Origin: Synechococcus sp. CS-1329
GTDB lineage: Bacteria; Cyanobacteriota; Cyanobacteriia; PCC-6307; Cyanobiaceae
Assembly: GCF_025128055.1 (NCBI RefSeq)
Contig: NZ_JAHLYS010000012.1
Coordinates: forward strand, 1-64,000
DNA: 64,000 bases
Reading direction: 5' to 3'
Positions 1 to 64,000 of the stretch are shown in pieces. The notes beneath the pieces were generated by a model. That model worked only from the letters and a program-made list of their open reading frames with translations, did not search any database and was not told where the DNA came from. The translations under genes and the position numbers were made by a program. Every line of letters begins with the position of its first letter. The stretch's first letter is position 1.

Positions 1-24
1 CCAGCGTCGCGTCAGCGACGCTGG
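1..24. repeat. Perfect 10-bp hairpin downstream of urtA
   Basis: Bases 1-10 and 15-24 are exact reverse complements with a GTCA tetraloop between them. The element lies past the urtA stop codon on the minus strand. No T run can be seen because the window ends here. It could be the start of a terminator or a 3'-end-stabilising stem between urtA and the next gene, probably the urt permease genes (inferred, outside the window). Confidence 0.6.
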
Positions 25-60
25 ACCAAGTGGAACGTGGTGATATATCGATCTGGATGG

Positions 61-84
61 CGGTGGTTCCTGGAGGAACCACCG
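61..84. repeat. Second perfect 10-bp hairpin downstream of urtA
   Basis: Bases 61-70 and 75-84 pair perfectly around a TGGA tetraloop, 32 bases beyond the urtA stop. On the minus strand the stem is not followed by a U run, so it is not a standard intrinsic terminator. A stem of this kind after a highly expressed binding-protein gene often protects the upstream message from 3' decay; that role is inferred. Confidence 0.6.
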
Positions 85-115
85 ATCCTTCATCGCCTTC
101 CAGGGATGGCTCTGA

Positions 116-1417
116 TCACATCTTGAACTTGCCGGCATCAGGACGATCCTGAGTCCAGTCGCAGGTGAAGCCCTTGGTTTCGGGTACGAACTGGTTCCAG
201 GGGAGAGGCGGAATGGCCGTCTTGCTGTCCTCGAGGATCTTGAACTGACCGTCGGCCTCAGCCTCACCGATCAACACACGCTCGGAGGTGTGGTGGTTGG
301 GGAACATTTCGATCTCGCCCTGGGGCGCATCGAATTTGATGCCAATCATGGTCTTGCGGACCTTGTCAAGATCTTCGAAGGTGCCGGCCTTCTCAACGGC
401 CTTCTTCCAGAGGTACACCATGTTGTAGGCCGATTCAGCCGGGTCACCGGTGACCCGATCTGCGCCATACATGGCCTGGAAGTCGGAGGTGAACTTCTTC
501 GAAGCCGGGGTGTCCAGGCTCATGAAGAAGTTCCAGGCAGCGTAGGTGCCAGTGGTGTACTCAGGTCCGATCTGGCGAATTTCCTCCTCGGCGATCGAGA
601 AGGACATGATCGGGTATTTGGCCGGGTCAATACCGGCGGCCTTGAACTGCTTGAAGAGGGCAACGTTGGAGTCACCGTTCAAGGTGTTGATGATGATGCC
701 ACCATCAGGGAAGGCCTTCTTGATCTTGGCGATGATCGGGGCCACCTCGGTGTTGCCGAGAGGGATGTAGTCTTCACCAACGGTTTCACCACCAAGGGCC
801 TTCATCTGCTCCTTGATGATGGTGTTAGCGGTCCGAGGATAGACGTAGTCAGAGCCGACTAGGTAAACCTTCTTGCCTAGTTTGTCGCCGTAGGTCTTCA
901 TCAGCCACTCAACGGCCGGTTCGGCCTGCTGGTTGGGAACAGCGCCCGTGTAGAAGATGTTCCTGGAGCACTCCTGCCCTTCATATTGAATCGGGTAGAA
1001 GAGCATATGATTCTTGGCCTCATACACCGGCAACATGGCTTTGCGGCTGGCGGAGGTCCAGCCTCCGAAGACCACAGCCACTTTGTCGGAGTCGATCAGC
1101 TTCTGTGATTTCTCAGCAAAGGTGGGCCAATCTGAGGCACCATCTTCGGCAACGGCGACGATTTTGTACGATTTGCCGTCAACCTTGACGCCGCCGGCGT
1201 CGTTGATCTCCTTGATCGCCATCTCTTCGACCTCTTTGAGGGTCGTTTCCGAGATGGCCATTGTGCCACTCAGAGAGTGAAGAATACCGACCTTCACCTC
1301 GCCATCGAAGTTGCCGGCGGAGTCTCCGCCGCCACCGCCGCCGCAGGACACCAGAGTGATGCTGACGGCGGAAGCAGCGAGTCCAGCAAACAGCCGCCGA
1401 GAGAGATTCTGAACCAT
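116..1417 (-). CDS. urtA: Urea ABC transporter substrate-binding lipoprotein UrtA
   Basis: This is the periplasmic receptor of the Urt urea importer, a branched-chain amino-acid-type (periplasmic-binding fold I) ABC system; it binds urea and passes it to the UrtBC permease. The chosen ATG at 1417 gives 433 residues with a lipoprotein signal: Arg-Arg at 7-8, a hydrophobic stretch and a lipobox ending at Cys25, followed by a Gly-rich linker. An ATG 69 bases upstream would place extra residues before the signal peptide and is rejected. The body carries family phrases such as GILHSLSGTMA, FGGWTSASRK and FYPIQYEGQECS. The remaining urt genes are expected just left of the window. An NtcA-like promoter lies upstream. 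Its position next to the urease genes fits urea use. Confidence 0.95.
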   Translation of the reverse strand: MVQNLSRRLFAGLAASAVSITLVSCGGGGGGDSAGNFDGEVKVGILHSLSGTMAISETTLKEVEEMAIKEINDAGGVKVDGKSYKIVAVAEDGASDWPTFAEKSQKLIDSDKVAVVFGGWTSASRKAMLPVYEAKNHMLFYPIQYEGQECSRNIFYTGAVPNQQAEPAVEWLMKTYGDKLGKKVYLVGSDYVYPRTANTIIKEQMKALGGETVGEDYIPLGNTEVAPIIAKIKKAFPDGGIIINTLNGDSNVALFKQFKAAGIDPAKYPIMSFSIAEEEIRQIGPEYTTGTYAAWNFFMSLDTPASKKFTSDFQAMYGADRVTGDPAESAYNMVYLWKKAVEKAGTFEDLDKVRKTMIGIKFDAPQGEIEMFPNHHTSERVLIGEAEADGQFKILEDSKTAIPPLPWNQFVPETKGFTCDWTQDRPDAGKFKM

Positions 1418-1466
1418 TGGTGCTTTGTCAAGGTGAAGGTATGCCGCGACGCTGACGGCAGCTTGG

Positions 1467-1508
1467 AACCTAGGGACGGTGCCCATGGCGGCATGTATCG
1501 GATCACAC
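1467..1508 (-). promoter_or_regulatory. Putative NtcA-activated promoter of urtA
   Basis: On the minus strand GTG-N8-TAC occupies 1508-1495. It is followed after exactly 22 bases by TAGGTT at 1472-1467. This matches the class II NtcA layout (GTA-N8-TAC, about 22 bases, TAN3T) with one mismatch in the first half-site. Transcription would start near 1460, leaving a leader of about 45 bases before the urtA ATG. NtcA control of urea transport is established in cyanobacteria; this particular site is inferred from spacing. Confidence 0.45.
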
Positions 1509-1565
1509 GAAACGTCTGTTGCTGCTGAGCCTGTGTGGATCTGCTGGCGAGTCCCGTTTTCTGAG

Positions 1566-2174
1566 TCAGGCCTTTGGGCTAGGCAGTTGTTCGCGCAGAA
1601 AGGATTCCACCCGATCCAGGCCTTCTCCGCTGCGCAGGTTGGTGAAGCACCATGGGCGGCCTGAGCGCATTCGTTCCGTGTCCCGCTGCATCACCCCCAG
1701 ATCGGCCCCCACCATCGCCGCCAGATCAATCTTGTTGATCACCAGCAGGTCGGAGCGGGTGATGCCTGGGCCCCCCTTCCTGGGGATCTTGTCTCCTGCG
1801 GCCACGTCGATCACGTAGATGCAGAGGTCAACCAGTTCAGGGCTGAAGCTGGCCGCGAGATTGTCACCACCGCTCTCCACCAGCACCAGATCGAGGTTGG
1901 GAAACTGATTCTCCAGCTCTTCGACGGCGGCGCGATTGATCGAGCAGTCTTCGCGGATGGCTGTGTGGGGGCAGCCTCCCGTCTCCACGCCGCGGATGCG
2001 CTCGGGTTCCAGGGCTCCGGCGCGGGTCAGGAACTGGGCATCTTCCTGGGTGTAGATGTCATTGGTGACCACCGCCAGCTCCAGCTCCTGGCGCAGACGC
2101 CGGCAGAGGGCTTCCACCAGGGCCGTCTTGCCGGACCCCACGGGCCCCGCCACTCCAACGCGCAATTTGCTCAT
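1566..2174 (-). CDS. ureG: Urease accessory GTPase UreG
   Basis: UreG is the SIMIBI-class GTPase that powers nickel delivery into apo-urease in complex with UreD and UreF. The 202-residue protein is standard length and has the P-loop GPVGSGKT at about residues 10-17, then the family segments [21 protein letters not shown] (with the Cys-Pro-His metal-binding motif), ESGGDNLAA and the GTPase NKIDLA motif. It lies 21 bases downstream of ureF in the minus-strand ureE-ureF-ureG set. urtA follows on the same strand but has its own putative promoter in the 148-base gap. Confidence 0.97.
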
Positions 2175-2195
2175 GGCGGTGGCCTGCTCTGGTGA

Positions 2196-2909
2196 TCAAC
2201 TTCGAAACAGCCTGGAGTACAACTCGGCGTGGTGGAGCTGGCTGAGGCCAGAGCCGATGCCGCCGCTCCATTGCTCGCGAGGATCCGTCAGCACCAGCTC
2301 CCGGCTGCGCTCCACCAGCAGCGGTGCCAGAGACAGCTGAAGCCGTTGCCCCTGGGTGGGTCCCAGCGGCACCAGGCGCACGGCGGCACTGATCTGGTTG
2401 GCGCACCAGCCATAGAGGTAGGCCTCCACCAGCTCCCCGAGGGGTAGCCCCAGGCAAAGCCCCGCCCAGGCCCAGGCTGCCGGCCAGGCCAGCTCAACGG
2501 CGGGCTGCAGCGGCCAGCCCAGTTGGGCCAGCAGCTGCAGCAACGACCGTCCCATCTGCCGTTGCTGGGCCCGCAGCTCGGCGGCTTCGCGCTGGGCCAG
2601 CAGCCAGCCGTCGAGATCCACCAAGGCGGCCCTGGCCTGCTGCAACGCTTCACGCCCGCAGGCGTCTCCGTGGTCTGTTGCAGCCCTGAGCTGATGCTGA
2701 CGCAGCGCCTCCTGCAGCGGACCCAGGGCTGCGGCCTCGATGCCGATGCCGCCGCGCCTCAGCTCGGCCTCGAGCCACTGCTGCAGGGCCTCCGCCGTGG
2801 TGATGGCTCCGCGCTGCACGAGCACCTCGAGCCCCTCCGAGTAACTGAAGGCTCCCACCGGCAGAGCGGGGCTCACCAGTTGCAGCAGGTGCAGGCCGGC
2901 CACACTCAT
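2196..2909 (-). CDS. ureF: Urease accessory protein UreF
   Basis: UreF is an all-helical protein that bridges UreD and UreG in the urease activation complex. The 237-residue product shows the conserved start LLQLVSPALPVGAFSYSEGLE and a C-terminal DP..Q..GGIGSGLSQLHHAELYSRLFRS-like tail (partly quoted). Its ATG overlaps the ureE stop by four bases, which suggests translational coupling. Function follows from family membership; no active site is expected. Confidence 0.95.
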   Translation of the reverse strand: MSVAGLHLLQLVSPALPVGAFSYSEGLEVLVQRGAITTAEALQQWLEAELRRGGIGIEAAALGPLQEALRQHQLRAATDHGDACGREALQQARAALVDLDGWLLAQREAAELRAQQRQMGRSLLQLLAQLGWPLQPAVELAWPAAWAWAGLCLGLPLGELVEAYLYGWCANQISAAVRLVPLGPTQGQRLQLSLAPLLVERSRELVLTDPREQWSGGIGSGLSQLHHAELYSRLFRS

Positions 2910-3436
2910 CGCGGCTGGGGGCTGGCCTGACCGTGGGAGTGGCCGTGGGAGTGATGGGCCGTGGCATAGGCCCCCGGCTCCGGCAGAAATGGCGCCATCT
3001 GGTGCTCGATCATCAGGCCCCTCTGGCGCATCAATCCCTCCAGCACGCCATCTTCCAGCAGCCGCAGCTCCCCTGGGCGCAGCTCCAGTGACACGTGGCG
3101 GTTGCCCAGGTGGTAGGCGGCCTGAAGCAACACCAGCGCATCCGGGCTGCGCACCACCAACACCCGCTCGGGTGCGGGCTCAACCATCACCAGCACGCTG
3201 CCATCGGCCGGCATCAGCCCCTCGCCTGGCTCCAGGGCCGGTCCCCGAGGCAGCAGCAGTTGCAGCTCGCGGCCGCAGGAGCTGCGCCGCCGCCCGCGCA
3301 GGCTGGTGCGCTCCTGGGCACTCAGGGGCAGATGCAGCAAGGGCAGACCCGTCCCCATCGCCTGACCTGGGCCCTGGCCGCGCCACTCCAGTTGCAGCGG
3401 CGGTGCAGCAGCTGGTGGGCCGGAGCTCGCGGGCAT
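2906..3436 (-). CDS. ureE: Urease accessory nickel metallochaperone UreE
   Basis: UreE delivers nickel to UreG/urease. With the ATG at 3436 the protein has 176 residues: an N-terminal peptide-binding domain, a central metal-binding domain containing the phrase AAYHLGNRHVSLEL, and a short His-rich C-terminus (HHSHGHSHG) typical of nickel-storing UreE. An in-frame ATG at 3493 would add 19 residues and bring the start within 12 bases of the divergent ureD start, so 3436 is preferred. The stop overlaps ureF by four bases. Confidence 0.92.
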   Translation of the reverse strand: MPASSGPPAAAPPLQLEWRGQGPGQAMGTGLPLLHLPLSAQERTSLRGRRRSSCGRELQLLLPRGPALEPGEGLMPADGSVLVMVEPAPERVLVVRSPDALVLLQAAYHLGNRHVSLELRPGELRLLEDGVLEGLMRQRGLMIEHQMAPFLPEPGAYATAHHSHGHSHGQASPQPR

Positions 3437-3504
3437 GGACACAGAAGCGTCAATCTCAGCATCAGAGTGCACCCTCTCCAGGCCACGGAGCATTCCCTGT
3501 GACC

Positions 3505-4437
3505 ATGGCTACCAAATCAGGCCTGGTGTCCTGGGCCAGGATCCCCCAGATGGTGTCGACCCCCCCCAAGCCCTGGTGCGCCGAAGCCCAGCTGCGCTTC
3601 CATCGAGCGGCGGATCGCGGCACCCAGCACCAGGGTGGCGCCACGGCTCCCCTCAAGATCCAGCGGGCCTTCGCCCGCGCCGATGGCCGCTGCGAGCTGC
3701 CATTGCTGCACACCGGCGGTGGCCTGGTGGGGGGCGATGAGCTGAACATCGGCGCTGAGCTCGGACCCCACAGCCGTGTGCTGCTCACCAGCGTCGCCGC
3801 CCAGAAGGTGTATGGGTCCGTGGGCCGCTCCCGCCTGGCTCCCCAGGGCAGCTGGAGCCGCCAGCGGCTGAGCTTCGAGCTGCAGGCGGGGGCGGATCTG
3901 GAATGGCTGCCCCAGGAGGTGGTGGTGTTCGCCGGGGGGCTGATCGAGCAGAACTGCCGGGTGGAGCTGGCCGAGGGGGCCAGCTGGCTCGGGGCCGATG
4001 TGGTGCGCCTGGGCCGCAGTGCCGATGCCGAAACCCTGGAGGAGGGCTGCTGGCGCTCGCGCCTGGAGGTGCGCCGACAGGGGCGCTGGAGTGTGGTCGA
4101 TCAACTGGAGCTGGCGGGGGAGACCCTGCGCTCCCCCCACGGGCTGGCGGGGATGCCCGTGTTCGGCAGCCTGGTGTGGGCGGCGCCGGTGCCGGTGCCC
4201 GACGCCCTGTTGGAGCTCTGTCGCGCCGATCGGGCCGGGCTGGAGGGGGAAATGGCCTGCGGTCGGCTGGATCAGGGGCTGGTGGCCCGTTACCGGGGCG
4301 GCTCCACCCAGGCGGCCCGCTGGTGGTTCACCCGCATCTGGGCGCGTATCCGCGCCGAGCGCGGCCTGGCCCCGCCGCAGCTGCCGCGGGTCTGGCCCTT
4401 TCAGGAGACGCCCCTGGTGGGCGAACGTTCCTGTTGA
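3505..4437 (+). CDS. ureD: Urease accessory protein UreD
   Basis: UreD is the scaffold that binds apo-urease and recruits UreF/UreG. The family part begins around [16 protein letters not shown] and includes TTGGGxxGGD-like [14 protein letters not shown] and the phrase [13 protein letters not shown]. Either the ATG at 3505 (310 residues) or the ATG at 3550 (295 residues) is possible. The open frame extends upstream over ureE, but that part is antisense shadow. A GTG-N8-TAC word at 3499-3512 overlaps the first ATG; if it is a real NtcA site, the 3550 start becomes more likely. The gene heads ureDABC. Confidence 0.93.
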
Positions 4438-4489
4438 ACCTGCCCATCGCCGCCGCCACTGCCACAGTGGAGCCGGAACGCCCTGGCCC

Positions 4490-4792
4490 ATGTATCTCAC
4501 CCCCCAGGAGAAAGACAAGCTCCTGATCGTCACTGCAGCGCTTCTGGCGGAGCGCCGGCTGCAGCGGGGCCTCAGGCTCAACCACCCGGAAGCCGTGGCC
4601 TGGCTCAGTTTTCTGGTGTTGGAGGGGGCCCGTGATGGCCGCAGCGTGGCGGATCTGATGGCCGAGGGCACCACCTGGCTCAACCGCGAGCAGGTGATGG
4701 AGGGGGTGCCGGAGTTGATCCCCGAGGTGCAGATGGAGGCCACCTTCCCCGATGGCACCAAGCTCGTCACCCTGCACGATCCGATCCGATGA
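4490..4792 (+). CDS. ureA: Urease gamma subunit
   Basis: This is the small structural subunit of the (alpha-beta-gamma)3 urease. The 100-residue protein has the expected size and sequence throughout: [21 protein letters not shown] at the start, [11 protein letters not shown], and a C-terminus ending in VTLHDPI. The gene starts 52 bases after ureD, and its stop overlaps the ureB start by four bases (ATGA). Confidence 0.98.
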
Positions 4793-5097
4793 TCCCCGGC
4801 GAACTGTTTCCTGAACCCGGCAGCCTGGAGCTCAACGCTGGCCGGCCGGTCACCACGATCGAGGTGGCCAACCGGGGTGATCGGCCGGTGCAGGTGGGCT
4901 CCCACTTCCACTTTTACGAGGCCAACCATGCCCTGGTTTTCGATCGGGAGGCGGCGCGGGGCCAGCGCCTCGACATCCCCGCCGGCACCGCGATCCGCTT
5001 CGAGCCGGGCGATCAACGTGCGGTGCAGCTGGTGCCCCTGGCCGGCTCCCGCTGCGTCTATGGCTTCAACGGCCTGATCAACGGCCCCCTCGACTGA
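4789..5097 (+). CDS. ureB: Urease beta subunit
   Basis: This is a structural urease subunit that packs against UreC and supports the active-site flap. The 102 residues are standard: an MIPGE start, the signature [12 protein letters not shown] and the phrase [16 protein letters not shown]. It is translationally coupled to ureA by a four-base overlap and followed after 51 bases by ureC. It is encoded separately, as in most bacteria, not fused as in Helicobacter. Confidence 0.98.
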
Positions 5098-5148
5098 GCC
5101 CCCCGGGCCGCCCGGCCCATCCCCCTTTCCTTCGCCCCCGCACCAGCC

Positions 5149-6873
<1,725 letters not shown>

Positions 6874-6989
6874 GGGCCGCTGGCATGGGCTGAGGGCCGG
6901 GTGTCGATCTGGATCGATCCAGCTCAACCCAGGGGCAATCGGTAGCGATCACCACCAGAGTTGTCAATGCCGCTGTCCATGATCAAGCC

Positions 6990-8447
6990 ATGGCCACGCC
7001 CCCCTCGATGTTCACCGACTACAAGCCGAGCAAGGGTTACGACGAGTATTTCAGCGCCGCCTCCGAGCCGCGCTCGGCCCTGAGTCCGCTGCTCTCGTCC
7101 CTTGGTCAGCTGGGGATCGAGGAGATCAACCGCAACCATGCCGCCGCCGGCATGCTGCTCAAGCGCCTCGGGGCCACCTTCCGCCTCAACGGCTCCGGTG
7201 AGCGGGGCGGTGAGCGCATCCTTCCCTTCGATCCCCTGCCGCGCCTGATCCGCTCGGGCGAATGGCAGCGGCTGGAGCTGGGCCTGATTCAGCGGCTGGA
7301 GGCGATCGACAGCTTCCTGGGCGATGTCTACGGCGATCAGAAAATCCTCAACGATGGGGTCGTGCCCCGCGAGGACCTGGAGACCTCCCAGGGCTGGCGT
7401 CCCCAGATGCAGGGGTTCAAGCCGCCCCTGGGCCGCTGGTGCCACATTTCCGGGCTCGATCTGATCCGCGACGGTCAGGGCACCTGGCGGGTGCTGGAGG
7501 ACAACCTGCGCTGCCCCTCGGGGGTGGCCTACTTCCTCGAGAACCGCCGCGTGATGAAGCGGATGTTCCCCAGCCTCTTCGCCGGTCGCACGGTGCAGCC
7601 CATCGACGACTACCCGTCGCACCTGCTGCAGACCCTGCGTGACCTGGCCCCCTGGACCGACACCCCCAAGGTGGTGCTGCTCACCCCCGGCGTGTTCAAC
7701 AGCGCCTATTTCGAGCACAGCTACCTGGCCCAGCAGATGGGCATCCAGCTGGTGGAGGGTCGCGATCTGGTCTGCGAGGGCAATCGGGTGTGGATGCGCA
7801 GCACCTCCGGGCTCGAGCCGGTGGATGTGATCTACCGCCGCATCGACGACGATTTCCTTGATCCTGCCGTCTTCCGCCCCGACTCGATGCTGGGGGTGCG
7901 CGGGCTGATGGAGGCCTACCGGGCCGGGCGGGTGGCGATCGCCAACGCCCCCGGCACCGGTGTGGCCGACGACAAGCTGATTTACGCCTACGTGCCGGAG
8001 ATGATCCGCTACTACCTGGGGGAGGAGCCGATCATCGAGAACGTGCCCACCTACATCTGCTCGCGGCCCGACGACCAGGCCTATGTGCTCGCCCATCTCA
8101 GCGAGCTGGTGGTCAAGTCGGTGGCGGAGGCCGGGGGGTACGGCATGCTGATCGGCCCCCATGCCGACCAGGCCGAGATCCTCTCCTTTGCGGAGAAGAT
8201 CCAGGCGGATCCCCGCAATTTCATCGCCCAGCCCACCCTGGAGCTCTCCACCGTGCCCTCCCTCAGTGAAGGCGAGCTCTACCCCTGCCACGTGGATCTG
8301 CGCCCCTACGTCCTGCGGGGCAAGGGTGCCTGGGTGAGTCCCGGTGGGCTCACCCGCGTGGCGCTGCGCCGGGGCTCCCTGGTGGTGAACTCCTCCCAGG
8401 GCGGGGGCTGCAAGGACACCTGGATCGTGGATGAGAGCTCATGCTGA
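6990..8447 (+). CDS. Circularly permuted ATP-grasp family protein (DUF404/DUF407 type)
   Basis: This 485-residue protein belongs to the circularly permuted ATP-grasp family, which is predicted to form peptide/amide bonds using ATP. Recognisable stretches are the N-terminal YDEYF, the central LEDNLRCPSGVAYFLENR, IYRRIDDDFLDP, and the C-terminal SEAGGYGMLIGP-like segment (here AEAGGYGMLIGP) with LRPYVLRG. It overlaps the alpha-E gene by seven bases. Comparative genomics (Iyer, Aravind and colleagues on amidoligases) links this trio with transglutaminases and suggests peptide tagging or small-peptide synthesis. The substrate is unknown. Confidence 0.88.
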   Translation: MATPPSMFTDYKPSKGYDEYFSAASEPRSALSPLLSSLGQLGIEEINRNHAAAGMLLKRLGATFRLNGSGERGGERILPFDPLPRLIRSGEWQRLELGLIQRLEAIDSFLGDVYGDQKILNDGVVPREDLETSQGWRPQMQGFKPPLGRWCHISGLDLIRDGQGTWRVLEDNLRCPSGVAYFLENRRVMKRMFPSLFAGRTVQPIDDYPSHLLQTLRDLAPWTDTPKVVLLTPGVFNSAYFEHSYLAQQMGIQLVEGRDLVCEGNRVWMRSTSGLEPVDVIYRRIDDDFLDPAVFRPDSMLGVRGLMEAYRAGRVAIANAPGTGVADDKLIYAYVPEMIRYYLGEEPIIENVPTYICSRPDDQAYVLAHLSELVVKSVAEAGGYGMLIGPHADQAEILSFAEKIQADPRNFIAQPTLELSTVPSLSEGELYPCHVDLRPYVLRGKGAWVSPGGLTRVALRRGSLVVNSSQGGGCKDTWIVDESSC

Positions 8448-9481
8448 GTCGCGTCGCCGAATCGCTCTATTGGATCAACCGCTATGTGGAGCGGGCGGAG
8501 AACATCTCCCGCTTCCTTGAGGTGAGCGAGGCCATGGCCCTCGATTGCCCCCCCGGCAGTGCCGAGCCCTGGCTGCCCCTGATCGACGCCAGCGGCGACC
8601 GTGAACTCTTCGACAAGATCTTCCCCGGCGGCGGCCCCGAAGAGGTGGTGCGCTTCCTGGTTCAGGATCCGGAGAATCCCAGCAGCATCGTCAACTGCGT
8701 TGACGCCGCCAGGGAGAACGCCCGCCAGATCCGTGAGGTGATCACCACCGAGATGTGGGAGCAGCTCAACGACCTCCATCTCACCCTGCTCGAGAGTGAT
8801 CAGTTCTGGCGTTTGCCCAGCCAGGAACAGCTGCACGAGGTGCGCAAGGCCTGTCAGCTCTTCTACGGCATCACTGACGCCACCTTGAGCCGCGACCTTT
8901 CCTGGCAGTTCAGCAAGCTGGGCCGGCTGGTGGAGCGGGCCGACAAGACCAGCCGCATCCTCGACGTCAAGTACTACTTGCTGCTGCCCAGCCCCGAGGA
9001 AGTGGGGGGCGTGCTGGATGAACTGCAGTGGATCTCGCTGCTGCGCTCCGCCGGGGCCTACCAGATGTTCCGCCAGTCGCAGCAGCAGGGCATCACCCCC
9101 CGGGCCGTGGCCGAGTTCCTGCTGCTCGATCCCATCTTTCCCCGCTCGGTGCGCTACTGCCTGGAGGGACTGAGCAAGGCGATGCGGGTGATCCGCGGCA
9201 ACCCGGTGCCCGGCCCCCCCGACGACCTGGAATGCCTCACGGGGCGCATGCTGGCCACCTGGAGCTACGTGCGCATCGACGAGCTGATCTCCCAGGGGCT
9301 GCATGAGGCCGTCGACCGTTTCCAGGGCGATCTCAACCGCCTGCACGCCCTGATCGAAACCAACTACTTCGTGGTGGCCTCGCCCCAGCCGGAGTCGGAC
9401 GACAGCGCCGCCACCGACGCCCTCCCCAGCCCTTACCCCAGCACCATCGTTCCTGTACCCCCGGCATGCGCGCCCGCGTAA
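8441..9481 (+). CDS. Alpha-E domain protein (DUF403)
   Basis: This 346-residue, all-helical protein of the alpha-E family starts with the signature MLSRVAESLYWINRYVERAEN. It also carries the family phrase LGRLVERADKTSRILDVKYY. No enzymatic motif is known. It nearly always sits beside, or is fused to, the permuted ATP-grasp protein and a transglutaminase, as here. It overlaps the preceding gene by seven bases and the next by sixteen, so the three are probably made together. A helper role for the ATP-grasp enzyme is inferred. Confidence 0.88.
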   Translation: MLSRVAESLYWINRYVERAENISRFLEVSEAMALDCPPGSAEPWLPLIDASGDRELFDKIFPGGGPEEVVRFLVQDPENPSSIVNCVDAARENARQIREVITTEMWEQLNDLHLTLLESDQFWRLPSQEQLHEVRKACQLFYGITDATLSRDLSWQFSKLGRLVERADKTSRILDVKYYLLLPSPEEVGGVLDELQWISLLRSAGAYQMFRQSQQQGITPRAVAEFLLLDPIFPRSVRYCLEGLSKAMRVIRGNPVPGPPDDLECLTGRMLATWSYVRIDELISQGLHEAVDRFQGDLNRLHALIETNYFVVASPQPESDDSAATDALPSPYPSTIVPVPPACAPA

Positions 9482-10356
9482 CCCACACCCTCAGTTACCG
9501 CTATACAGCTCCCGTTCAGCTGGGTCCGCACCGCATCTGCCTGAAGCCCAGGGCCCACGGCTTCCAGCGTCTGCTCAGCTTCGATCTCTACCTCTCCCCC
9601 GATCCCCATCGCCTGCACGCGCTGGTGGCCGCCAGTGGCGACGACATCCTGCGGGCACGCTTCAGTGGCGCCACCGATGCCCTTGACATCCGCTCCCAGT
9701 GTGAGGTGGAGACCCAGGTGCCGCCCCTGCTGCAGGTGTGCCTTGAGGAGAATGAGCCCTCGCTGCCTTATCCCAAGGGCCTGCTCAACGGCGATCTGCA
9801 GGGCAGCCTCGAGGGCTGGCTGCCGAACGGCCAGCACGATCCCGCCGCCGTGGAACTGGCCCAGGAGGCCCTGATGGGCAGTGACCAGCGGGCGCTGATG
9901 TTCCTGCAGCAGCTGGTGGAGATGATCCAGGACAGGGTCAAGTACACCCAGCGGCACGTTGGGCCGGCCTGGCCCGCCGGACGCACCCTCAAGGAGCGGG
10001 TGGGCTCCTGCCGCGATCTGGCGGTGCTGATGATCGAGGCTTGCCGCTGCGTGGGGCTGCCGGCCCGCTTCGTCAGCGGCTACCACCTGGTGGAGCCCAG
10101 GCCCGAGCGCTACGACCTGCACGCCTGGGCAGAGGTGTACCTGCCGGGGGCCGGCTGGCGGGGCTTCGATCCCAGCGGCATGGGGGCCGTCGACGATCGC
10201 TACATCCCCCTGGCCACCTCCTCGAAGCCCAACCTGGCCGCGGCCGTGATGGGCACCTTCAGCGGTCCGGCGGGGGTCAGCAGCGAGATGCAATGGTCGA
10301 TCGCGGCTGAGCTGCTCAGCGAGGACCACACCGTTCCCAACCTGCTGCACTTCTGA
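9466..10356 (+). CDS. Transglutaminase-like cysteine peptidase family protein
   Basis: This 296-residue protein has an N-terminal beta-sheet 'transglutaminase N' domain followed by a papain-like transglutaminase core. The catalytic triad is visible: Cys182 in GSCRDLA, His219 in DLHAWAEVYL and Asp235 in GFDPSG. There is no signal peptide, so it should act in the cytoplasm. In this family the core may hydrolyse or transfer gamma-glutamyl or peptide bonds; the direction is not predictable. It completes the overlapping trio with the ATP-grasp and alpha-E genes. Confidence 0.88.
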   Translation: MRARVTHTLSYRYTAPVQLGPHRICLKPRAHGFQRLLSFDLYLSPDPHRLHALVAASGDDILRARFSGATDALDIRSQCEVETQVPPLLQVCLEENEPSLPYPKGLLNGDLQGSLEGWLPNGQHDPAAVELAQEALMGSDQRALMFLQQLVEMIQDRVKYTQRHVGPAWPAGRTLKERVGSCRDLAVLMIEACRCVGLPARFVSGYHLVEPRPERYDLHAWAEVYLPGAGWRGFDPSGMGAVDDRYIPLATSSKPNLAAAVMGTFSGPAGVSSEMQWSIAAELLSEDHTVPNLLHF

Positions 10357-10357
10357 G

Positions 10358-10387
10358 GCGAACCTTCAGGGAACCTGGAATGAACCT
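10358..10387 (+). promoter_or_regulatory. Three 11-bp-phased direct repeats upstream of glgP (PHO-box-like)
   Basis: GAACCT occurs at 10360, 10371 and 10382, an exact 11-base period. The 8-mers GCGAACCT, GGGAACCT and ATGAACCT are separated by three bases each. Cyanobacterial PHO boxes are 8-base direct repeats (consensus near CTTAACCT) with three-base spacers, so phasing and the AACCT core agree while the first bases do not. The array begins right after the stop of the transglutaminase gene and ends 75 bases before the glgP ATG. Confidence 0.35.
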
Positions 10388-10462
10388 GAATCGGTAACCG
10401 TTCCAGCAGCGATGGGGTGGGCTCCCGCAGCATGAAGGGAGAAGTTGACACAACCCGCCTCC

Positions 10463-12916
10463 ATGGCAGCCAGCACCGTCCCACCCACCGACCTCGGCGC
10501 GTCGCCTTCCCTGGATGGTCACGCCCTGGCCGAGGCGATGCGCCGGCATCTGTTCTTCACCCAGGCCAAGTCCCCCTCGCTGGCCACCAGCCACGATTAC
10601 TACCGCGCCCTGGCGATGGCGGTGCGCGATCAGCTGCTGCAGAACTGGGTCGACACCGCCGAGGCCTACACCCAGAGCGGGGTGCGCACGGTGTCGTACC
10701 TCTCCGCCGAATATCTGCTCGGCCCGCACCTGGAGAACAACCTGGTGAACCTGGGCCTGCGCGACGTCGCCCAGGAGGCCTGCGATGAGCTGGGTCTCGA
10801 CCTGATGCAGCTGATTGCCGAAGAGCCCGAGCCGGGCCTGGGCAACGGTGGTCTGGGCCGGTTGGCGGCCTGTTTCCAGGAATCGATGGCCAGCCTTGAG
10901 CTGCCGGCGATCGGCTACGGCATCCGCTACGAATTCGGCATCTTTCGCCAGCAGATCGTGCGGGGCAGCCAGGTGGAGAGCACCGATCCCTGGCTGGCCC
11001 AGGGAAACCCCTGGGAGGTGATCCGCCCGGAGTGGTCCTACCCGGTGGTCATCGGCGGCCACACGGTGATCGGCGTGGCCTACGACACCCCGATCCTGGG
11101 CTATGGGGTTCACACCGCCAACACCCTGAGGCTGTGGTCGGCCCAAGCGCCGGAATCCTTCGATTTCGCCTCCTTCAATGCCGGTGACTACACCCGGGCG
11201 GTGCTGCAGAAGATCAATTCGGAAACCCTCTCGAAGGTGCTCTATCCGAACGACGAGACCAGCCAGGGCAAGCAACTGCGCCTCAGCCAGCAGATCTTCT
11301 TCGTGAGCTGCTCCCTGCAGGACATGTTCCGCATCCTCAAGGGGCAGGGGTTGCCGGTCACGGAGTTCCACACCAAATTCGCCGTTCAGCTCAACGACAC
11401 CCACCCGGCCATTGCCGTGGCCGAGCTGATGCGGCTGCTGATCGATGAGCACGGCGTCGACTGGGACACCGCCTGGTCGATCACCACCGCCTGCGTCAGC
11501 TACACCAACCACACGCTGCTGCCGGAGGCCCTCGAGACCTGGGGTGTCGACCTGTTCGAGCAGTTGCTGCCGCGCCAGCTGGAGATCATCTACGAGATCA
11601 ACACCCGCTTTCTGCGCATGGTGCGCATCCGCAACCCCGGCCAGCCGGCCCTGCTGGAGCGCATGTCGCTGATTCAGGAGGGGCCCCAGCGCAAGGTGCG
11701 CATGGCGAATCTGGCGGTGGTGGGCAGCCACCGCGTCAATGGCGTGGCAGAGCTGCACAGCAAGCTGGTGCGCAAGGACCTGTTCGCCCCCTTTGTGGAG
11801 CTGTGGCCTGAGAAGTTCACCAACGTCACCAACGGCGTCACCCCAAGGCGCTGGATCGCCGTGGCCAACCCGTCGCTCTCGGACCTGCTCGATGACACCA
11901 TCGGCAGCACCTGGCGCCGCGATCTGGGCGAACTCTCGCGCCTGGAGTCCTACGCCGACGATGGGGCCTTCCTGGAGCGTTGGCGCGGCGTTCGCGATCA
12001 GAACAAGCAGCGTCTCTCCAACCTGATCCACCAGCAACTGGGTGTGCTGGTGGACCCCGCCTCCCTCTTCGATGTGCAGGTGAAGCGGATCCACGAGTAC
12101 AAGCGCCAGCACCTGGCGGCCCTGCAGATCGTCGAGCGCTATCTGCGCATCCGCAATGGCGAAGACCTGCCGCCGCGCACCTTCATCTTCGGCGGCAAGG
12201 CGGCGCCGGGCTACGCCATGGCCAAGCTGATCATTCGCCTGATCTGCGGCATCGCCGAGATCGTCAACATGGATCCCGCCATGGACGGGCGCCTGCGGGT
12301 GGTATTCCTGCCCAACTTCAGCGTCAGCCTTGGCCAGAAGGTCTACCCGGCCGTTGACCTCTCCGAGCAGATCTCCACCGCAGGCCTGGAGGCCTCCGGC
12401 ACCGGCAACATGAAGATGGCCCTCAACGGCGCCGTCACCATCGGCACCCTCGATGGCGCCAACATCGAGATCAGGGATCTCGTGGGCCACGACAACTTCT
12501 TCCTGTTCGGCCACACCGCCGAGCAGCTGGAGGTGATCAACAGGGGCGGCTACCACCCGATGCCCTGGCTGGAGAACGATCCGATTGCCCGTGAAGCCAT
12601 CGACCTGATCGGCTCGGGTCATTTCAGCGAAGGCGATCGCGACCTCTTCCACCCCCTGCTGGCCAACCTCTGCAGCAGTGATCCCTACCGGGTCATGGCC
12701 GATATCGGTGACTACCGCAAGGCCCACAACGCCGTGGATGCCGCCTGGGTGGATGCTGTGGGCTGGAGCCGCATGTCGCTGCTCAATTCAGCCCGTTGCG
12801 GGTTCTTCAGCAGCGACCGCTCGATCCGCGAGTATGCAGAGAGGATCTGGAATGTGGAGTCGATGCCCATCAACGCCTGCACGGTGCTGCCCTCGGCCCA
12901 GCCGGGCAGGCGCTGA
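10463..12916 (+). CDS. glgP: Glycogen/alpha-glucan phosphorylase (copy 1)
   Basis: This enzyme releases glucose-1-phosphate from alpha-1,4-glucan chains using pyridoxal phosphate. With the ATG at 10463 it has 817 residues; an in-frame TTG at 10445 would add six. Landmarks are YLSAEYLLGPHL, EPGLGNGGLGRLAACF, QLNDTHPAIAVAELMR, and the PLP-lysine region GTGNMKMALNGA with Lys651. It is about 25 residues shorter in the N-terminal domain than the copy at 22886. It lies between the transglutaminase gene and the DUF2126 gene (four-base gap), so it interrupts that functional cluster. The phased repeats upstream may control it. Confidence 0.96.
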   Translation: MAASTVPPTDLGASPSLDGHALAEAMRRHLFFTQAKSPSLATSHDYYRALAMAVRDQLLQNWVDTAEAYTQSGVRTVSYLSAEYLLGPHLENNLVNLGLRDVAQEACDELGLDLMQLIAEEPEPGLGNGGLGRLAACFQESMASLELPAIGYGIRYEFGIFRQQIVRGSQVESTDPWLAQGNPWEVIRPEWSYPVVIGGHTVIGVAYDTPILGYGVHTANTLRLWSAQAPESFDFASFNAGDYTRAVLQKINSETLSKVLYPNDETSQGKQLRLSQQIFFVSCSLQDMFRILKGQGLPVTEFHTKFAVQLNDTHPAIAVAELMRLLIDEHGVDWDTAWSITTACVSYTNHTLLPEALETWGVDLFEQLLPRQLEIIYEINTRFLRMVRIRNPGQPALLERMSLIQEGPQRKVRMANLAVVGSHRVNGVAELHSKLVRKDLFAPFVELWPEKFTNVTNGVTPRRWIAVANPSLSDLLDDTIGSTWRRDLGELSRLESYADDGAFLERWRGVRDQNKQRLSNLIHQQLGVLVDPASLFDVQVKRIHEYKRQHLAALQIVERYLRIRNGEDLPPRTFIFGGKAAPGYAMAKLIIRLICGIAEIVNMDPAMDGRLRVVFLPNFSVSLGQKVYPAVDLSEQISTAGLEASGTGNMKMALNGAVTIGTLDGANIEIRDLVGHDNFFLFGHTAEQLEVINRGGYHPMPWLENDPIAREAIDLIGSGHFSEGDRDLFHPLLANLCSSDPYRVMADIGDYRKAHNAVDAAWVDAVGWSRMSLLNSARCGFFSSDRSIREYAERIWNVESMPINACTVLPSAQPGRR

Positions 12917-12920
12917 GTCG

Positions 12921-15056
12921 ATGCTGGTCACTGAGCCGATCCGGCCCGCTTCCGTGCAACCCGGCTGGATGGCCGTCACCGCCGCAGAGGCGGAGAGGCG
13001 GCTGGTTGCCAAGGGCATCCAGCTCACCCTCGGCGGTGAGCCCACGGTGGTGCCGATCGACCCCGAGGGGGCCGAGTGGTCGGTGGCGGCCGACGGTCCC
13101 ACCAAGCTGCGCTACGCGCGCCGACTGGCCGCCGAACTGCAGCGGCGGGTCTGGCCCGGCAGCACCTTGATGTACTGCCCGGGCAAGCGCTACGACGGCG
13201 AGGTCAACCCCCGCTGGGCGCTGCGGCTGATCACGGGCCTCGATGGCACTCCCCTGGTGCCCTGGCCCCAGCAGGCGCCAGCCACATCCCCGGCGGATCA
13301 GGCCGCTCCCTCTCCCCTGCCGGCCAAGCGGGCGGAGGATTTCCTCCATGGCATCGGCAAGGCCCTCGGCCATGAGGTGCACCCCTTGCGGCTCAAGGAT
13401 CCCCTTGATCCCAGCTCCAAGATCTGGGCCGTCCCCCTCTCCCACAGCACCCCGACGGAGGACGAACCCGATCTGCCTGAGGGCTGGCAGGCCGCCCGCT
13501 GGCCCCTGGCCAAGCCCCTGCGCGAGCTGCTGCCCGCCAGTGGCCCGGCCGGGCTGCGGCTGCCCCTGCAGTACTTCCCCGAGGGGGTGCTGCGCCAGGT
13601 GCTGACCCTGGAAGTGAGCCCCCGCGGTTGGAACCTCTTCCTGCCGCCCCTGCCCCGGGAGCCGCTGGAGCAGCTGCTCCATCTGATTGCCGAAGCCAGT
13701 GCCGGCTGGAGCCAGCCTGAACTCAGCGGCGTGCTCCCCTCCGACCTTGATGGCCGCTGGCATGTGCTGGGCCTGACGGCTGATCCCGGCGTGCTGGAGG
13801 TGAATCTGCCGGTCTGTCACGGCTGGGCCGACTACAACTTCTGGATCCGCACCCTCGCCGAGGCCTCGGAAGCGGTGGGGCTGCGCAGTTGGAAGCAGGT
13901 GGGGGAGCGCCAGGAGGGCACAGGCGGTGGCAATCACCTGCTCTGGGGAGGCCCCAGCCTCGAGACCAATCCCTTCTTCTCACGGCCGGCCTGGCTGGTG
14001 GCGATCCTGCGCTTCTGGCAGCGGCATCCCAGCCTCTCCTACCTGTTCGGCAACAGTTCCGTCGGGCCGGCCTCCCAGGCCCCCCGCCTCGACGAAGGCA
14101 GCGCCAGTGCCCTGGATCTGCTGCTGGCCCACCGGGCGATCGAATCCCTGCCCGAGGGGGACCAGCGCATCTTGATCAGCGAAACCCTGCGCCACCTCCA
14201 TGCCGACCGCAGCGGCAACACCCACCGCAGCGAGATCAGCTTCGACAAGTTCTGGAACCCCGCCTGGGCGGCCGGCTGCCAGGGACTGATCGAGTTCCGG
14301 GCGATCGAAACCCTGCCGGATCCCGACTGGACCGCTGCCATCGCCCTGCTCTGGAGCGCCCTGGCCGCCCACCTGCTCGATCCGGCCCACCGTCCCACCC
14401 GGCTCGAGCCCTTCGGGGAGCGGCTTCACGATGCGATGCAGCTGCCCCAGGCCATCTGGTCCAACCTTCAGGTGGTGCTGGATCTGCTGGCCCGCGATGG
14501 GCTGGTGCTGGAGCCAGAGCCCTACCGCGCGATCTGGGAGTGGCGCTTCCCCCTGCTGCTGAGCTGGGAGCAGGGCGAGGCCCGGCTGGAGATCCGCCGC
14601 GCGCTGGAGCCCTGGCCCCTGCTCTGTGACACCCCTGTGCAGGGGGGCAACACCAGCCGCTTTGTCGACAGTTCCCTGCAGCGCCTGGAGCTGACGGCCA
14701 ACCCGGCCTTTCTCCAGACCTGTGCGCTGCGTTTGAACGGCCGGGAGCTGCCCCTGGGCGACGGCTGGCTCGGCCTGCGCTATCGCCACAGCCGCCTTTA
14801 TCCCTCCCTGCATCCCTGCATCGATCCCCACCTGCCGCTGCGGCTGGAGATCAACGGCCCGGCGGCGGCGGTCCGCTTTGAGCTGGGAGCCGAGGGCTCC
14901 GATCGGATCGCTTTCGAACCTGTCGACCTGGCCCAGGAGGGCGACGCGGTCGCGGAGGGCGACGCCCCGGAGCCCAACCATGACTGGACTCCCAATGCCG
15001 AACCATGGCCCGCCCCGGCAGACGGTCTGCGCACCCTTGATCTGAGGCTGGGATGA
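12921..15056 (+). CDS. DUF2126 (transglutaminase-associated) protein
   Basis: The 711-residue product matches the DUF2126 region normally found as the C-terminal half of large (about 1,100-residue) transglutaminase proteins. It opens with the hallmark LTLGGEPTVVPID and PTKLRYARRLA, then PGKRYDGEVNPRWAL. Near the middle are the TGGGNHLLWGGP and NPFFSRPAWL phrases, and it ends with HPCIDPHLPLRLEI. The usual transglutaminase half is absent from this polypeptide; a separate transglutaminase lies upstream beyond glgP. Starts upstream of 12921 lie inside glgP. The stop overlaps galE by four bases. Biochemical function is unknown. Confidence 0.85.
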   Translation: MLVTEPIRPASVQPGWMAVTAAEAERRLVAKGIQLTLGGEPTVVPIDPEGAEWSVAADGPTKLRYARRLAAELQRRVWPGSTLMYCPGKRYDGEVNPRWALRLITGLDGTPLVPWPQQAPATSPADQAAPSPLPAKRAEDFLHGIGKALGHEVHPLRLKDPLDPSSKIWAVPLSHSTPTEDEPDLPEGWQAARWPLAKPLRELLPASGPAGLRLPLQYFPEGVLRQVLTLEVSPRGWNLFLPPLPREPLEQLLHLIAEASAGWSQPELSGVLPSDLDGRWHVLGLTADPGVLEVNLPVCHGWADYNFWIRTLAEASEAVGLRSWKQVGERQEGTGGGNHLLWGGPSLETNPFFSRPAWLVAILRFWQRHPSLSYLFGNSSVGPASQAPRLDEGSASALDLLLAHRAIESLPEGDQRILISETLRHLHADRSGNTHRSEISFDKFWNPAWAAGCQGLIEFRAIETLPDPDWTAAIALLWSALAAHLLDPAHRPTRLEPFGERLHDAMQLPQAIWSNLQVVLDLLARDGLVLEPEPYRAIWEWRFPLLLSWEQGEARLEIRRALEPWPLLCDTPVQGGNTSRFVDSSLQRLELTANPAFLQTCALRLNGRELPLGDGWLGLRYRHSRLYPSLHPCIDPHLPLRLEINGPAAAVRFELGAEGSDRIAFEPVDLAQEGDAVAEGDAPEPNHDWTPNAEPWPAPADGLRTLDLRLG

Positions 15057-16093
15057 GCCAGCTGCTGATCACCGGCGGTGCTGGCTTCATCGGCAGCCAC
15101 ACCTGCCTGGTGCTGCTGGAGGCGGGCCACCGGCTGGTGGTGCTCGACGACTTCTCCAACAGTTCTCCTGAAGCCCTGCGGCGTGTCCAGGAGCTGGCCG
15201 GCCCTCTGGCCGGCCCACGGTTGCAGCTGATCGAAGGGGATCTGCGCAGCCCCGCGGATCTGGCGCAGGCCTTCGCGGCGGCTCCGATCGAGGCCGTGGT
15301 CCATTTCGCCGGCCTCAAGGCCGTGGGCGAATCGGTGGCCGACCCCCTGCGCTACTGGGACGTCAACCTGAGCGGCAGCCGCGCCCTGCTGGCGGCCATG
15401 GTCCAGGTCGGCTGCCGCACGATCGTCTTCAGCAGCAGCGCCACCCTCTACGGCTCCCCGGAGTCGGTGCCGATCGCCGAAACCGCCCGGGTCGCTCCGG
15501 TGAATCCCTACGGGTACTCCAAGGCGGCGGTGGAGCAGATGCTGGCGGATGTCTGCGCCAGTGAGCCGGGCTGGCGGGTGGCGCGCTTGCGCTATTTCAA
15601 CCCGGTCGGTGCCCACCCCAGCGGCCGCATCGGCGAGGACCCGGGCGGCATTCCCAACAACCTCTTCCCCTTCCTGAGTCAGGTGGCGGTGGGGCGGCGG
15701 CCGTCGCTGCAGGTGTTCGGCTCCGACTGGCCCACCGCCGATGGCACCGGTGTGCGCGATTACATCCACGTGATGGACCTGGCCGACGGCCACAGGGCGG
15801 CCCTGGAGGTGCTGATGGCCGAGCCGCCCCAGCTGCTCACCCTCAACCTGGGCAGCGGTCGGGGCCAGTCGGTGCTGGAGGTGGTGGCGGCCTTCGAGCG
15901 GGCCTGCGGCTCCCCCGTTCCTTACGACCTCGTTCCGCGCCGGCCCGGGGATGTGGCGGCCACGGTGGCGGATCCGTCATTGGCGGAGCGGCGCCTGGCC
16001 TGGCGCACCCAGCGCGACCTCGAGGCCATCTGCCGCGATGGCTGGGCCTGGCAGAGTGCCAATCCCCAGGGCTATGGGCCGCGTGGGGACTGA
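15053..16093 (+). CDS. galE: UDP-glucose 4-epimerase
   Basis: GalE interconverts UDP-glucose and UDP-galactose with bound NAD. The 346-residue short-chain dehydrogenase-fold protein has the dinucleotide motif GGAGFIGSH at residues 7-15, the catalytic Ser region FSSSATLYG, and the YGYSK motif (Tyr-x3-Lys). The C-terminal sugar-binding region contains DYIHVMDLADGH and LNLGSGRGQSVLEV. It is coupled to DUF2126 by an ATGA overlap and overlaps the next gene by 20 bases. The clustering with glgP suggests a shared carbohydrate theme. Confidence 0.95.
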   Translation: MSQLLITGGAGFIGSHTCLVLLEAGHRLVVLDDFSNSSPEALRRVQELAGPLAGPRLQLIEGDLRSPADLAQAFAAAPIEAVVHFAGLKAVGESVADPLRYWDVNLSGSRALLAAMVQVGCRTIVFSSSATLYGSPESVPIAETARVAPVNPYGYSKAAVEQMLADVCASEPGWRVARLRYFNPVGAHPSGRIGEDPGGIPNNLFPFLSQVAVGRRPSLQVFGSDWPTADGTGVRDYIHVMDLADGHRAALEVLMAEPPQLLTLNLGSGRGQSVLEVVAAFERACGSPVPYDLVPRRPGDVAATVADPSLAERRLAWRTQRDLEAICRDGWAWQSANPQGYGPRGD

Positions 16094-18212
16094 CGACACC
16101 CCCGACCTCCAGCAGCACCTGATCCTGGCCGGGGGTGGTCACAGCCATGCCTTGCTGCTGCGCCGCTGGGCGATGGAGGGTCCGCCCCCGGGGGTACTGA
16201 TCACCCTGGTGAGCCGCGCCAGCACTGCACTCTACAGCGGCATGGTGCCGGGTCTGATCGCCGGGCTCTACAGCCGCCGCGAGGCCGCCATCGACCTGCG
16301 CCGCCTCTGCGACCGCGCTGGGGTGAGCTTTGTGCTGGCCGAGATCACCGGCCTCGATCTGGCCGGGCGTGAGTTGCAGCTGGCTGGCCGCCCCCCCCTG
16401 CGCTGGGATCGGCTCAGCCTCGATGTGGGGGCGATCACCCCAGGCAGCGGCGGGATGGCGATCAAGCCGCTGGAGCGCTTTCTGGCCTGGTGGGAGCTGC
16501 TGGTGACCGGCGGCGGCCCCTGCCGGGTGCTGGGCGGCGGCGCGGCTGGGGTGGAGGTGGCTCTGGCCCTGAAGGCCCGGGGCCTGGGGGTGGAGCTGCT
16601 GCGGCGCGACGACAGCCTTGCCCTGGGCTCGGCCGCGGCCAACCGGGCCGGCGAGCGGATGCTGGCGGCGGCGGGTGTTCCCCTCAAGAGCCCGGACCCC
16701 GGCACTGGCACCGCCACCGCTGCGCTGGCGGCTGAATCGGGGCCGCTGCTGCGCTGCACGGGCAGCCGGGCTCCGCTCTGGCTGGCGGCCAGCGGTCTGC
16801 CCTGTGACCCGGCCACGGGCCGTGTCTTCACCGAGGCCAGCCTGGAGGTGGAGGGCCATCCCGGCCTGTTCGCCTGCGGCGACTGTGGTCTGGTGCGCTC
16901 GGTGCCGCGCCCCCCCAGCGGGGTGTGGGCGGTGCGGGTGGCTCCGCTGCTGGCCGCCAATCTGCGCCGCGGCCTTCGCTCCGAACCGCTGCGCCGTTGG
17001 CAGCCCCCCCGCTGGGCCCTGCAACTGCTGGGGGATGGCGGTGCCGTCGATGGCCGGCCGCGGGCTCTGGCCCAGTGGGGGCCGTTCTGCCTGGGGCCCT
17101 CCCGCTGGCTGTGGTGGTGCAAGGCCTGGATCGACCGCCGCTTCATCAGCCGCTTCCAGGCCCTGGCGCCCATGGCCGGCGAGAGCCCCTGCCGGGGCTG
17201 CGCCGCCAAACTGGGTGCCGCTCCCCTGCGCGGGGCCCTGGGGCGGCTGGGTCTGAGCGGGGCTGATGACGCCGCCGTGCTCGCCGCTGCCCCCGGGGAG
17301 GGCCTGGTGCTGCAGAGCCTCGATGGCTTTCCCGCCCTGGTGAGCGACGACTGGCTGAACGGCCGGCTCACCGCCCTGCATGCCTGCTCCGATCTCTGGG
17401 CCTGTGGCGCCCGGGTGGAGAGCGTTCAGGCCCTGGTGACCCTGCCGCGGGGCACCGATGCGCTGCAGGAGGAGTGGTTGCTGCAGACCCTGGCCGGGGT
17501 GCGCTCCGTGCTCGATCCCCTCGATGCTCAGCTGGTGGGGGGGCACACCCTGGAGCAGCGCAGCAGCGCCGAGGGTCTCAGCCTGGCCCTGAGCGTGACC
17601 GGCCGCTGCGGGCCGGGCCGCTTCTGGGCCAAGGGCGACCTCACCGTCGGTGATCGCCTGCTGATCAGCCGCCCGATCGGCAGCGGCGTGCTCTTCGCGG
17701 GCGCGATGGCCGCGGCGGCTGAGCCGGAGTGGATCGATGGGGCCCTGGAGGTGATGGCCCAGAGCCAGCAGCCGCTGGTGGAGCTGCTGGCGGCCCATGG
17801 CTGCCACGCCTGCACCGATGTGACCGGCTTCGGGCTGCTGGGTCACCTCGGCGAGATGCTGCGGGCAGCGCCCCAGCTCCTGCGGGTGGAGCTGAAGCTG
17901 GGGGCACTGCCCGTGTTCCCGGGGGCGTTGGAGCTGCTGGAGCGGGGGTTCGCCAGCAGCCTGGCGCCGGCCAATCGCAGCGCCTGGCTGGAGCTGGAGA
18001 GCGGCAGGGTTCAGGCCGAGCCCCTCACGGCCCCCCTGCGGGAGCTGCTGGTCGACCCCCAGACCTGCGGCCCACTGCTGGCGTCATTGCCGGCGGCGGC
18101 GGCTGAGGCGGCCCTGGTGGCGGTGCGGGCTGCCGGATTCCCCCGGGCCGAGCTGATCGGCACGGTGCTGAGCCCTCAGCGAACCGGCAGGCCCACATCC
18201 GTGCGCCCGTAG
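16074..18212 (+). CDS. selD: FAD-dependent oxidoreductase / selenide,water dikinase (SelD) fusion
   Basis: This is a two-domain, 712-residue protein. Residues 1 to about 360 form an NDH-2-like pyridine-nucleotide disulphide oxidoreductase domain, with the FAD motif LILAGGGHSHA near the N-terminus, a second dinucleotide motif LGGGAAGVEVALAL and a late FACGDCG segment. The rest is SelD, which makes selenophosphate from selenide and ATP. The catalytic pair is conserved as Cys-x-x-Lys in CRGCAAKLG, with cysteine not selenocysteine, and DVTGFGLLGHLGEM is diagnostic. The ATG at 16074 lies inside galE; a GTG at 16083 is an alternative. The 3' end overlaps convergent manC by 37 bases. No selA, selB or tRNA-Sec is present in the window. 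Confidence 0.92.
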   Translation: MGRVGTDDTPDLQQHLILAGGGHSHALLLRRWAMEGPPPGVLITLVSRASTALYSGMVPGLIAGLYSRREAAIDLRRLCDRAGVSFVLAEITGLDLAGRELQLAGRPPLRWDRLSLDVGAITPGSGGMAIKPLERFLAWWELLVTGGGPCRVLGGGAAGVEVALALKARGLGVELLRRDDSLALGSAAANRAGERMLAAAGVPLKSPDPGTGTATAALAAESGPLLRCTGSRAPLWLAASGLPCDPATGRVFTEASLEVEGHPGLFACGDCGLVRSVPRPPSGVWAVRVAPLLAANLRRGLRSEPLRRWQPPRWALQLLGDGGAVDGRPRALAQWGPFCLGPSRWLWWCKAWIDRRFISRFQALAPMAGESPCRGCAAKLGAAPLRGALGRLGLSGADDAAVLAAAPGEGLVLQSLDGFPALVSDDWLNGRLTALHACSDLWACGARVESVQALVTLPRGTDALQEEWLLQTLAGVRSVLDPLDAQLVGGHTLEQRSSAEGLSLALSVTGRCGPGRFWAKGDLTVGDRLLISRPIGSGVLFAGAMAAAAEPEWIDGALEVMAQSQQPLVELLAAHGCHACTDVTGFGLLGHLGEMLRAAPQLLRVELKLGALPVFPGALELLERGFASSLAPANRSAWLELESGRVQAEPLTAPLRELLVDPQTCGPLLASLPAAAAEAALVAVRAAGFPRAELIGTVLSPQRTGRPTSVRP

Positions 18213-19660
18213 CGGTCCTCGAAGCGGACGATGTCGTCTTCGCCCAGATAAGGCCCGCTCTGCACCTCGATCATCTCCACGGGAATCTTGCCGGGATTGC
18301 TGAGCCGGTGTTTGGCGCCCAGCGGGATGTAGGTGCTCTGGTTCTCGCCCACCAGCTCCTCGACGCCGTCCTTCTCCACCACGGCCGTGCCCTGCACCAC
18401 CACCCAGTGCTCGGCCCGGTGGTGGTGCATCTGCAGCGAGAGGCTGGCGCCGGGATTGACCATGATCTTCTTGACCTGCCAGCGGCGGCCCTCGACGATG
18501 CCGTCGTAGGAGCCCCAGGGGCGGTAGATGCGCCGGTGGGCCTTGCCCTCGGGGCTGCCGCTGGCGGCGAGCCGGTTCACGATCGTCTTGACCTCCTGGG
18601 CGCGGTCGCGGTGGGCCACCAGCACGGCGTCGTCGGTTTCGACCACCACCAGATCCTCCACCCCCAGGCCCACCACCAGCCGGTGCTCGCTGCGCAGATA
18701 GCAGTTGCGGGAGCCTTCGCTGATCACCCGTCCGCGCAGCACATTGCCGTCGCCATCGCGGGCGCCGGTTTCCCAGAGGGCACTCCAGCTGCCCACATCG
18801 CTCCAGCCCGCCTCCAGGGGCAGCACGGCCCCCAGGCCCGTGCGCTCCATCACCGCCACATCGATCGCCACGCTCGGGCAGTTGGCAAAGGATTCCCGCT
18901 CCAGGCGCAGGAAATCGAGGTCGGCGCTGTCGTGGTCGATGGCGGCGCGGCAGCAGCTCACCACCTCAGGCGCCAGCCGCTCCAGCTCGGCGAGGATGGC
19001 GCTGGCGCGGAACAGGAACATGCCGCTGTTCCAGGTGAAGCGGCCGCTGGCCAGAAAGCCCTCCGCCGTGGCCGTGTCGGGTTTCTCCACGAAGCGGGCG
19101 ATCGGGGTGGGGGCCGGGATCGCCCGTTCCTCCAGCCCAGGGGCGCTCTGGGGCAGGGGTTCCACGGCCTCGATGTAGCCGTAGCCGGTTTCCGGGGCGG
19201 TGGGCACGATGCCGAAGGTCACCAGCAGACCGCCCTCGGCGGCGGCGCGGCCCGCCTCAACGGTGGCGCGAAAGCGGGCGCCGTCGCTGATGACGTGATC
19301 GGCGGCCAGCACCAGCAGCAGGGGATCCTCCCCCCGGCTGGTGGCGTGCAGGGCCGCCACGGCAATGGCTGGGGCGGTGTTGCGCCCGAGGGGTTCCAGC
19401 AGGATTGCGCCGGGTTCCACCTCGATCTGGCGCATCTGCTCGGCCACGATGAAGCGGTGGTCCTCATTGCAGATCAGCAGGGGAGCCCCCAGCTGGTTGA
19501 GCCCCTTGAGCCGCAACTGGGTCTGCTGCAGCAGGGTTTCCTCGCCGCTGCCGCCCAGGGGCCAGTACTGCTTGGGGTAACTGGCACGGGAGAGGGGCCA
19601 GAGGCGGGTGCCGGTGCCGCCGCAGAGGATCACGGGCACGAGGGAGGCCGCTGGGCTCAT
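18176..19660 (-). CDS. manC: Mannose-1-phosphate guanylyltransferase / mannose-6-phosphate isomerase
   Basis: This is a bifunctional enzyme making GDP-mannose for surface polysaccharides. The chosen ATG at 19660 gives 494 residues, starting five residues before the nucleotidyltransferase signature VILCGGTGTRLWPLSR. The N-terminal domain carries FVEKPD and WNSGMFLF. The C-terminal cupin (type II phosphomannose isomerase) has RPWGSYDGI and the metal-binding QMHHHRAEHW. An upstream in-frame ATG at 19732 would place the start before the visible -10 element and is rejected. It is convergent and overlapping with the SelD fusion. Confidence 0.95.
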   Translation of the reverse strand: MSPAASLVPVILCGGTGTRLWPLSRASYPKQYWPLGGSGEETLLQQTQLRLKGLNQLGAPLLICNEDHRFIVAEQMRQIEVEPGAILLEPLGRNTAPAIAVAALHATSRGEDPLLLVLAADHVISDGARFRATVEAGRAAAEGGLLVTFGIVPTAPETGYGYIEAVEPLPQSAPGLEERAIPAPTPIARFVEKPDTATAEGFLASGRFTWNSGMFLFRASAILAELERLAPEVVSCCRAAIDHDSADLDFLRLERESFANCPSVAIDVAVMERTGLGAVLPLEAGWSDVGSWSALWETGARDGDGNVLRGRVISEGSRNCYLRSEHRLVVGLGVEDLVVVETDDAVLVAHRDRAQEVKTIVNRLAASGSPEGKAHRRIYRPWGSYDGIVEGRRWQVKKIMVNPGASLSLQMHHHRAEHWVVVQGTAVVEKDGVEELVGENQSTYIPLGAKHRLSNPGKIPVEMIEVQSGPYLGEDDIVRFEDRYGRTDVGLPVR

Positions 19661-19698
19661 CGTCGGATCGTTCCTGGGTGGGGTCACTGCCGGCCCGA

Positions 19699-19704
19699 AT
19701 CCTA
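19699..19704 (-). promoter_or_regulatory. Candidate -10 element for manC
   Basis: TAGGAT (minus strand) sits 38 bases before the manC ATG and predicts a start site near 19692. TAN3T -10 boxes without a strong -35 are common in picocyanobacteria. It lies in the short gap between rimM and manC. Confidence 0.35.
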
Positions 19705-19741
19705 TGGGGAACTTCCGGAAGCGCCAGCTCAAGCCCCAGCG

Positions 19742-20290
19742 TCAGCTGTCGAGCAGACCCGGCGGCGGTGTGATCTCCAGCCAGCCTCCGGCGATGTCCA
19801 CCCGCGGCACGATCGCCTCCACAAAGGGAATCAGCGTCCGGCGGGTGGGCTCACCGCACAGCTCCACCTCCAGCAGGTCGTTGCCGGCATGGATCAGATC
19901 CACCACCGTGCCGATCACCTCGCCATGGGGTGCCAGGCGCACCTGCAGTCCCTGCAGATCGAGCAGGTGGAACTCCCCCTCCTGCAGCCGGGGCCGATCG
20001 CCCGCTTCCACCAGCAACTCCTGATGCACCAGCGCTTCGGCCTCTTCCCGCGTGCCGACCCCCTCCAGCCTGACCACGAACAGCTCCCGGCCGGGTAACT
20101 GACGGCCCGAGACCAGGCGCACGGCCCGCGCGGCCTCCTGGCCCCGTCGCAGCCAGCGCTGACCCGGCCGGGTGAAGCGTTCCGGGAAATCGGTGCGGGG
20201 CAGCACCCTCAGCTCGCCCTGCAGCCCCTGGGCCGCCACCACCTTGCCCACCACCAGCCACGCCTCCGCCGCGTCCGCTTCGCTCAGCAT
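19742..20290 (-). CDS. rimM: Ribosome maturation factor RimM
   Basis: RimM binds ribosomal protein S19 and assists 30S head assembly. With the ATG at 20290 it is 182 residues: an N-terminal RimM barrel ([17 protein letters not shown] and a later [18 protein letters not shown] region, quoted in part) and a C-terminal PRC-barrel with [20 protein letters not shown] and FVEAIVP. An ATG at 20344 would add 18 residues without family similarity. manC follows on the same strand. Confidence 0.93.
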
Positions 20291-20376
20291 CTGTTTCCCA
20301 TCGACTGAGCCGTCGCGCACCTGCGCCCCATCCTGCCGATCCACTCGCTACCGACCAACTGGCTGCCGATCGGCTC

Positions 20377-20382
20377 GATAAT
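20377..20382 (+). promoter_or_regulatory. Candidate -10 element for ndhS
   Basis: GATAAT lies 25 bases before the ndhS ATG, predicting transcription from about 20389 and a leader of roughly 18 bases. No convincing -35 was found. Confidence 0.4.
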
Positions 20383-20406
20383 GGAGGCACCTTCTGCGCT
20401 ACTGCC

Positions 20407-20610
20407 ATGGCCGCGGCTGATTCCTCCCCAGCAGATGCAGCGCCGGTGCTGCCCGGCACCACCGTGGTGGTCCGCGATGGGCGCTCGATCTACAACGGCT
20501 ACCGCGGCTTCGTGCAACGCATCAGCGGCAGCCAGGCGGCGGTGCTGTTTGAAGGCGGCAACTGGGACAAGCTGGTCACGATGCCTCTGAAGACCCTGGA
20601 AGCGGGCTGA
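20407..20610 (+). CDS. ndhS: NAD(P)H-quinone oxidoreductase subunit NdhS
   Basis: This is a 67-residue protein with an SH3-like fold. The core PGTTVVVRDGRSIYNGYRG and the strongly conserved VLFEGGNWDKLVT point to NdhS, the cyanobacterial/plastid NDH-1 subunit that helps dock reduced ferredoxin for cyclic electron flow. Length and the C-terminal LKTLE segment fit. It is a peripheral, cytoplasmic-side subunit. It overlaps the 3' end of convergent rnc by 35 bases. Identification is by motif only. Confidence 0.82.
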   Translation: MAAADSSPADAAPVLPGTTVVVRDGRSIYNGYRGFVQRISGSQAAVLFEGGNWDKLVTMPLKTLEAG

Positions 20611-21310
20611 TCGCCTCTCGCTGCTCCAGGGCCGAGCGGGCCGCCTGCTGCTCAGCATCGCGGCGGGAGCCCCCCCAGCCTTCTCCCACCGGCCTGTCCT
20701 GCAGATCCACCCAGCAGTGGAAGCGGCGCGGGTCGCCGTGGCGGCGGCTGCGCTCCTCGCTGCGGTAGTGGGGCAGGCCGAGCCCTTGCCCCTGGCTCCA
20801 TTCCTGCAGACCCGTCTTCCAGTTGTGGCGATAGGGATCGGCCAGCAGTTCCCTGGCGCTGCGCTGCCAGTGGGGGGTGAGCCAGCGGTGCACCGGATCC
20901 AGGCTGCCGGTGGCCTCGTAGAGCCCGCCGATCAGGGCCTCGCAGATCTCGGCGCGGATGGTCTGCCGCGCCGCCCGGTCCCCTGCCGCCACCGGGCCCA
21001 GGTGCAGGATCGCCTCGATTCCGCAGCGCTCCCCCAGCTCCGCCAGCCAGCGGTCGCTCACCAGCTGGGCCCGCAGGGCGGAGCGCTGGCCCACGTCCAT
21101 GGCCCTGTGATGACGCTCGAGATACTCCGCCGCCGCCAGGCGCAGCACGGCATCGCCGAGAAACTCCAGGCGCTCGTGGTTGAGCGGTCGGCCGGCGGAA
21201 CTGTGGGTGAGGGCCTCCTCGATCGGATCGAGGTCGGGCCCGAGCCCCGTGAGCCCGAGGCTGGCCAGGAACTCCACCAGGCGGCGGCGGCGCTCATCGC
21301 TCAGGGGCAC
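20576..21310 (-). CDS. rnc: Ribonuclease III
   Basis: RNase III cleaves double-stranded RNA in rRNA and mRNA processing. The frame stays open upstream, but that part is the rnpB gene, so the GTG at 21310 is the only sensible start (244 residues). The catalytic domain shows LTHSS, HERLEFLGDAVL (Glu49, Asp53) and AEICEALIGGLYEA (Glu121, Glu124). The position usually held by Asp in the second motif is Glu121. A double-stranded RNA-binding domain begins near NWKTGLQEW and ends at AEQQAARSAL. It follows rnpB by about 50 bases on the same strand, so the two may be co-transcribed. Confidence 0.93.
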   Translation of the reverse strand: MPLSDERRRRLVEFLASLGLTGLGPDLDPIEEALTHSSAGRPLNHERLEFLGDAVLRLAAAEYLERHHRAMDVGQRSALRAQLVSDRWLAELGERCGIEAILHLGPVAAGDRAARQTIRAEICEALIGGLYEATGSLDPVHRWLTPHWQRSARELLADPYRHNWKTGLQEWSQGQGLGLPHYRSEERSRRHGDPRRFHCWVDLQDRPVGEGWGGSRRDAEQQAARSALEQREAISPLPGSSEAS

Positions 21311-21357
21311 GGGGGCTTCGCGGACGGCCGTGGGCCTCTGTGGGCAGACCCGAAGGG

Positions 21358-21768
21358 GTGAAAGCAGGACATAAGCCGGGTTCTGTTCCAGCCCGCCGAG
21401 GCGGACCGGGGTGGGCATCTGTCTGGGACCGCCGTTACCGACGGCCTCGAGCGGCGCACTTGTGTCGGGACGGGTGTCATGGCCAACCGTTGTCCCTGGG
21501 CCTTGCTCCCAGCCGGGGTTTACCGAGCCAGCACCTCTCGATGCTGCTGGTGCGCTCTTACCGCACCCTTGCACCCTTGCCTGTGCGCCGGGCGAACCCG
21601 AGGCCATCGGCGGTGTGTTTCTGTGGCACTGTCCTCACGGTCACCCGCACTGGGCGTTACCCAGCAAGCCTGGCCATTGGGGAGCCCGGACTTTCCTCAA
21701 CCGAAGCCGGAGCCACCAGCCGAAACCGGCGTCACCCCTTCGATCGCGACCACCTCGCCTGCTTTCGA
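21358..21768 (-). ncRNA. rnpB: RNase P RNA (bacterial class A)
   Basis: This is the catalytic RNA that matures tRNA 5' ends. On the minus strand the universally conserved GAGGAAAGTCCGGGCTCC lies at 21698-21681 and the conserved 3' segment ACAGAACCCGGCTTAT at 21386-21371. The P1 helix closes the molecule: bases 21766-21758 pair perfectly with 21368-21360. That sets the ends to within a few bases and gives about 410 nucleotides, normal for cyanobacteria. A TAAAGT -10 box sits directly upstream. It lies head-to-head with tRNA-Arg and tail-to-head with rnc. Confidence 0.97.
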
Positions 21769-21773
21769 GATCA

Positions 21774-21806
21774 ACTTTAGGCCGGGTGGGGATCAGGACG
21801 GATAAT
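21774..21806. promoter_or_regulatory. Back-to-back -10 elements of rnpB and tRNA-Arg
   Basis: On the minus strand TAAAGT at 21779-21774 predicts a start near 21767, exactly at the rnpB P1 helix. On the plus strand GATAAT at 21801-21806 predicts a start near 21813, three bases before the tRNA. The two divergent promoters therefore share a gap of under 50 bases and their -35 regions must overlap. Confidence 0.45.
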
Positions 21807-21815
21807 GGGCCCGTT

Positions 21816-21889
<74 letters not shown>

Positions 21890-21975
21890 TCTGCCCACGT
21901 GGTAGGGAACGCTACCGGTGGTGGCCTTCCCAAACAGTGCTCCCTGGCTAGCGTGGGCGCGGCCGTGAACCCTGA

Positions 21976-22323
21976 ATGAACGAGCTTCACGATCTCCGTC
22001 TGCGCTTGCTGGTTCAGCAGGAGGGTGAACGGATCGCCCGCAGTCAGCCCGATGAGCTCGACCTCTCCGTCGTGCAGGCCCGCTGCCTCTGCTGGCTGGC
22101 CCTCCTGGCCGAAGTGCATCAGGAGCAGTCGGTCGAGGCGGAGCAACGGGGCGACATGGAGCAGGCGATGGGCTGGTTCGCCGACTCGATGCGCCTGCGC
22201 GATGTGATCCAGCTGGTGAGCTCGATCGAAATCCCGCTGCCCAGCATCCAGGAGGACGGCGACGACAGCGACGATGACGACGACCAGCTGGACCTGCTCG
22301 GCCCCTTCGATCGTCTGGTCTGA
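21976..22323 (+). CDS. Conserved-looking hypothetical protein, acidic tail
   Basis: A 115-residue soluble protein I do not recognise. It is rich in predicted helix up to about residue 85 (a Gln/Glu/Leu pattern with MEQAMGWFADSMRLRDVI) and then has a strongly acidic run (DGDDSDDDDD) before a short LLGPFDRLV end. No signal peptide or membrane segment. It sits alone between tRNA-Arg and another small unknown gene on the same strand. Codon use resembles its neighbours, so it is probably a real picocyanobacterial gene. Confidence 0.65.
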   Translation: MNELHDLRLRLLVQQEGERIARSQPDELDLSVVQARCLCWLALLAEVHQEQSVEAEQRGDMEQAMGWFADSMRLRDVIQLVSSIEIPLPSIQEDGDDSDDDDDQLDLLGPFDRLV

Positions 22324-22396
22324 GCCAGCAGGAGCTCTGGGCGGCGACCTTGAACATCCAATGCCATGATGGGCGTTAAGGAACCAAGGGAGCGCG

Positions 22397-22870
22397 GTGC
22401 CCGAAGAGCCCTGCCAATGCCCTGACTGCCAGCGGTTTTATCGGGAACACGACCGATTGATCCGCGAGAACCCCACACTGCGGCAGCAGCAGGAACTGAA
22501 CTGGGCGGCTCTGCAGTCGTTCCGCACCCTGGCCGGCCGGGTGCTCGAAGAGCTGCAAAAGTCCCAGAGCGACAGTGACGCTGAGGCCGTCGCCCCTCCA
22601 GCCGCCGCCGCAGCTTCTGCAGGCGAGCTGAGCTCCCCCGAGGAGGAGAGCCAGCAACAGGCGATCGCTGATCTGGAGAACATCAATGCTCACCTGTTCT
22701 CGATTGAAGCGCTGATGGAGCGCATCTTCGATGTGCGCGTGCCTGAGGACGTGGAGCAGAAATTCCGGGAGGTGGCCGGGGAACTGGCCCCCGACCCCCT
22801 CAATGCCGATCGCCTGCGCCTGAACCGGCTGCTGCACCAGACCCCCGACCTGCCGGACCACAGGCCCTGA
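22397..22870 (+). CDS. Hypothetical protein with N-terminal Cys-pair motif
   Basis: A 157-residue protein of unknown function with a GTG start at 22397; GGGAG-like purines lie upstream. The N-terminus CQCPDCQRFYREH carries three close cysteines and a following His, resembling a small zinc knuckle. A likely helical segment follows (LRQQQELNWAALQSFRTLAGRVLEEL, quoted in part), then an Ala/Pro/Ser-rich linker (residues about 63-85) and a second helical region ending in DRLRLNRLLHQ. It is convergent with the second glgP; an inverted repeat spans the junction. Confidence 0.65.
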   Translation: MPEEPCQCPDCQRFYREHDRLIRENPTLRQQQELNWAALQSFRTLAGRVLEELQKSQSDSDAEAVAPPAAAAASAGELSSPEEESQQQAIADLENINAHLFSIEALMERIFDVRVPEDVEQKFREVAGELAPDPLNADRLRLNRLLHQTPDLPDHRP

Positions 22871-22883
22871 GGTCTGGCAGGTC
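22847..22883. terminator. Inverted repeat at a convergent gene junction
   Basis: Bases 22847-22857 and 22873-22883 form an 11-base-pair stem with a single G-T wobble and a 15-base loop. It covers the stop of the plus-strand unknown gene and ends three bases before the stop of glgP on the minus strand. No T run follows on either strand, so any terminator function would be non-canonical. Confidence 0.35.
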
Positions 22884-22885
22884 CC

Positions 22886-25408
22886 TCAGTCGATCTCGCA
22901 GCTGATCGTCACCGGGAACGGCTCCGCCCGCCAGATGCGCTCGGCGTACTCACGGATGGAGCGGTCGCTGCTGAAGAAACCGGTGCGTGCTGTGTTCAGC
23001 AGGGACATCCGGTTCCAGGTGGTGCGATCGCCCCAGGTGGCGCTGACCGCGTCCTGGGCGCGCATGTACTCGCTGAAATCAGCCAGCACGTAGTAGGGAT
23101 CCCGGCCGGTGAGGTTGGCCAGCAGGGGCTTGAACAGCTCCGTGTCGCCATTGCTGAAGTGACCCTGCTCCACCAGCTGCAGCGCCTCCGGCAGCTCCGG
23201 GATGGAGTTGATCAGCTCCCAGGGGCGGTATCCACCAGCGCGCAGGGCCTCGATGCCGTCGGTGGTGTGGCCGAACAGGAAGAAGTTCTCAGCACCCACC
23301 TGCTCGCGGATCTCCACGTTGGCGCCATCGAGGGTGCCGATCGTGAGTGCTCCGTTCATGGCGAATTTCATGTTGCCGGTGCCGGAGGCCTCCAGGCCGG
23401 CGGTGGAGATCTGCTCAGAGAGGTCGGAAGCGGGGTAGACCCGCTGCCCCAGGCTGACGTTGTAATCGGGCAGGAACACCACCCGCAGCCGGCCGTCCAT
23501 GTCGGGGTCGGCGTTGACCGTTTCAGCGATGCCGTTGATAAAACGAATAATAAGTTTGGCCATGTAGTAGCCCGGCGCCGCCTTGCCGCCGAAGATCACC
23601 GTGCGCGGAGCGAGATGGTCGCCGAGGCCGTTCTTGATGCGCAGGTACTGGGCGATCACCTGCAGGGCATTCAGGTGCTGGCGCTTGTATTCGTGGATCC
23701 GCTTCACCTGCACGTCGAAGAGCGAGGAGGGATCCACCAGCAGGCCGCTCTGGCGATGGATGTACTGGGAGAGCTGACGCTTCACCGCCAGCTTGGTCTG
23801 GCCCCAGCGCTCCAGGAAGCCGGCATCGTTCTGAAAGGCCTCCAGCTTGCGCAGGTCGTCGAGGTTGCGGACCCAGTCCTGGCCGATCACCTCATCGAGC
23901 AGCTGTCGCAGCATCGGGTTGGCCAGGGCGATCCAGCGCCTCGGGGTGACGCCGTTGGTGACGTTGGTGAACTTTTCGGGCCAGAGCGAGGCGAATTCAG
24001 GAAACAGCTGCGTGCGCACCAGTTCGCTGTGCAGGGCCGCCACGCCGTTGACGTGGTGGGAGGCCACGGTGGCCAGGTGGGCCATCCGCACCGCCTTGCC
24101 GTCGTTCTCATCGATGATCGACACCCGCCGCAGCATCGTGTCGTTGCCCGGATGCTTCAGCCGCACCGTCTGCAGGAAGCGGCGGTTGATCTCGAAGATC
24201 AGCTCCAGGTGCCGCGGCAGGAGCGAGCCGAACAGATCCAGGCCCCATTTCTCCAGGGCCTCGGGCAGGAGGGTGTGGTTGGTGTAAGCCAGTGAACGGG
24301 TGGTGATGTCCCAGGCGGCATCCCAGCTCAGGTGCTTGTGATCGATCAGCAGCCGCATCAGCTCGGCCACAGCGATGGCCGGATGGGTGTCGTTCAGCTG
24401 CACCGACCAGTGCTCCGGAAAGTCGGTGATCGGCAGGTCCCGCAGCTCCAGGCTGCGCAGCATGTCCTGGAGGGAGCAGCTCACGAAGAAGTGCTGCTGC
24501 TTGAGGCGCAGGCGCCGGCCCTCATCGGTGCCGTCATTGGGGTAGAGCACCTTGGAGAGGGTTTCAGAGCCCACCTTTTCTTCCACGGCGCCGTAGTAGT
24601 CGCCGATGTTGAAGGAATAAAAATCGAAGCTCTCGGAGGCCTCCGCCTGCCAGAGCCGCAGGCGGTTGCAGGTGTTCACCCTGTAGCCCAGCACCGGCAC
24701 GTCGTGGGGAACACCGATGGCGTGCTCGGAGGGGATCCAGCGCACCCGATACTCCCCCTCGCTGTCGCGGTAGCTCTCGGTGCGGCCGCCGAAGCCGACG
24801 AAGCAGGCCTGGTCGGGGTGGGGCAGCTCCCACGGCCAGCCGCTCTTGAGCCACTTATCGGTGATCTCCACCTGCCAGCCGTCGCGGATCAGCTGGTCGA
24901 AGATCCCGAACTCGTAGCGGATGCCGTAGCCGGTGGCGGGGATCTCCAGGCTCGAGAGCGACTCCAGATAGCAGGCCGCCAGGCGGCCAAGCCCCCCATT
25001 GCCCAGACCCGGCTCCTCCTCCACCTCGAGGATCTCTTCAAGGGAATCGATCCCGAAACGGCGCAGGGCCTCGGCGGCTTCGTCCTGGATGCCGAGCATC
25101 AGCAGGTTGTTGCCCAGCTGGGGACCGATCAGGAATTCAGCCGAGAGGTAAGACACCACGCGGGTGGGCGTGGCCGAGATGGCCTCGATCCCCGCCAGAT
25201 AGCGGGTCATCAGCCGGTCACGCACCGCGTAGCTCAAGGCGACGTAGAGGTCGTGATGGCTGGCGGTGGGGGCGAGCTTGCCCAGTGTGTAAAAGAGGTG
25301 CTCGGTCATGCCGTCGAAGACGCCATCGGCCGTGAGGCCGTTGCGATCAGGGTCGGCAAAACAGCCCGGGGTGGGCAGCCTCAGCTGGCTGGGCGGAGCG
25401 TCGGTCAT
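22886..25408 (-). CDS. glgP: Glycogen/alpha-glucan phosphorylase (copy 2)
   Basis: This is a second PLP-dependent glucan phosphorylase of 840 residues. It shares all family landmarks with the copy at 10463 (EPGLGNGGLGRLAACY, QLNDTHPAIAVAELMR, GTGNMKFAMNGAL with PLP-Lys681) but differs across its length. It includes an N-domain insertion around GGRTESYRDSEGEYRVRW that copy 1 lacks. It stands as a single minus-strand gene. Many cyanobacteria keep two phosphorylases with different roles; here the copy 2 sequence looks closer to the standard bacterial enzyme. Confidence 0.96.
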   Translation of the reverse strand: MTDAPPSQLRLPTPGCFADPDRNGLTADGVFDGMTEHLFYTLGKLAPTASHHDLYVALSYAVRDRLMTRYLAGIEAISATPTRVVSYLSAEFLIGPQLGNNLLMLGIQDEAAEALRRFGIDSLEEILEVEEEPGLGNGGLGRLAACYLESLSSLEIPATGYGIRYEFGIFDQLIRDGWQVEITDKWLKSGWPWELPHPDQACFVGFGGRTESYRDSEGEYRVRWIPSEHAIGVPHDVPVLGYRVNTCNRLRLWQAEASESFDFYSFNIGDYYGAVEEKVGSETLSKVLYPNDGTDEGRRLRLKQQHFFVSCSLQDMLRSLELRDLPITDFPEHWSVQLNDTHPAIAVAELMRLLIDHKHLSWDAAWDITTRSLAYTNHTLLPEALEKWGLDLFGSLLPRHLELIFEINRRFLQTVRLKHPGNDTMLRRVSIIDENDGKAVRMAHLATVASHHVNGVAALHSELVRTQLFPEFASLWPEKFTNVTNGVTPRRWIALANPMLRQLLDEVIGQDWVRNLDDLRKLEAFQNDAGFLERWGQTKLAVKRQLSQYIHRQSGLLVDPSSLFDVQVKRIHEYKRQHLNALQVIAQYLRIKNGLGDHLAPRTVIFGGKAAPGYYMAKLIIRFINGIAETVNADPDMDGRLRVVFLPDYNVSLGQRVYPASDLSEQISTAGLEASGTGNMKFAMNGALTIGTLDGANVEIREQVGAENFFLFGHTTDGIEALRAGGYRPWELINSIPELPEALQLVEQGHFSNGDTELFKPLLANLTGRDPYYVLADFSEYMRAQDAVSATWGDRTTWNRMSLLNTARTGFFSSDRSIREYAERIWRAEPFPVTISCEID

Positions 25409-25638
25409 GGTCGCGGGGCGAGGAGAGGTGGAGCGGCGAAGCTGAACAGCGGCCGGCTGTGAGACGCGATGCCGTCCGGTCCGTGCATCTGATCAGTCTG
25501 GCCCAGCCACGTAGCGGGCGCTCCGCAGGCCGACCAGAGCGTTGGCCCTGCGCCGGGGTAGCCGCTTTCGGTGTGGATTCACTGATGGTGGTCAGAGATC
25601 AGTCTGGACGGATTCCAATTGCTGCCCCAGATCCCGTC

Positions 25639-25644
25639 TAACGT
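25639..25644 (+). promoter_or_regulatory. Candidate -10 element for the antiporter gene
   Basis: TAACGT lies 39 bases before the ATG at 25684 in the 275-base divergent gap between glgP and the antiporter. I see no other supported element in that gap. Confidence 0.3.
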
Positions 25645-25683
25645 CGCGGCCAACTTCATCCAAGCGACGCGCCACCCGCCCGC

Positions 25684-27024
25684 ATGACTTTCCCGACCCT
25701 GCTGCTTGAAATCGGCAACCACAATGTGGAGGTGGCCGAAACCCTGATCGGGGTCGGCCGCTTTCTGTTGATCTTCCTGGCTGCGCGAACCCTGGCTGAG
25801 CTGATGGTGCGCCTGCAGCTCCCCACCATCCTCGGCGAACTGGTGGCGGGGGTGCTGATCGGCCTCTCGGGCCTGCACCTGATTCTTCCCCCCGAAACCG
25901 GCGCGCAGCTGAGCACCTGGGTCACCTCCACCGTGGCCTCCCTCTCGTCACTGCCACCCAACGCGGTGGAGTCGATCTACATGGAGACCTTCCCCAATCT
26001 CCAGGCGGTGGCCACCCTCGGCCTGTTCGCCCTGCTGTTCCTCACCGGCCTCGAGAGTGAGCTCGATGAGCTGGTGGCGGTGGGAGCCCAGGCCACCACG
26101 GTGGCCATCACCGGCGTGGCGCTGCCCTTCGCCATGGGTACGTTCGGGCTGCTGTATTTCTTCCATGTGCCGCTGATCCCGGCGATCTTCGCTGGCGCGG
26201 CGATGACCGCCACCAGCATCGGCATCACCGCCAGCGTCTTCGGTGAGCTCAAATACCTCAAGACCCGCGAAGGCCAGACCGTCATCGGCGCCGCCGTGCT
26301 TGATGACATCCTCGGCATCGTCATCCTGGCCGTGGTGGTGGCCGTCGCCGGCGGCGGCGCCCTCGAGATCGGTCCGATCGTCAAGCTGCTGATCGCCGCG
26401 GCCCTGTTCGTGTCCCTCTCGCTGTTTCTCAGCCGCACCGCCGCCCCTGCCTTCGACTGGCTGCTGGATCGCCTCAAGGCCCCCGGTGAGGTGGTTGTCG
26501 CCTCCTTCGTGGTGCTCTGCCTCTGCTGCTTCGCCGCCCAGGCCATCGGCCTGGAGGCCGCCCTGGGGGCCTTCGCCGCCGGTCTGATCCTGAGCGGCTC
26601 CCGCCACACCTACGCGATTCAGGAAACGGTCAAGCCGCTGGTGTCGCTGTTCGCGACCATCTTCTTCGTCCTGATCGGCACCAGCATGGATCTCTCCGTG
26701 CTCAACCCGATGGATCCGGCCAACCGTCCGGGCCTGGTGATGGCCGCCTTCCTGCTGGTGGTGGCGATCATCGGCAAGGTGGCCTCCGGCTGGACCTACG
26801 TCAGCAAGGAAAAGACCAACCGCCTGGTGGTGGGTCTGGGGATGATGCCCCGCGGCGAAGTGGGCCTGATCTTCCTGGGCCTTGGCACCCAGGCTGGGCT
26901 GCTCACTCCGGCCTTGGAGGCGGCGATTCTGCTGATGGTGATCGGCACCACCTTCCTCTCGCCGATCCTGCTGCGGGTGGTGCTCAGTCGCGAGGAGAAG
27001 CTGCTGGCCGAGCAGATGGCCTGA
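25684..27024 (+). CDS. Cation:proton antiporter, CPA2 family (NhaS3/KefB-like)
   Basis: This is an integral membrane Na+(K+)/H+ antiporter of 446 residues with about 11-13 hydrophobic segments. Diagnostic stretches are LQLPTILGELVAGVLIG in the first transmembrane pair, ATSIGITASVFGEL and the DD motif AAVLDDILGIV that carries the transported ions. FFVLIGTSMDLS and a late MMPRGEVGLIFLGLG follow. It lacks the cytoplasmic TrkA-N domain of full KefB proteins, like NhaS3 of Synechocystis. A thylakoid or plasma-membrane location is possible. It is convergent with the next gene over a palindrome. Confidence 0.9.
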   Translation: MTFPTLLLEIGNHNVEVAETLIGVGRFLLIFLAARTLAELMVRLQLPTILGELVAGVLIGLSGLHLILPPETGAQLSTWVTSTVASLSSLPPNAVESIYMETFPNLQAVATLGLFALLFLTGLESELDELVAVGAQATTVAITGVALPFAMGTFGLLYFFHVPLIPAIFAGAAMTATSIGITASVFGELKYLKTREGQTVIGAAVLDDILGIVILAVVVAVAGGGALEIGPIVKLLIAAALFVSLSLFLSRTAAPAFDWLLDRLKAPGEVVVASFVVLCLCCFAAQAIGLEAALGAFAAGLILSGSRHTYAIQETVKPLVSLFATIFFVLIGTSMDLSVLNPMDPANRPGLVMAAFLLVVAIIGKVASGWTYVSKEKTNRLVVGLGMMPRGEVGLIFLGLGTQAGLLTPALEAAILLMVIGTTFLSPILLRVVLSREEKLLAEQMA

Positions 27025-27034
27025 GGGCCCTCAG
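27021..27034. terminator. Palindrome holding both stop codons of a convergent pair
   Basis: CTGAGGGCCCTCAG is a perfect 14-base palindrome. The plus-strand stop (27022-27024) and the minus-strand stop (27031-27033) are symmetrical parts of it. It may act as a bidirectional stop for transcription, but no T tract is present. Confidence 0.35.
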
Positions 27035-27333
27035 CCTTCGTCGTTGCGGCTGGAGGAGGCCACTGCCCAGAACGCTCCAGCCAGCACCGCCATCAGCCCG
27101 AGGCTGGCGGCCCAGCTGGGGCTGAGGATCAGGCTCAGCATGAGCTGAGTGATCGCCCCCACCGCAAAGGCCAGCAGCACGCTGCTCGTCACCAGCACGA
27201 TCTGACGCAACCCCTCTGAGAGCGCCCCCTCGCTGAGGGCCTCCTCCAGCCGGGCCAGCGGCACAGAGAGGGGCAGGTACAACGCCAGAGCCCAGAGGGC
27301 TGTTCCCGGCAGCAGGCTGGACACGTCGAGCAC
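27031..27333 (-). CDS. Small membrane protein of unknown function
   Basis: A 100-residue protein with a GTG start. Three hydrophobic stretches are visible: residues about 8-25, 45-68 and 72-92. They are joined by a short acidic amphipathic loop (RLEEALSEGALSEGLRQ), and the protein ends in SSSRNDEG. I do not recognise a family. It lies between the antiporter (convergent) and an alpha/beta hydrolase (divergent, 17 bases away). Composition is typical of a small picocyanobacterial membrane protein. Confidence 0.65.
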   Translation of the reverse strand: MLDVSSLLPGTALWALALYLPLSVPLARLEEALSEGALSEGLRQIVLVTSSVLLAFAVGAITQLMLSLILSPSWAASLGLMAVLAGAFWAVASSSRNDEG

Positions 27334-27350
27334 GGAGCGAAGCCCCCGAA

Positions 27351-28268
27351 GTGATCCCTAGCATCGACGACCAAGCCACACCTGCGTTGAACGGCCCCTG
27401 CTCTGAGCCCTGGATCCATGCAGGCCATGGAGTCCACGCCCTGGCCAGTCGACCATCGCAGCCCCAGGGCCCGGCCGTGCTGCTGGTGCATGGCTTCGGC
27501 GCCTCCACCGACCACTGGCGCTACAACATCCCTGCGCTGGGCGAGCGCCATGAGGTGCACGCCGTCGATCTGCTGGGCTTTGGCCGCAGTGCCAAGCCCG
27601 AGGGTCTGCCCTATGGCGGTGGTCTGTGGCGTGACCAGCTGGTGGCCTACGTGCGTGAGCGGATCGGCCGCCCCACGGTGCTGGTGGGCAATTCCCTCGG
27701 TGGTTTTGCGGCCCTGGCCGCCGGGGCCGCCCTGGGCGACGAGGCGGCCGGGGTGGTGCTGATCAATGCCGCCGGTCCCTTCAGCGACGAGCAGGCCGAA
27801 CCCAGCGGCTGGGGCGCCATCACCAAGCGCACGATCGGTGCTGCCCTGTTGCGCAGTCCGGTGCTGCAACGGCTGTTGTTCGAGAATCTGCGCCGTCCGG
27901 CCACGATCCGGCGCACCCTCAATCAGGTCTACATCGATCGCACCAACGTGGATGAGGCGCTGGTGGAGGCGATCCGGCGGCCGTCGCTGGACCCCGGCGC
28001 CTTCGGGGTGTTCCGCACGGTGTTCGACATTCCCCGCGGCCAGCCCCTGGATGAACTCTTTGCCCAGCTCCAGGTGCCCCTGCTGCTGCTCTGGGGCATC
28101 CGCGACCCCTGGATCAACGCCGCCGGGCGCCGCGCTGCCTTCCAGCGCCATTCCCCAGCCGCCACCACGGAGGTGGTGCTCGACGCCGGCCACTGCCCCC
28201 ACGATGAAGTGCCCGCCCAGGTGAACGCCGCCCTGCTGGAGTGGCTGGCAAGCCTGCCCGATGCCTGA
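27351..28268 (+). CDS. Alpha/beta hydrolase
   Basis: This is a 305-residue alpha/beta-hydrolase-fold enzyme. Features are the oxyanion region VLLVHGFGAS, the nucleophile elbow GNSLGG with catalytic Ser, an acid near the phrase LLLWGIRDPWI, and the catalytic His in DAGHCPHDE. No signal peptide. The substrate cannot be predicted; it resembles chlorophyll-, lipid- or haloalkane-type members of the superfamily. The listed start is a GTG. A TAGCAT -10-like word at 27359-27364 would instead favour an in-frame TTG at 27387, so the first 12 residues are uncertain. Confidence 0.85.
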   Translation: MIPSIDDQATPALNGPCSEPWIHAGHGVHALASRPSQPQGPAVLLVHGFGASTDHWRYNIPALGERHEVHAVDLLGFGRSAKPEGLPYGGGLWRDQLVAYVRERIGRPTVLVGNSLGGFAALAAGAALGDEAAGVVLINAAGPFSDEQAEPSGWGAITKRTIGAALLRSPVLQRLLFENLRRPATIRRTLNQVYIDRTNVDEALVEAIRRPSLDPGAFGVFRTVFDIPRGQPLDELFAQLQVPLLLLWGIRDPWINAAGRRAAFQRHSPAATTEVVLDAGHCPHDEVPAQVNAALLEWLASLPDA

Positions 28269-28274
28269 GCCGCG

Positions 28275-29156
28275 ATGCCCCTGATCCAGCGCACCACGCC
28301 CTATTCCCACTGGGAGTTCAGCGCCGAGGCCGGCGGCGATCTGCTGCGCTTGGTGCCGGAGCGAGGTGGGCTGCTCAGCGGCTGGTGCTGCAACGGCCTT
28401 GAGCTGCTCTACCTCGATGAGGCCCGCTTCGCCGATCCAGCCCTCTCGGTGCGGGGCGGCATGCCGGTGCTGTTCCCGATCTGCGGCAACCTCCCGGCTG
28501 ATCAGCTGCCCCTCCCCCAGGGGAATTTCACGCTCCAGCAGCATGGCTTTGCCCGGGATCTGCCCTGGGAGCTGGAGGAGTTGCCGGGGGCTGAGGGCGT
28601 GCGCCTGAGCCTGGGCGAGAGCCCCGCCAGCCTGGCGATGTTCCCCTTCCCCTTCCGGTTGCAGCTGGAACTGCGCCCCCAGCCTGGGGCCCTGGCGATC
28701 GCGGTGCTGCTGCACAACCCCGGGCCAGAGCCGCTGCCCTTCGCCTTCGGCCTGCACCCCTATTTCGCCCTCAGTTCCCTGGCGGCGGCGGCGCTGGAGG
28801 GCCTGCCGGAGCAGTGCTTCGACCACGGCACCATGGCCGCCGCCGCCACCGCCCCGCTGCTGGAGCGGCTGGAGCAGGGGGTGGATCTGCTGGCGCAGCC
28901 GGGTGCTGCGGTGCGCTTGCTCGATCGCGGCAGCGGGCTGGTCCTGGAGCTGCAGGCAGAAGCTCCCTTCGATCTGGCGGTGGTCTGGAGTGATCCACCC
29001 CGCCCCATGGTCTGCCTGGAGCCCTGGACGGCACCGCGCGGTGCCCTGGTGAGCGGTGAACGGCGGCTGGAGGTGGCCCCCGCCCAGACCTGCCGGCTGG
29101 CCTGCCGCTACCAGCTGATCGAGGCTTCCGGAATCAGTCCTCAGGATCCAGCGTGA
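28275..29156 (+). CDS. Aldose 1-epimerase-like (galactose mutarotase fold) protein
   Basis: This 293-residue protein has the galactose-mutarotase supersandwich fold. Expected functional residues are visible: Arg/His-bearing GMPVLFPICGN, the His in FGLHPYF and the catalytic-type Glu in CLEPWTAPRGAL. Members act on hexose or hexose-6-phosphate anomers; the exact sugar is unknown. It starts six bases after the hydrolase stop, so the two are likely one transcription unit. The 3' end overlaps the convergent MDR gene by 23 bases. Confidence 0.85.
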   Translation: MPLIQRTTPYSHWEFSAEAGGDLLRLVPERGGLLSGWCCNGLELLYLDEARFADPALSVRGGMPVLFPICGNLPADQLPLPQGNFTLQQHGFARDLPWELEELPGAEGVRLSLGESPASLAMFPFPFRLQLELRPQPGALAIAVLLHNPGPEPLPFAFGLHPYFALSSLAAAALEGLPEQCFDHGTMAAAATAPLLERLEQGVDLLAQPGAAVRLLDRGSGLVLELQAEAPFDLAVVWSDPPRPMVCLEPWTAPRGALVSGERRLEVAPAQTCRLACRYQLIEASGISPQDPA

Positions 29157-30114
29157 TCACCACATGGCCTTTTTTGTGTCCACTGTCGACATAGCGGTGG
29201 GCGGCCACGATCTGCTCCAGGGGGTAGTGGCGATCGATCACGGGCCTGTAGACCCCGGCCTCGGCCAGTTCCGCGAGCTGAGCCACGTCGCCGGCTTTCA
29301 CGCTCATGGGACCGGCGATCACGGTCTTGTTGCTGCTGACTGTCTGCCAGGGGCTGAGCAGCATGGCGCCCAGCCCCGCCTGAAGCAGCACCAGGCGACC
29401 CCCTGGCCTCAGGCAGCGGCGGCTGCGGGCAAAGGGTGCGGTGCCAGCGGTGTCGATGATCACGTCGAAGCTGTCACCGCTCTGGCTGAAATCAGTGTGC
29501 TGATAATCGATCACCTGGCTGGCTCCGAGGCAGCGGACGAGATCCTGGTTGGCGGCGCTGCACACCCCGATCACCTCGGCCCCCAGGTGACAGGCCAGCT
29601 GCACCGCCGCTGTGCCGACGCTGCCTGAGGCGCCGTTGATCAGGACCCGCTCTCCAGGCTGAACCCTGGCCTGGCGAAGGGCCGCAAGGGCCGTGGTGCC
29701 ACCGAAGCAGAGAGCGGCCGCTTCACGGAAGCTGAGGTTGGATGGTTTGCGGGCCAGCTGGCCATCCTCCGGCAGGCAGATGTACTCCGCATGGCAGCCC
29801 ATGGCGGCGTCGCTGAAGGCCACCAGCGGATCACCAGGCCTGAAGCGGCTCACATCGCAGCCCACCGCTTCGACGACACCAGCCAGCTCACTGCCGAGGA
29901 TCGGCTGCCGGGGTCTGGAGAAGCCGAACACCAGGCGCACGATCAGCCCGAAACCGGCGGGTACCTCCAGGCTGCGGACCCTCCAGTCGCCGGAGCTCAC
30001 TGTGGTGGCCTTGATCTGGATCAAGACCTCATGGGCTGCGGGGATCGGCTTGGCGATCTCTGTGAGGTGAAGCACTTCAGGAGGCCCGTAGCGCTCACAG
30101 ACAACAGCTCGCAT
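29134..30114 (-). CDS. Zinc-free medium-chain dehydrogenase/quinone oxidoreductase
   Basis: This is a 326-residue MDR-family NAD(P)H-dependent oxidoreductase, quinone-oxidoreductase subgroup. The N-terminal GroES-like domain starts MRAVVCERYGPPEVL. The Rossmann domain has VLINGASGSVGTAAVQLA and LGASQVIDY. The zinc ligands of alcohol dehydrogenases are absent, so it probably reduces quinones or enones. A GGGAG ribosome-binding site precedes the ATG. It diverges from the guanidine operon. Confidence 0.88.
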   Translation of the reverse strand: MRAVVCERYGPPEVLHLTEIAKPIPAAHEVLIQIKATTVSSGDWRVRSLEVPAGFGLIVRLVFGFSRPRQPILGSELAGVVEAVGCDVSRFRPGDPLVAFSDAAMGCHAEYICLPEDGQLARKPSNLSFREAAALCFGGTTALAALRQARVQPGERVLINGASGSVGTAAVQLACHLGAEVIGVCSAANQDLVRCLGASQVIDYQHTDFSQSGDSFDVIIDTAGTAPFARSRRCLRPGGRLVLLQAGLGAMLLSPWQTVSSNKTVIAGPMSVKAGDVAQLAELAEAGVYRPVIDRHYPLEQIVAAHRYVDSGHKKGHVVITLDPED

Positions 30115-30255
30115 GGTTATCGCTCCCAGGGCAAGGTGTGGAGACCAAGCCGGTTGGAACTTCTAGTTTGGATGAAGTCTTTCTTGAAATCGCTCCAGAA
30201 TTTAAAACTTTTTCGTGGCGCATCTGCGCTCATGGGTGCTTTCCCCCGGCCAGCT

Positions 30256-30323
30256 GATCCCGGCTCGGGATCCACTCCCTGGTAGCAACCGTCACAACGC
30301 CACTGCTCAGATGGGGTGAAGGT
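30256..30323 (+). promoter_or_regulatory. Hairpin and NtcA-like promoter upstream of the riboswitch
   Basis: The gap between the MDR gene and the riboswitch holds an AT-richer patch at 30160-30230 and a perfect 7-bp hairpin at 30256-30272. It also holds GTA-N8-CAC at 30282-30295, followed after exactly 22 bases by GAAGGT at 30318-30323. The last resembles an NtcA class II promoter with one mismatch in the second half-site and a weak -10. Transcription would begin near 30330, about ten bases before the aptamer, which is where it should. Nitrogen control is plausible but inferred. Confidence 0.3.
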
Positions 30324-30339
30324 TGGAGGGCGGAAGCAG

Positions 30340-30452
30340 TTTCTAGGGTTCCGGTTGGCATCAGTTCGCTGCGGCGTTCTCAAGCCAATGTCTGGTCCGA
30401 GAGAAGCTCACCGGGGTCACCCGGTTGCACGGAGGGATAAAAGCCCGGGAGA
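30340..30452 (+). promoter_or_regulatory. Guanidine-I (ykkC) riboswitch aptamer
   Basis: All conserved blocks of the guanidine-I class appear in order: CTAGGGTTCCG at 30343-30353, CTGGTCCGAGAG at 30392-30403, then CACGGAGGGATAAAAGCCC and GGGAGA up to 30452. The variable arms pair as expected: TTGGC with GCCAA in the first arm and ACCGG with CCGGT in the second. The RNA senses free guanidine and normally turns expression on. Its position directly before gdmH agrees with the enzyme assignment. Confidence 0.95.
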
Positions 30453-30474
30453 CCGCAACCCCCACCTCCGTGCA
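30426..30474 (+). promoter_or_regulatory. Alternative 10-bp stem linking aptamer core to the gdmH start
   Basis: TGCACGGAGG (30426-30435), part of the conserved aptamer 3' core, is exactly complementary to CCTCCGTGCA (30465-30474), which ends five bases before the gdmH ATG. The helix cannot coexist with the folded aptamer and has no following T run. It therefore looks like a translational rather than a termination switch: helix formed means aptamer broken and start site covered. The complementarity is seen; the mechanism is inferred. Confidence 0.5.
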
Positions 30475-30479
30475 TTGCC

Positions 30480-31685
30480 ATGAGTGCATCTCCAGGCCCA
30501 GAAGGGGCCTTCGACCGGCGTAGAGAGGCGTCGTCAGTGGGCCGCCAGGGCGCCGAGGCCCTGGAGAAGGAGGCCCGCCTGCCGCTCACCGGCTGGCAGC
30601 AGGAGGTGGAGCAGGGCCTGCGCTATGGCCTGGAAGCCGCCGAGAGCATCGTGGATCGGCGCATCTCCACCTTCTCGCGCGGCGAGCTGCCCCACTACGC
30701 GGGCATCAACACCTTCATGAAGGCGCCCTACATCGAGGACGTGAATCGCGTCGGCGAATTCGATGTGGCGATCCTGGGGGTGCCCCACGATTCCGGCACC
30801 ACCTACCGGCCCGGCACCCGCTTCGGCCCCCAGGGCATCCGGCGCATTTCAGCCCTGTACACGCCCTACAACTACGAGATGGGGGTGGATCTGCGCGAGT
30901 CGATCCGGCTCTGCGATGTGGGCGACATCTTCACGATTCCCGCCAACAACGAGAAGAGCTTCGATCAGATCTCCAAGGGTGTGGCGCACGTGTTCGCCAG
31001 CGGCGCCTTCCCGATCATCCTCGGCGGTGATCATTCGATCGGCTTTCCCACCGTGCGGGGCGTCTGCCGTCATCTGGGCGACAAGAAGGTGGGCATCATC
31101 CACTTCGATCGCCATGTCGATACCCAGGAGATCGACCTCGACGAGCGCATGCACACCTGCCCCTGGTTCCATGCCACCAACATGGCCAATGCGCCCGCCG
31201 AAAACCTGGTGCAACTGGGCATCGGCGGCTGGCAGGTGCCGCGCGAGGGGGTGAAGGTGTGTCGCGAACGGGGCACCAACGTGCTCACCGTGACGGACAT
31301 CTGCGACATGGGCCTGGAGGCGGCGGCGAAGTTCGCGATTGAGCGCGCCACCGACGGCACCGATTGCGTGTACATCTCCTTCGACATCGATTGCATCGAC
31401 GCCGGCTTTGTGCCCGGCACCGGCTGGCCCGAACCGGGCGGCCTGCTCCCGCGCGAGGCGCTCAAATTGCTGGAGCTGATCGTGCGCAACGTGCCGGTCT
31501 GCGGCCTGGAGGTGGTGGAGGTGTCGCCCCCCTACGACATCAGCGACATGACCTCATTGATGGCCACCCGCGTGATCTGCGATGTGATGGCCCACCTGGT
31601 GGTGAGCGGCCAGCTGCCCCGCAAGCAGAAGCCCGCCTGGTTGCACGACAGCAGCAACATGGCCGTCGATCAGAAGTGGAGATAA
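30480..31685 (+). CDS. gdmH: Nickel-dependent guanidine hydrolase (ureohydrolase family)
   Basis: GdmH hydrolyses guanidine to urea and ammonia. The 401-residue protein is a ureohydrolase with metal ligands His185 (GGDHS), Asp210, His212 and Asp214 (in HFDRHVDTQ), and Asp302 and Asp304 (SFDIDCID). The Arg in DRHVD, where agmatinases have Ala, and the phrase DERMHTCPWFHATNM match my recollection of the Synechocystis guanidine hydrolase Sll1077. The long N-terminal segment (residues 1-90) is also characteristic. The ykkC riboswitch upstream and hypA/hypB downstream support the assignment over agmatinase; a separate SpeB is at 55593. There is no Shine-Dalgarno sequence immediately before the ATG. 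A GTG at 30537 is an alternative start. Confidence 0.93.
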   Translation: MSASPGPEGAFDRRREASSVGRQGAEALEKEARLPLTGWQQEVEQGLRYGLEAAESIVDRRISTFSRGELPHYAGINTFMKAPYIEDVNRVGEFDVAILGVPHDSGTTYRPGTRFGPQGIRRISALYTPYNYEMGVDLRESIRLCDVGDIFTIPANNEKSFDQISKGVAHVFASGAFPIILGGDHSIGFPTVRGVCRHLGDKKVGIIHFDRHVDTQEIDLDERMHTCPWFHATNMANAPAENLVQLGIGGWQVPREGVKVCRERGTNVLTVTDICDMGLEAAAKFAIERATDGTDCVYISFDIDCIDAGFVPGTGWPEPGGLLPREALKLLELIVRNVPVCGLEVVEVSPPYDISDMTSLMATRVICDVMAHLVVSGQLPRKQKPAWLHDSSNMAVDQKWR

Positions 31686-31689
31686 CGCC

Positions 31690-32082
31690 ATGCATGAAGT
31701 GGACATGACCAAGTGCCTGCTGCTCTCGATGGAGGAGTGGAAGCGGGGGCAGGAGCCCCAGACCCCCGTGGTGACGGCCGTGCACCTGCAGGTGGGTGCG
31801 TTCACCTGCGTGGAGCCCGAGGCGCTGCGCTTCACTTTCGCCGCCGCCGTCCAGGGCAGCTGGCTCGATGGCTCAACACTCGAGATCGAGTCCGTTCCCC
31901 TCAGGGCCCGCTGCCTGGCCTGCTCCAGCGCCTACAACCCAGACCCTGAGCGCGCCTACCGCTCCCCCTGCTGCGATCGGCCCATGGAGGAGATCGTCAG
32001 CGGCCGTGAGCTGCGCATTCGCTCCGTCGATTACAGCCTGCCGCACCAGATTTCAGATCCCGCCGCCGTTCCCCCGCGCTGA
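31690..32082 (+). CDS. hypA: HypA-like nickel metallochaperone
   Basis: HypA family proteins insert nickel; this copy probably serves GdmH, since no hydrogenase genes are present. The 130-residue protein keeps the nickel-binding N-terminus Met1-His2-Glu3. The zinc site has Cys75-x-x-Cys78 as usual, but the second pair is adjacent (Cys94-Cys95) where standard HypA has C-x-x-C, so zinc geometry may differ. The C-terminal [14 protein letters not shown] is family-typical. It starts four bases after gdmH and lies five bases before hypB. Confidence 0.9.
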
Positions 32083-32086
32083 TCCC

Positions 32087-32791
32087 ATGCACATGCCCCT
32101 CAGCGACACCCTTGGCCTCAATCTGCTGGCCGCCAATCAGCACCAGGCGGAGCACAACCGTGAGCACTTTGAGGCCTGGAACCTGCTCTGTCTCAATGTG
32201 ATGAGCAGCCCCGGCGCCGGCAAGACCTCCCTGCTGGAGCGCACGATCACCGCACTGGCCCCGCAACTGGAGATGGCGGTGCTGGAGGGCGACATGACCA
32301 CCCAGCTCGACGCCCAGCGCCTTGAAGCGGTGGGGGTGCCGGTGGTGCCGATCACCACCGGCCGCGCCTGCCACCTGGATGCGGCGATGGTGAGCGGTGG
32401 CCTCAGGCAGCTGCAGGCGCGGCTCAACCCAGCCGATCTCGATCTGCTCTGGGTAGAGAACGTGGGAAATCTGGTCTGCCCGGCTGAATTCGAGGTGGGC
32501 GAGCACCTCAAGGTGGCCCTGCTCAGTGTCACCGAAGGTGAGGACAAGCCGCTCAAGTATCCGGTGATGTTCCGGGAAGCCGATTGCGTACTGATCACCA
32601 AGGTGGATCTGCTCCCTTACCTCTCCATTGACGTGAGCCGCATCGAGGCGCACATCCATGCCGTCAATCCAGAGGCGGTGGTGTTTCAGCTCTCGGCCAG
32701 CTCCGGTGCCGGGCTCGATGCCTGGCACCAGTGGTTGCTGGCCACCACTCGTGAGCGCAGCTGCCGGGCGGAGCTGGCGGAGGTGGGATGA
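32087..32791 (+). CDS. hypB: HypB-like nickel-insertion GTPase
   Basis: This SIMIBI GTPase works with HypA to load nickel. The 234 residues contain the P-loop SSPGAGKT, the family phrases [12 protein letters not shown] and [26 protein letters not shown], and the G-domain [10 protein letters not shown]. The N-terminal Cys/His-rich nickel-binding extension of many HypB proteins is absent. A second ATG two codons downstream (32093) is possible. The stop overlaps the next gene by four bases. Confidence 0.93.
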
Positions 32792-34173
32792 GCACTCTGT
32801 ACTCTCCGGCCTCAACAGATCAACTCACGGAACTCCAGCTCAGCTGGCAGCAGCGCAAGCTCGACCTGATCAGCCAGGGGGTGAGCTATGCCCTGGCCAG
32901 TTTCGTGGATCTGCACGGCAGCAGCAAGGCCAAGGCGGTACCCCTGGATCACTTCGAGGCGATGCTCGCCGGCTCAGAGCTCTTCACTGGTGCTGCTCTC
33001 GATGGCGTTCCCCAGGATGTCAGCGACGATGAGGTGGCCGCCATTCCCGATCTGGCCTCGGCCACGGTGCTGCCCTGGCGCCGTGATGTGGTCTGGCTGG
33101 CCAGCAGCCTGCACCTGCACGGCCAGCCGTTCGAGGCCTGCAGCCGCAACATCCTGATCCGGGCTCTCGCAGCAGCTCAGCGCATGGGCTTTCGTTTCAA
33201 CCTCGGCATCGAGACGGAATTCTTCGTGCTGCGCCGGGGCGTCGATGGGTCCCTGCAGCCCGCCAGCTCCCGCGACACCCTCGAGAAACCCTGCTACGAC
33301 CTCCCGAGCCTGCTCGACAACCTGCCCTGGCTCGATGAGCTGGTGCAAGCGATGAACGATCTCGGCTGGGGGGTGTATTCCTTCGATCATGAAGATGGCA
33401 ATGGGCAGTTTGAAACCGACTTCGCCTATGCAGAGGCGCTCACCATGGCGGATCGCCTCACCTTCTTCCGGCTGATGCTCAAGGAGATCAGCCACCGCCA
33501 TGGCTTGATTGCCAGCTTCATGCCCAAACCCTTCAGCGATCGCACCGGCAGCGGCGCCCACTTCAACATGTCGTTGGCGGATCCAGCCACGGGCCGCAAT
33601 CTCTTTGTGGGTGATTCGGCGGGCAGGATCTCCCTCCTGGCGGAGCAGTTCATCGCTGGGATCCTGCGCCATGCCCCGGCGATCTGTGCGGTGATTGCCC
33701 CCACGGTGAACAGCTACAAGCGTCTGGTGGCTCAGGGCTCAATGAGCGGCTTCACCTGGGCGCCGGTGTTCATCTGCCACGGGAACAACAACCGCACCAA
33801 CATGCTGCGCATCCCAGCCGCTGCTGATCGGGTGGAATGCCGTGCCGCCGACAGTGCCTGCAATCCCTATCTTGCTGCGGCGATGATCCTTGCCGCTGGA
33901 TTGGAAGGCATCCGGGAAGAGCTGGATCCAGGCGATCCCAATCTCGTCAATGCCTACCGGCTCAGCGCCGAGCAGCGGGCCGAGCGGGGGTTGAAGGTGT
34001 TGCCACGAACACTGGCTGAGGCGATTGAGGCCTTTGCCGCAGATCCATTGTCGCGCACGGTGTTCGGTGATGCCATGGCAGACGCGTTCATCGACTACAA
34101 ACGAGCGGAATGGGCCGACTATCACGGTCGGGTGTCGGAGTGGGAGCTCTCTCGTTATCTCGAGTTCCTCTAG
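32788..34173 (+). CDS. Glutamine synthetase-family ligase, type III/GmaS-like
   Basis: This 461-residue ATP-dependent ligase is of the glutamine-synthetase superfamily. Its sequence resembles the type III subgroup that includes gamma-glutamylmethylamide synthetase (GmaS): [53 protein letters not shown] and [19 protein letters not shown]. It also has the substrate-binding [11 protein letters not shown]. GmaS enzymes join an amine to glutamate. In this operon the amine could be ammonia from guanidine or methylamine from methylguanidine. It is coupled to hypB by an ATGA overlap. The substrate is inferred; glutamine synthesis itself remains possible. Confidence 0.85.
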
Positions 34174-34243
34174 AGCCACCACGGCTGCGCGTTTGTTTTC
34201 CCTCAAATCCTGATTCTTTTGTCTTTACTTTGCTGCTCAACTT

Positions 34244-35344
34244 ATGATCTCCAATCACGATCCTGATCCCAGCTCCAACTCCAACTCCAACTCCAGCCCC
34301 ATCGGCTCAGCTGCCGGTTCGCCCTCCAGTCATCAGCGTTCGCGGCAACCACGCCGGCTCCAGCGGATGGTTGGATTCGGCCTGTTGGCATTGATGGGCG
34401 GAGGCCTGCTGGCCAGCTGCCAGAGTCCGCCGCAGACAGGCGCCACGCCGGTGCGGATCGGCTACAGCGCCTGGCCCGGCTGGATCCCCTGGAAGGTCAC
34501 TGAGGAGAAGGGCCTGTTCACAGAGGCCGGGGTTCCGGTGACCCTGCAGTGGTTCGATGGTTACCTCGATTCGATCAACGCTCTCAACGCAGGCCAGCTG
34601 GATTGCAACAGCCAGACCCTCAACGACACGATCAGCTCCATCGCCGGTGGCGCCGATCTGCGGGTGGTGCTCACCAACGACAACTCCACCGGTAACGACC
34701 AGGTCATTGCCGCCGAGGGCATCACGACGGTGCCCCAGCTCAAGGGCCGCAAGGTGGCCGCGGAGGAGGGAACTGTTGATCACTACCTGCTGCTGCTGGG
34801 CCTGAAGCAGGCGGGCCTCACGGCCAGTGACATCGAGTTCGTGCCCCTGGAAACTGGAGCGGCCGCGGCGGCCTTCGTGGCCGAGAGGGTGGATGCGGTG
34901 GGTGTGTTCGCTCCCTTCACCACCCAGGCTCTCAAGCGCCCCGGCAGCACCACCCTGATTTCCTCCAAGGAGTTCCCCGGCGCCATCAGCGATCACCTGG
35001 TCTGCCGCAGTGAGTTTGTGGAGAAGAACCCCGAGCAGTTGCAGAAGGTGGTGAACGCCTGGTTCGCCACCCTCAAGGAGATCAAGGCCAATCCGGGGCC
35101 CAGCCTCACGATCCTGGCGGCCCGGGCGGGGGTGAGCGAGGCCGAATACAAGGAGTACGACGCCGGCACCACGATCTTCACGCTGGAGCAGAACCGTGAG
35201 GCGCTCAAGCCCGGCAACACCATGGCTTCGCTGCCCTTTGCCGCCGCTGAGATCAGCACCTTCCTGCAGGAGGTGGGGCTGGCCAAGACACCCCCGGATC
35301 TCACCAAGCTCTTCGACGCCCGTTTCGTCGATGCGGCCCCCTGA
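34244..35344 (+). CDS. ABC transporter substrate-binding lipoprotein (NrtA/SsuA/TauA type)
   Basis: This is a 366-residue periplasmic receptor of the nitrate/sulfonate/taurine-like class, here likely binding guanidine or a related cation. The body begins VRIGYSAWPGWIPWKVTEEKG. The lipobox LLASC ends at Cys59 when the ATG at 34244 is used; starting at Met42 (34367) gives a conventional signal with Cys18. The extra N-terminus is low-complexity Ser/Asn followed by Arg-rich residues. A 70-base, T-rich gap separates it from the ligase gene, and its stop overlaps the permease start by one base. Confidence 0.9.
   Translation: MISNHDPDPSSNSNSNSSPIGSAAGSPSSHQRSRQPRRLQRMVGFGLLALMGGGLLASCQSPPQTGATPVRIGYSAWPGWIPWKVTEEKGLFTEAGVPVTLQWFDGYLDSINALNAGQLDCNSQTLNDTISSIAGGADLRVVLTNDNSTGNDQVIAAEGITTVPQLKGRKVAAEEGTVDHYLLLLGLKQAGLTASDIEFVPLETGAAAAAFVAERVDAVGVFAPFTTQALKRPGSTTLISSKEFPGAISDHLVCRSEFVEKNPEQLQKVVNAWFATLKEIKANPGPSLTILAARAGVSEAEYKEYDAGTTIFTLEQNREALKPGNTMASLPFAAAEISTFLQEVGLAKTPPDLTKLFDARFVDAAP
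34273..34296 (+). repeat. Hexanucleotide tandem repeat in the binding-protein leader
   Basis: CTCCAA occurs three times in a row, followed by CTCCAG, coding the SNSNSNSS stretch. Units are six bases, so length changes would stay in frame. Confidence 0.8.
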
Positions 35345-36114
35345 TGCGGTTCTCTGAGCGACCTGCCCTGCGCTCCCCCTGGTTGCTCGGTCCGCTCGGG
35401 ATCGCTGCGGTGCTGCTGGCCTGGTCCCTGATCAGCCTCAGTGGCGCGGTGGATCCTCTTTTCCTGCCCAGCCCGCCGGCGGTCTGGCAGGCGGTGGTGG
35501 AGCAGTTCCAGGAGGGGATCCTGGTGGCCGATGCGATCGCCAGCATCCGGCGAGTGTTCCTTGGCTTTGCGCTCTCGGCGGCTCTGGCCCTGCCCCTGGG
35601 CATCGCCATGGGCAGCAACCCGTTGATCTGCCGCCTGCTGGAGCCCCTGCTGGGGTTGATCCGCTACATGCCGGCGCCGGCCTTCATCCCCCTGCTGATC
35701 ATCTATTTCGGCCTGGGGGAATTGCCAAAGGTGCTGCTGATCTTCATCGGCACCTTCTTCTTCAATACGCTGATGATCATGGATGCGGTGAAGTTCGTAC
35801 CCCAGGAGTTGCTCGAAACCGCCCTCACCCTGGGCGGCCGGGGCCTGCCGATCCTCACCCGTGTGGTGGCCCCCTACATCGCCCCCCAGGTGATTGATGC
35901 CTACCGCATCAACATGGCCTCAGCCTGGAACCTGGTGATCGTGGCGGAGCTGGTGGCCGCCAACGAAGGTCTGGGCAAGCGCATCAGCCTGGCCCAGCGC
36001 TTTCTGCGCACCGATGAGATTTTTGTGGGGTTGATCGTGATCGGCCTGATCGGCCTGCTGATCGATCTGGGGTTCCGCGCCGTGCTGCGGCGCAGTTGTC
36101 GCTGGGCCAGCTGA
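35344..36114 (+). CDS. ABC transporter permease (SsuC/NrtB type)
   Basis: This is a 256-residue inner-membrane permease with about six hydrophobic segments. The binding-protein-dependent transport signature is visible in the cytoplasmic loop (ETALTLGGRGLPILTRVVAPYIAP, quoted in part), which couples to the ATPase. FYMPAPAFIPLLI-like RYMPAPAFIPLLIIYFGLGE is typical of the nitrate/taurine permease group. It lies between the binding protein (one-base overlap) and the ATPase (one-base gap). Confidence 0.93.
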   Translation: MRFSERPALRSPWLLGPLGIAAVLLAWSLISLSGAVDPLFLPSPPAVWQAVVEQFQEGILVADAIASIRRVFLGFALSAALALPLGIAMGSNPLICRLLEPLLGLIRYMPAPAFIPLLIIYFGLGELPKVLLIFIGTFFFNTLMIMDAVKFVPQELLETALTLGGRGLPILTRVVAPYIAPQVIDAYRINMASAWNLVIVAELVAANEGLGKRISLAQRFLRTDEIFVGLIVIGLIGLLIDLGFRAVLRRSCRWAS

Positions 36115-36115
36115 G

Positions 36116-36883
36116 ATGCATCTCTCCGTGCATGGCGTCAGCAAGAGCTTTGGTGAAGGCCGTCAGGCCAAGTTGGTGCTCGACGACATCAGCTTTTCGA
36201 TCAAGTCCGGCGAATTCGTGGCTTTGGTGGGCAGCTCCGGTTCGGGCAAGTCCACGGTGATGCGCCTGATCGCCGGCCTGGAGCGCCCCAGTGCCGGAGT
36301 GATTGCCCTCGATGGCCAATCGGTGCGTGGGCCCGGCTCTGATCGGGGCATGGTCTTCCAGAAATACAGCCTCTACCCCTGGATGACGGCGGCCCAGAAC
36401 GTGGCCTTCGGCATGTCGCTGCAGGGGTTGCCCAGGCCCCTGGTGCGCGAGCGCACCGCTTACTTCCTGGAGGTGGTCGGTCTACAGGATGCCGCCCGGC
36501 GCCTGCCGAAGGAACTCTCGGGGGGCATGCAGCAGCGGGTGGCGATCGCCCGCGCCCTGGCCGCCGACCCGAAGGTGGTGCTGCTGGATGAACCCTTCGG
36601 CGCCCTCGACCTGCAGATCCGCGAATCGATGCAGGAGTTCCTCTATCAGCTCTGGCAGCGCTCCGGCCTCACGGCGCTCTTGATCACCCACGACCTGGAG
36701 GAGGCTTTGCTGCTGGCCCAGCGGGTGCACATCATGGCCCCGCGCCCGGGGCGGATCGTGCGCACGGTGGAGGCCGATCTCGACCGCTCCAACCTGCCCC
36801 ACCTGCGGATGTCAGCGCCGTTCCTGGAGCTGCGGGAGGAGCTGGTCACCACCCTGCGCAATCTCGATGCCGCCGCCAGTTGA
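36116..36883 (+). CDS. ABC transporter ATP-binding protein (SsuB/NrtD type)
   Basis: This is a 255-residue ATPase with Walker A GSSGSGKST, Q-loop MVFQKYSLYPW, signature LSGGMQQR, Walker B VVLLDEPFGALD and H-loop THDLEEA. It forms the importer with the two preceding genes. The Rieske gene follows after ten bases on the same strand. Confidence 0.95.
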   Translation: MHLSVHGVSKSFGEGRQAKLVLDDISFSIKSGEFVALVGSSGSGKSTVMRLIAGLERPSAGVIALDGQSVRGPGSDRGMVFQKYSLYPWMTAAQNVAFGMSLQGLPRPLVRERTAYFLEVVGLQDAARRLPKELSGGMQQRVAIARALAADPKVVLLDEPFGALDLQIRESMQEFLYQLWQRSGLTALLITHDLEEALLLAQRVHIMAPRPGRIVRTVEADLDRSNLPHLRMSAPFLELREELVTTLRNLDAAAS

Positions 36884-36893
36884 GGGGAACGCC

Positions 36894-37976
36894 ATGGCAG
36901 CCGACGGGGCCCCAGTCGTGAGTCGCCAATTCCTCAGCGCTGATCACTATCGCTCGCCTGACGCCGCTGAGCGGGAACGGGCGATCTACGCCCCGCACTT
37001 CTGGCATCCACTGGTGCCCCTCTCCAGCCTGCCCGAGGGTTCGGCCCTGGCCCTGGAGTTGCTGGACCTGCCCCTGCTGCTCAGCCATCCCCCCGGCGGA
37101 CCACCCCAGGTGTTCCTCAACCGTTGCCCCCACCGCGGGGTGGCGCTCCTCTCGCCCGCTGCCGAGGCCCAGGCCTGCCGCCGCCTGGTGTGTCCGTACC
37201 ACGGCTGGACCTACGGCCTTGACGGCCTCCTGCGCGCCGCCGCGCGGGAGGGGGAGTTCGCCGGAGCCTTCTCACGCCAGGACTGGCCCCTCGTCGCGCT
37301 GGCCTCTGCCGTGCGTGGCTCGATGCTCTGGGTGGCGGTCGGGCCCGATCCCCTGCCCCTGGAGCAGCAACTGGACCTGATGGAGCAGGAGCTGGGCGCG
37401 GAGCTGGAGCGGCCGCGAGTGTTGCTGGCCAGCCTGGAGCGCGAGCTGGCCTGCAACTGGAAGATTGCCCACGACAACACCCTCGACGACTATCACGTGG
37501 CGATCGCCCATCCCACCACCCTGCATCGGCAGCAGGGGCCGGTGCGCCACTACCGCCATCGCTTCGCCATGCACACCAACCTGCTGGCCACGCCGGTGGT
37601 GAACCCGGGCCAGAGCGGCTCAGGGGCCAAGGAGTTCCTCACCTTTGGGGCGCCGCCCTGGATCCACTGGCTGGTCTGGCCCGATGGCCGCCTGGCCCTG
37701 ATCAGCTTTCCGCCCCTCGATCCCGGCCGCTGCCGCCTGCAGGTGTGGCTGCTGGGGGACCCCTCCCAGCAGCCCCGTGGCCAGGAGTGGATCGAGGAGC
37801 TGGGCAACTTTCTCGAGGAGGACCGGGTGTTGGTGGAGGCGGCCCAGCGGGGCTACAGCAGTGGTCTGACGCCTGGCCCGGCCCATCGCCTGGAGGCGCG
37901 CATCCTGCATCAGCAGGCGCTGTACGCGCGGATCATGGGCCTGGTGGAGCCGCCGGCACCGTCAGCTTCCGCCTGA
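36894..37976 (+). CDS. Rieske [2Fe-2S] oxygenase alpha subunit-like protein
   Basis: This is a 360-residue non-haem iron oxygenase component. The Rieske cluster ligands are in CPHRG and CPYHGW (Cys-x-His...Cys-x2-His). A mononuclear iron site is suggested by DNTLDDYHVAIAHP, with two His and acidic residues. Such enzymes hydroxylate or N-/O-demethylate small molecules and need a separate reductase, which is not encoded nearby. The ATG at 36894 has a GAGGGG ribosome-binding site; the longer frame start lies inside the ATPase gene. Its place at the end of the guanidine operon suggests a nitrogenous substrate. It overlaps the next, convergent gene by 44 bases. Confidence 0.88.
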   Translation: MAADGAPVVSRQFLSADHYRSPDAAERERAIYAPHFWHPLVPLSSLPEGSALALELLDLPLLLSHPPGGPPQVFLNRCPHRGVALLSPAAEAQACRRLVCPYHGWTYGLDGLLRAAAREGEFAGAFSRQDWPLVALASAVRGSMLWVAVGPDPLPLEQQLDLMEQELGAELERPRVLLASLERELACNWKIAHDNTLDDYHVAIAHPTTLHRQQGPVRHYRHRFAMHTNLLATPVVNPGQSGSGAKEFLTFGAPPWIHWLVWPDGRLALISFPPLDPGRCRLQVWLLGDPSQQPRGQEWIEELGNFLEEDRVLVEAAQRGYSSGLTPGPAHRLEARILHQQALYARIMGLVEPPAPSASA

Positions 37977-38793
37977 GCCAGGCGGCCATGGCCGTGTTGA
38001 TCTCCAGCAGATCGGCCACCGGCTGGTGGGTGAAGGGAAGGGTGGGCAGGTAGCCGTCGGGGCCGAATTCAGGTGTGAGCGTGAAGCAGGGTTCGCCGCG
38101 CGCTCGGGCCCGCTGCAGGAACAGGTCCCAGCAGGCCCAATGGGCCGCCAGGGCCTCGGCGTGCTCAGGCGCCATGGGGTGGCTCACCTGAGGACCCTGG
38201 GCATGGCCCACCCGGGCATGGATGTGGTCGACCCGATCGGCGATGGCCTGGATCGGTGCCAGCTCCGGAGTCATCAGCCGCTCGCAGGCGACGCACCAGT
38301 GGCTCAGATCAGCGCTGAGGCGCAGGCTCGGATAGCGCTCCAGCCAGTGGTGAAGAAGCCAGGGGTCCGCCAGGCTGCGCGAGCGGTGGGTTTCGAAGCT
38401 CAGCGGTGCCGGCGCGGCGGCGGTCAGCTCCAGGGCCCGATCCCAGAACCACTGCTGATCGGCCCAGTTCCAGCTGTCGCTGCCGCTGATCACGGTGATG
38501 CGCAGGGGATTCAGCCCGCGGCAGCGCTCCAGCTGGTCGGCCAGCTGCCGGAGATGATCGGCTGGTGTCAGGGCGAGATCGGGCACGTAACCGTTTCCCG
38601 TCACCAGCTCCAGCACCAGGGCCAGGCCGGCGGCAGAGAACTCAGCCGCCACGGCCTCGGGATCTGGGCCCGAGAGCACCGGATGGTTGAGATTGCTCTC
38701 CAGGCCATCAAAACCGTGACGGCGAGCCCGATCGATCACCGCCTGGCGCTGGCCCTCCACTCCCCAGAGGCTGTGCAGGATCAGGCAGCGCAT
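37933..38793 (-). CDS. Xylose isomerase-like TIM-barrel protein
   Basis: A 286-residue protein with features of the AP-endonuclease-2/xylose-isomerase-like TIM-barrel family: an N-terminal strand MRCLILHSLWG, GFDGLESN, the acidic strand SFETHRS, SADLSHWC, and HIHARVGH, which together can bind a divalent metal. Members include sugar isomerases and epimerases, so the reaction cannot be named. It is convergent with the Rieske gene; a link to guanidine use is not shown. Confidence 0.75.
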   Translation of the reverse strand: MRCLILHSLWGVEGQRQAVIDRARRHGFDGLESNLNHPVLSGPDPEAVAAEFSAAGLALVLELVTGNGYVPDLALTPADHLRQLADQLERCRGLNPLRITVISGSDSWNWADQQWFWDRALELTAAAPAPLSFETHRSRSLADPWLLHHWLERYPSLRLSADLSHWCVACERLMTPELAPIQAIADRVDHIHARVGHAQGPQVSHPMAPEHAEALAAHWACWDLFLQRARARGEPCFTLTPEFGPDGYLPTLPFTHQPVADLLEINTAMAAWLRRKLTVPAAPPGP

Positions 38794-38826
38794 GCCGAGG
38801 AGCCCCCCAGGATCTGGGGTCGGGCT

Positions 38827-39045
38827 TCAGTGGCCGCCGCCGGAATCGCTGACGGAGGCTGTGTTTGACGCGTTCTGCTCCGGCTCCAGCAGGCTGGGTT
38901 GGATGCCCAGATACACCGCCTCACGGAAGAGGGCCTGGTGGGTCTGGGCGTCGCCGTTGGCGCGGGCTGCGGCCATGCGCTGGCGCAGGGACAGCACCAG
39001 GGCCTGCTGACGCGGTTCCAGGGTGGTGGGAGCCATGGCGGTCAA
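38827..39045 (-). CDS. Small hypothetical protein
   Basis: A 72-residue soluble protein of unknown function. The first 50 residues look helical (LRQRMAAARANGDAQTHQALFREAVYLG in part), followed by a polar tail ending SVSDSGGGH. It lies 33 bases upstream of the TIM-barrel gene on the same strand, and could be its operon leader. Length and codon use are acceptable for a real gene, but no family is recognised. Confidence 0.5.
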   Translation of the reverse strand: MTAMAPTTLEPRQQALVLSLRQRMAAARANGDAQTHQALFREAVYLGIQPSLLEPEQNASNTASVSDSGGGH

Positions 39046-39107
39046 TCCTGCGCCGGTCTTGACCGGGCCTTTGGACCCATCAGCCTATCGAGAGATGCAG
39101 CTGCTGG

Positions 39108-41678
39108 ATGGATCCCATCGACAGCCCCGGGAGCGGTGAACCGCAGAGCGCCGACGCCTTCTGGAGCGTGCCGGTGGAGGAGCTGCTGGGGCTGCTCTGC
39201 AGCGGCGAGGAAGGCCTGACCAGCGCAGAAGCGGAGCGGCGGCTGGCCAGCCACGGCCCCAACAGCCTCAGGCCACCGGCCCGGGGGGGCGCGGCCCTGC
39301 TGCTGCTGCGCCAGTTCACCAGCCCGATCATCTTGATCCTTGCGGCCGCGGCCCTGCTCTCCTTCCTGCTGGATTCCCCCACCGATGGGCTGATCATCCT
39401 GGCGATCGTGCTGATCAGCGGGCTGCTGGGGTTCTGGCAGGAACAGGGAGCCGCCGGAGCCGTGGCCCAGTTGCTGCGCAGCGTTGAGACCACAGCCCGG
39501 GTGCGGCGCGATGGCATCGAGCAGGCCATTCCCGTGGCTCAGGTGGTGCCCGGTGATCGGCTGGTGCTCTCGGCCGGGGCCGGCATTCCCGCCGACTGCC
39601 GCCTGCTGGAGGAGCGGGATCTGAGCCTGAACGAGGCCTCCCTCACTGGGGAGAGCTTTCCGGTGAGCAAGCATCCGGGGCGGCTGCCCGCCGAGGTGCC
39701 GCCCTCCCGGCGCAGCAACATGCTGTTTCTCGGCACCCACGTGGTGAGCGGCAGCGGTAGGGCGGTGGTGGTGCACACCGGAGCCGCCACCCAGTTCGCG
39801 GCCATCGCCGAACGCCTGCGCGAGCACAGCCCCGAGACGGAGTTCGAGCGGGGCGTGCGTCGCTTCGGGGCGCTGCTGCTGGAGCTGACCCTGGGGCTTG
39901 TGTTCGCGATCTTCGCGGTCAATGTGCTGCTGAGGCGGCCCGTGGCCGACTCCATCCTCTTCGCCCTGGCCCTGGGGGTGGGCCTGACGCCCCAGCTGCT
40001 GCCGGCGATCATCAGCGTCAACCTGGCCCAGGGGGCCCGGCGCATGGCGGCCCAGCGGGTGATCGTCAAGCGGCTCTCCTCGATCGAGAACTTCGGCAGC
40101 CTCTCGGTGCTCTGCTCCGACAAGACCGGCACCCTCACCGAAGGCCAGGCGGTGGTGCAGCGCAGCTGTGGCATCGATGGCGGCGAGAACCCGGCGGTGT
40201 TGCTGCACGCGGCGGTGAATGCCAGCTTCGAGACGGGGTTCAGCAACCCGCTCGATGGGGCGATCCGCGCTGCGGCCTGCGCGATCGATCTCTCCGCCTG
40301 GCGCAAGCTCGATGAGATCCCCTTCGACTTCAACCGCAAGCGGCTGAGCGTGCTGGCCTGCGCCGATGGGGCCCCGGTCCTGATCACCAAGGGAGCCTTC
40401 CTCAAGGTGCTGGAGGTGTGCGACCGCGCTGAAACCGCCGACGGCGCCGTTGTGCCGCTGGCGGCCGTTCTGCCGGAACTGCAGCGCCTCTATGCCGCCT
40501 GGAGCGCCGAGGGGGTACGGGTGCTGGCGGTGGCGGTGCGGCGCTGGGAGGCCGAGGCGACCCTGGTGCCCCGGGCGATCAGCCGGGCGGATGAAACCGG
40601 TCTGGCGATGCTGGGCCTGCTGGCGCTCTCCGATCCGCTCCGTCCTGGGGTGCAGGCCACGGTGGCCGAGCTGGAGAGGCTGGGGGTGCGCCTGAAGATG
40701 ATCACCGGCGACAACGCGCTGGTGGCGGCCCGGGTGGGACGGGAGGCCGGCCTGCGCAATCCCGAGGTGCTCAGCGGCTCCCAGCTGCAGTTGCTCTCCG
40801 ACGCCGCCCTGCCGGTGCGGGTCGAGCAGGTGGATGTGTTCGCGGAGATCGAACCGAGCCAGAAGGAGCGGCTGATCCTGGCCCTGCGCCGCAGCGGCCA
40901 TGTGGTGGGGTATCTCGGCGATGGCATCAACGACGCGCCTGCCCTCCATGCCGCCGACGTGGGCCTCTCGGTGCAGGGGGCGGTGGATGTGGCCCGGGAA
41001 GCGGCCGACATCGTGCTGCTGGAGCCCGACCTGGCGGTGCTGGTCACGGGCATCCGCGAGGGACGGCGCACCTTCGCCAACACGCTCAAGTACGTCTTCA
41101 TGGCCACCAGTGCCAACTTCGGCAACATGGTGTCGATGGCGGTGGCGTCGCTGGTGCTGCCGTTCCTGCCGCTGCTGCCCAAGCAGATCCTGCTCACCAA
41201 CCTGCTCACCGATCTGCCGGAGATGACCATCGCCTCCGATCGGGTCGATCCGGAATGGATCAGCAGCCCGCACCGCTGGAGCATCCCCTTCATCAAGCGC
41301 TTCATGGTCACCTTCGGCCTGGTGAGCTCCGGCTTCGACCTGCTGACCTTCGTGGTGCTGCTGCACGTCCTCCATGCCGACGCCGCCCAGTTCCGCAGCG
41401 GCTGGTTCGTGGAATCGGTGCTCTCGGCGGCCTCGATCGTGCTGGTGATCCGCACCCGGGGGCCCCTGCTGCACAGCCGCCCCTCCCGGGCGCTGGTGGC
41501 GGCCACGATTGCTGTGGCCGCCCTCACCCTGCCCCTGCCCTGGACTCCCCTGGGGCGGCTGTTCGGATTCGTGCCCCTGCCGCCGGCCTTTCTGCTGCCG
41601 TTGGCCCTGATCCTGGCGGCCTATGTGGCCAGTGCCGAGCTGGCCAAGGGCTGGTTCTACCGGCGCTGGAGTGGCTGA
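39108..41678 (+). CDS. Magnesium-translocating-type P-type ATPase (MgtA-like)
   Basis: This is an 856-residue P-type ATPase. Visible are the N-terminal cation-ATPase region, the actuator TGES motif (LTGESFPVSKH), and the phosphorylation site SDKTGTLTEG. Further on are the nucleotide-binding KGAFLKVLEVC, the hinge GDGINDAPAL and ten likely transmembrane segments. The stretch LTPQLLPAIISVNLAQGA with VIVKRLSSIENFGS before the catalytic Asp resembles the P3B Mg2+ importers (MgtA/MgtB) more than calcium pumps. Substrate is inferred. It stands alone between small unknown genes and the sugar transporter. Confidence 0.85.
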   Translation: MDPIDSPGSGEPQSADAFWSVPVEELLGLLCSGEEGLTSAEAERRLASHGPNSLRPPARGGAALLLLRQFTSPIILILAAAALLSFLLDSPTDGLIILAIVLISGLLGFWQEQGAAGAVAQLLRSVETTARVRRDGIEQAIPVAQVVPGDRLVLSAGAGIPADCRLLEERDLSLNEASLTGESFPVSKHPGRLPAEVPPSRRSNMLFLGTHVVSGSGRAVVVHTGAATQFAAIAERLREHSPETEFERGVRRFGALLLELTLGLVFAIFAVNVLLRRPVADSILFALALGVGLTPQLLPAIISVNLAQGARRMAAQRVIVKRLSSIENFGSLSVLCSDKTGTLTEGQAVVQRSCGIDGGENPAVLLHAAVNASFETGFSNPLDGAIRAAACAIDLSAWRKLDEIPFDFNRKRLSVLACADGAPVLITKGAFLKVLEVCDRAETADGAVVPLAAVLPELQRLYAAWSAEGVRVLAVAVRRWEAEATLVPRAISRADETGLAMLGLLALSDPLRPGVQATVAELERLGVRLKMITGDNALVAARVGREAGLRNPEVLSGSQLQLLSDAALPVRVEQVDVFAEIEPSQKERLILALRRSGHVVGYLGDGINDAPALHAADVGLSVQGAVDVAREAADIVLLEPDLAVLVTGIREGRRTFANTLKYVFMATSANFGNMVSMAVASLVLPFLPLLPKQILLTNLLTDLPEMTIASDRVDPEWISSPHRWSIPFIKRFMVTFGLVSSGFDLLTFVVLLHVLHADAAQFRSGWFVESVLSAASIVLVIRTRGPLLHSRPSRALVAATIAVAALTLPLPWTPLGRLFGFVPLPPAFLLPLALILAAYVASAELAKGWFYRRWSG

Positions 41679-41800
41679 GGCAGGCCAGCCTCCAATCCCC
41701 ACCTCGGTAGGGTGATTGCAGGTTCCAGCCTGAGCGGGCGGGGCTGAGTCTCTGAGGTGCCGTCGGGCCCCCGGTGCATTGATGTTGGCGGAGGACGGGC

Positions 41801-43078
41801 ATGGGGCTGCGCAGCACCCTGCGATATGCCGCCCTGGCTCTGCTGCTGGTGGGCCTGGTCTGTGCCGGAGGGCTGCGGGCCCAGCGGCAGGAGCCCGTGG
41901 TGGTGACGGCGCTGATGCCGGCGCCGTTCGCCCAGGCCACCGCGCCGATCGTGGAGCGCTTCAACCGGCGCCACCCGGGCCTTGAACTGCGGGTGAACCG
42001 GGGACCTTTCGAAACCGAGGCCATCTCCGATCTGGCGATCAGCAGCCTGCTGCTGGGGGACAGCCCCTACGACCTGCTGCTGATGGATGTCACCTGGACG
42101 CCGAAGTATGTGGCCGCCGGCTGGCTGACGCCCCTGGAGCCGCTGCTGGGGGAGGACGCCCTCGCCGGGGTGGTGCCGGGTGCCAGGGAGGGCAACCGCT
42201 TCGATGGCCACCTCTGGCGCATCCCCCTGGTGGCTGACATGGGACTGCTCTACTGGCGCACTGATCTGATGGCGGCGCCCCCGCGCAGCCCCGCTGAACT
42301 GATGGCCACCGCCGGCGCCCTGCAGCGCGCTGGCCGGGTGCGCTGGGGCTACGTCTGGCAGGGGCGCCAGTACGAAGGGCTGAGCTGCGTGTTTCTGGAG
42401 GTATTGCGTGGTTTTGGGGGTCAGTGGCTCAGCGATTCCGGTGACCGGGTGGAGCTGGCCAGTCCGGAGGCGGTGGCCGCGGCCTCCTGGCTGCGGCAGC
42501 TGATCGATCAGGGCATCACCCCCCGGGCGGTGGCCAATTTCGCCGAACCGGAGGCGCTGCAGAGCTTTGGGGCCGGTGATGCCGCTCTGATGCGCAACTG
42601 GCCCTATGCCTGGGCGGAGCTGCAGAAACCGGGCAGTCCGGTGAGGGGCAAGGTGGGGGTGACCACGATGGTGGCCGCCGCCGGGGGCAGCCCAGCCGCC
42701 ACCCAGGGCAGCTGGGGCTTCTCCCTGGTGAGCCAGAGCCCCCATCCCCGCGAGGCCGCGCTGGTGATCGCCGCCCTGACGGCACCGGAGGTGCAGAAGG
42801 ATCTGGCCCAGCGGCTGGGCTACACCCCCACCCTCTCGGCCCTGTTCGAAGACCCGCAGCTGGTGGCGGCGAACCCGGTGCTGCCGGAGTTGCGCCGGGC
42901 GCTGGAGGCCACGGTGCTGCGTCCGCTCAGCCCGCTCTATGCCCAGCTCAGCGACATCCTGCAGCGGCAGCTCAGCGAGGTGATCACCGGCGAGCGGGAG
43001 GCCGCCGAGGGCATGGAGCGGGCCCAGAGCCTCAGCAACCAGGTGCTGAGGGCCAGCGGCGTGGGGGCGAGGTCATGA
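41801..43078 (+). CDS. ABC sugar/osmolyte transporter substrate-binding protein (GgtB-like)
   Basis: A 425-residue periplasmic solute-binding protein, family 1. The N-terminus has a Sec-type signal peptide (hydrophobic residues 9-24). Family phrases are YDLLLMDVTWTPKYVAAGWL and a C-terminal region with QGSWGFSLVSQSP. The four-gene order (binding protein, two permeases, MalK-type ATPase) matches trehalose/maltose and cyanobacterial glucosylglycerol (Ggt) systems. In a cyanobacterium, recovery of leaked compatible solute is a likely role. A TAGGGT -10-like word lies at 41708. ATGA overlap with the next gene. Confidence 0.85.
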   Translation: MGLRSTLRYAALALLLVGLVCAGGLRAQRQEPVVVTALMPAPFAQATAPIVERFNRRHPGLELRVNRGPFETEAISDLAISSLLLGDSPYDLLLMDVTWTPKYVAAGWLTPLEPLLGEDALAGVVPGAREGNRFDGHLWRIPLVADMGLLYWRTDLMAAPPRSPAELMATAGALQRAGRVRWGYVWQGRQYEGLSCVFLEVLRGFGGQWLSDSGDRVELASPEAVAAASWLRQLIDQGITPRAVANFAEPEALQSFGAGDAALMRNWPYAWAELQKPGSPVRGKVGVTTMVAAAGGSPAATQGSWGFSLVSQSPHPREAALVIAALTAPEVQKDLAQRLGYTPTLSALFEDPQLVAANPVLPELRRALEATVLRPLSPLYAQLSDILQRQLSEVITGEREAAEGMERAQSLSNQVLRASGVGARS

Positions 43079-43932
43079 CCCTGCTGCTCACCCTGCCAGC
43101 CCTGCTGCTGCTGGCGCTGGTCTTTGCCGTCCCGCTGCTGCGTTACGGCTGGCTCAGCTTCCACGCCGACTCGGTGATCACCGGCCTGCAGCCGCTGCCC
43201 AACGGCGGCGCCAACTGGCTGCGCCTGATCGAGGACGAGCGCTTCTGGCAAGACACCGTTCAGACCCTGCGTTTCGCTGGGTTGTCGGTGGCGCTGGAGC
43301 TGCTGCTGGGGCTGGCCCTGGCCTTGCTGCTGCACCAGAGCTGGCGTGGCCGCACGGCGCTGCGCACGATCACCCTGCTGCCCTGGGCCCTGCCCACCGC
43401 GGTGATGGCCCTGGGCTGGCGCTGGATCTTCAATGATCCCTACGGACCGATCAACGGCCTGCTGCAGGTGCTGGGTCAGCCGGCGCTGCCCTTCCTGAGC
43501 AGCCCCGCCAGCACCTGGCTCGTGGTGGTGCTCGCCGATGTCTGGAAGACCACCCCCTTCGTGGCGCTGCTGCTGCTGGCCGGGCTGCAGTCGATTCCCA
43601 CCGACCTCTATGAGGCCTTCGCCCTGGAGGGTGGCACGCCCGCTCAGGCCCTGCGCCGGATCACCCTGCCGCTGCTGCTCCCCTATGCCTTCCTCGCCGT
43701 GCTCTTCCGCCTCGCCCAGGCCCTGGGGGTGTTCGATCTGGTGCAGATCCTCACCGGCGGCGGCCCGGCGGGGAGCACCGAAACCCTGGCGCTCTATTCC
43801 TATCTCTCAGCGATGCGCTTCCTTGATTTCGGCTACAGCGCCACCGTGATGCTGGGGATGTTCGTGCTGTTGCTCGGTCTCACTGCTGTGCTGCTGCTGG
43901 GCCGGCGCTTGCTGGCGGGGGGGAGGGCCTGA
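43075..43932 (+). CDS. ABC sugar transporter permease (MalF/GgtC-like)
   Basis: A 285-residue inner-membrane permease with six hydrophobic segments. The coupling motif is seen in AFALEGGTPAQALRRITLPLL, and TLLPWALPTAVMALGWRWIFNDPYG (quoted in part) is typical of sugar permeases of the MalF group. Four-base overlap with the binding protein and one-base overlap with the second permease show tight coupling. Confidence 0.9.
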   Translation: MTLLLTLPALLLLALVFAVPLLRYGWLSFHADSVITGLQPLPNGGANWLRLIEDERFWQDTVQTLRFAGLSVALELLLGLALALLLHQSWRGRTALRTITLLPWALPTAVMALGWRWIFNDPYGPINGLLQVLGQPALPFLSSPASTWLVVVLADVWKTTPFVALLLLAGLQSIPTDLYEAFALEGGTPAQALRRITLPLLLPYAFLAVLFRLAQALGVFDLVQILTGGGPAGSTETLALYSYLSAMRFLDFGYSATVMLGMFVLLLGLTAVLLLGRRLLAGGRA

Positions 43933-44741
43933 TGCGGTTCAGGCGTCTGGCCGTGCTGATGGTGCTGCTCTGGAGCCTGCTGCCGCTGCTCTGGCAGCTG
44001 TACACCTCCCTGCGCACCGGTTCGGCCCTGATCAGTCCCCAGCCGGGGCTCTCGGGCTGGACCCTGGACAACTACCGCCAGATCCTCTCGGGAGATCCGC
44101 CCTTCTGGCGCTTTCTGCTCAACAGCACGGTGGTGGGGCTGGCCAGCACGGCCCTGACCCTGCTGCTGGCGATCCCCTGCGCCTACGGCCTGCAGCGCCA
44201 GCCCGCCAGGACGCGGGCGCTGCTGAGCGGGGCGCTGCTGGCGGCGGCGGTGTTCCCCTACGTGCTGCTGTTTCTGGCGCTGCTGGAGCTGGCCCGACGC
44301 TTCGGCCTGGCCAACCACCTGCTGGCGCTGAGCCTGCCCTATGCCGGCCTCTCCTTGCCCCTGGCGGTGCTGCTGCTGGGGGCGGCCTTCCGGGATCTGC
44401 CGCCCGAGCTGGAGGAGTCGGCGCTGCTGGAGGGCCTCAACACCTGGCAGCGGCTGCGCTGGGTGCTCCTGCCGCTGATCGCCCCCGCCAGCGCCAGCAC
44501 CGGCTTGCTGGTGTTTCTGTTCAGCTGGAACGAATACCCGATCGCCCTCACCTGGATCAGCCGCCAGGAGCTGCTCACCCTGCCCATCGCCATTGCCCGC
44601 ATCGCCGGATCCTCCGTGTACACCGTTCCCTATGGCGCCTTCGCGGCGGCCACCGTGCTGGGCAGCCTGCCGCTGCTGGCCCTGGTGGTGATCTTCCAGA
44701 AGCCGATCGTGGCGGGTCTCACCCAGGGGGCGGTGAAATGA
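43932..44741 (+). CDS. ABC sugar transporter permease (MalG/GgtD-like)
   Basis: A 269-residue partner permease with an N-terminal signal-anchor-like segment and about six membrane spans. The EAA-type loop is LEESALLEGLNTWQRLRWVLLPL (in part), and SWNEYPIAL near the C-terminus is characteristic of MalG-type subunits. Its stop overlaps the ATPase start by four bases. Confidence 0.9.
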   Translation: MRFRRLAVLMVLLWSLLPLLWQLYTSLRTGSALISPQPGLSGWTLDNYRQILSGDPPFWRFLLNSTVVGLASTALTLLLAIPCAYGLQRQPARTRALLSGALLAAAVFPYVLLFLALLELARRFGLANHLLALSLPYAGLSLPLAVLLLGAAFRDLPPELEESALLEGLNTWQRLRWVLLPLIAPASASTGLLVFLFSWNEYPIALTWISRQELLTLPIAIARIAGSSVYTVPYGAFAAATVLGSLPLLALVVIFQKPIVAGLTQGAVK

Positions 44742-45733
44742 GCGACGTGGAGCGGCCGCAGGGCCTGGTGCTCGAGGGCCTGCAGCGGCGGGTGGGCAAC
44801 ACCCTGGTGCTCGACCACCTCAGCCTGCGGGTGGCACCGGGGGAATGCCTGGCCCTGCTGGGGCCCAGCGGTTGCGGCAAGACCACCACCCTGCGCCTGA
44901 TCGCCGGACTCGATCAGCCCAGCGCCGGCCACATCCGCCTCGATGGCGACGACATCACGCGGCAACCGCCCAGCCGCCGGGAGGTGGGGATGGTGTTCCA
45001 GAGCTATGCCCTCTACCCCCACCTCACGGTGGAGCGGAACCTGTCGCTGGGCATGGAACTGCGCGGTCTGCCCCGCGAGCGGATCGCCGCGCAGATCAGT
45101 TCGGTGCTGGAGCTGTTGCAGCTGGAGCCCCAGCGCCGGCGGCGGCCGGCGGAGCTCTCGGGTGGCCAGCGCCAGCGGGTGGCCCTGGCCCGGGCCCTGG
45201 TGCGCCAGCCACGGCTGTTTCTGCTCGATGAGCCGATGAGCAATCTCGATGCCCAGTTGCGTGAAGATCTGCGCGCTGAGCTGCGCCTGCTGCTCTGCGG
45301 CGGCCCCCAGCCGGTGGTCTATGTGACCCACGATCAGCAGGAGGCCATGGGCCTGGCCGATCGCATCGCCGTGCTGCACCAGGGGCGGCTGCAGCAGATC
45401 GGCAGTCCGCGCGAGCTCTACGACCAGCCCGCCAACCTGTTCGTGGCCGGCTTCATCGGCCGCCCGCGCATCAATGTGCTACCCGCAGAAGCCGGATGCA
45501 TCCGGGCGGTTCGCCCGGAACACCTGGAGCCGCTGGCGGAGGGGGGGCTGCCGGCCCGGGTGCTGCTGCGGGAGTGGCAGGGGGCCAGCCAGCTGCTGCA
45601 GCTGGAAACGCCCCACGGCCGCTGGCGGATGGTCTGTGATGGCCGGGTGGAGCTGGCTGAATCCTTCGGCCTGGGCTGGCCGCCGGCGCGGGAACTCCGC
45701 TTCGAGGCCGGCAGTGGCCGGCGGCTGCTTTAA
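44738..45733 (+). CDS. ABC sugar transporter ATP-binding protein (MalK/UgpC/GgtA-like)
   Basis: A 331-residue ATPase: Walker A GPSGCGKTT, Q-loop MVFQSYALYPH, signature LSGGQRQR, Walker B LFLLDEPMSNLD and H-loop THDQQEAM. After residue about 235 follows a C-terminal OB-type regulatory domain (VRPEHLE motif). That domain is shorter than in E. coli MalK, so the protein is at the short end of the family. It completes the transporter and is convergent with the next gene across a one-base gap. Confidence 0.93.
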   Translation: MSDVERPQGLVLEGLQRRVGNTLVLDHLSLRVAPGECLALLGPSGCGKTTTLRLIAGLDQPSAGHIRLDGDDITRQPPSRREVGMVFQSYALYPHLTVERNLSLGMELRGLPRERIAAQISSVLELLQLEPQRRRRPAELSGGQRQRVALARALVRQPRLFLLDEPMSNLDAQLREDLRAELRLLLCGGPQPVVYVTHDQQEAMGLADRIAVLHQGRLQQIGSPRELYDQPANLFVAGFIGRPRINVLPAEAGCIRAVRPEHLEPLAEGGLPARVLLREWQGASQLLQLETPHGRWRMVCDGRVELAESFGLGWPPARELRFEAGSGRRLL

Positions 45734-45734
45734 C

Positions 45735-46577
45735 TCAGCTCAGCTCTGCTTCCAGCTGCTTCAGCCAGGCCTGGGGCAGCTGCCAGTGGCGGGCTCCGCG
45801 CCGGATGGCCGCGGCGTAGCAGTCGCTGGCGCTCAGCCCCGGGTCGCGCCAGGCGGGGGTGGGCACGTAGGTGAGGGCCTCGAGGGATTCGCCGGTGCTG
45901 GTGATCAGCTGAACCGGCTGGTGGCGGTAGTGGCCAGCCGCCACGCCCTCGCAGCGATCGAGGCTGGCGCGATCCTCCGGGCTGTGATGGTGCACCACCC
46001 CCCAGCAGTGGGCGCCGCTGTGGCGCACGAGCCCGGCGGCGCCTTCGCCTGGAGCGCGGCCCAGCCGCCGCTTGTTGATCCCCCAGCGCCAGCCCTCCAG
46101 CCGCGCCACCAGGCCGCTGCCATCCCAGCGGGGGCAGCGCTGCGCCAGCTGGGTGGGGCAGAGATTCGAGCCGTAGCTGAACACCGGGGTGCTGCCCCAG
46201 TCGCCGTAGGGCACCAGCGGCAGGCTGATCACCTGCTCGGGGCGGCCCAGGTAGGCCCAGGCCCAGCTGCCGTCGCTCAGCCGCCAGCGCTGGCGTCGGT
46301 ACTCGCGGGGCACGTCCTCAAGTTGATCGAGCCGGGACAGGCCGCTCGCCTCTAGGGCATACAGCTCGCCATGGATCAGCGCGGGTTCCGGTGGTTCCCG
46401 GGGATCATCCGGTTCCGGCTCAGCGGCGTTGGCGGCCACCGCCATCGGGTAGGGCCCGAGGTCGTACAGCCGGGCTCCCACCAGGCGGCGCCGCCCGAGG
46501 AAGCGGCTGCCATCGAGCCAGGGGTGGTTGGGCTCCCCCCGCTTCAGGCTCCCGTAGACGAACACGTGCTCCGGCAT
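45735..46577 (-). CDS. Tandem gamma-glutamylcyclotransferase-like protein
   Basis: One 280-residue chain holds two GGCT/AIG2-fold domains. Domain 1 starts VFVYGSLKRGEPNHP (residues 5-19), very like gamma-glutamylamine cyclotransferases, with a candidate catalytic Glu87 in LDQLED. Domain 2 starts VFSYGSN (132-138) with Glu210 in LDRCEG. Such enzymes release 5-oxoproline from gamma-glutamyl compounds. The two halves are not recent duplicates: they match different subfamilies. It ends a minus-strand run that begins with the GNAT gene. Confidence 0.85.
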   Translation of the reverse strand: MPEHVFVYGSLKRGEPNHPWLDGSRFLGRRRLVGARLYDLGPYPMAVAANAAEPEPDDPREPPEPALIHGELYALEASGLSRLDQLEDVPREYRRQRWRLSDGSWAWAYLGRPEQVISLPLVPYGDWGSTPVFSYGSNLCPTQLAQRCPRWDGSGLVARLEGWRWGINKRRLGRAPGEGAAGLVRHSGAHCWGVVHHHSPEDRASLDRCEGVAAGHYRHQPVQLITSTGESLEALTYVPTPAWRDPGLSASDCYAAAIRRGARHWQLPQAWLKQLEAELS

Positions 46578-46601
46578 CGGGCGCTGGTCTGCTCTCTTGC
46601 C

Positions 46602-47051
46602 TCAGCCGGAGGGCGGCTCGGCGGGCTCGATGCCCCACTCCAGGCGGATGGCCGGGTTGCTCAGCTCCCAGGCATGCTCCTGGGCGGCCAGTGGCGCCGT
46701 GCGGTTGCCGTGCTCCAGGCCACGACGTTCCAGTTCTCCGCGCACTTCAGCCTGGAAACAGCGGGTTTCGCGCAGGAGATCGGCCACCCGCTGCGGCCCC
46801 CCCAGCACCTTCTGCATCGACCCCTGGCCGCTGGAGAGCTGGAGGGTAGCGAGATGGTCCTCGAGCCAGGCCCATTCGTAGGGGAGCATGGCGTCGCTGC
46901 AGCTCTTCAGGCACTGGCGGTAGCTGTGCAGATGCTCCTCGAGCACCCGTTCACTCAGGGGGCTGTAGGCAACACCGGTCGGCTCGCGGCCGGATTCGCT
47001 GGCTCCGGAGCGCTCCCGCAGCCGGTGCATGATCTCGCGCAGATAGCTCAT
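46602..47051 (-). CDS. Conserved-looking hypothetical protein
   Basis: With the ATG at 47051 this is a 149-residue soluble, mostly helical protein of unknown function (MSYLREIMHRLRERSG start; LEEHLHSYRQCLKSCSDAMLP; QEHAWELSNPAIRLEWG). An in-frame ATG at 47135 would extend into the DCC-family gene and is rejected. It lies between the DCC protein (19-base gap) and the cyclotransferase (24-base gap) on the same strand. No family is recognised. Confidence 0.65.
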   Translation of the reverse strand: MSYLREIMHRLRERSGASESGREPTGVAYSPLSERVLEEHLHSYRQCLKSCSDAMLPYEWAWLEDHLATLQLSSGQGSMQKVLGGPQRVADLLRETRCFQAEVRGELERRGLEHGNRTAPLAAQEHAWELSNPAIRLEWGIEPAEPPSG

Positions 47052-47070
47052 GGCGCCGCGATCGCTGACG

Positions 47071-47529
47071 TCAGAGGCTAAGCCGGGCGGTGTCATCCGG
47101 ATCGAGCGGCAGCCCCCGCAGGGCCAGGGCGCCACGGCGGGCGGCCAGCAGCAGGGGGTAGAGCCTGCGGCTGCGCTCCTCTTCGCCGAACACCGCCGTG
47201 AGCAGGCTCAGCAGGGTGGAACTCGGCCGCAACTGGGCGCAGAGCCGCTGCACAGCCTCGGCCCCATGCCAGCAGTGCTCTCCCTCGATCAGCACCGCTC
47301 CCCTGGCCAGATCGAAACCCCGTGCCTTGAGCTGCCGGCGCAGGGCGTGATCGGCGCGGCCATCGATGATCCGCAGCTGAGGCAGACCCCCGCGCAGTTC
47401 GCCCATGGCGGCAAAGGCGCTGCAGAAGGGACAGCCACCGTCAAACACCAGCTGGATGGTGCCGGGTTCAGCGCTGGCGGGTGTCGTTGAAGCGGCTGAA
47501 ATCAAGACAGCGAAACTCGCTCTGGTCAT
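47071..47529 (-). CDS. DCC-family thiol-disulfide oxidoreductase-like protein
   Basis: A 152-residue protein with the DCC family N-terminal motif D-x-x-C-x-x-C as FDGGCPFC (Cys33, Cys36), followed by a thioredoxin-like region and the late helical ARRGALALRG. The family is assumed to be thiol-active, with substrates unknown. The start at 47529 lies inside the Kir channel gene, giving a 62-base overlap; starting nearer the motif (no ATG) would need a rare codon. A second DCC protein is encoded at 50753. Confidence 0.8.
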   Translation of the reverse strand: MTRASFAVLISAASTTPASAEPGTIQLVFDGGCPFCSAFAAMGELRGGLPQLRIIDGRADHALRRQLKARGFDLARGAVLIEGEHCWHGAEAVQRLCAQLRPSSTLLSLLTAVFGEEERSRRLYPLLLAARRGALALRGLPLDPDDTARLSL

Positions 47530-48379
47530 CTCTGAAGATATCCACGAAGGTTTCGTCGAAGCGGATCCGGCTGCTGTTGTAGGCGGCTCGTTTGTACACC
47601 GGGCTGCGCACCGTTTCATCCACGCCCTCAAACGCCACAAGCACCTCCCCGTGGGCGGTGCGCAATTGGGCTTCGCCCAGGCCATGCAGGGGACTGTCCG
47701 GGCCGATCGGGTGCATCACCGTCCACATCAGCTGGAAGAGGAAGGCCTCGCTGCGCACCAGCTCCAGCCGGTGCAGGCGGCGCATCGTTTCGCCCTCGGC
47801 GCTGCGTTCATCGATGGCCAGATAGGCCTGCACCTGGGCACTCACCAGGTTGTTGTGGTGCACGTTGGCAATGCGGAAGGTGAGACAGGGTCTGCCATCC
47901 CAGGGCTGAACCGTGGCCACCTTGCTGAAGCAGATCTCTGCCCTGCTGCGGGAGAAGCGGGCGAACACCAGGCCCGTGGTCATGGCGGTGAACACCAGGC
48001 TCACGAAAGCCTGCAGGGTGACCAGTCCATTCACCAGCGGAGAGATGGGGTGCAGCACGCCGTAGCCGATGGAGCCCAGGGTCTGGACGCTGAAGAAGAA
48101 GGCATCGCTGAAGCCCGCCAGCTGGCCCTGGGGCAGGCCGCCGATGCCGGGAGCATCCAGCAGATAGAGCAGAGCGAAGACGACGTTGGTGCCCAGGTAG
48201 GCCAGGGCGATCAGCAGCAGGAAGCCCGGCCAGGGCACCTTGAGCATCAGCCGGTAGGGCTCCCGCCACTGGCTGATCAGGCTGTCGATGTTGTCGGCCC
48301 GGTAGACGCCATCGAGCTTGAGCAGGCGTACGGGGCGCAGGCGGCTGGTGCGGGATCGCAGCGGGCGGAAGGGACTCAT
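47468..48379 (-). CDS. Prokaryotic inward-rectifier potassium channel (KirBac type)
   Basis: A 303-residue channel subunit: an amphipathic slide helix near residues 40-50, two transmembrane helices (about 52-74 and 115-140), a pore loop with the selectivity filter SIGYG at 103-107, and a cytoplasmic immunoglobulin-like domain (residues about 150-295). The first filter residue is Ser rather than the usual Thr, and no acidic residue follows the filter. The protein should form plasma-membrane tetramers that pass K+. The gene lies 41 bases downstream of the GNAT gene and overlaps the DCC gene. Confidence 0.9.
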   Translation of the reverse strand: MSPFRPLRSRTSRLRPVRLLKLDGVYRADNIDSLISQWREPYRLMLKVPWPGFLLLIALAYLGTNVVFALLYLLDAPGIGGLPQGQLAGFSDAFFFSVQTLGSIGYGVLHPISPLVNGLVTLQAFVSLVFTAMTTGLVFARFSRSRAEICFSKVATVQPWDGRPCLTFRIANVHHNNLVSAQVQAYLAIDERSAEGETMRRLHRLELVRSEAFLFQLMWTVMHPIGPDSPLHGLGEAQLRTAHGEVLVAFEGVDETVRSPVYKRAAYNSSRIRFDETFVDIFRDDQSEFRCLDFSRFNDTRQR

Positions 48380-48420
48380 GGTTGCGCTGCCGGTGAGGCA
48401 GGTTAGTCAGAGCTTTTGTC

Positions 48421-49332
48421 TCAGCCCAGCTCCAGGCAGGCCAGGCCGTAGATGTCCTGCAGAGGCAGCTCGGGAGGGGTGCCGCGGTACATGCGCACAG
48501 TGCGCCCGGCGATCTGGAAGCCGCGCTGCTCCAGCAGGCGATGGGACCTGGGATTGGCCTCGGGGGCGTCGATCAGCACCGGTCCGCTGCGCTCCGAACA
48601 GAGCCGATCCAGCAGGGCGCCCGCCAGCAGGGGGGCATCCGCCAGCAGGGGCCCAAGCCGCCAGCCCACGGCGCCGCCGCCATCGGGCAGCAGGCAGGGC
48701 CTGATCCGTCCGAAGCCGCGGCAGCAGCCCAGTTCATCGCGCACCAGCTCCACGGTGCCGTTGTCCTGGCGCAGCCATTGCCCAAGGAAGTGGGGGCGCG
48801 GTGTGGCTTCGTGACGGGCGTCGTAGCGGAGCACGAGTTGATTGGAGCCGACATCGGCGCCCAGCTGCGCCGCCGCCACCACGGCATAGCCCGGCGGCAG
48901 CTGAGCGTCGCTGCAGCGGGCACGGCTGGCGGAGGGAAGGCGCCAGCGCAGGGTGTCGTAGGCCGCCTTGAAGCCCCAGTGGCCGTAGTCGATCAGCCGC
49001 TCGGGTGCCGCCTCCAGGCCGATGCAGGCCACCCCATCGAGGTGGGCGAGGGCCTGGCGCCAGAGCGCCACCCCGTAGCCCCGTCCGCGGAAGGCCGGTC
49101 GCACAAGGAAGAGGCCGATGAATCCATAGCGCTCGTCGTAACGAATTCCCGCCACACATCCCACCGGCTCCTCGCCCAGGACCCCCACCCAGAGGCCAGT
49201 GGCATCGGTCTGGCGGTACACACCGGCATCGCCCAGTCCGGGGCAGAAGCCCTCCTGCCGGGCCCATTCCGTCACCAGGGGCAGGTGTGATTCGGCCATG
49301 GGCCGGATCGTGAAAGCAGGACTGGCGAGCAA
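48421..49332 (-). CDS. GNAT-family N-acetyltransferase with C-terminal GNAT-like domain
   Basis: A 303-residue protein. Residues about 8-130 form a GNAT fold with the acetyl-CoA motif RGRGYGVALW and GFIGLFLVRPAFR. The second half resembles the additional GNAT-like domain of YitH-type proteins (APEANPRSHRLLEQRGF). The acetyl acceptor is unknown. It is the first gene of the minus-strand set that continues with the Kir channel. Confidence 0.85.
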   Translation of the reverse strand: MLASPAFTIRPMAESHLPLVTEWARQEGFCPGLGDAGVYRQTDATGLWVGVLGEEPVGCVAGIRYDERYGFIGLFLVRPAFRGRGYGVALWRQALAHLDGVACIGLEAAPERLIDYGHWGFKAAYDTLRWRLPSASRARCSDAQLPPGYAVVAAAQLGADVGSNQLVLRYDARHEATPRPHFLGQWLRQDNGTVELVRDELGCCRGFGRIRPCLLPDGGGAVGWRLGPLLADAPLLAGALLDRLCSERSGPVLIDAPEANPRSHRLLEQRGFQIAGRTVRMYRGTPPELPLQDIYGLACLELG

Positions 49333-49628
49333 CGCGGCGACCCCTGGGATGCCCGATCACCGACATCCTGACTGATTTGTTGTGCTCAGGCCTGGCTCTG
49401 GTGATGGCCCCCAGGGGGATGGCTGGGCCGCTGGTGAGTCGGTCGGGCTTGAAGATCCAGCCTGACGGTGAGACCACCCCTGGGAAAGCGTTGGGATGAT
49501 GTGGCCTTCCGTCAAGCGGCTTGCGGCTTGCATTCGGTCATCAGTTTGCGGGGGTTGTTGGGTGGAACTGGGGGCTGTTTGCTGGCCAAGGCATCTGTTC
49601 GATTGCTATGATTCGGCTGTTCTTAGAA
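49333..49628 (+). promoter_or_regulatory. Intergenic region with a candidate cyAbrB promoter
   Basis: No gene is supported in these 296 bases between the divergent GNAT and cyAbrB genes. A TATGAT -10 box at 49607-49612 lies 16 bases before the cyAbrB ATG, implying a start near 49619 and a very short leader. A -35 match is not evident. Upstream coding frames across this region have unlike composition and are not credible extensions. Confidence 0.4.
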
Positions 49629-50006
49629 ATGAACGTCATGCTCACCGGACCTGACCTGCTCGCCAAGGTGAAGGAGATGGGTGATGCCTCCAAATCCGAC
49701 CTGGTGCGCAGCTGCGGCTACGTGAGTTCGAAAAAAGACGGCAGCGAGCGGCTGAATTTCACGGCGTTCTACGAAGCGCTGCTGGAGGCCAAGGGCGTCA
49801 GCCTCGGCGTCGGCGGTGGCGGTGGTGCCGGCAAGAGTGGCCGCAAGCTCAGCTACGTCACCAAGGTTCAGTTCAATGGCAACCTGCTGATCGGCAAGGC
49901 CTACACCGCCCTGATCGACCTCAAGCCCGGCGATGAGTTCCAGATCAAGCTCGGCCGCAAGCAGATCCGCCTCGTGCCTGTCGGCAGCGACGACGAGGAT
50001 GAGTGA
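49629..50006 (+). CDS. Cyanobacterial AbrB-like transcriptional regulator (cyAbrB)
   Basis: A 125-residue DNA-binding protein of the cyAbrB family, which in cyanobacteria affects nitrogen, carbon and redox-related genes and is often essential. The N-terminal region (LTGPDLLAKVKEM, CGYVSSKKDG, LNFTAFYEALLEAKG) precedes a Gly-rich hinge. The C-terminal AbrB swapped-hairpin half follows (IGKAYTALIDLKPGDEFQIKLGRK), with an acidic end. Unlike Bacillus AbrB the domain is C-terminal. An ATG at 49638 is an alternative start. An intrinsic terminator follows. Confidence 0.93.
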   Translation: MNVMLTGPDLLAKVKEMGDASKSDLVRSCGYVSSKKDGSERLNFTAFYEALLEAKGVSLGVGGGGGAGKSGRKLSYVTKVQFNGNLLIGKAYTALIDLKPGDEFQIKLGRKQIRLVPVGSDDEDE

Positions 50007-50080
50007 TCGCCTGAGCGCGGCGGCCTGCCATCGCCTTGCCGCAACTGGGGTTTAGCCCCTTTTATCACATTGCAAAGAGC

Positions 50081-50112
50081 TGCTGCCTTCAGCCGAGGGT
50101 GGCAGCATTTTT
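50081..50112 (+). terminator. Intrinsic terminator after cyAbrB
   Basis: TGCTGCC (50081-50087) pairs with GGCAGCA (50101-50107), with additional pairing in the 13-base loop, and is followed by TTTTT. A weaker GGGG/CCCC hairpin with TTTT precedes it at 50047-50063. The stem lies between the convergent cyAbrB and methyltransferase genes. Confidence 0.6.
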
Positions 50113-50122
50113 GTGCCTCGTC

Positions 50123-50749
50123 TCAGCCTCTGCGGCGCCAGAGGCCGAGCCATTCGTTATCCCGGCTGGGCACTCCGTGCTCGGCAGGGCCCCACACTTC
50201 GGCATCAAAGCCGGCGCCCTCCAGCAGCGCGCTGATCTGCTGCGGTTGAGCGCCGAAGGGTGGGCCGCCGCTGCGGCCATGGCACCAGAACAGGCCCAGC
50301 AACCAGCCCCCCGTTGCCACTAGCTGCGCCATGCTGCGGGCATAGGCGCCACGCAGGGCTGGATCGATCGCGCAGAAGCAGGTGTGCTCCACCACGCCGA
50401 TCATGCTGGCTGCTGTCAATCCCGCCTGCTGGAGTGCCGCCGGATCGAGGGCATCCAGCTGCAGCCACTCAGAGGAGGCCTCGGGCTGATCCAGCCGGCG
50501 GGCTTCGCTCAGGGCTTCGGCGCTGATGTCGATTCCGGTCACCGAGAAGCCGAGCTGCGCGAGCAGCCGTGCGTCATGGCCGCGGCCGCAACCGGGCACC
50601 AGCACCCGCCCCGGTGGCTGCGGTGCCAGCGGATGCTCCTGCAGAAAGTGCGCCAATGGCGGGGCGGCCTGGCCAAGGTCCCAGCCATCACGACCCTGCA
50701 GATAGCGTTGATCCCAGGCCGATGGCGTCAGCTCATTCCCTAGGTTCAA
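50123..50749 (-). CDS. SAM-dependent methyltransferase (TPMT-like)
   Basis: A Rossmann-fold class I methyltransferase: SAM motif VLVPGCGRGHDARLLAQLGF and a following acidic VTGIDIS, then IGVVEHTCFCAI typical of the thiopurine/thiol methyltransferase group. Its N-terminal region ELTPSAWDQRYLQGRDGWDLG also fits. The start is uncertain. No ATG is in phase near the family start; a TTG at 50749 gives 208 residues and would sit back-to-back with the divergent DCC gene. Members methylate thiols, selenols or halides; the substrate is unknown. Confidence 0.85.
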   Translation of the reverse strand: MNLGNELTPSAWDQRYLQGRDGWDLGQAAPPLAHFLQEHPLAPQPPGRVLVPGCGRGHDARLLAQLGFSVTGIDISAEALSEARRLDQPEASSEWLQLDALDPAALQQAGLTAASMIGVVEHTCFCAIDPALRGAYARSMAQLVATGGWLLGLFWCHGRSGGPPFGAQPQQISALLEGAGFDAEVWGPAEHGVPSRDNEWLGLWRRRG

Positions 50750-50752
50750 GTG

Positions 50753-51172
50753 ATGACAACAGCCGAGCTCACCCTTCTCTACGACGGAGCCTGCCCACTC
50801 TGCAGGCGTGAGGTGGAGATTCTCCGCCGCCGTGATGGCGGCCGCGGAGCGATTCGCTTCGTCGATATTGATGATCCCCTCTACGATCCCGCCGCCTTCC
50901 AGGGCATCAGCTACCGGGAGGCCATGGGTCGCGTCCATGGCATCAAGGCCGATGGCCTGGTGCTGCATGACCTGGCGGTGTTCCAGGACGCCTACCGCCT
51001 CGTGGGGCTCGGCTGGATCTACGCCCCGATCAACTGGCCGCTGATCGGCCCCCTGGCCCGTGCCCTCTATGGCCTCTGGGCCCGACTGCGGCTGCGCATC
51101 ACCGGCCGCCCCGACCTCGACTCGCTCTGCGCCGGGCGAGGCTGCAGCTGTGAGCTGACGACTGGCCAGTGA
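50753..51172 (+). CDS. DCC-family thiol-disulfide oxidoreductase-like protein (second copy)
   Basis: A 139-residue protein with the motif YDGACPLC (Cys14 and Cys17 from the ATG at 50753; a GTG at 50750 is also possible), then FVDIDD and HGIKADG. The C-terminal helical region is WIYAPINWPLIGPLARALYGLWARLR (in part), followed by an end with four further cysteines. It is a standard-length DCC protein, closer to the family norm than the copy at 47071. Divergent from the methyltransferase gene. Confidence 0.85.
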   Translation: MTTAELTLLYDGACPLCRREVEILRRRDGGRGAIRFVDIDDPLYDPAAFQGISYREAMGRVHGIKADGLVLHDLAVFQDAYRLVGLGWIYAPINWPLIGPLARALYGLWARLRLRITGRPDLDSLCAGRGCSCELTTGQ

Positions 51173-51211
51173 GGGGCCTGGTTCAACGCGAGCTGGAGTG
51201 GGGGTGACGCA

Positions 51212-51517
51212 TCAATATTGAATGTTGATCATTCTGCCGAAGCTGAAGGGAACTTTCTCTTCGGGTTTCTTGCCCAGTTGTTTGTTCAGCTTGATGCTCT
51301 CGGCTTCCAGGTCGTAGCCCGTGGCCTGCGGGTCGCAGTTCTGGGTGCGCAGCACCTGGCGTTGCTGCTCAGCCCTGGCCTCCAGGGTTTGGCTGGGGCC
51401 AGTGCCCAATTGCTTCAGGAGCTGCTCCGAAAGCCGAGTGCAGGCCAGGGTCTGTGCGGCCGCCGGCAGGCCCGAGGCTGCCACGGCGGCACTGACGATG
51501 AGCGCGATGGAGTTCAT
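51212..51517 (-). CDS. Small secreted protein of unknown function
   Basis: A 101-residue protein with a short Sec signal (MNSIALIVSAAVAASG, cleavage likely after AAA at about 21). The mature part is about 80 residues with two cysteines (in LACTRL and NCDPQ), which may form a disulphide in the periplasm. No family is recognised. The 3' neighbour is convergent. Moderate evidence that it is real. Confidence 0.55.
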   Translation of the reverse strand: MNSIALIVSAAVAASGLPAAAQTLACTRLSEQLLKQLGTGPSQTLEARAEQQRQVLRTQNCDPQATGYDLEAESIKLNKQLGKKPEEKVPFSFGRMINIQY

Positions 51518-51916
51518 GAATCGAGGACCAGTGATGGATCCATTAAAACGCGATGTGGATCTGATCGGCCGGCCGGCAGGGGCCTTGCAGGTGCATGAAC
51601 TCCAGCTGCAGCAAGGGGGCTGCGGCAGTTCAGGAGTGATGACGTCGGCTGGATTGGAGCTGATTCTGCTGAGGAATGGGGAGGTTCAGTGTCTTCTGGG
51701 TTTGGCTTCTTTTGCCTCTCTACTGTTATTCAAGTTGGGCTCGATTTCTGTCAATGGGGATCATTCTGAACGATCAACCTTGACCCTGTTGCCGGCTGCG
51801 GGTCATCCATTGATGTCGGGAGGTCGAGATCAAGCCGCGCCAGTGGGCCTGGCTGGCCCCAGCCGGGCCGACGTGATCAGCCCGACGCTCCGAGATGACG
51901 GCCACTGGCTGAGTCA
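51518..51916. other. Gene-free region with lower GC
   Basis: About 400 bases between the secreted protein gene and tRNA-Val. An open frame crosses it on the plus strand but runs into the tRNA and has no domain or start context, so I do not call it. A notably AT-richer stretch lies at about 51700-51780. I see no hairpin with a T run and no tRNA or known RNA motif here. Confidence 0.5.
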
Positions 51917-51988
<72 letters not shown>

Positions 51989-52029
51989 GTGGGGGCATTC
52001 TGCCTGCACACCAGCCGTCTGCATCCGCC

Positions 52030-52533
52030 ATGGCCGATGGCCGCAGCCATGACCGCGCCACCTGGCTGTTGAGCCTGCCCTTCGCTCTGCTGTGGTGGCC
52101 GTGGCTGGGGCTGGCGGGGGTGGCGAGCGCCGCCGCGGGCTTTCTGCTGGGTGGCCTCTGGCTCTCTCCCGACCTCGACACCCGCTCCAACCCCAGCCGG
52201 CGCTGGGGTCCGTTCGCCTGGCTGTGGTGGCCCTACCGCCGCGGCCTGAGTCACCGCTCACTGTTATCCCACAGCCCGCTGCTGGGTACGGCGCTGCGGC
52301 TGACCTATCTGGGGGTGATGGTGTTGGCGCTGAGTGCGCTGCTCGCCCCCCTGGGCGCTCCGGGCCCCGGGCGGCTGCTGGAGCTGGGCCGTGGGCTCTG
52401 GAGCCAGCAGCGGCCCCTGGTTCTGGCGCTGCTGCTGGGGGTGGAGGCCAGCAGCTGGCTGCACCTGCTCCAGGACGGTGATCCACTGCCGCGTCTGCCC
52501 CGGCTGCTGCGGCGGAAGCGTAGACGGCGTTAG
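52030..52533 (+). CDS. DUF2227-like membrane-associated metal-binding protein
   Basis: A 167-residue protein with three to four hydrophobic stretches (about 12-45, 80-105 and 125-145). Conserved polar motifs HDRATW, LSPDLDTRS, GLSHRSLLSH and WLHLLQDG could form a metal site at the membrane face; this pattern is that of the DUF2227/YdjM-like hydrolase-type family. The basic tail RRKRRRR is cytoplasmic by the positive-inside rule. It precedes mazG by 27 bases. Confidence 0.75.
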   Translation: MADGRSHDRATWLLSLPFALLWWPWLGLAGVASAAAGFLLGGLWLSPDLDTRSNPSRRWGPFAWLWWPYRRGLSHRSLLSHSPLLGTALRLTYLGVMVLALSALLAPLGAPGPGRLLELGRGLWSQQRPLVLALLLGVEASSWLHLLQDGDPLPRLPRLLRRKRRRR

Positions 52534-52560
52534 GACGGGGGGCCTGCGGCCCAGTGGCCC

Positions 52561-53475
52561 GTGACTGGACCCGACGCGTCCTTCGATCCCGCTGAGCCGG
52601 GCCCCACGCTGGAGGCCCTCGCCGGGCTGATCGCCGTGGTGGAGCAGCTGCGCGACCCCCAGGCCGGCTGCCCCTGGGACCTGGAGCAGACCCACGCCTC
52701 GCTGGTGCCCTATGTGCTGGAGGAAGCCCACGAGGTGGCGGATGCCATCCGCCATGGCGACGACCGGCACCTGGCCGAGGAACTGGGCGACCTGTTGCTG
52801 CAGGTGTTGCTGCACGCCCAGATCGCCAGCGAGGCGGGCCGCTTCGATCTCGCGCAGATCAGCCGTGGCCTGCACGACAAGCTGGTCCGACGTCATCCCC
52901 ACGTGTTTGCGGAGCCCGCTGCCCAGCCAGCCGCCAACCGCGGAGTGACCGGCGACAGCGCGGCGGTGAAAGTCAGCTGGGAGGCGATCAAGGCCGAGGA
53001 GGCCCGCGCCCGTGACGGATCCAGCAGCCCCCTCAGCGATCGCCTCGCCGGCAAGGTGCGCGGCCAGCCCCCCCTGGCCGCCGCCATGACCATCTCGCGC
53101 AAGGCCGCCGCCGCCGGCTTCGAGTGGGAGTCGATCGAGGGGGTGTGGCAGAAGGTGGAGGAGGAACTCGATGAGCTCCAGCAGGCGGTGGCCAGCGGCG
53201 ATCGGGCCCACGCCCAGGAGGAGCTGGGGGACGTGCTCTTCACCCTGGTGAACGTGGCCCGCTGGTGCGCCCTCGATCCGGAGGCCGGCCTGGCCGGCAC
53301 CAACCACCGCTTTCTGGATCGCTTCTCCCGCGTCGAGGCGGCCCTGGGCGGCAGCCTGGAGGGGCGGAGCCTGCCGGAGCTGGAGGCCCTCTGGCAGCAG
53401 GCCAAGGCCCAGATCCGCCGCTCCCAGGAGCTCAGTCGTCGGGCAGGGGGGGACGCGAGCGGCGCTGGCCCTTGA
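52561..53475 (+). CDS. mazG: Nucleoside triphosphate pyrophosphohydrolase MazG
   Basis: MazG removes pyrophosphate from NTPs and helps limit (p)ppGpp-type stress effects. The 304-residue protein has two MazG domains. The first is GCPWDLEQTHASLVPY with the acidic helix EEAHEV...EELGDLL; the second is VEEELDELQQA...EELGDVLF. Both E-E-x-x-E and E-x-x-D metal-binding patterns are intact. GTG start. The 3' end overlaps convergent arfB by 44 bases. Confidence 0.95.
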   Translation: MTGPDASFDPAEPGPTLEALAGLIAVVEQLRDPQAGCPWDLEQTHASLVPYVLEEAHEVADAIRHGDDRHLAEELGDLLLQVLLHAQIASEAGRFDLAQISRGLHDKLVRRHPHVFAEPAAQPAANRGVTGDSAAVKVSWEAIKAEEARARDGSSSPLSDRLAGKVRGQPPLAAAMTISRKAAAAGFEWESIEGVWQKVEEELDELQQAVASGDRAHAQEELGDVLFTLVNVARWCALDPEAGLAGTNHRFLDRFSRVEAALGGSLEGRSLPELEALWQQAKAQIRRSQELSRRAGGDASGAGP

Positions 53476-53866
53476 TCGCACCCCGTTGCTTCTTGGCGCT
53501 CAGGCGCCGCTCCACCGAACCGCGGGTGGGCTTGGTGCGCCGGCGCGGCGGGGGCGGCGGCTCGATCGCGGTACGCAGCAGCTCCGCCAGCCGGCGCAGG
53601 GCGGCCTGACGGTTCTGCCACTGGGAGCGGTGCTCCGATGCGGTGAGCACCAGCGTGCCCTCCAGCAGCCGACCCTCCAGCCGGCGCAGGGCCCGGGCCT
53701 TGAGCAGGGGCGGCAGCACCGTGGTGGCCGCCAGATCGAACACCAGCTCCACCCTGGAATCGGTGGTGTTCACCCCCTGGCCGCCCGGCCCCGAGGAGCG
53801 GGAGAAGCGCCAGCTCAGCTCGGCCGCCGGGATCACCAGCCGCTCGTTCAGGGGCAGATCAGGCAT
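53432..53866 (-). CDS. arfB: Alternative ribosome-rescue peptidyl-tRNA hydrolase ArfB (YaeJ)
   Basis: ArfB frees stalled ribosomes lacking a stop codon in the A site. The 144-residue protein has the release-factor GGQ loop (RSSGPGGQGVNT) near residues 23-34 and a basic, flexible C-terminal tail (KKQRGAIKGQRR) that inserts into the empty mRNA channel. Both are needed for activity and both are present. The tail coding region is the part that overlaps mazG. Confidence 0.93.
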   Translation of the reverse strand: MPDLPLNERLVIPAAELSWRFSRSSGPGGQGVNTTDSRVELVFDLAATTVLPPLLKARALRRLEGRLLEGTLVLTASEHRSQWQNRQAALRRLAELLRTAIEPPPPPRRRTKPTRGSVERRLSAKKQRGAIKGQRRSRPPLPDD

Positions 53867-53884
53867 CGATGGTTCCCTGGCCGC

Positions 53885-54631
53885 TCACAGCAGCGTCACC
53901 GCACCGCTGGCGATGTCGAAGCAGGCGGGCTGGATGCGCAGCCGCCCGGCGCCCACGGCCTCCCGCAGCAGGCTGCTGCGCCGGCTCAGTTCCTGGGCGG
54001 AGTGGCTGGCGTTGTGGCGGATCGCCAGGCTGAGGTCGTCGCCCGGTTGCAGTGCCGCGCGGATTGGTGTCACCAGCTGCTCCAGCAGCGGCGTCAGCGG
54101 CGCCTCGGCCAGGGCGGCAGTGACGGCGCCGCAGCCGCTATGACCCATCACCAGGATCAGGGGCACCGCCAGCTCCGCTATCGCGTACTCCAGCGAGGCG
54201 ACGCCGTCGTCGAAGGCAGTGTTGCCGGCGCAGCGCACATCGAACAGCTCCCCTGCACCCGACACGAAGATCCACTCCGGCGACACCCGCGAATCGGCGC
54301 AGCTCAGCAGGGCCGCCCAGGGTCGCTGGCCGCTGGCCATGGCGCTGGGGTCCACCTGACAGGTGCTCTGCCAGAGGCCATTCATCAGCTCCGTGCGCTC
54401 CTCGGCGCTGCCGGCGGCGGCGGCGGCCTGCCAGGCGCGGCTGAACTGGACATTGCGGCGCAGCAGGCTGCCGAGCGGATCGTCATGGGGAGAGCAGGCC
54501 GCCAGGCTCTGCTCCAGCTCCGGCGTGAGCGCGCCGGCCTCCGCCCGATCCGGGCCCACCAGCTGCGGCCAGGCCAGGGCGCCCGCCGCCAGGCCCGCGC
54601 CCTGCAGCCACTCCCGTCGGGTCAGCGTCAT
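53885..54631 (-). CDS. Beta-class carbonic anhydrase with Tat-type signal
   Basis: A 248-residue zinc enzyme interconverting CO2 and bicarbonate. The N-terminus has twin arginines at residues 5-6 (TRREWLQGAG) before a hydrophobic stretch and Ala-rich cleavage region, so export by Tat to the periplasm or lumen is likely. Zinc ligands and dyad are in SCADSRV (Cys, Asp-Arg) and MGHSGCGAV (His, Cys). It differs from carboxysomal CcaA. The arfB gene lies 18 bases downstream on the same strand. Confidence 0.9.
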   Translation of the reverse strand: MTLTRREWLQGAGLAAGALAWPQLVGPDRAEAGALTPELEQSLAACSPHDDPLGSLLRRNVQFSRAWQAAAAAGSAEERTELMNGLWQSTCQVDPSAMASGQRPWAALLSCADSRVSPEWIFVSGAGELFDVRCAGNTAFDDGVASLEYAIAELAVPLILVMGHSGCGAVTAALAEAPLTPLLEQLVTPIRAALQPGDDLSLAIRHNASHSAQELSRRSSLLREAVGAGRLRIQPACFDIASGAVTLL

Positions 54632-54727
54632 CGGCTCAAACTCATGGATGGTGGTGGACCGGGGATGCCTGGGTGACAGGCTGCTCCCCTGAAGGCTTAG
54701 CTAGGGCGGCTCCGGGAGTCAGCAGCG

Positions 54728-55588
54728 ATGGATCCAACCCCTGACTGGGTCGATGAAATTCACCAGGGCGTGCGCTACGGCCTCGAAGCCCGGGTGCTGC
54801 TGGAGCAGGACAGCCCCTACCAGCGGGTCACGATCATCGACAGCCAGCGCTACGGCAAGGGGCTGCTGATCGATGGCTGCTGGATGACGGCCGAGCGCCA
54901 GGAGCGCCACTACCACGAGCCGCTGGTGCATCCGGCCCTCTGCGCCGCAGCCTCCATCGAGCGGGTGCTGGTGATCGGCGGCGGCGACGGCGGCACGGCC
55001 CGGGAGTGCCTGCGCTACCCCGGCGTGCGCCAGCTCGATCTGGTGGAGATTGATGGGCTGGTGGTGGAGTGCTCCCAGCGTTATCTGCCCACCCTCGGCG
55101 GCGGCTGCTGGGACGATCCCCGCTTTCAGCTCACCCTGGGCGATGGCATCGCCTGGGTGTCGGCGGCGGCCACCGCCAGCTACGACGTGGTGATCGTGGA
55201 TGGCTCCGACCCCGCCGGCCCCGCCGAGGGCCTGTTCAACCGGGCCTTCTTCGAGCAGTGCCGCCGCCTGCTGCGGCCCGGTGGCGTCTTCGCCACCCAG
55301 AGCGAATCCCCGGAAAGCTTCCGCGAGGTGCACCTGGCCACGGTGCGGCTGCTGCGCGAGGTGTTCGGCCACGCCGATCCTCTCTATGGCTGGGTGCCGA
55401 TGTACCCCAGCGGCTGGTGGAGCTGGACCTTCGCGGCTGTCGATGGCCCGCGCTACCTGCAGCCCAGGCCGGAGCGGGCGGAGGTGGTGGCGGCGGGCTG
55501 TGAGATCTGGTCACCCCGCTGGCAACGCGGTGCCTTCGAGGCCATTCCGGCCGCCATCGAGCGGGCCCTTGACCACCCCCAGCCCTGA
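54728..55588 (+). CDS. speE: Spermidine synthase
   Basis: SpeE transfers an aminopropyl group from decarboxylated SAM to putrescine. The 286-residue protein begins with the beta-hairpin domain ([17 protein letters not shown]) and has the nucleotide motif [19 protein letters not shown] and the catalytic-type [16 protein letters not shown]. speB follows four bases later, so the two steps from agmatine to spermidine are in one unit. Confidence 0.95.
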
Positions 55589-55592
55589 GCCG

Positions 55593-56537
55593 ATGCGCGT
55601 GTCCCCAGCCTCAGCCTCAGCCTCAGCCCCTGCACCCCTGGACCCCGATCTGTTCGATCGCGACGGTGCCATCTTCATGGGATCGCGGCGCGACCCCGAG
55701 GGGTGCCGCGTCGGCCTGTTCGGGGTGCCCTACGACGGCACCACCTCCTTCCGGCCGGGCACCCGCTTCGGGCCCTCGGCGATCCGGGAGGTGAGCAGCG
55801 GACTGGAAACCTATGACCCCCAGCTGGATCTCGATCTCGACGACCTGGCCTTCGCTGATCTGGGGGCGGTGGCCATTCCTTTCGGTGCGCCCGAGCCCGT
55901 GCTGGCCGCCGTGGGTGAGGCCACCCGCGCCGTGCTGGAGCTGGGGCTGCGGCCGCTGATGCTCGGCGGTGAGCATTCGCTCAGCAGTGGCGCCGTGGCG
56001 GCCGTGGCCGCCCGCCACCCCGACCTGGCCCTGGTGCAGCTCGATGCCCACGCCGACCTGCGCCAGAGCTGGCTCGGGACCAGCCACAGCCATGCCTGTG
56101 CCATGCGCCGCTGCCTGGAGGTGCTCCCCTCCGGCGACCTGCTGCAGGTGGCGATCCGCAGCGGCACCCGCGAGGAGTTCGAGGAGCTGCGCCGCAGCGG
56201 CCGGCTGGTGGGGCAGGGCCCGGGGCTGTCGCTGCAGCCCGAGCGGCTGCAGGCGGAGCTGGTGGCTGCCCTGGCCCCCCTGCGCGGCCGGCCGATCTAT
56301 CTCACCGTCGATCTCGACTGGTTCGATCCCGCCGTGATGCCTGGCACTGGCACCCCCGAGCCCGGCGGTTACCACTGGGGCCACTTCGCGGGGCTGCTGG
56401 AGGAGCTGCGCCAGCACCGGCTGGTGGCGGCCGATGTGGTGGAGCTCGCCCCCGGCCTTGATCCCAGTGGCATCAGCGCCGTGCTGGCGGCGAAGGTGAC
56501 CCGCAGCCTGCTGCTGCTGCTGGGCCAGGGTCAGTAG
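55593..56537 (+). CDS. speB: Agmatinase
   Basis: SpeB hydrolyses agmatine to putrescine and urea. With the ATG at 55593 the protein has 314 residues. Metal ligands are in GGEHSLS (His), QLDAHADLR (Asp-x-His-x-Asp) and TVDLDWFDP (Asp, Asp). The Ala in DAHAD and the shorter N-terminus separate it from GdmH at 30480. The N-terminus is an Ala/Ser/Pro tract coded by a hexanucleotide repeat (CCTCAG three times, 55609-55626). Pairing with speE supports agmatinase rather than arginase. Confidence 0.93.
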   Translation: MRVSPASASASAPAPLDPDLFDRDGAIFMGSRRDPEGCRVGLFGVPYDGTTSFRPGTRFGPSAIREVSSGLETYDPQLDLDLDDLAFADLGAVAIPFGAPEPVLAAVGEATRAVLELGLRPLMLGGEHSLSSGAVAAVAARHPDLALVQLDAHADLRQSWLGTSHSHACAMRRCLEVLPSGDLLQVAIRSGTREEFEELRRSGRLVGQGPGLSLQPERLQAELVAALAPLRGRPIYLTVDLDWFDPAVMPGTGTPEPGGYHWGHFAGLLEELRQHRLVAADVVELAPGLDPSGISAVLAAKVTRSLLLLLGQGQ

Positions 56538-56547
56538 GCGGCCAGGC

Positions 56548-56943
56548 TCAGTAGGAGTAGGAGCCGCTGGAACGCTGCTCCCGCAGGCGTTCGTGCTGCT
56601 GCCCGATCAACACCACCGCGAGGGTGGGGTGGTTGTGCAGCAGGTTGAGGAAGTTCAGGCGATCCAGCTTCACCAGCTCCACCGGGGTGCGGGCGATGGC
56701 CTCATTGCGGAAGTAGCCGCCGCGCCAGGCGATGTCTTCGTAGCTGAACAGTTCGCCGTGGCGATAGCAGAGGCGATTTCTCGAGGCGTCGATCAGTTCG
56801 ACGATGCCCTTGCGGACTCCGTAGATGGCGCGGGCGAGATCACCTGGATGAAACACAGGAGAGCCGGTGGGCAGGGTGAGGGTCTCACCGTCCACCTGGG
56901 AAGCCATCAGTTCAACCGGCATGGCGGGTGCGAGTGCAACCAA
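56548..56943 (-). CDS. Single-domain cyclic-nucleotide-binding-like protein
   Basis: A 131-residue protein resembling the N-terminal effector domain of CRP/FNR regulators (GSPVFHPGDLARAIYGVRKGIVELID, in part, then YRHGELFSYEDIAW). It lacks any helix-turn-helix domain. The residues that hold cAMP phosphate in CRP (an E...RT/S pair) are not clear, so ligand binding is uncertain. Met8 or Met13 are alternative starts. It is convergent with speB. Confidence 0.75.
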   Translation of the reverse strand: MVALAPAMPVELMASQVDGETLTLPTGSPVFHPGDLARAIYGVRKGIVELIDASRNRLCYRHGELFSYEDIAWRGGYFRNEAIARTPVELVKLDRLNFLNLLHNHPTLAVVLIGQQHERLREQRSSGSYSY

Positions 56944-57018
56944 TCATCCACCTCCATTCAGGGATTCGGACTCTCAGCATGGCGCCTGCTGCGCCCATCG
57001 GCAGGGGACTGTCCCCAC

Positions 57019-57270
57019 TCAGCTGGCGGCCACCAGCAGGTCGGTGAGGGCCAGCTGACGGTTGGCGGGCACCGGCATCGCCAGCGGGGATTGATCGATG
57101 CTGGGCAGGCGGGGCGGACGGGGGGTCCAGTGGTGACACCAGAGGTCACCAACCAGGTCGGCATGGATGGCCAGCCGTCGCATCTGGCACCAGCTCTGCT
57201 CGGTGCTGCCGAAGGAGGCCTCGGGCGCCTGGCAGTGGTTGCAGCTACGACAGTTCGGGCGCTGGCCCAT
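57019..57270 (-). CDS. Small cysteine-rich hypothetical protein
   Basis: An 83-residue protein with N-terminal Cys/His clusters: CRSCNHC, then WCQMRRLAIH and WCHHW. Two C-x-x-C-like pairs could bind zinc or an iron-sulphur cluster. The C-terminal 30 residues look disordered (PRPPRLPSIDQSPLAMPVPA). I do not recognise a family. It is divergent from gcvT and shares about 170 bases of upstream sequence with it. Confidence 0.55.
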   Translation of the reverse strand: MGQRPNCRSCNHCQAPEASFGSTEQSWCQMRRLAIHADLVGDLWCHHWTPRPPRLPSIDQSPLAMPVPANRQLALTDLLVAAS

Positions 57271-57405
57271 GGGCGCGACCCATTCAGGGCATCCAAGGTA
57301 ATGACCTTCCCTGTATCACACCAGGGGAAAAGCCGAACCTGCTGGAAGTCTTCGGTATTGCCTGGTGGCCGTCTGCTGGGCCGGCCTGTGCTGGGGTGGC
57401 GTCCA

Positions 57406-57411
57406 TAGGAT
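57406..57411 (+). promoter_or_regulatory. Candidate -10 element for gcvT
   Basis: TAGGAT lies 29 bases before the gcvT ATG, predicting a start near 57418. It also argues against the longer gcvT frame beginning at 57396. Confidence 0.4.
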
Positions 57412-57440
57412 CGCCGCCAGCAGTCGCGACAGCCCATTCC

Positions 57441-58592
57441 ATGGCGGACTCCCTGAAGCGAACGCCTCTGCACGGGGCCTGCCGTGAGGCCGGTGCCCGC
57501 CTGGTGCCCTTTGAGGGCTGGGAGATGCCCGTGCAGTTTCAGGGGCTGGTGCAGGAACACAGGGCGGTGCGCGAGGGCTGCGGCGTCTTCGACATCTCCC
57601 ACATGGGGGTGCTGCGCCTGCGGGGCGATGGCGCCAAGGACGCCCTGCAGGCCCTGGTGCCCAGCGATCTGTTCCGGATCGGCCCGGGTGAGGCCACCTA
57701 CACCGTGCTGCTCAACGAGGCCGGCGGCATCCGCGACGACCTGATCGTCTACGACCTCGGCCGGCCAGAGGAGAACGAAGCGCCAGCCGATGAACTGCTG
57801 CTGATCATCAATGCCGGCTGCGCCGAGGCCGACACCGCCTGGCTGCGCAGTCAGCTGGAGCCCACGGGCCTGGTGATCAGCGACCGCAAGGGCGATGGCG
57901 TGTTGCTGGCCCTGCAGGGCCCCGAGGCGATCGCCCGGCTGGAGGCCCTGGCGGGGGTGGATCTGGGCGGCCTGCCCCGCTTCGCTCACCGCAGCATCCA
58001 GCTGGCCGGCACCGCGACGGCGGCCGCCGCCGGCGCCACGGCCTTCGTGGCCCGCACCGGCTACACCGGCGAAGACGGCGTGGAGCTCCTGCTGGATCGC
58101 GCCGCCGGCGGCGCCCTCTGGACCCAGCTGCTGGCGGAGGGGGTGACCCCCTGTGGCCTCGGTGCCCGCGACACCCTGCGCCTTGAGGCGGCCATGCACC
58201 TCTACGGCAGCGACATGGACAGCACCACCACCCCCCTGGAGGCCTCCCTGGGCTGGCTGGTGCACCTGGAGATGCCGGCGGCCTTCATCGGTCGGGAGGT
58301 GTTGGAGCGCCAGAGCGCCGAGGGGGTGAGTCGGCGCCTGGTGGGCCTCAAGCTCCAGGGCCGGGCGATCGCCCGCCACGGCTATCCGGTGCTGCGCGCT
58401 GGTCAGGTGGTGGGCGAGGTCACCAGCGGCACCTGGTCGCCCACCCTGGGGGAGGCGATCGCCCTGGCCTACGTGCCGGCCGACGCCACCCGGGTCGGCA
58501 CTGAGCTGGCGGTGGAGATCCGCGGCAAGGCCGAGCCAGCCGTGGTGGTGAAGCGGCCCTTCTATCGGCGCCATGGGACACTCGCGGATTGA
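57441..58592 (+). CDS. gcvT: Glycine cleavage system aminomethyltransferase (T protein)
   Basis: GcvT moves the methylene group from the H-protein lipoyl arm to tetrahydrofolate, releasing ammonia. The 383-residue protein starts at the ATG at 57441 and shows TPLHGACREAGARLVPFEGWEMPVQ, in part, FDISHMG, the folate-binding TGYTGEDGVEL, LGARDTLRLEAAMHLYG and GEVTSGTWSPTLG. It matters in photorespiratory glycine breakdown. aspS follows after 12 bases. Confidence 0.96.
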   Translation: MADSLKRTPLHGACREAGARLVPFEGWEMPVQFQGLVQEHRAVREGCGVFDISHMGVLRLRGDGAKDALQALVPSDLFRIGPGEATYTVLLNEAGGIRDDLIVYDLGRPEENEAPADELLLIINAGCAEADTAWLRSQLEPTGLVISDRKGDGVLLALQGPEAIARLEALAGVDLGGLPRFAHRSIQLAGTATAAAAGATAFVARTGYTGEDGVELLLDRAAGGALWTQLLAEGVTPCGLGARDTLRLEAAMHLYGSDMDSTTTPLEASLGWLVHLEMPAAFIGREVLERQSAEGVSRRLVGLKLQGRAIARHGYPVLRAGQVVGEVTSGTWSPTLGEAIALAYVPADATRVGTELAVEIRGKAEPAVVVKRPFYRRHGTLAD

Positions 58593-58604
58593 GTTCCTTT
58601 CCCC

Positions 58605-60425
58605 ATGCGCAGCCACGGGTGCGGCGATCTGCGCAGCAGCAGCGTCGATCAGGGTGTTGAGCTGAGCGGCTGGGTCGACCGCCGCCGCGACCACGGCGGC
58701 GTGATCTTCGTGGACCTGCGCGACCGCAGCGGCACCGTTCAGATCACCGTCGATCCCGACCTGGGGCCCGAGGCCTTCGCGGTGGCGGAACACCTGCGCA
58801 ATGAAACGGTGGTACAGGTGCAGGGCCGGGTGCGCCTGCGGCCCCAGGAGTCGCTCAACACCCGCCTGGCCACCGGTGAGGTGGAGGTGCTGGCCAGCCA
58901 GCTCACGGTGCTCAATGCCGTGCGCAAGCCCCTGCCCTTCCCCGTGTCGGTGCACGACGAGGAGAACACCCGCGAGGAGCTGCGCCTGCGCCATCGCTAC
59001 CTCGACCTGCGCCGCGGGCGCATGAACGGCAACCTGCGTCTGCGGGCCCGCACGATCCAGGCGGCCCGCCGCTTCCTCGAAGAGCAGGGCTTCATCGAGG
59101 TGGAAACGCCGGTGCTCACCCGCTCCACCCCCGAGGGCGCCCGCGACTACCTGGTGCCCAGCCGCGTCTGCGGCGGCGAATGGTTCGCCCTGCCCCAGTC
59201 GCCCCAGCTGTTCAAGCAGCTGCTGATGGTGGGCGGCATCGAGCGCTATTACCAGGTGGCCCGCTGCTTCCGCGACGAAGACCTCCGGGCCGACCGCCAG
59301 CCGGAGTTCACCCAGCTCGACATCGAGATGAGCTTCATGGGCCAGGAGGAGATCCTCGAGCTCAACGAAGCGCTGATCGCCAGCATCTGGAAGGCCGTCA
59401 AGGGCGTGGAGCTGCCCAGGCCCTTCCCACGCCTCAGCTGGCACGAAGCGATGGAGCGCTACGGCACCGACCGGCCCGATACCCGCTACGGCATGGAGCT
59501 CACCAACGTGAGCGACCTGGTGGCCGGAATGGGCTTCAAGGTGTTTTCAGGCGCCGTGGCCGCCGGCGGCTCCGTGAAGTGCATCGCCGTGCCCGGCGGC
59601 AATGACGCCCTCTCCAACGTGCGCATCAAGCCCGGCGGTGATGTCTTCAGCGAGGCCCAGGCGGCCGGCGCCGGCGGCCTGGCCTTCATCCGCGTGCGCG
59701 AAGGCGGCGAGATCGACACGATCGGCGCCATCAAGGACAACCTCTCCGCTGCCACCAAGGCCGAGCTGATTGAGCGCACCGGCGCGGTGCCCGGCACCTT
59801 GCTGCTGTTCGGCGCCGGTGACACCGCCACGGTGAACAAGGCCCTCGACCGGGTGCGCCAGTACCTGGCCCGCGAGCTGGGGCTGGTGAAGCCCGAGCGC
59901 GAGAACGATTGCTGGAACTTCCTCTGGGTGGTGGATTTCCCGATGTTCGAGTTCAACGCCGGCGAGAACCGCTTCGAGGCGCTGCACCACCCCTTCTGTG
60001 CTCCCAATGCCGATGACCTCGGCACCGATCCAGCCCAGTGGGAGGCCACCCTGCCCGCCGCCCGCGCCCAGGCCTACGACCTGGTGCTCAACGGCCTGGA
60101 GCTGGGCGGCGGCTCCCTGCGCATCCACGATTCAGCCCTGCAGCGCCAGGTGCTGCAGACGGTCGGTCTGTCCCCGGAGGAGGCCGAGCGCCAGTTCGGG
60201 TTCCTGATGGAGGCCCTCGACCTCGGTGCCCCACCCCACGGCGGCCTGGCCTTCGGCATCGACCGCATGGTGATGCTGCTGGCCGGTGAGGAGTCGATCC
60301 GCGACACCATCGCCTTCCCCAAGACCCAGCAGGCCCGCTGCCTGCTCACCCAGGCCCCCGCCGATGTGGCCCCCCAGCAACTGAGCGACCTGCATGTGGC
60401 CAGCACCTGGGTGGAGCCGGAGTGA
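58605..60425 (+). CDS. aspS: Aspartate--tRNA ligase
   Basis: A 606-residue class II synthetase of the bacterial type. It has an N-terminal OB-fold anticodon-binding domain ([22 protein letters not shown], in part), motif 2 region [18 protein letters not shown], an inserted GAD domain in the middle (about residues 300-420), and motif 3 [13 protein letters not shown]. Many cyanobacteria lack asparaginyl-tRNA synthetase pathways in some lineages; whether this enzyme is non-discriminating cannot be judged here. Probably co-transcribed with gcvT. Confidence 0.97.
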
Positions 60426-60459
60426 CCTGAAGACGGGGTGACCTGAAGCCAGGATGACC
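60422..60459 (+). repeat. 16-bp-phased short direct repeats after aspS
   Basis: GTGACCTGAAG occurs at 60422-60432 and 60438-60448, and a third partial unit (ATGACC) starts at 60454, keeping an exact 16-base step. The first copy includes the aspS stop codon. A 6-bp hairpin (GAAACC/GGTTTC, 60487-60501) follows before the sigma factor gene. Confidence 0.6.
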
Positions 60460-60525
60460 GCCGCCAGTCGCGACTGATCCCTAAGAGAAACCATCGGTTT
60501 CGCGCTGCTCCCCGCCACCAAAACG

Positions 60526-61692
60526 ATGGTGAAGCCATTCCGTCCAGGGTTTGTGTCTTCAGGGTCAGGGGAGTCTTCGGGGTCAGCGGCAGTCCGTTCC
60601 ACCAGCCGGGCCAGCACCGATCTGGTGCGGCTTTACCTCCAGGACATCGGCCGGGTGGACATGCTCAGCCCGGAGGAGGAGCTGCTGCTGGCCCGCCAGG
60701 TGCAGGCCCGTAAGGCCCTGCTGGCCCAGAGGCTGGAGCAGGCGGCCGAGCTGCCGCTGCTGCAGGAGATGGTTGATCTGGAGCTGGTGCGCCAGCGCCT
60801 GGCCAGTCGCCTCACCCACCAGCCTTCCCATGGCCAGTGGGCGGAAGCCTGCGGTCTGCCCCTGGCCGAGCTGCGGCGCCGGCAGCAGGAGGGCCACAGG
60901 GCCTGGGCGGCTTGCCTGGAGCTGAGCCTCAGCGATCTCCAGCAGCGGCTGCTGAGCGGTCGCCGGGCCCGCGACCGCATGATCCAGGCCAACCTGCGCC
61001 TGGTGGTGGCGGTGGCGAAGAAGTATCAGAAGCGGGGCGTGGAACTGCTGGATCTGGTGCAGGAGGGCACCCTCGGCCTGGAGCGGGCGGTGGAGAAGTT
61101 CGACCCCATTCGCGGCTTCCGCTTCAGCACCTACGCCTACTGGTGGATTCGTCAGGGGGTCACCCGGGCGATCGCCACCCAGAGCCGCACGATCCGCCTG
61201 CCCGTACACGTCAGCGAGAAGCTGAACCGGATCAGGAAGGCCCAGCATCAGTTCGCCAGCGACCATGGCCGCACCGCCAGCCTCGCCGAACTGGCCAAGG
61301 CCCTGCAGTGGAGCGAGGACGCCGTGCGCCTCACCCTGCTGCGGCTGCCCCGCTCGATCTCCCTGGAGGCCAAGGTGGGTCGCGATCAGGACACCCCCCT
61401 GGGTGACCTGCTGGAGGCCACCAGCGACACCCCCGAGCAGCGCCTCACCCGCCAGCAGCTGCACAGTGACCTCGACGCCCTGCTCGATGAACTCAGCGAG
61501 CGGGAGGCCGAGGTGATTCGCCTGCGCTATGGCCTCAGCGACGACAACCCCCGCACCCTGGCCCAGATCGGCGAGGGGATGCAGCTCTCGCGCGAGCGGG
61601 TGCGCCAGATCGAGACCCTGGCCCTTCACAAGCTGCGCCAGCCCGCCCGCTGCTGCCGCGTGCACGACTACCTCGCCAGCCTCGACGGCTGA
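60526..61692 (+). CDS. Group 2 RpoD-like RNA polymerase sigma factor
   Basis: A 388-residue sigma-70 family factor without region 1.1. Region 1.2 is at VRLYLQDIGRVDMLSPEEE. Region 2 has RLVVAVAKKYQKRGVELLDLVQEG and FSTYAYWWIRQ for -10 recognition. Region 3 is SLEAKVGRDQDTPLGDL, and region 4 is LSEREAEVIRLRYG with SRERVRQIE for -35 contact. Absence of region 1.1 and size fit the non-essential group 2 factors that cyanobacteria use under stress. The N-terminal 25 residues are Ser/Gly-rich. It lies about 100 bases after aspS. Confidence 0.93.
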   Translation: MVKPFRPGFVSSGSGESSGSAAVRSTSRASTDLVRLYLQDIGRVDMLSPEEELLLARQVQARKALLAQRLEQAAELPLLQEMVDLELVRQRLASRLTHQPSHGQWAEACGLPLAELRRRQQEGHRAWAACLELSLSDLQQRLLSGRRARDRMIQANLRLVVAVAKKYQKRGVELLDLVQEGTLGLERAVEKFDPIRGFRFSTYAYWWIRQGVTRAIATQSRTIRLPVHVSEKLNRIRKAQHQFASDHGRTASLAELAKALQWSEDAVRLTLLRLPRSISLEAKVGRDQDTPLGDLLEATSDTPEQRLTRQQLHSDLDALLDELSEREAEVIRLRYGLSDDNPRTLAQIGEGMQLSRERVRQIETLALHKLRQPARCCRVHDYLASLDG

Positions 61693-61787
61693 GGTGAGGC
61701 CGCCGGCCGGCCCGCCCCACCCCGGGAAGCCCCCCTGGACGCTGCCCCAGCCCCTGGACTAAACCGAAATTCAGTCGCCTTGATTCC

Positions 61788-62285
61788 ATGAGCAACGCCC
61801 CTGCCATCACGGCCCCTCCGATCGACATCGGCATGTCCGATGACCAGCGCCAGCAGATTGCGGCCGGTCTCGGCCGGCTGCTGGCCGACAGCTACGTGCT
61901 CTACGGCAAGACCCACGGCTTCCACTGGAATGTGACCGGGCCGATGTTCAACACGCTGCACCTGATGTTCATGGAGCAGTACACCGAGCTCTGGATGGCC
62001 CTCGATGTGATCGCCGAGCGGATCCGGGCCCTGGGCTGCCCGGCCCCCTTCGGCGGCTCCCGCTTCGCGGCCCTCTCCTCGATCGCTGAAACCCAGGGCC
62101 AGCCACCGGCTCTGGAGATGGTGCATGAGCTGGTGAAGGGCCATGAGGCGGTGGCCCGCACTGCCCGCAGCCTCTACCCCCTGGTGGCGGAGGCCAGTGA
62201 TGAGCCCACCGCCGACCTGCTCACCCAGCGGCTGCAGATCCACGAAAAAACCGCCTGGATGCTGCGCAGCCTGCTCGACGGCTGA
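61788..62285 (+). CDS. dps: Dps-family ferritin-like protein
   Basis: A 165-residue four-helix-bundle protein that stores iron and protects DNA from oxidative damage. The intersubunit ferroxidase residues are visible in [11 protein letters not shown] and the helix [20 protein letters not shown] (His, then D/E ligands). The C-terminal helix ends [13 protein letters not shown]. The N-terminal tail is short and not basic, so direct DNA binding through that tail is unlikely. It follows the sigma factor gene by about 95 bases. Confidence 0.92.
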
Positions 62286-62310
62286 ACCGGCCCAGATGGT
62301 GGGCGCTCGA

Positions 62311-64000
<1,690 letters not shown>

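Follow-up and report, generated by a model that had tools for sequence, protein, structure and literature searches.

What does a guanidine operon gain from enzymes beyond those that take up and hydrolyze guanidine? Riboswitches opened a field that still asks which substituted guanidines microbes use and what the natural sources of free guanidine are. We analyzed a locus of Synechococcus sp. CS-1329 that carries a glutamine synthetase (GS)-like ligase and a Rieske oxygenase alongside a guanidinase core; it lies in a window of 64,000 nucleotides, which is the whole stretch of DNA considered here. We give an even chance to a reading with two modules, in which the guanidine core is joined by a separable dealkylation module made of the Rieske enzyme and a neighboring TIM-barrel protein, TIMb, acting most likely on methylguanidine, with the ligase as a mostly independent addition.

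The guanidine core and its neighbors

A guanidine-I (ykkC) riboswitch aptamer (30332–30453, plus strand) matches Rfam RF00442 at 83.2 bits against a gathering threshold of 63 and lies 26 bases upstream of gdmH. Our own model scored it at 94.3 bits, with this sequence among the 14 used to build the model, and the riboswitch stands upstream of gdmH in all 25 orthologous cyanobacterial loci. The predicted expression platform (30426–30474, plus strand) contains a perfect 10-bp alternative stem (30426–30435 with 30465–30474) whose 3' end is 5 bases ahead of the gdmH start codon. An alternative stem of at least 7 bp is present in 18 of the 25 loci, which are related sequences, as against 9% of shuffled controls. 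This suggests that the riboswitch may act as a translational switch at the gdmH start.

The gdmH product (30480–31685; PF00491) matched the Synechocystis GdmH structures 7oi1/7esr at 772.9 bits and 9fek at 586.5 bits in phmmer, with no further solved sequence at E 1e-60. By this match it is a guanidinase, with nickel dependence and guanidine hydrolysis predicted. Adjoining gdmH are genes for a HypA-like nickel chaperone (31690–32082; PF01155, and TIGR00100 at 87.6 bits, just below the cut-off of 88.1) and a HypB-like nickel GTPase (32087–32791; TIGR00073, 281.9 bits, cut-off 121.2). The ligase gene follows (32788–34173; TIGR03105, 555 bits, cut-off 469.6), then an ABC importer consisting of a substrate-binding protein (SBP; 34244–35344; TIGR01728 SsuA_fam, 216.2 bits, cut-off 163.5), a permease (35344–36114; PF00528) and an ATPase (36116–36883; PF00005), and finally the Rieske gene (36894–37976). 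All are on the plus strand; some neighbors overlap by a few bases, and the widest gap is 70 bases. The original prediction had described this single-strand gene set, with overlaps or gaps up to about 70 bases, and profile matches and coordinates confirm it. The gene for TIMb (37933–38793, minus strand) had not been part of that description; it adjoins the Rieske gene, to which it is convergent with a 44-base overlap. Urease alpha is encoded at 5158–6867 of the same window.

Using the ligase as query, we retrieved 26 named cyanobacterial loci (L061–L086). The order hypA, hypB, ligase, SBP was kept in all 26, with permease and ATPase coming next as far as the contigs extend, and gdmH was ahead of hypA in 25 of 25 loci with enough contig, the remaining contig (L085) beginning inside hypA. 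Because gene order is constant across these loci, the operon grouping is more than chance. The known cyanobacterial gdmH operon (Synechocystis sll1077 and its neighbors; Synechococcus eCAG, PMC10119275) shares the riboswitch, gdmH, hypAB and the ABC importer, whereas here a GS-like ligase lies between hypB and the importer. Guanidine binding to the riboswitch would turn on both uptake by the ABC importer and breakdown. HypA and HypB would supply nickel to GdmH, which would convert guanidine to urea and ammonia, and urease would take the urea. These steps are known in relatives and are predicted here by homology.

The Rieske oxygenase and TIMb in cyanobacteria

The Rieske protein carries both domains of an oxygenase of this type, PF00355 and PF00848, and its C78, H80, C100, H103 cluster and H201, H206, D310 iron site, with roles assigned by motif, are invariant in 26 sequences. 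By these motifs and domains it is an oxygenase alpha subunit; no reductase for it is encoded in the operon. The best Foldseek matches of its model were CntA and stachydrine demethylase, C-N-cleaving enzymes of quaternary amines. Their reaction is C-N cleavage of small cations, and their identity to the Rieske protein is about 20–24% over the aligned part. These matches suggest that the enzyme may break a C-N bond of a small cation oxidatively, and we predict that it N-dealkylates a guanidine compound that is cationic.

The structural model of TIMb (pLDDT 87.2) aligned with L-ribulose 3-epimerase (3vyl) with a Z score of 19.8 over 254 residues. Its fold is a xylose-isomerase-like TIM barrel, although the Pfam score taken alone, 28.4, is under the cut-off of 31.1; searches of NCBIfam and of solved-structure sequences led nowhere. 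The fold is that of a sugar epimerase, and we infer a lyase action.

To judge from its distribution, TIMb constantly accompanies the Rieske gene within this family. At E 1e-20 it was found in 9 of 292 genomes of the phylum, exactly the 9 with a Rieske match of at least 48%, and all 9 have gdmH; because they all belong to one family, they are not independent. Among the 26 named loci, TIMb and the Rieske gene are both present in 19 and both absent from 4 that have room for them, the contig being too short in 3. Whole-genome searches found both genes absent in four of four and both present in four of four tested relatives. The pairing was kept even in the 4 of the 19 loci where TIMb lies upstream of gdmH instead. 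A desaturase-like gene flanks TIMb on its other side in 10 of the 19; it is part of a trio that is also found without TIMb (L069, L199–L201). Two f12 genomes have an operon Rieske protein at 32–34%, with Cys in place of the Asp198 of close orthologues, and no TIMb at E 1e-20. Weaker Rieske matches (28–35%) were found in G053, which has no gdmH match, and away from gdmH in G027, G062, G172 and G177.

A proposed route from substituted guanidines

The Rieske enzyme and convergent TIMb would make up a second, separable module. In it, the Rieske enzyme would hydroxylate the carbon adjoining a guanidino nitrogen of a substituted guanidine, most likely methylguanidine, and TIMb would split the N-(hydroxyalkyl)guanidine so formed, releasing an aldehyde along with guanidine. 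The freed guanidine would pass to GdmH and also feed the riboswitch. Methylguanidine had been named as a substrate in the original prediction, sensibly in our view, but the products foreseen for it are unlikely. Demethylation by the Rieske enzyme would yield formaldehyde and guanidine instead of methylamine. Direct hydrolysis of methylguanidine by GdmH to methylamine and urea is unlikely, since a comammox guanidinase formed no urea from it, as stated in the accessible part of that report (PMC11410670); a demethylase would therefore be needed.

The suggestion that such a route had not been described before holds in part. A 2025 paper described methylguanidine demethylation by genes of a guanidine operon, namely MgdH and MgdL of the guanidine carboxylase operon of Vreelandella (PMC12508155). 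For the Synechococcus/Cyanobium guanidine cluster, a 2023 paper had already noted the Rieske gene but gave it no function (PMC10119275); its proposed function and the recognition of TIMb as its constant partner are added here. The operon studied here and that of Vreelandella both have an extra oxygenase and an extra protein in a guanidine-riboswitch gene set. However, MgdH is a 2OG/Fe dioxygenase and not of the Rieske type, MgdL was modeled with a beta-barrel (PMC12508155) whereas TIMb is a TIM barrel, and the Vreelandella operon has a guanidine carboxylase in place of a guanidinase. In our reading, the oxygenase and TIMb would free guanidine from a substituted guanidine much as MgdH and MgdL do, apparently without being related to them. 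The guanidine-II riboswitch class of V. boliviensis binds methylguanidine and guanidine, and its Gd-I riboswitch does not bind methylguanidine (PMC12508155).

TIMb also occurs in 13 proteobacterial loci, a count that omits two Bacteroidota matches of 29–30% (Spirosoma, where it is in a sugar setting, and Runella). Five of these loci have a 2OG/Fe oxygenase nearby and five a desaturase-like one (10 of the 13); these oxygenases were named by Pfam in L212, L223, L226 and L228, and by similarity in the other loci. L091 and L245 have TIMb without a visible oxygenase. Seven of the 13 loci have a guanidine riboswitch and six have none in the examined stretch. The guanidine-II scan covered loci outside L094–L107. 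In L247 the riboswitch is of the guanidine-I class and directly ahead of TIMb; the desaturase-like match there is incomplete and lies 2.7 kb off, beyond other genes. In L223, L224 and L228 a riboswitch of the guanidine-II class lies where the desaturase-like gene begins. Four of the 13 are carboxylase/cgdAB loci. A plasmid of the alphaproteobacterium Kozakia carries TIMb; a search of 289 Alphaproteobacteria genomes, run without a positive control, gave no match at E 1e-30.

In Klebsiella-type clusters (L213, L227, L246), TIMb and a 2OG enzyme lie beside a ureohydrolase, a class II aldolase and a glyoxylate/hydroxypyruvate reductase, a gene set that points to a larger substrate there. The Rieske enzyme and TIMb might likewise act on another guanidino compound, such as guanidinoacetate, creatine or an arginine derivative, releasing guanidine and a larger aldehyde such as glyoxylate. 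The best solved match of the 2OG enzyme is annotated as an ethylene/succinate-forming enzyme, a name that the accessible part of PMC12186494 ties to guanidine release from arginine. We regard a larger substrate as possible but unlikely: a search at E 1e-5 of the retrieved stretches of riboswitch-linked TIMb loci turned up no reductase of this kind, and the 2OG enzyme may have a different substrate in Klebsiella-type clusters. A wider generalization is speculative. TIMb would mark a widespread guanidine-releasing module, with one TIM barrel serving oxygenases of three unrelated kinds, namely the Rieske type in cyanobacteria and, in proteobacteria, the 2OG/Fe and membrane desaturase-like types. 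All would carry out the same oxidative dealkylation of a substituted guanidine, and the ligases discussed below would be the first gamma-glutamyl ligases to act on a guanidino compound.

The GS-like ligase

NCBI names the ligase family (type III) glutamate--ammonia ligase, and this name conceals a separate, largely guanidine-linked group. Both ammonia residues of glutamine synthetase are missing from the ligase, Asp50' being Thr and the Glu-flap glutamate Trp. GmaS (RhGmaS; 7cql, 9qur) is of the same family and has Ala48 and Trp300 in place of the ammonia residues; of these the ligase has Trp300, at the Glu-flap position, but Thr at position 48. It also retains Asp177, Glu186 and Arg312; however, GmaS has A48/Q175/N188 where the ligase has T48/S175/D188, positions 175 and 188 being those of the amine pocket. 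In a quick tree of 54 chosen rows, the ligase fell within a clade of 28 rows that is distinct from both GmaS groups (SH-aLRT 100). On pocket and tree we reject a plain glutamine synthetase, and also GmaS, to which the ligase had been likened; a paralogue bearing the GmaS signature lies elsewhere in this genome, on a different contig (L199). Family-profile matches revealed no N-methylglutamate pathway genes among the operon's genes.

The T48/S175/D188 clade occurs in guanidine loci with gdmH in cyanobacteria and with guanidine carboxylase in Marinobacter, Ferriphaselus and G419, so the guanidine loci to which the ligase belongs use two chemistries, guanidinase and guanidine carboxylase. We scanned L108–L117 and L120–L140 with the operon proteins; these loci are in the pocket table and partly in the tree. 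Within the reading with two modules, the ligase would be a third, mostly independent add-on to the guanidine operon, probably joining glutamate to a small cationic nitrogen compound other than ammonia.

That compound could itself be guanidine or methylguanidine, with Asp188 and the smaller Ser175 widening the pocket and making it more acidic, to suit a planar cation. The link of the clade to both gdmH and carboxylase loci favors this, as does the tree, in which guanidine-linked rows encircle a nested subclade found in methylated-amine gene clusters. That subclade has the same pocket, however, and L089, L092 and L118 show no guanidine gene near the ligase. Guanidine is also a poor nucleophile, and no enzyme that would use the product was seen in the cyanobacterial operon. 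We consider glutamylation of a guanidino compound unlikely, if worth keeping in view. It is improbable that the ligase is a glutamine synthetase scavenging the ammonia that GdmH and urease produce. Ammonia is a product of every guanidine route and the family name fits, but the Thr and Trp replacements argue against it, and RhGmaS, which also lacks both residues, has a Km for ammonium much higher than for methylamine according to the accessible part of PMC7948447.

Both added enzymes belong to guanidine loci, as had been predicted, but they mostly lie apart, which speaks against their coupling. Of 45 gdmH genomes, 40 loci were retrieved, G000, G175 and G270 were read from searches, and two were set aside, G051 and G177 (a fragment with a stop). 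The Rieske gene closes gdmH operons without the ligase in 8 of the 40 loci. Conversely, guanidine loci of G170, L069, L071, L076, L083, two Marinobacter, Ferriphaselus and Phormidium have the ligase and no Rieske match. Part of what the original prediction had named as refuting it is therefore observed, in that the ligase occurs without gdmH, but in Marinobacter, Ferriphaselus and Phormidium its places are guanidine-riboswitch loci.

We do not favor a coupled unit, whether methylguanidine yields methylamine and urea or the two enzymes form one chain, with the ligase making a gamma-glutamyl amide such as gamma-glutamylmethylamide. The missing ammonia residues, shared with GmaS, and the methylated-amine subclade are consistent with it, and in both L089 and L118 a distant Rieske-type gene (25–28%) adjoins a ligase of this kind. 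In the aniline/1-naphthylamine dioxygenase systems AtdA and NpaA, too, one gene set includes both a GS-like ligase and a Rieske oxygenase, as far as the accessible part of PMC11335346 goes. Here, by contrast, the operon has no glutamine-amidotransferase-like partner, and the separability of the genes, the comammox result, the S175/D188 pocket with its separate clade and the lack of N-methylglutamate genes make the coupled route quite improbable. That the Rieske protein does no more than carry electrons or serve the cluster as an iron-sulfur protein, with TIMb a hitchhiking neighbor, is very improbable given the catalytic domain PF00848 with conserved His201, His206 and Asp310, the joint presence and absence of TIMb and the Rieske gene, and the recurrence of TIMb in proteobacterial guanidine loci. 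Weaker Rieske matches (28–35%) were found in G053, which has no gdmH match, and away from gdmH in G027, G062, G172 and G177.

A TIM barrel gene beside the Rieske oxygenase

Annotation and profile searches of the window recovered, in the stated order and on the plus strand, every gene that the original prediction had named, and the operon it described is real. That gene list missed, however, a gene directly past the Rieske oxygenase gene (36894-37976) and on the opposite strand, TIMb (37933-38793), which encodes a TIM barrel protein of the xylose-isomerase-like kind. Its predicted model (pLDDT 87.2) matches L-ribulose 3-epimerase (Z 19.8), and E134, D162, H165 and E242, invariant among 21 sequences, would bind metal judging from the fold. 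Across 26 Rieske sequences at least 47% identical, neither the cluster ligands nor the iron ligands vary. Foldseek matches the Rieske model (pLDDT 76.3) best to CntA and stachydrine demethylase, both of which break C-N bonds in small cations.

Using one sample of 292 genomes of the phylum for the gdmH, ligase, Rieske and TIMb searches, we found gdmH in 45 (E 1e-60), Rieske matches in 16 (E 1e-20; nine of them at least 48% identical) and TIMb in nine (E 1e-20). The nine TIMb genomes are the nine with the closer Rieske, and all carry gdmH. Among the other Rieske matches, those of G054 and G121 (32-34% identical) are the last gene of a gdmH operon without TIMb at E 1e-20, those of G027, G062, G172 and G177 are weak and lie at a distance from gdmH, and in G053 the gdmH search gave no match at E 1e-60. 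Besides G054 and G121, the two more distant genomes, six other gdmH-bearing, ligase-free genomes of the family have Rieske at the end of the gdmH operon. Formal odds for Rieske/TIMb co-occurrence are overstated because all nine genomes belong to one family; joint presence and absence across loci is better evidence. Across 26 named cyanobacterial loci (L061-L086), both genes were present in 19 and both absent in four with room for them (L069, L071, L076 and L083), the remaining three contigs being too short. Whole-genome searches found both genes absent from all four genomes whose loci lack them and present in 4/4 others. TIMb lies upstream of gdmH in L072, L080, L084 and L086.

TIMb with other oxygenases in Proteobacteria

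Thirteen proteobacterial TIMb loci were collected: three plasmid-collection records, seven from 321 genomes of the GTDB class of Ferriphaselus (itself counted in, as L091) and three further ones from 186 genomes of its order, where a fourth match was Ferriphaselus again. Seven loci (L091, L212, L223, L224, L228, L245 and L247) have a guanidine-I or -II riboswitch inside the stretch, and neither class was found within the fetched stretch in the other six. Four loci (L091, L212, L228 and L245) hold a carboxylase with cgdAB-like genes. The carboxylase matches TIGR02712, a model named urea carboxylase (on L088); the name guanidine carboxylase used here follows from the presence of cgdAB genes and of riboswitches.

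An oxygenase was found near TIMb in ten of the 13 loci, either a 2OG/Fe enzyme (L212, L213, L214, L227 and L246) or an FA_desaturase-like membrane protein (L223, L224, L226, L228 and L247, the last a partial match 2.7 kb from TIMb with other genes in between). None was seen near TIMb in the fetched stretches of L091 and L245, and that of L225 ends too soon. At L223, L224 and L228 a guanidine-II riboswitch stands at the start of the desaturase-like gene. TIMb is thus accompanied by three unrelated oxygenase families (Rieske, 2OG/Fe and desaturase-like), as expected if the oxygenases share one job. A complication for this reading is that the desaturase-like gene found on TIMb's other side in 10/19 cyanobacterial loci belongs to a trio that is found in the absence of TIMb too.

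This compact trio, a desaturase-like gene, a MetX-like alpha/beta hydrolase and a ligase with the signature of gamma-glutamylmethylamide synthetase (GmaS), lies about 0.5 kb or less from TIMb in ten Cyanobium-type loci (L066-L068, L073-L075, L077-L079 and L081; for example L067 16230-19546); the window genome has its own on another contig (L199 7426-10662). L213 (8024-14914), L227 (7224-14105) and L246 (3083-10119) share a cluster of ureohydrolase, TIMb, 2OG/Fe oxygenase, binding protein and ATPase, also with a class II aldolase and a glyoxylate/hydroxypyruvate reductase. No riboswitch was found in these stretches, and the cluster may handle a larger guanidino compound. At L224 (3797-5480), L226 (7502-10060), L223 (7500-8405) and L245 (4012-4890), TIMb is accompanied by a metallo-beta-lactamase-fold protein and/or an EamA transporter.

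The ligase and the proposed methylguanidine route

In the numbering of RhGmaS, the pocket reference (PMC7948447, available text), the window ligase (32788-34173) shares Asp177, Glu186, Arg312 and Trp300 with GmaS but has Thr48, Ser175 and Asp188 in place of Ala48, Gln175 and Asn188; glutamine synthetase has Asp at position 48. The Thr48/Ser175/Asp188 set occurs in every tabulated ligase at least 56% identical (L107 unread at 188), and the L118, L226 and L228 ligases have a pocket set identical to that of the window. A quick tree of 54 selected rows places 28 ligases with this pocket in one clade (SH-aLRT 100), separate from the two GmaS groups, L118 being a very long branch.

In the 26 cyanobacterial loci, retrieved by way of the ligase, the clade member is part of the gdmH operon (the L085 contig begins inside hypA); so it is in G170, placed there between hypA and hypB. 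In two Marinobacter, in Ferriphaselus and in G419 the ligase has guanidine carboxylase and guanidine riboswitches as neighbors, and in Phormidium (L087) a Guanidine-I riboswitch with importer genes. Because of these contexts, we consider that the ligase mostly tracks guanidine, not the Rieske gene. A ligase of this closeness (at least 67%) occurs in only four of the 45 gdmH genomes. A creatininase-family gene directly precedes it at L091 (9199-9960), L226 (10266-11036) and L228 (11873-12604). A nested subclade of eight rows (SH-aLRT 99) lies in methylated-amine clusters where neighbors are named: eight genes are named in L105, and these gene groups turn up again in other loci, this not being shown for L093, L098, L100 and L101. 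In L103, L104 and L107 the cluster contains a GmaS-signature ligase as well. Scans for the Guanidine-I riboswitch were negative in the stretches covered of L089, L092-L107 and L118. Five loci of two contexts have a MetX-like alpha/beta hydrolase beside the ligase (L088 8830-10071, L090 8796-9836, L093 11355, L099 6206 and L106 1348).

The original prediction had methylguanidine yield methylamine and urea, the ligase then capturing the amine as gamma-glutamyl amide. We regard this coupled route as improbable. Gene order bears out that Rieske and ligase each occur in gdmH operons, and a distant Rieske-type gene does lie beside a window-type ligase at L089 (8568-11332; gdmH on a different contig of that genome) and L118 (10001-21108), possibly a pairing like that of aniline ligase and oxygenase, which raises the odds of the route slightly; elsewhere, however, the ligase mostly accompanies guanidine genes rather than Rieske. 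Rieske demethylation fails as the methylamine source, since oxidative demethylation yields formaldehyde. As to GdmH-type hydrolysis, PMC11410670 (methylguanine in its results sentence, methylguanidine in its methods) states that methylguanidine gave no urea with a comammox guanidinase, a result described there as in line with previous findings for the enzyme from cyanobacteria. This excludes methylamine plus urea, but not methylurea plus ammonia. Nor is a methylguanidine route undescribed: according to the accessible part of PMC12508155, MgdH and MgdL of Vreelandella demethylate methylguanidine oxidatively.

Most of the cluster is already known. PMC10119275 names the Rieske gene downstream of it in most Synechococcus/Cyanobium genomes having the cluster and, in its available text, mentions iron use but no other function; neither isomerase, epimerase, TIM barrel nor glutamine synthetase is matched in its main text. 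In the accessible open-licence literature that links guanidine or riboswitches with Rieske, glutamine synthetase, xylose isomerase or desaturase, no paper turned up that places the ligase or TIMb at a guanidine locus. Within the reach of these searches, the novelty lies in TIMb as a partner, in its switching between oxygenases and in a ligase clade linked to guanidine; the functions suggested for TIMb/Rieske and for the ligase are putative.

Riboswitch and urea use

The guanidine riboswitch scores 83.2 bits (gathering 63). Only 26 bases separate the end of the aptamer from the gdmH start codon, which leaves little space for a terminator. Just 5' of that codon, 30426-30435 and 30465-30474 can form a perfect 10-bp alternative stem, kept at 7 bp or more in 18 of 25 orthologous, related loci (shuffled controls, 9%), which suggests a translational switch. 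The same window encodes urease alpha (5158-6867), and therefore urea produced by GdmH would be usable. A 5' ureB small RNA (RF02514) lies inside this gene on the minus strand (5300-5590), and in G205 a Glutamine-II riboswitch (L160 17387-17448) lies some 5 kb off the gdmH operon.
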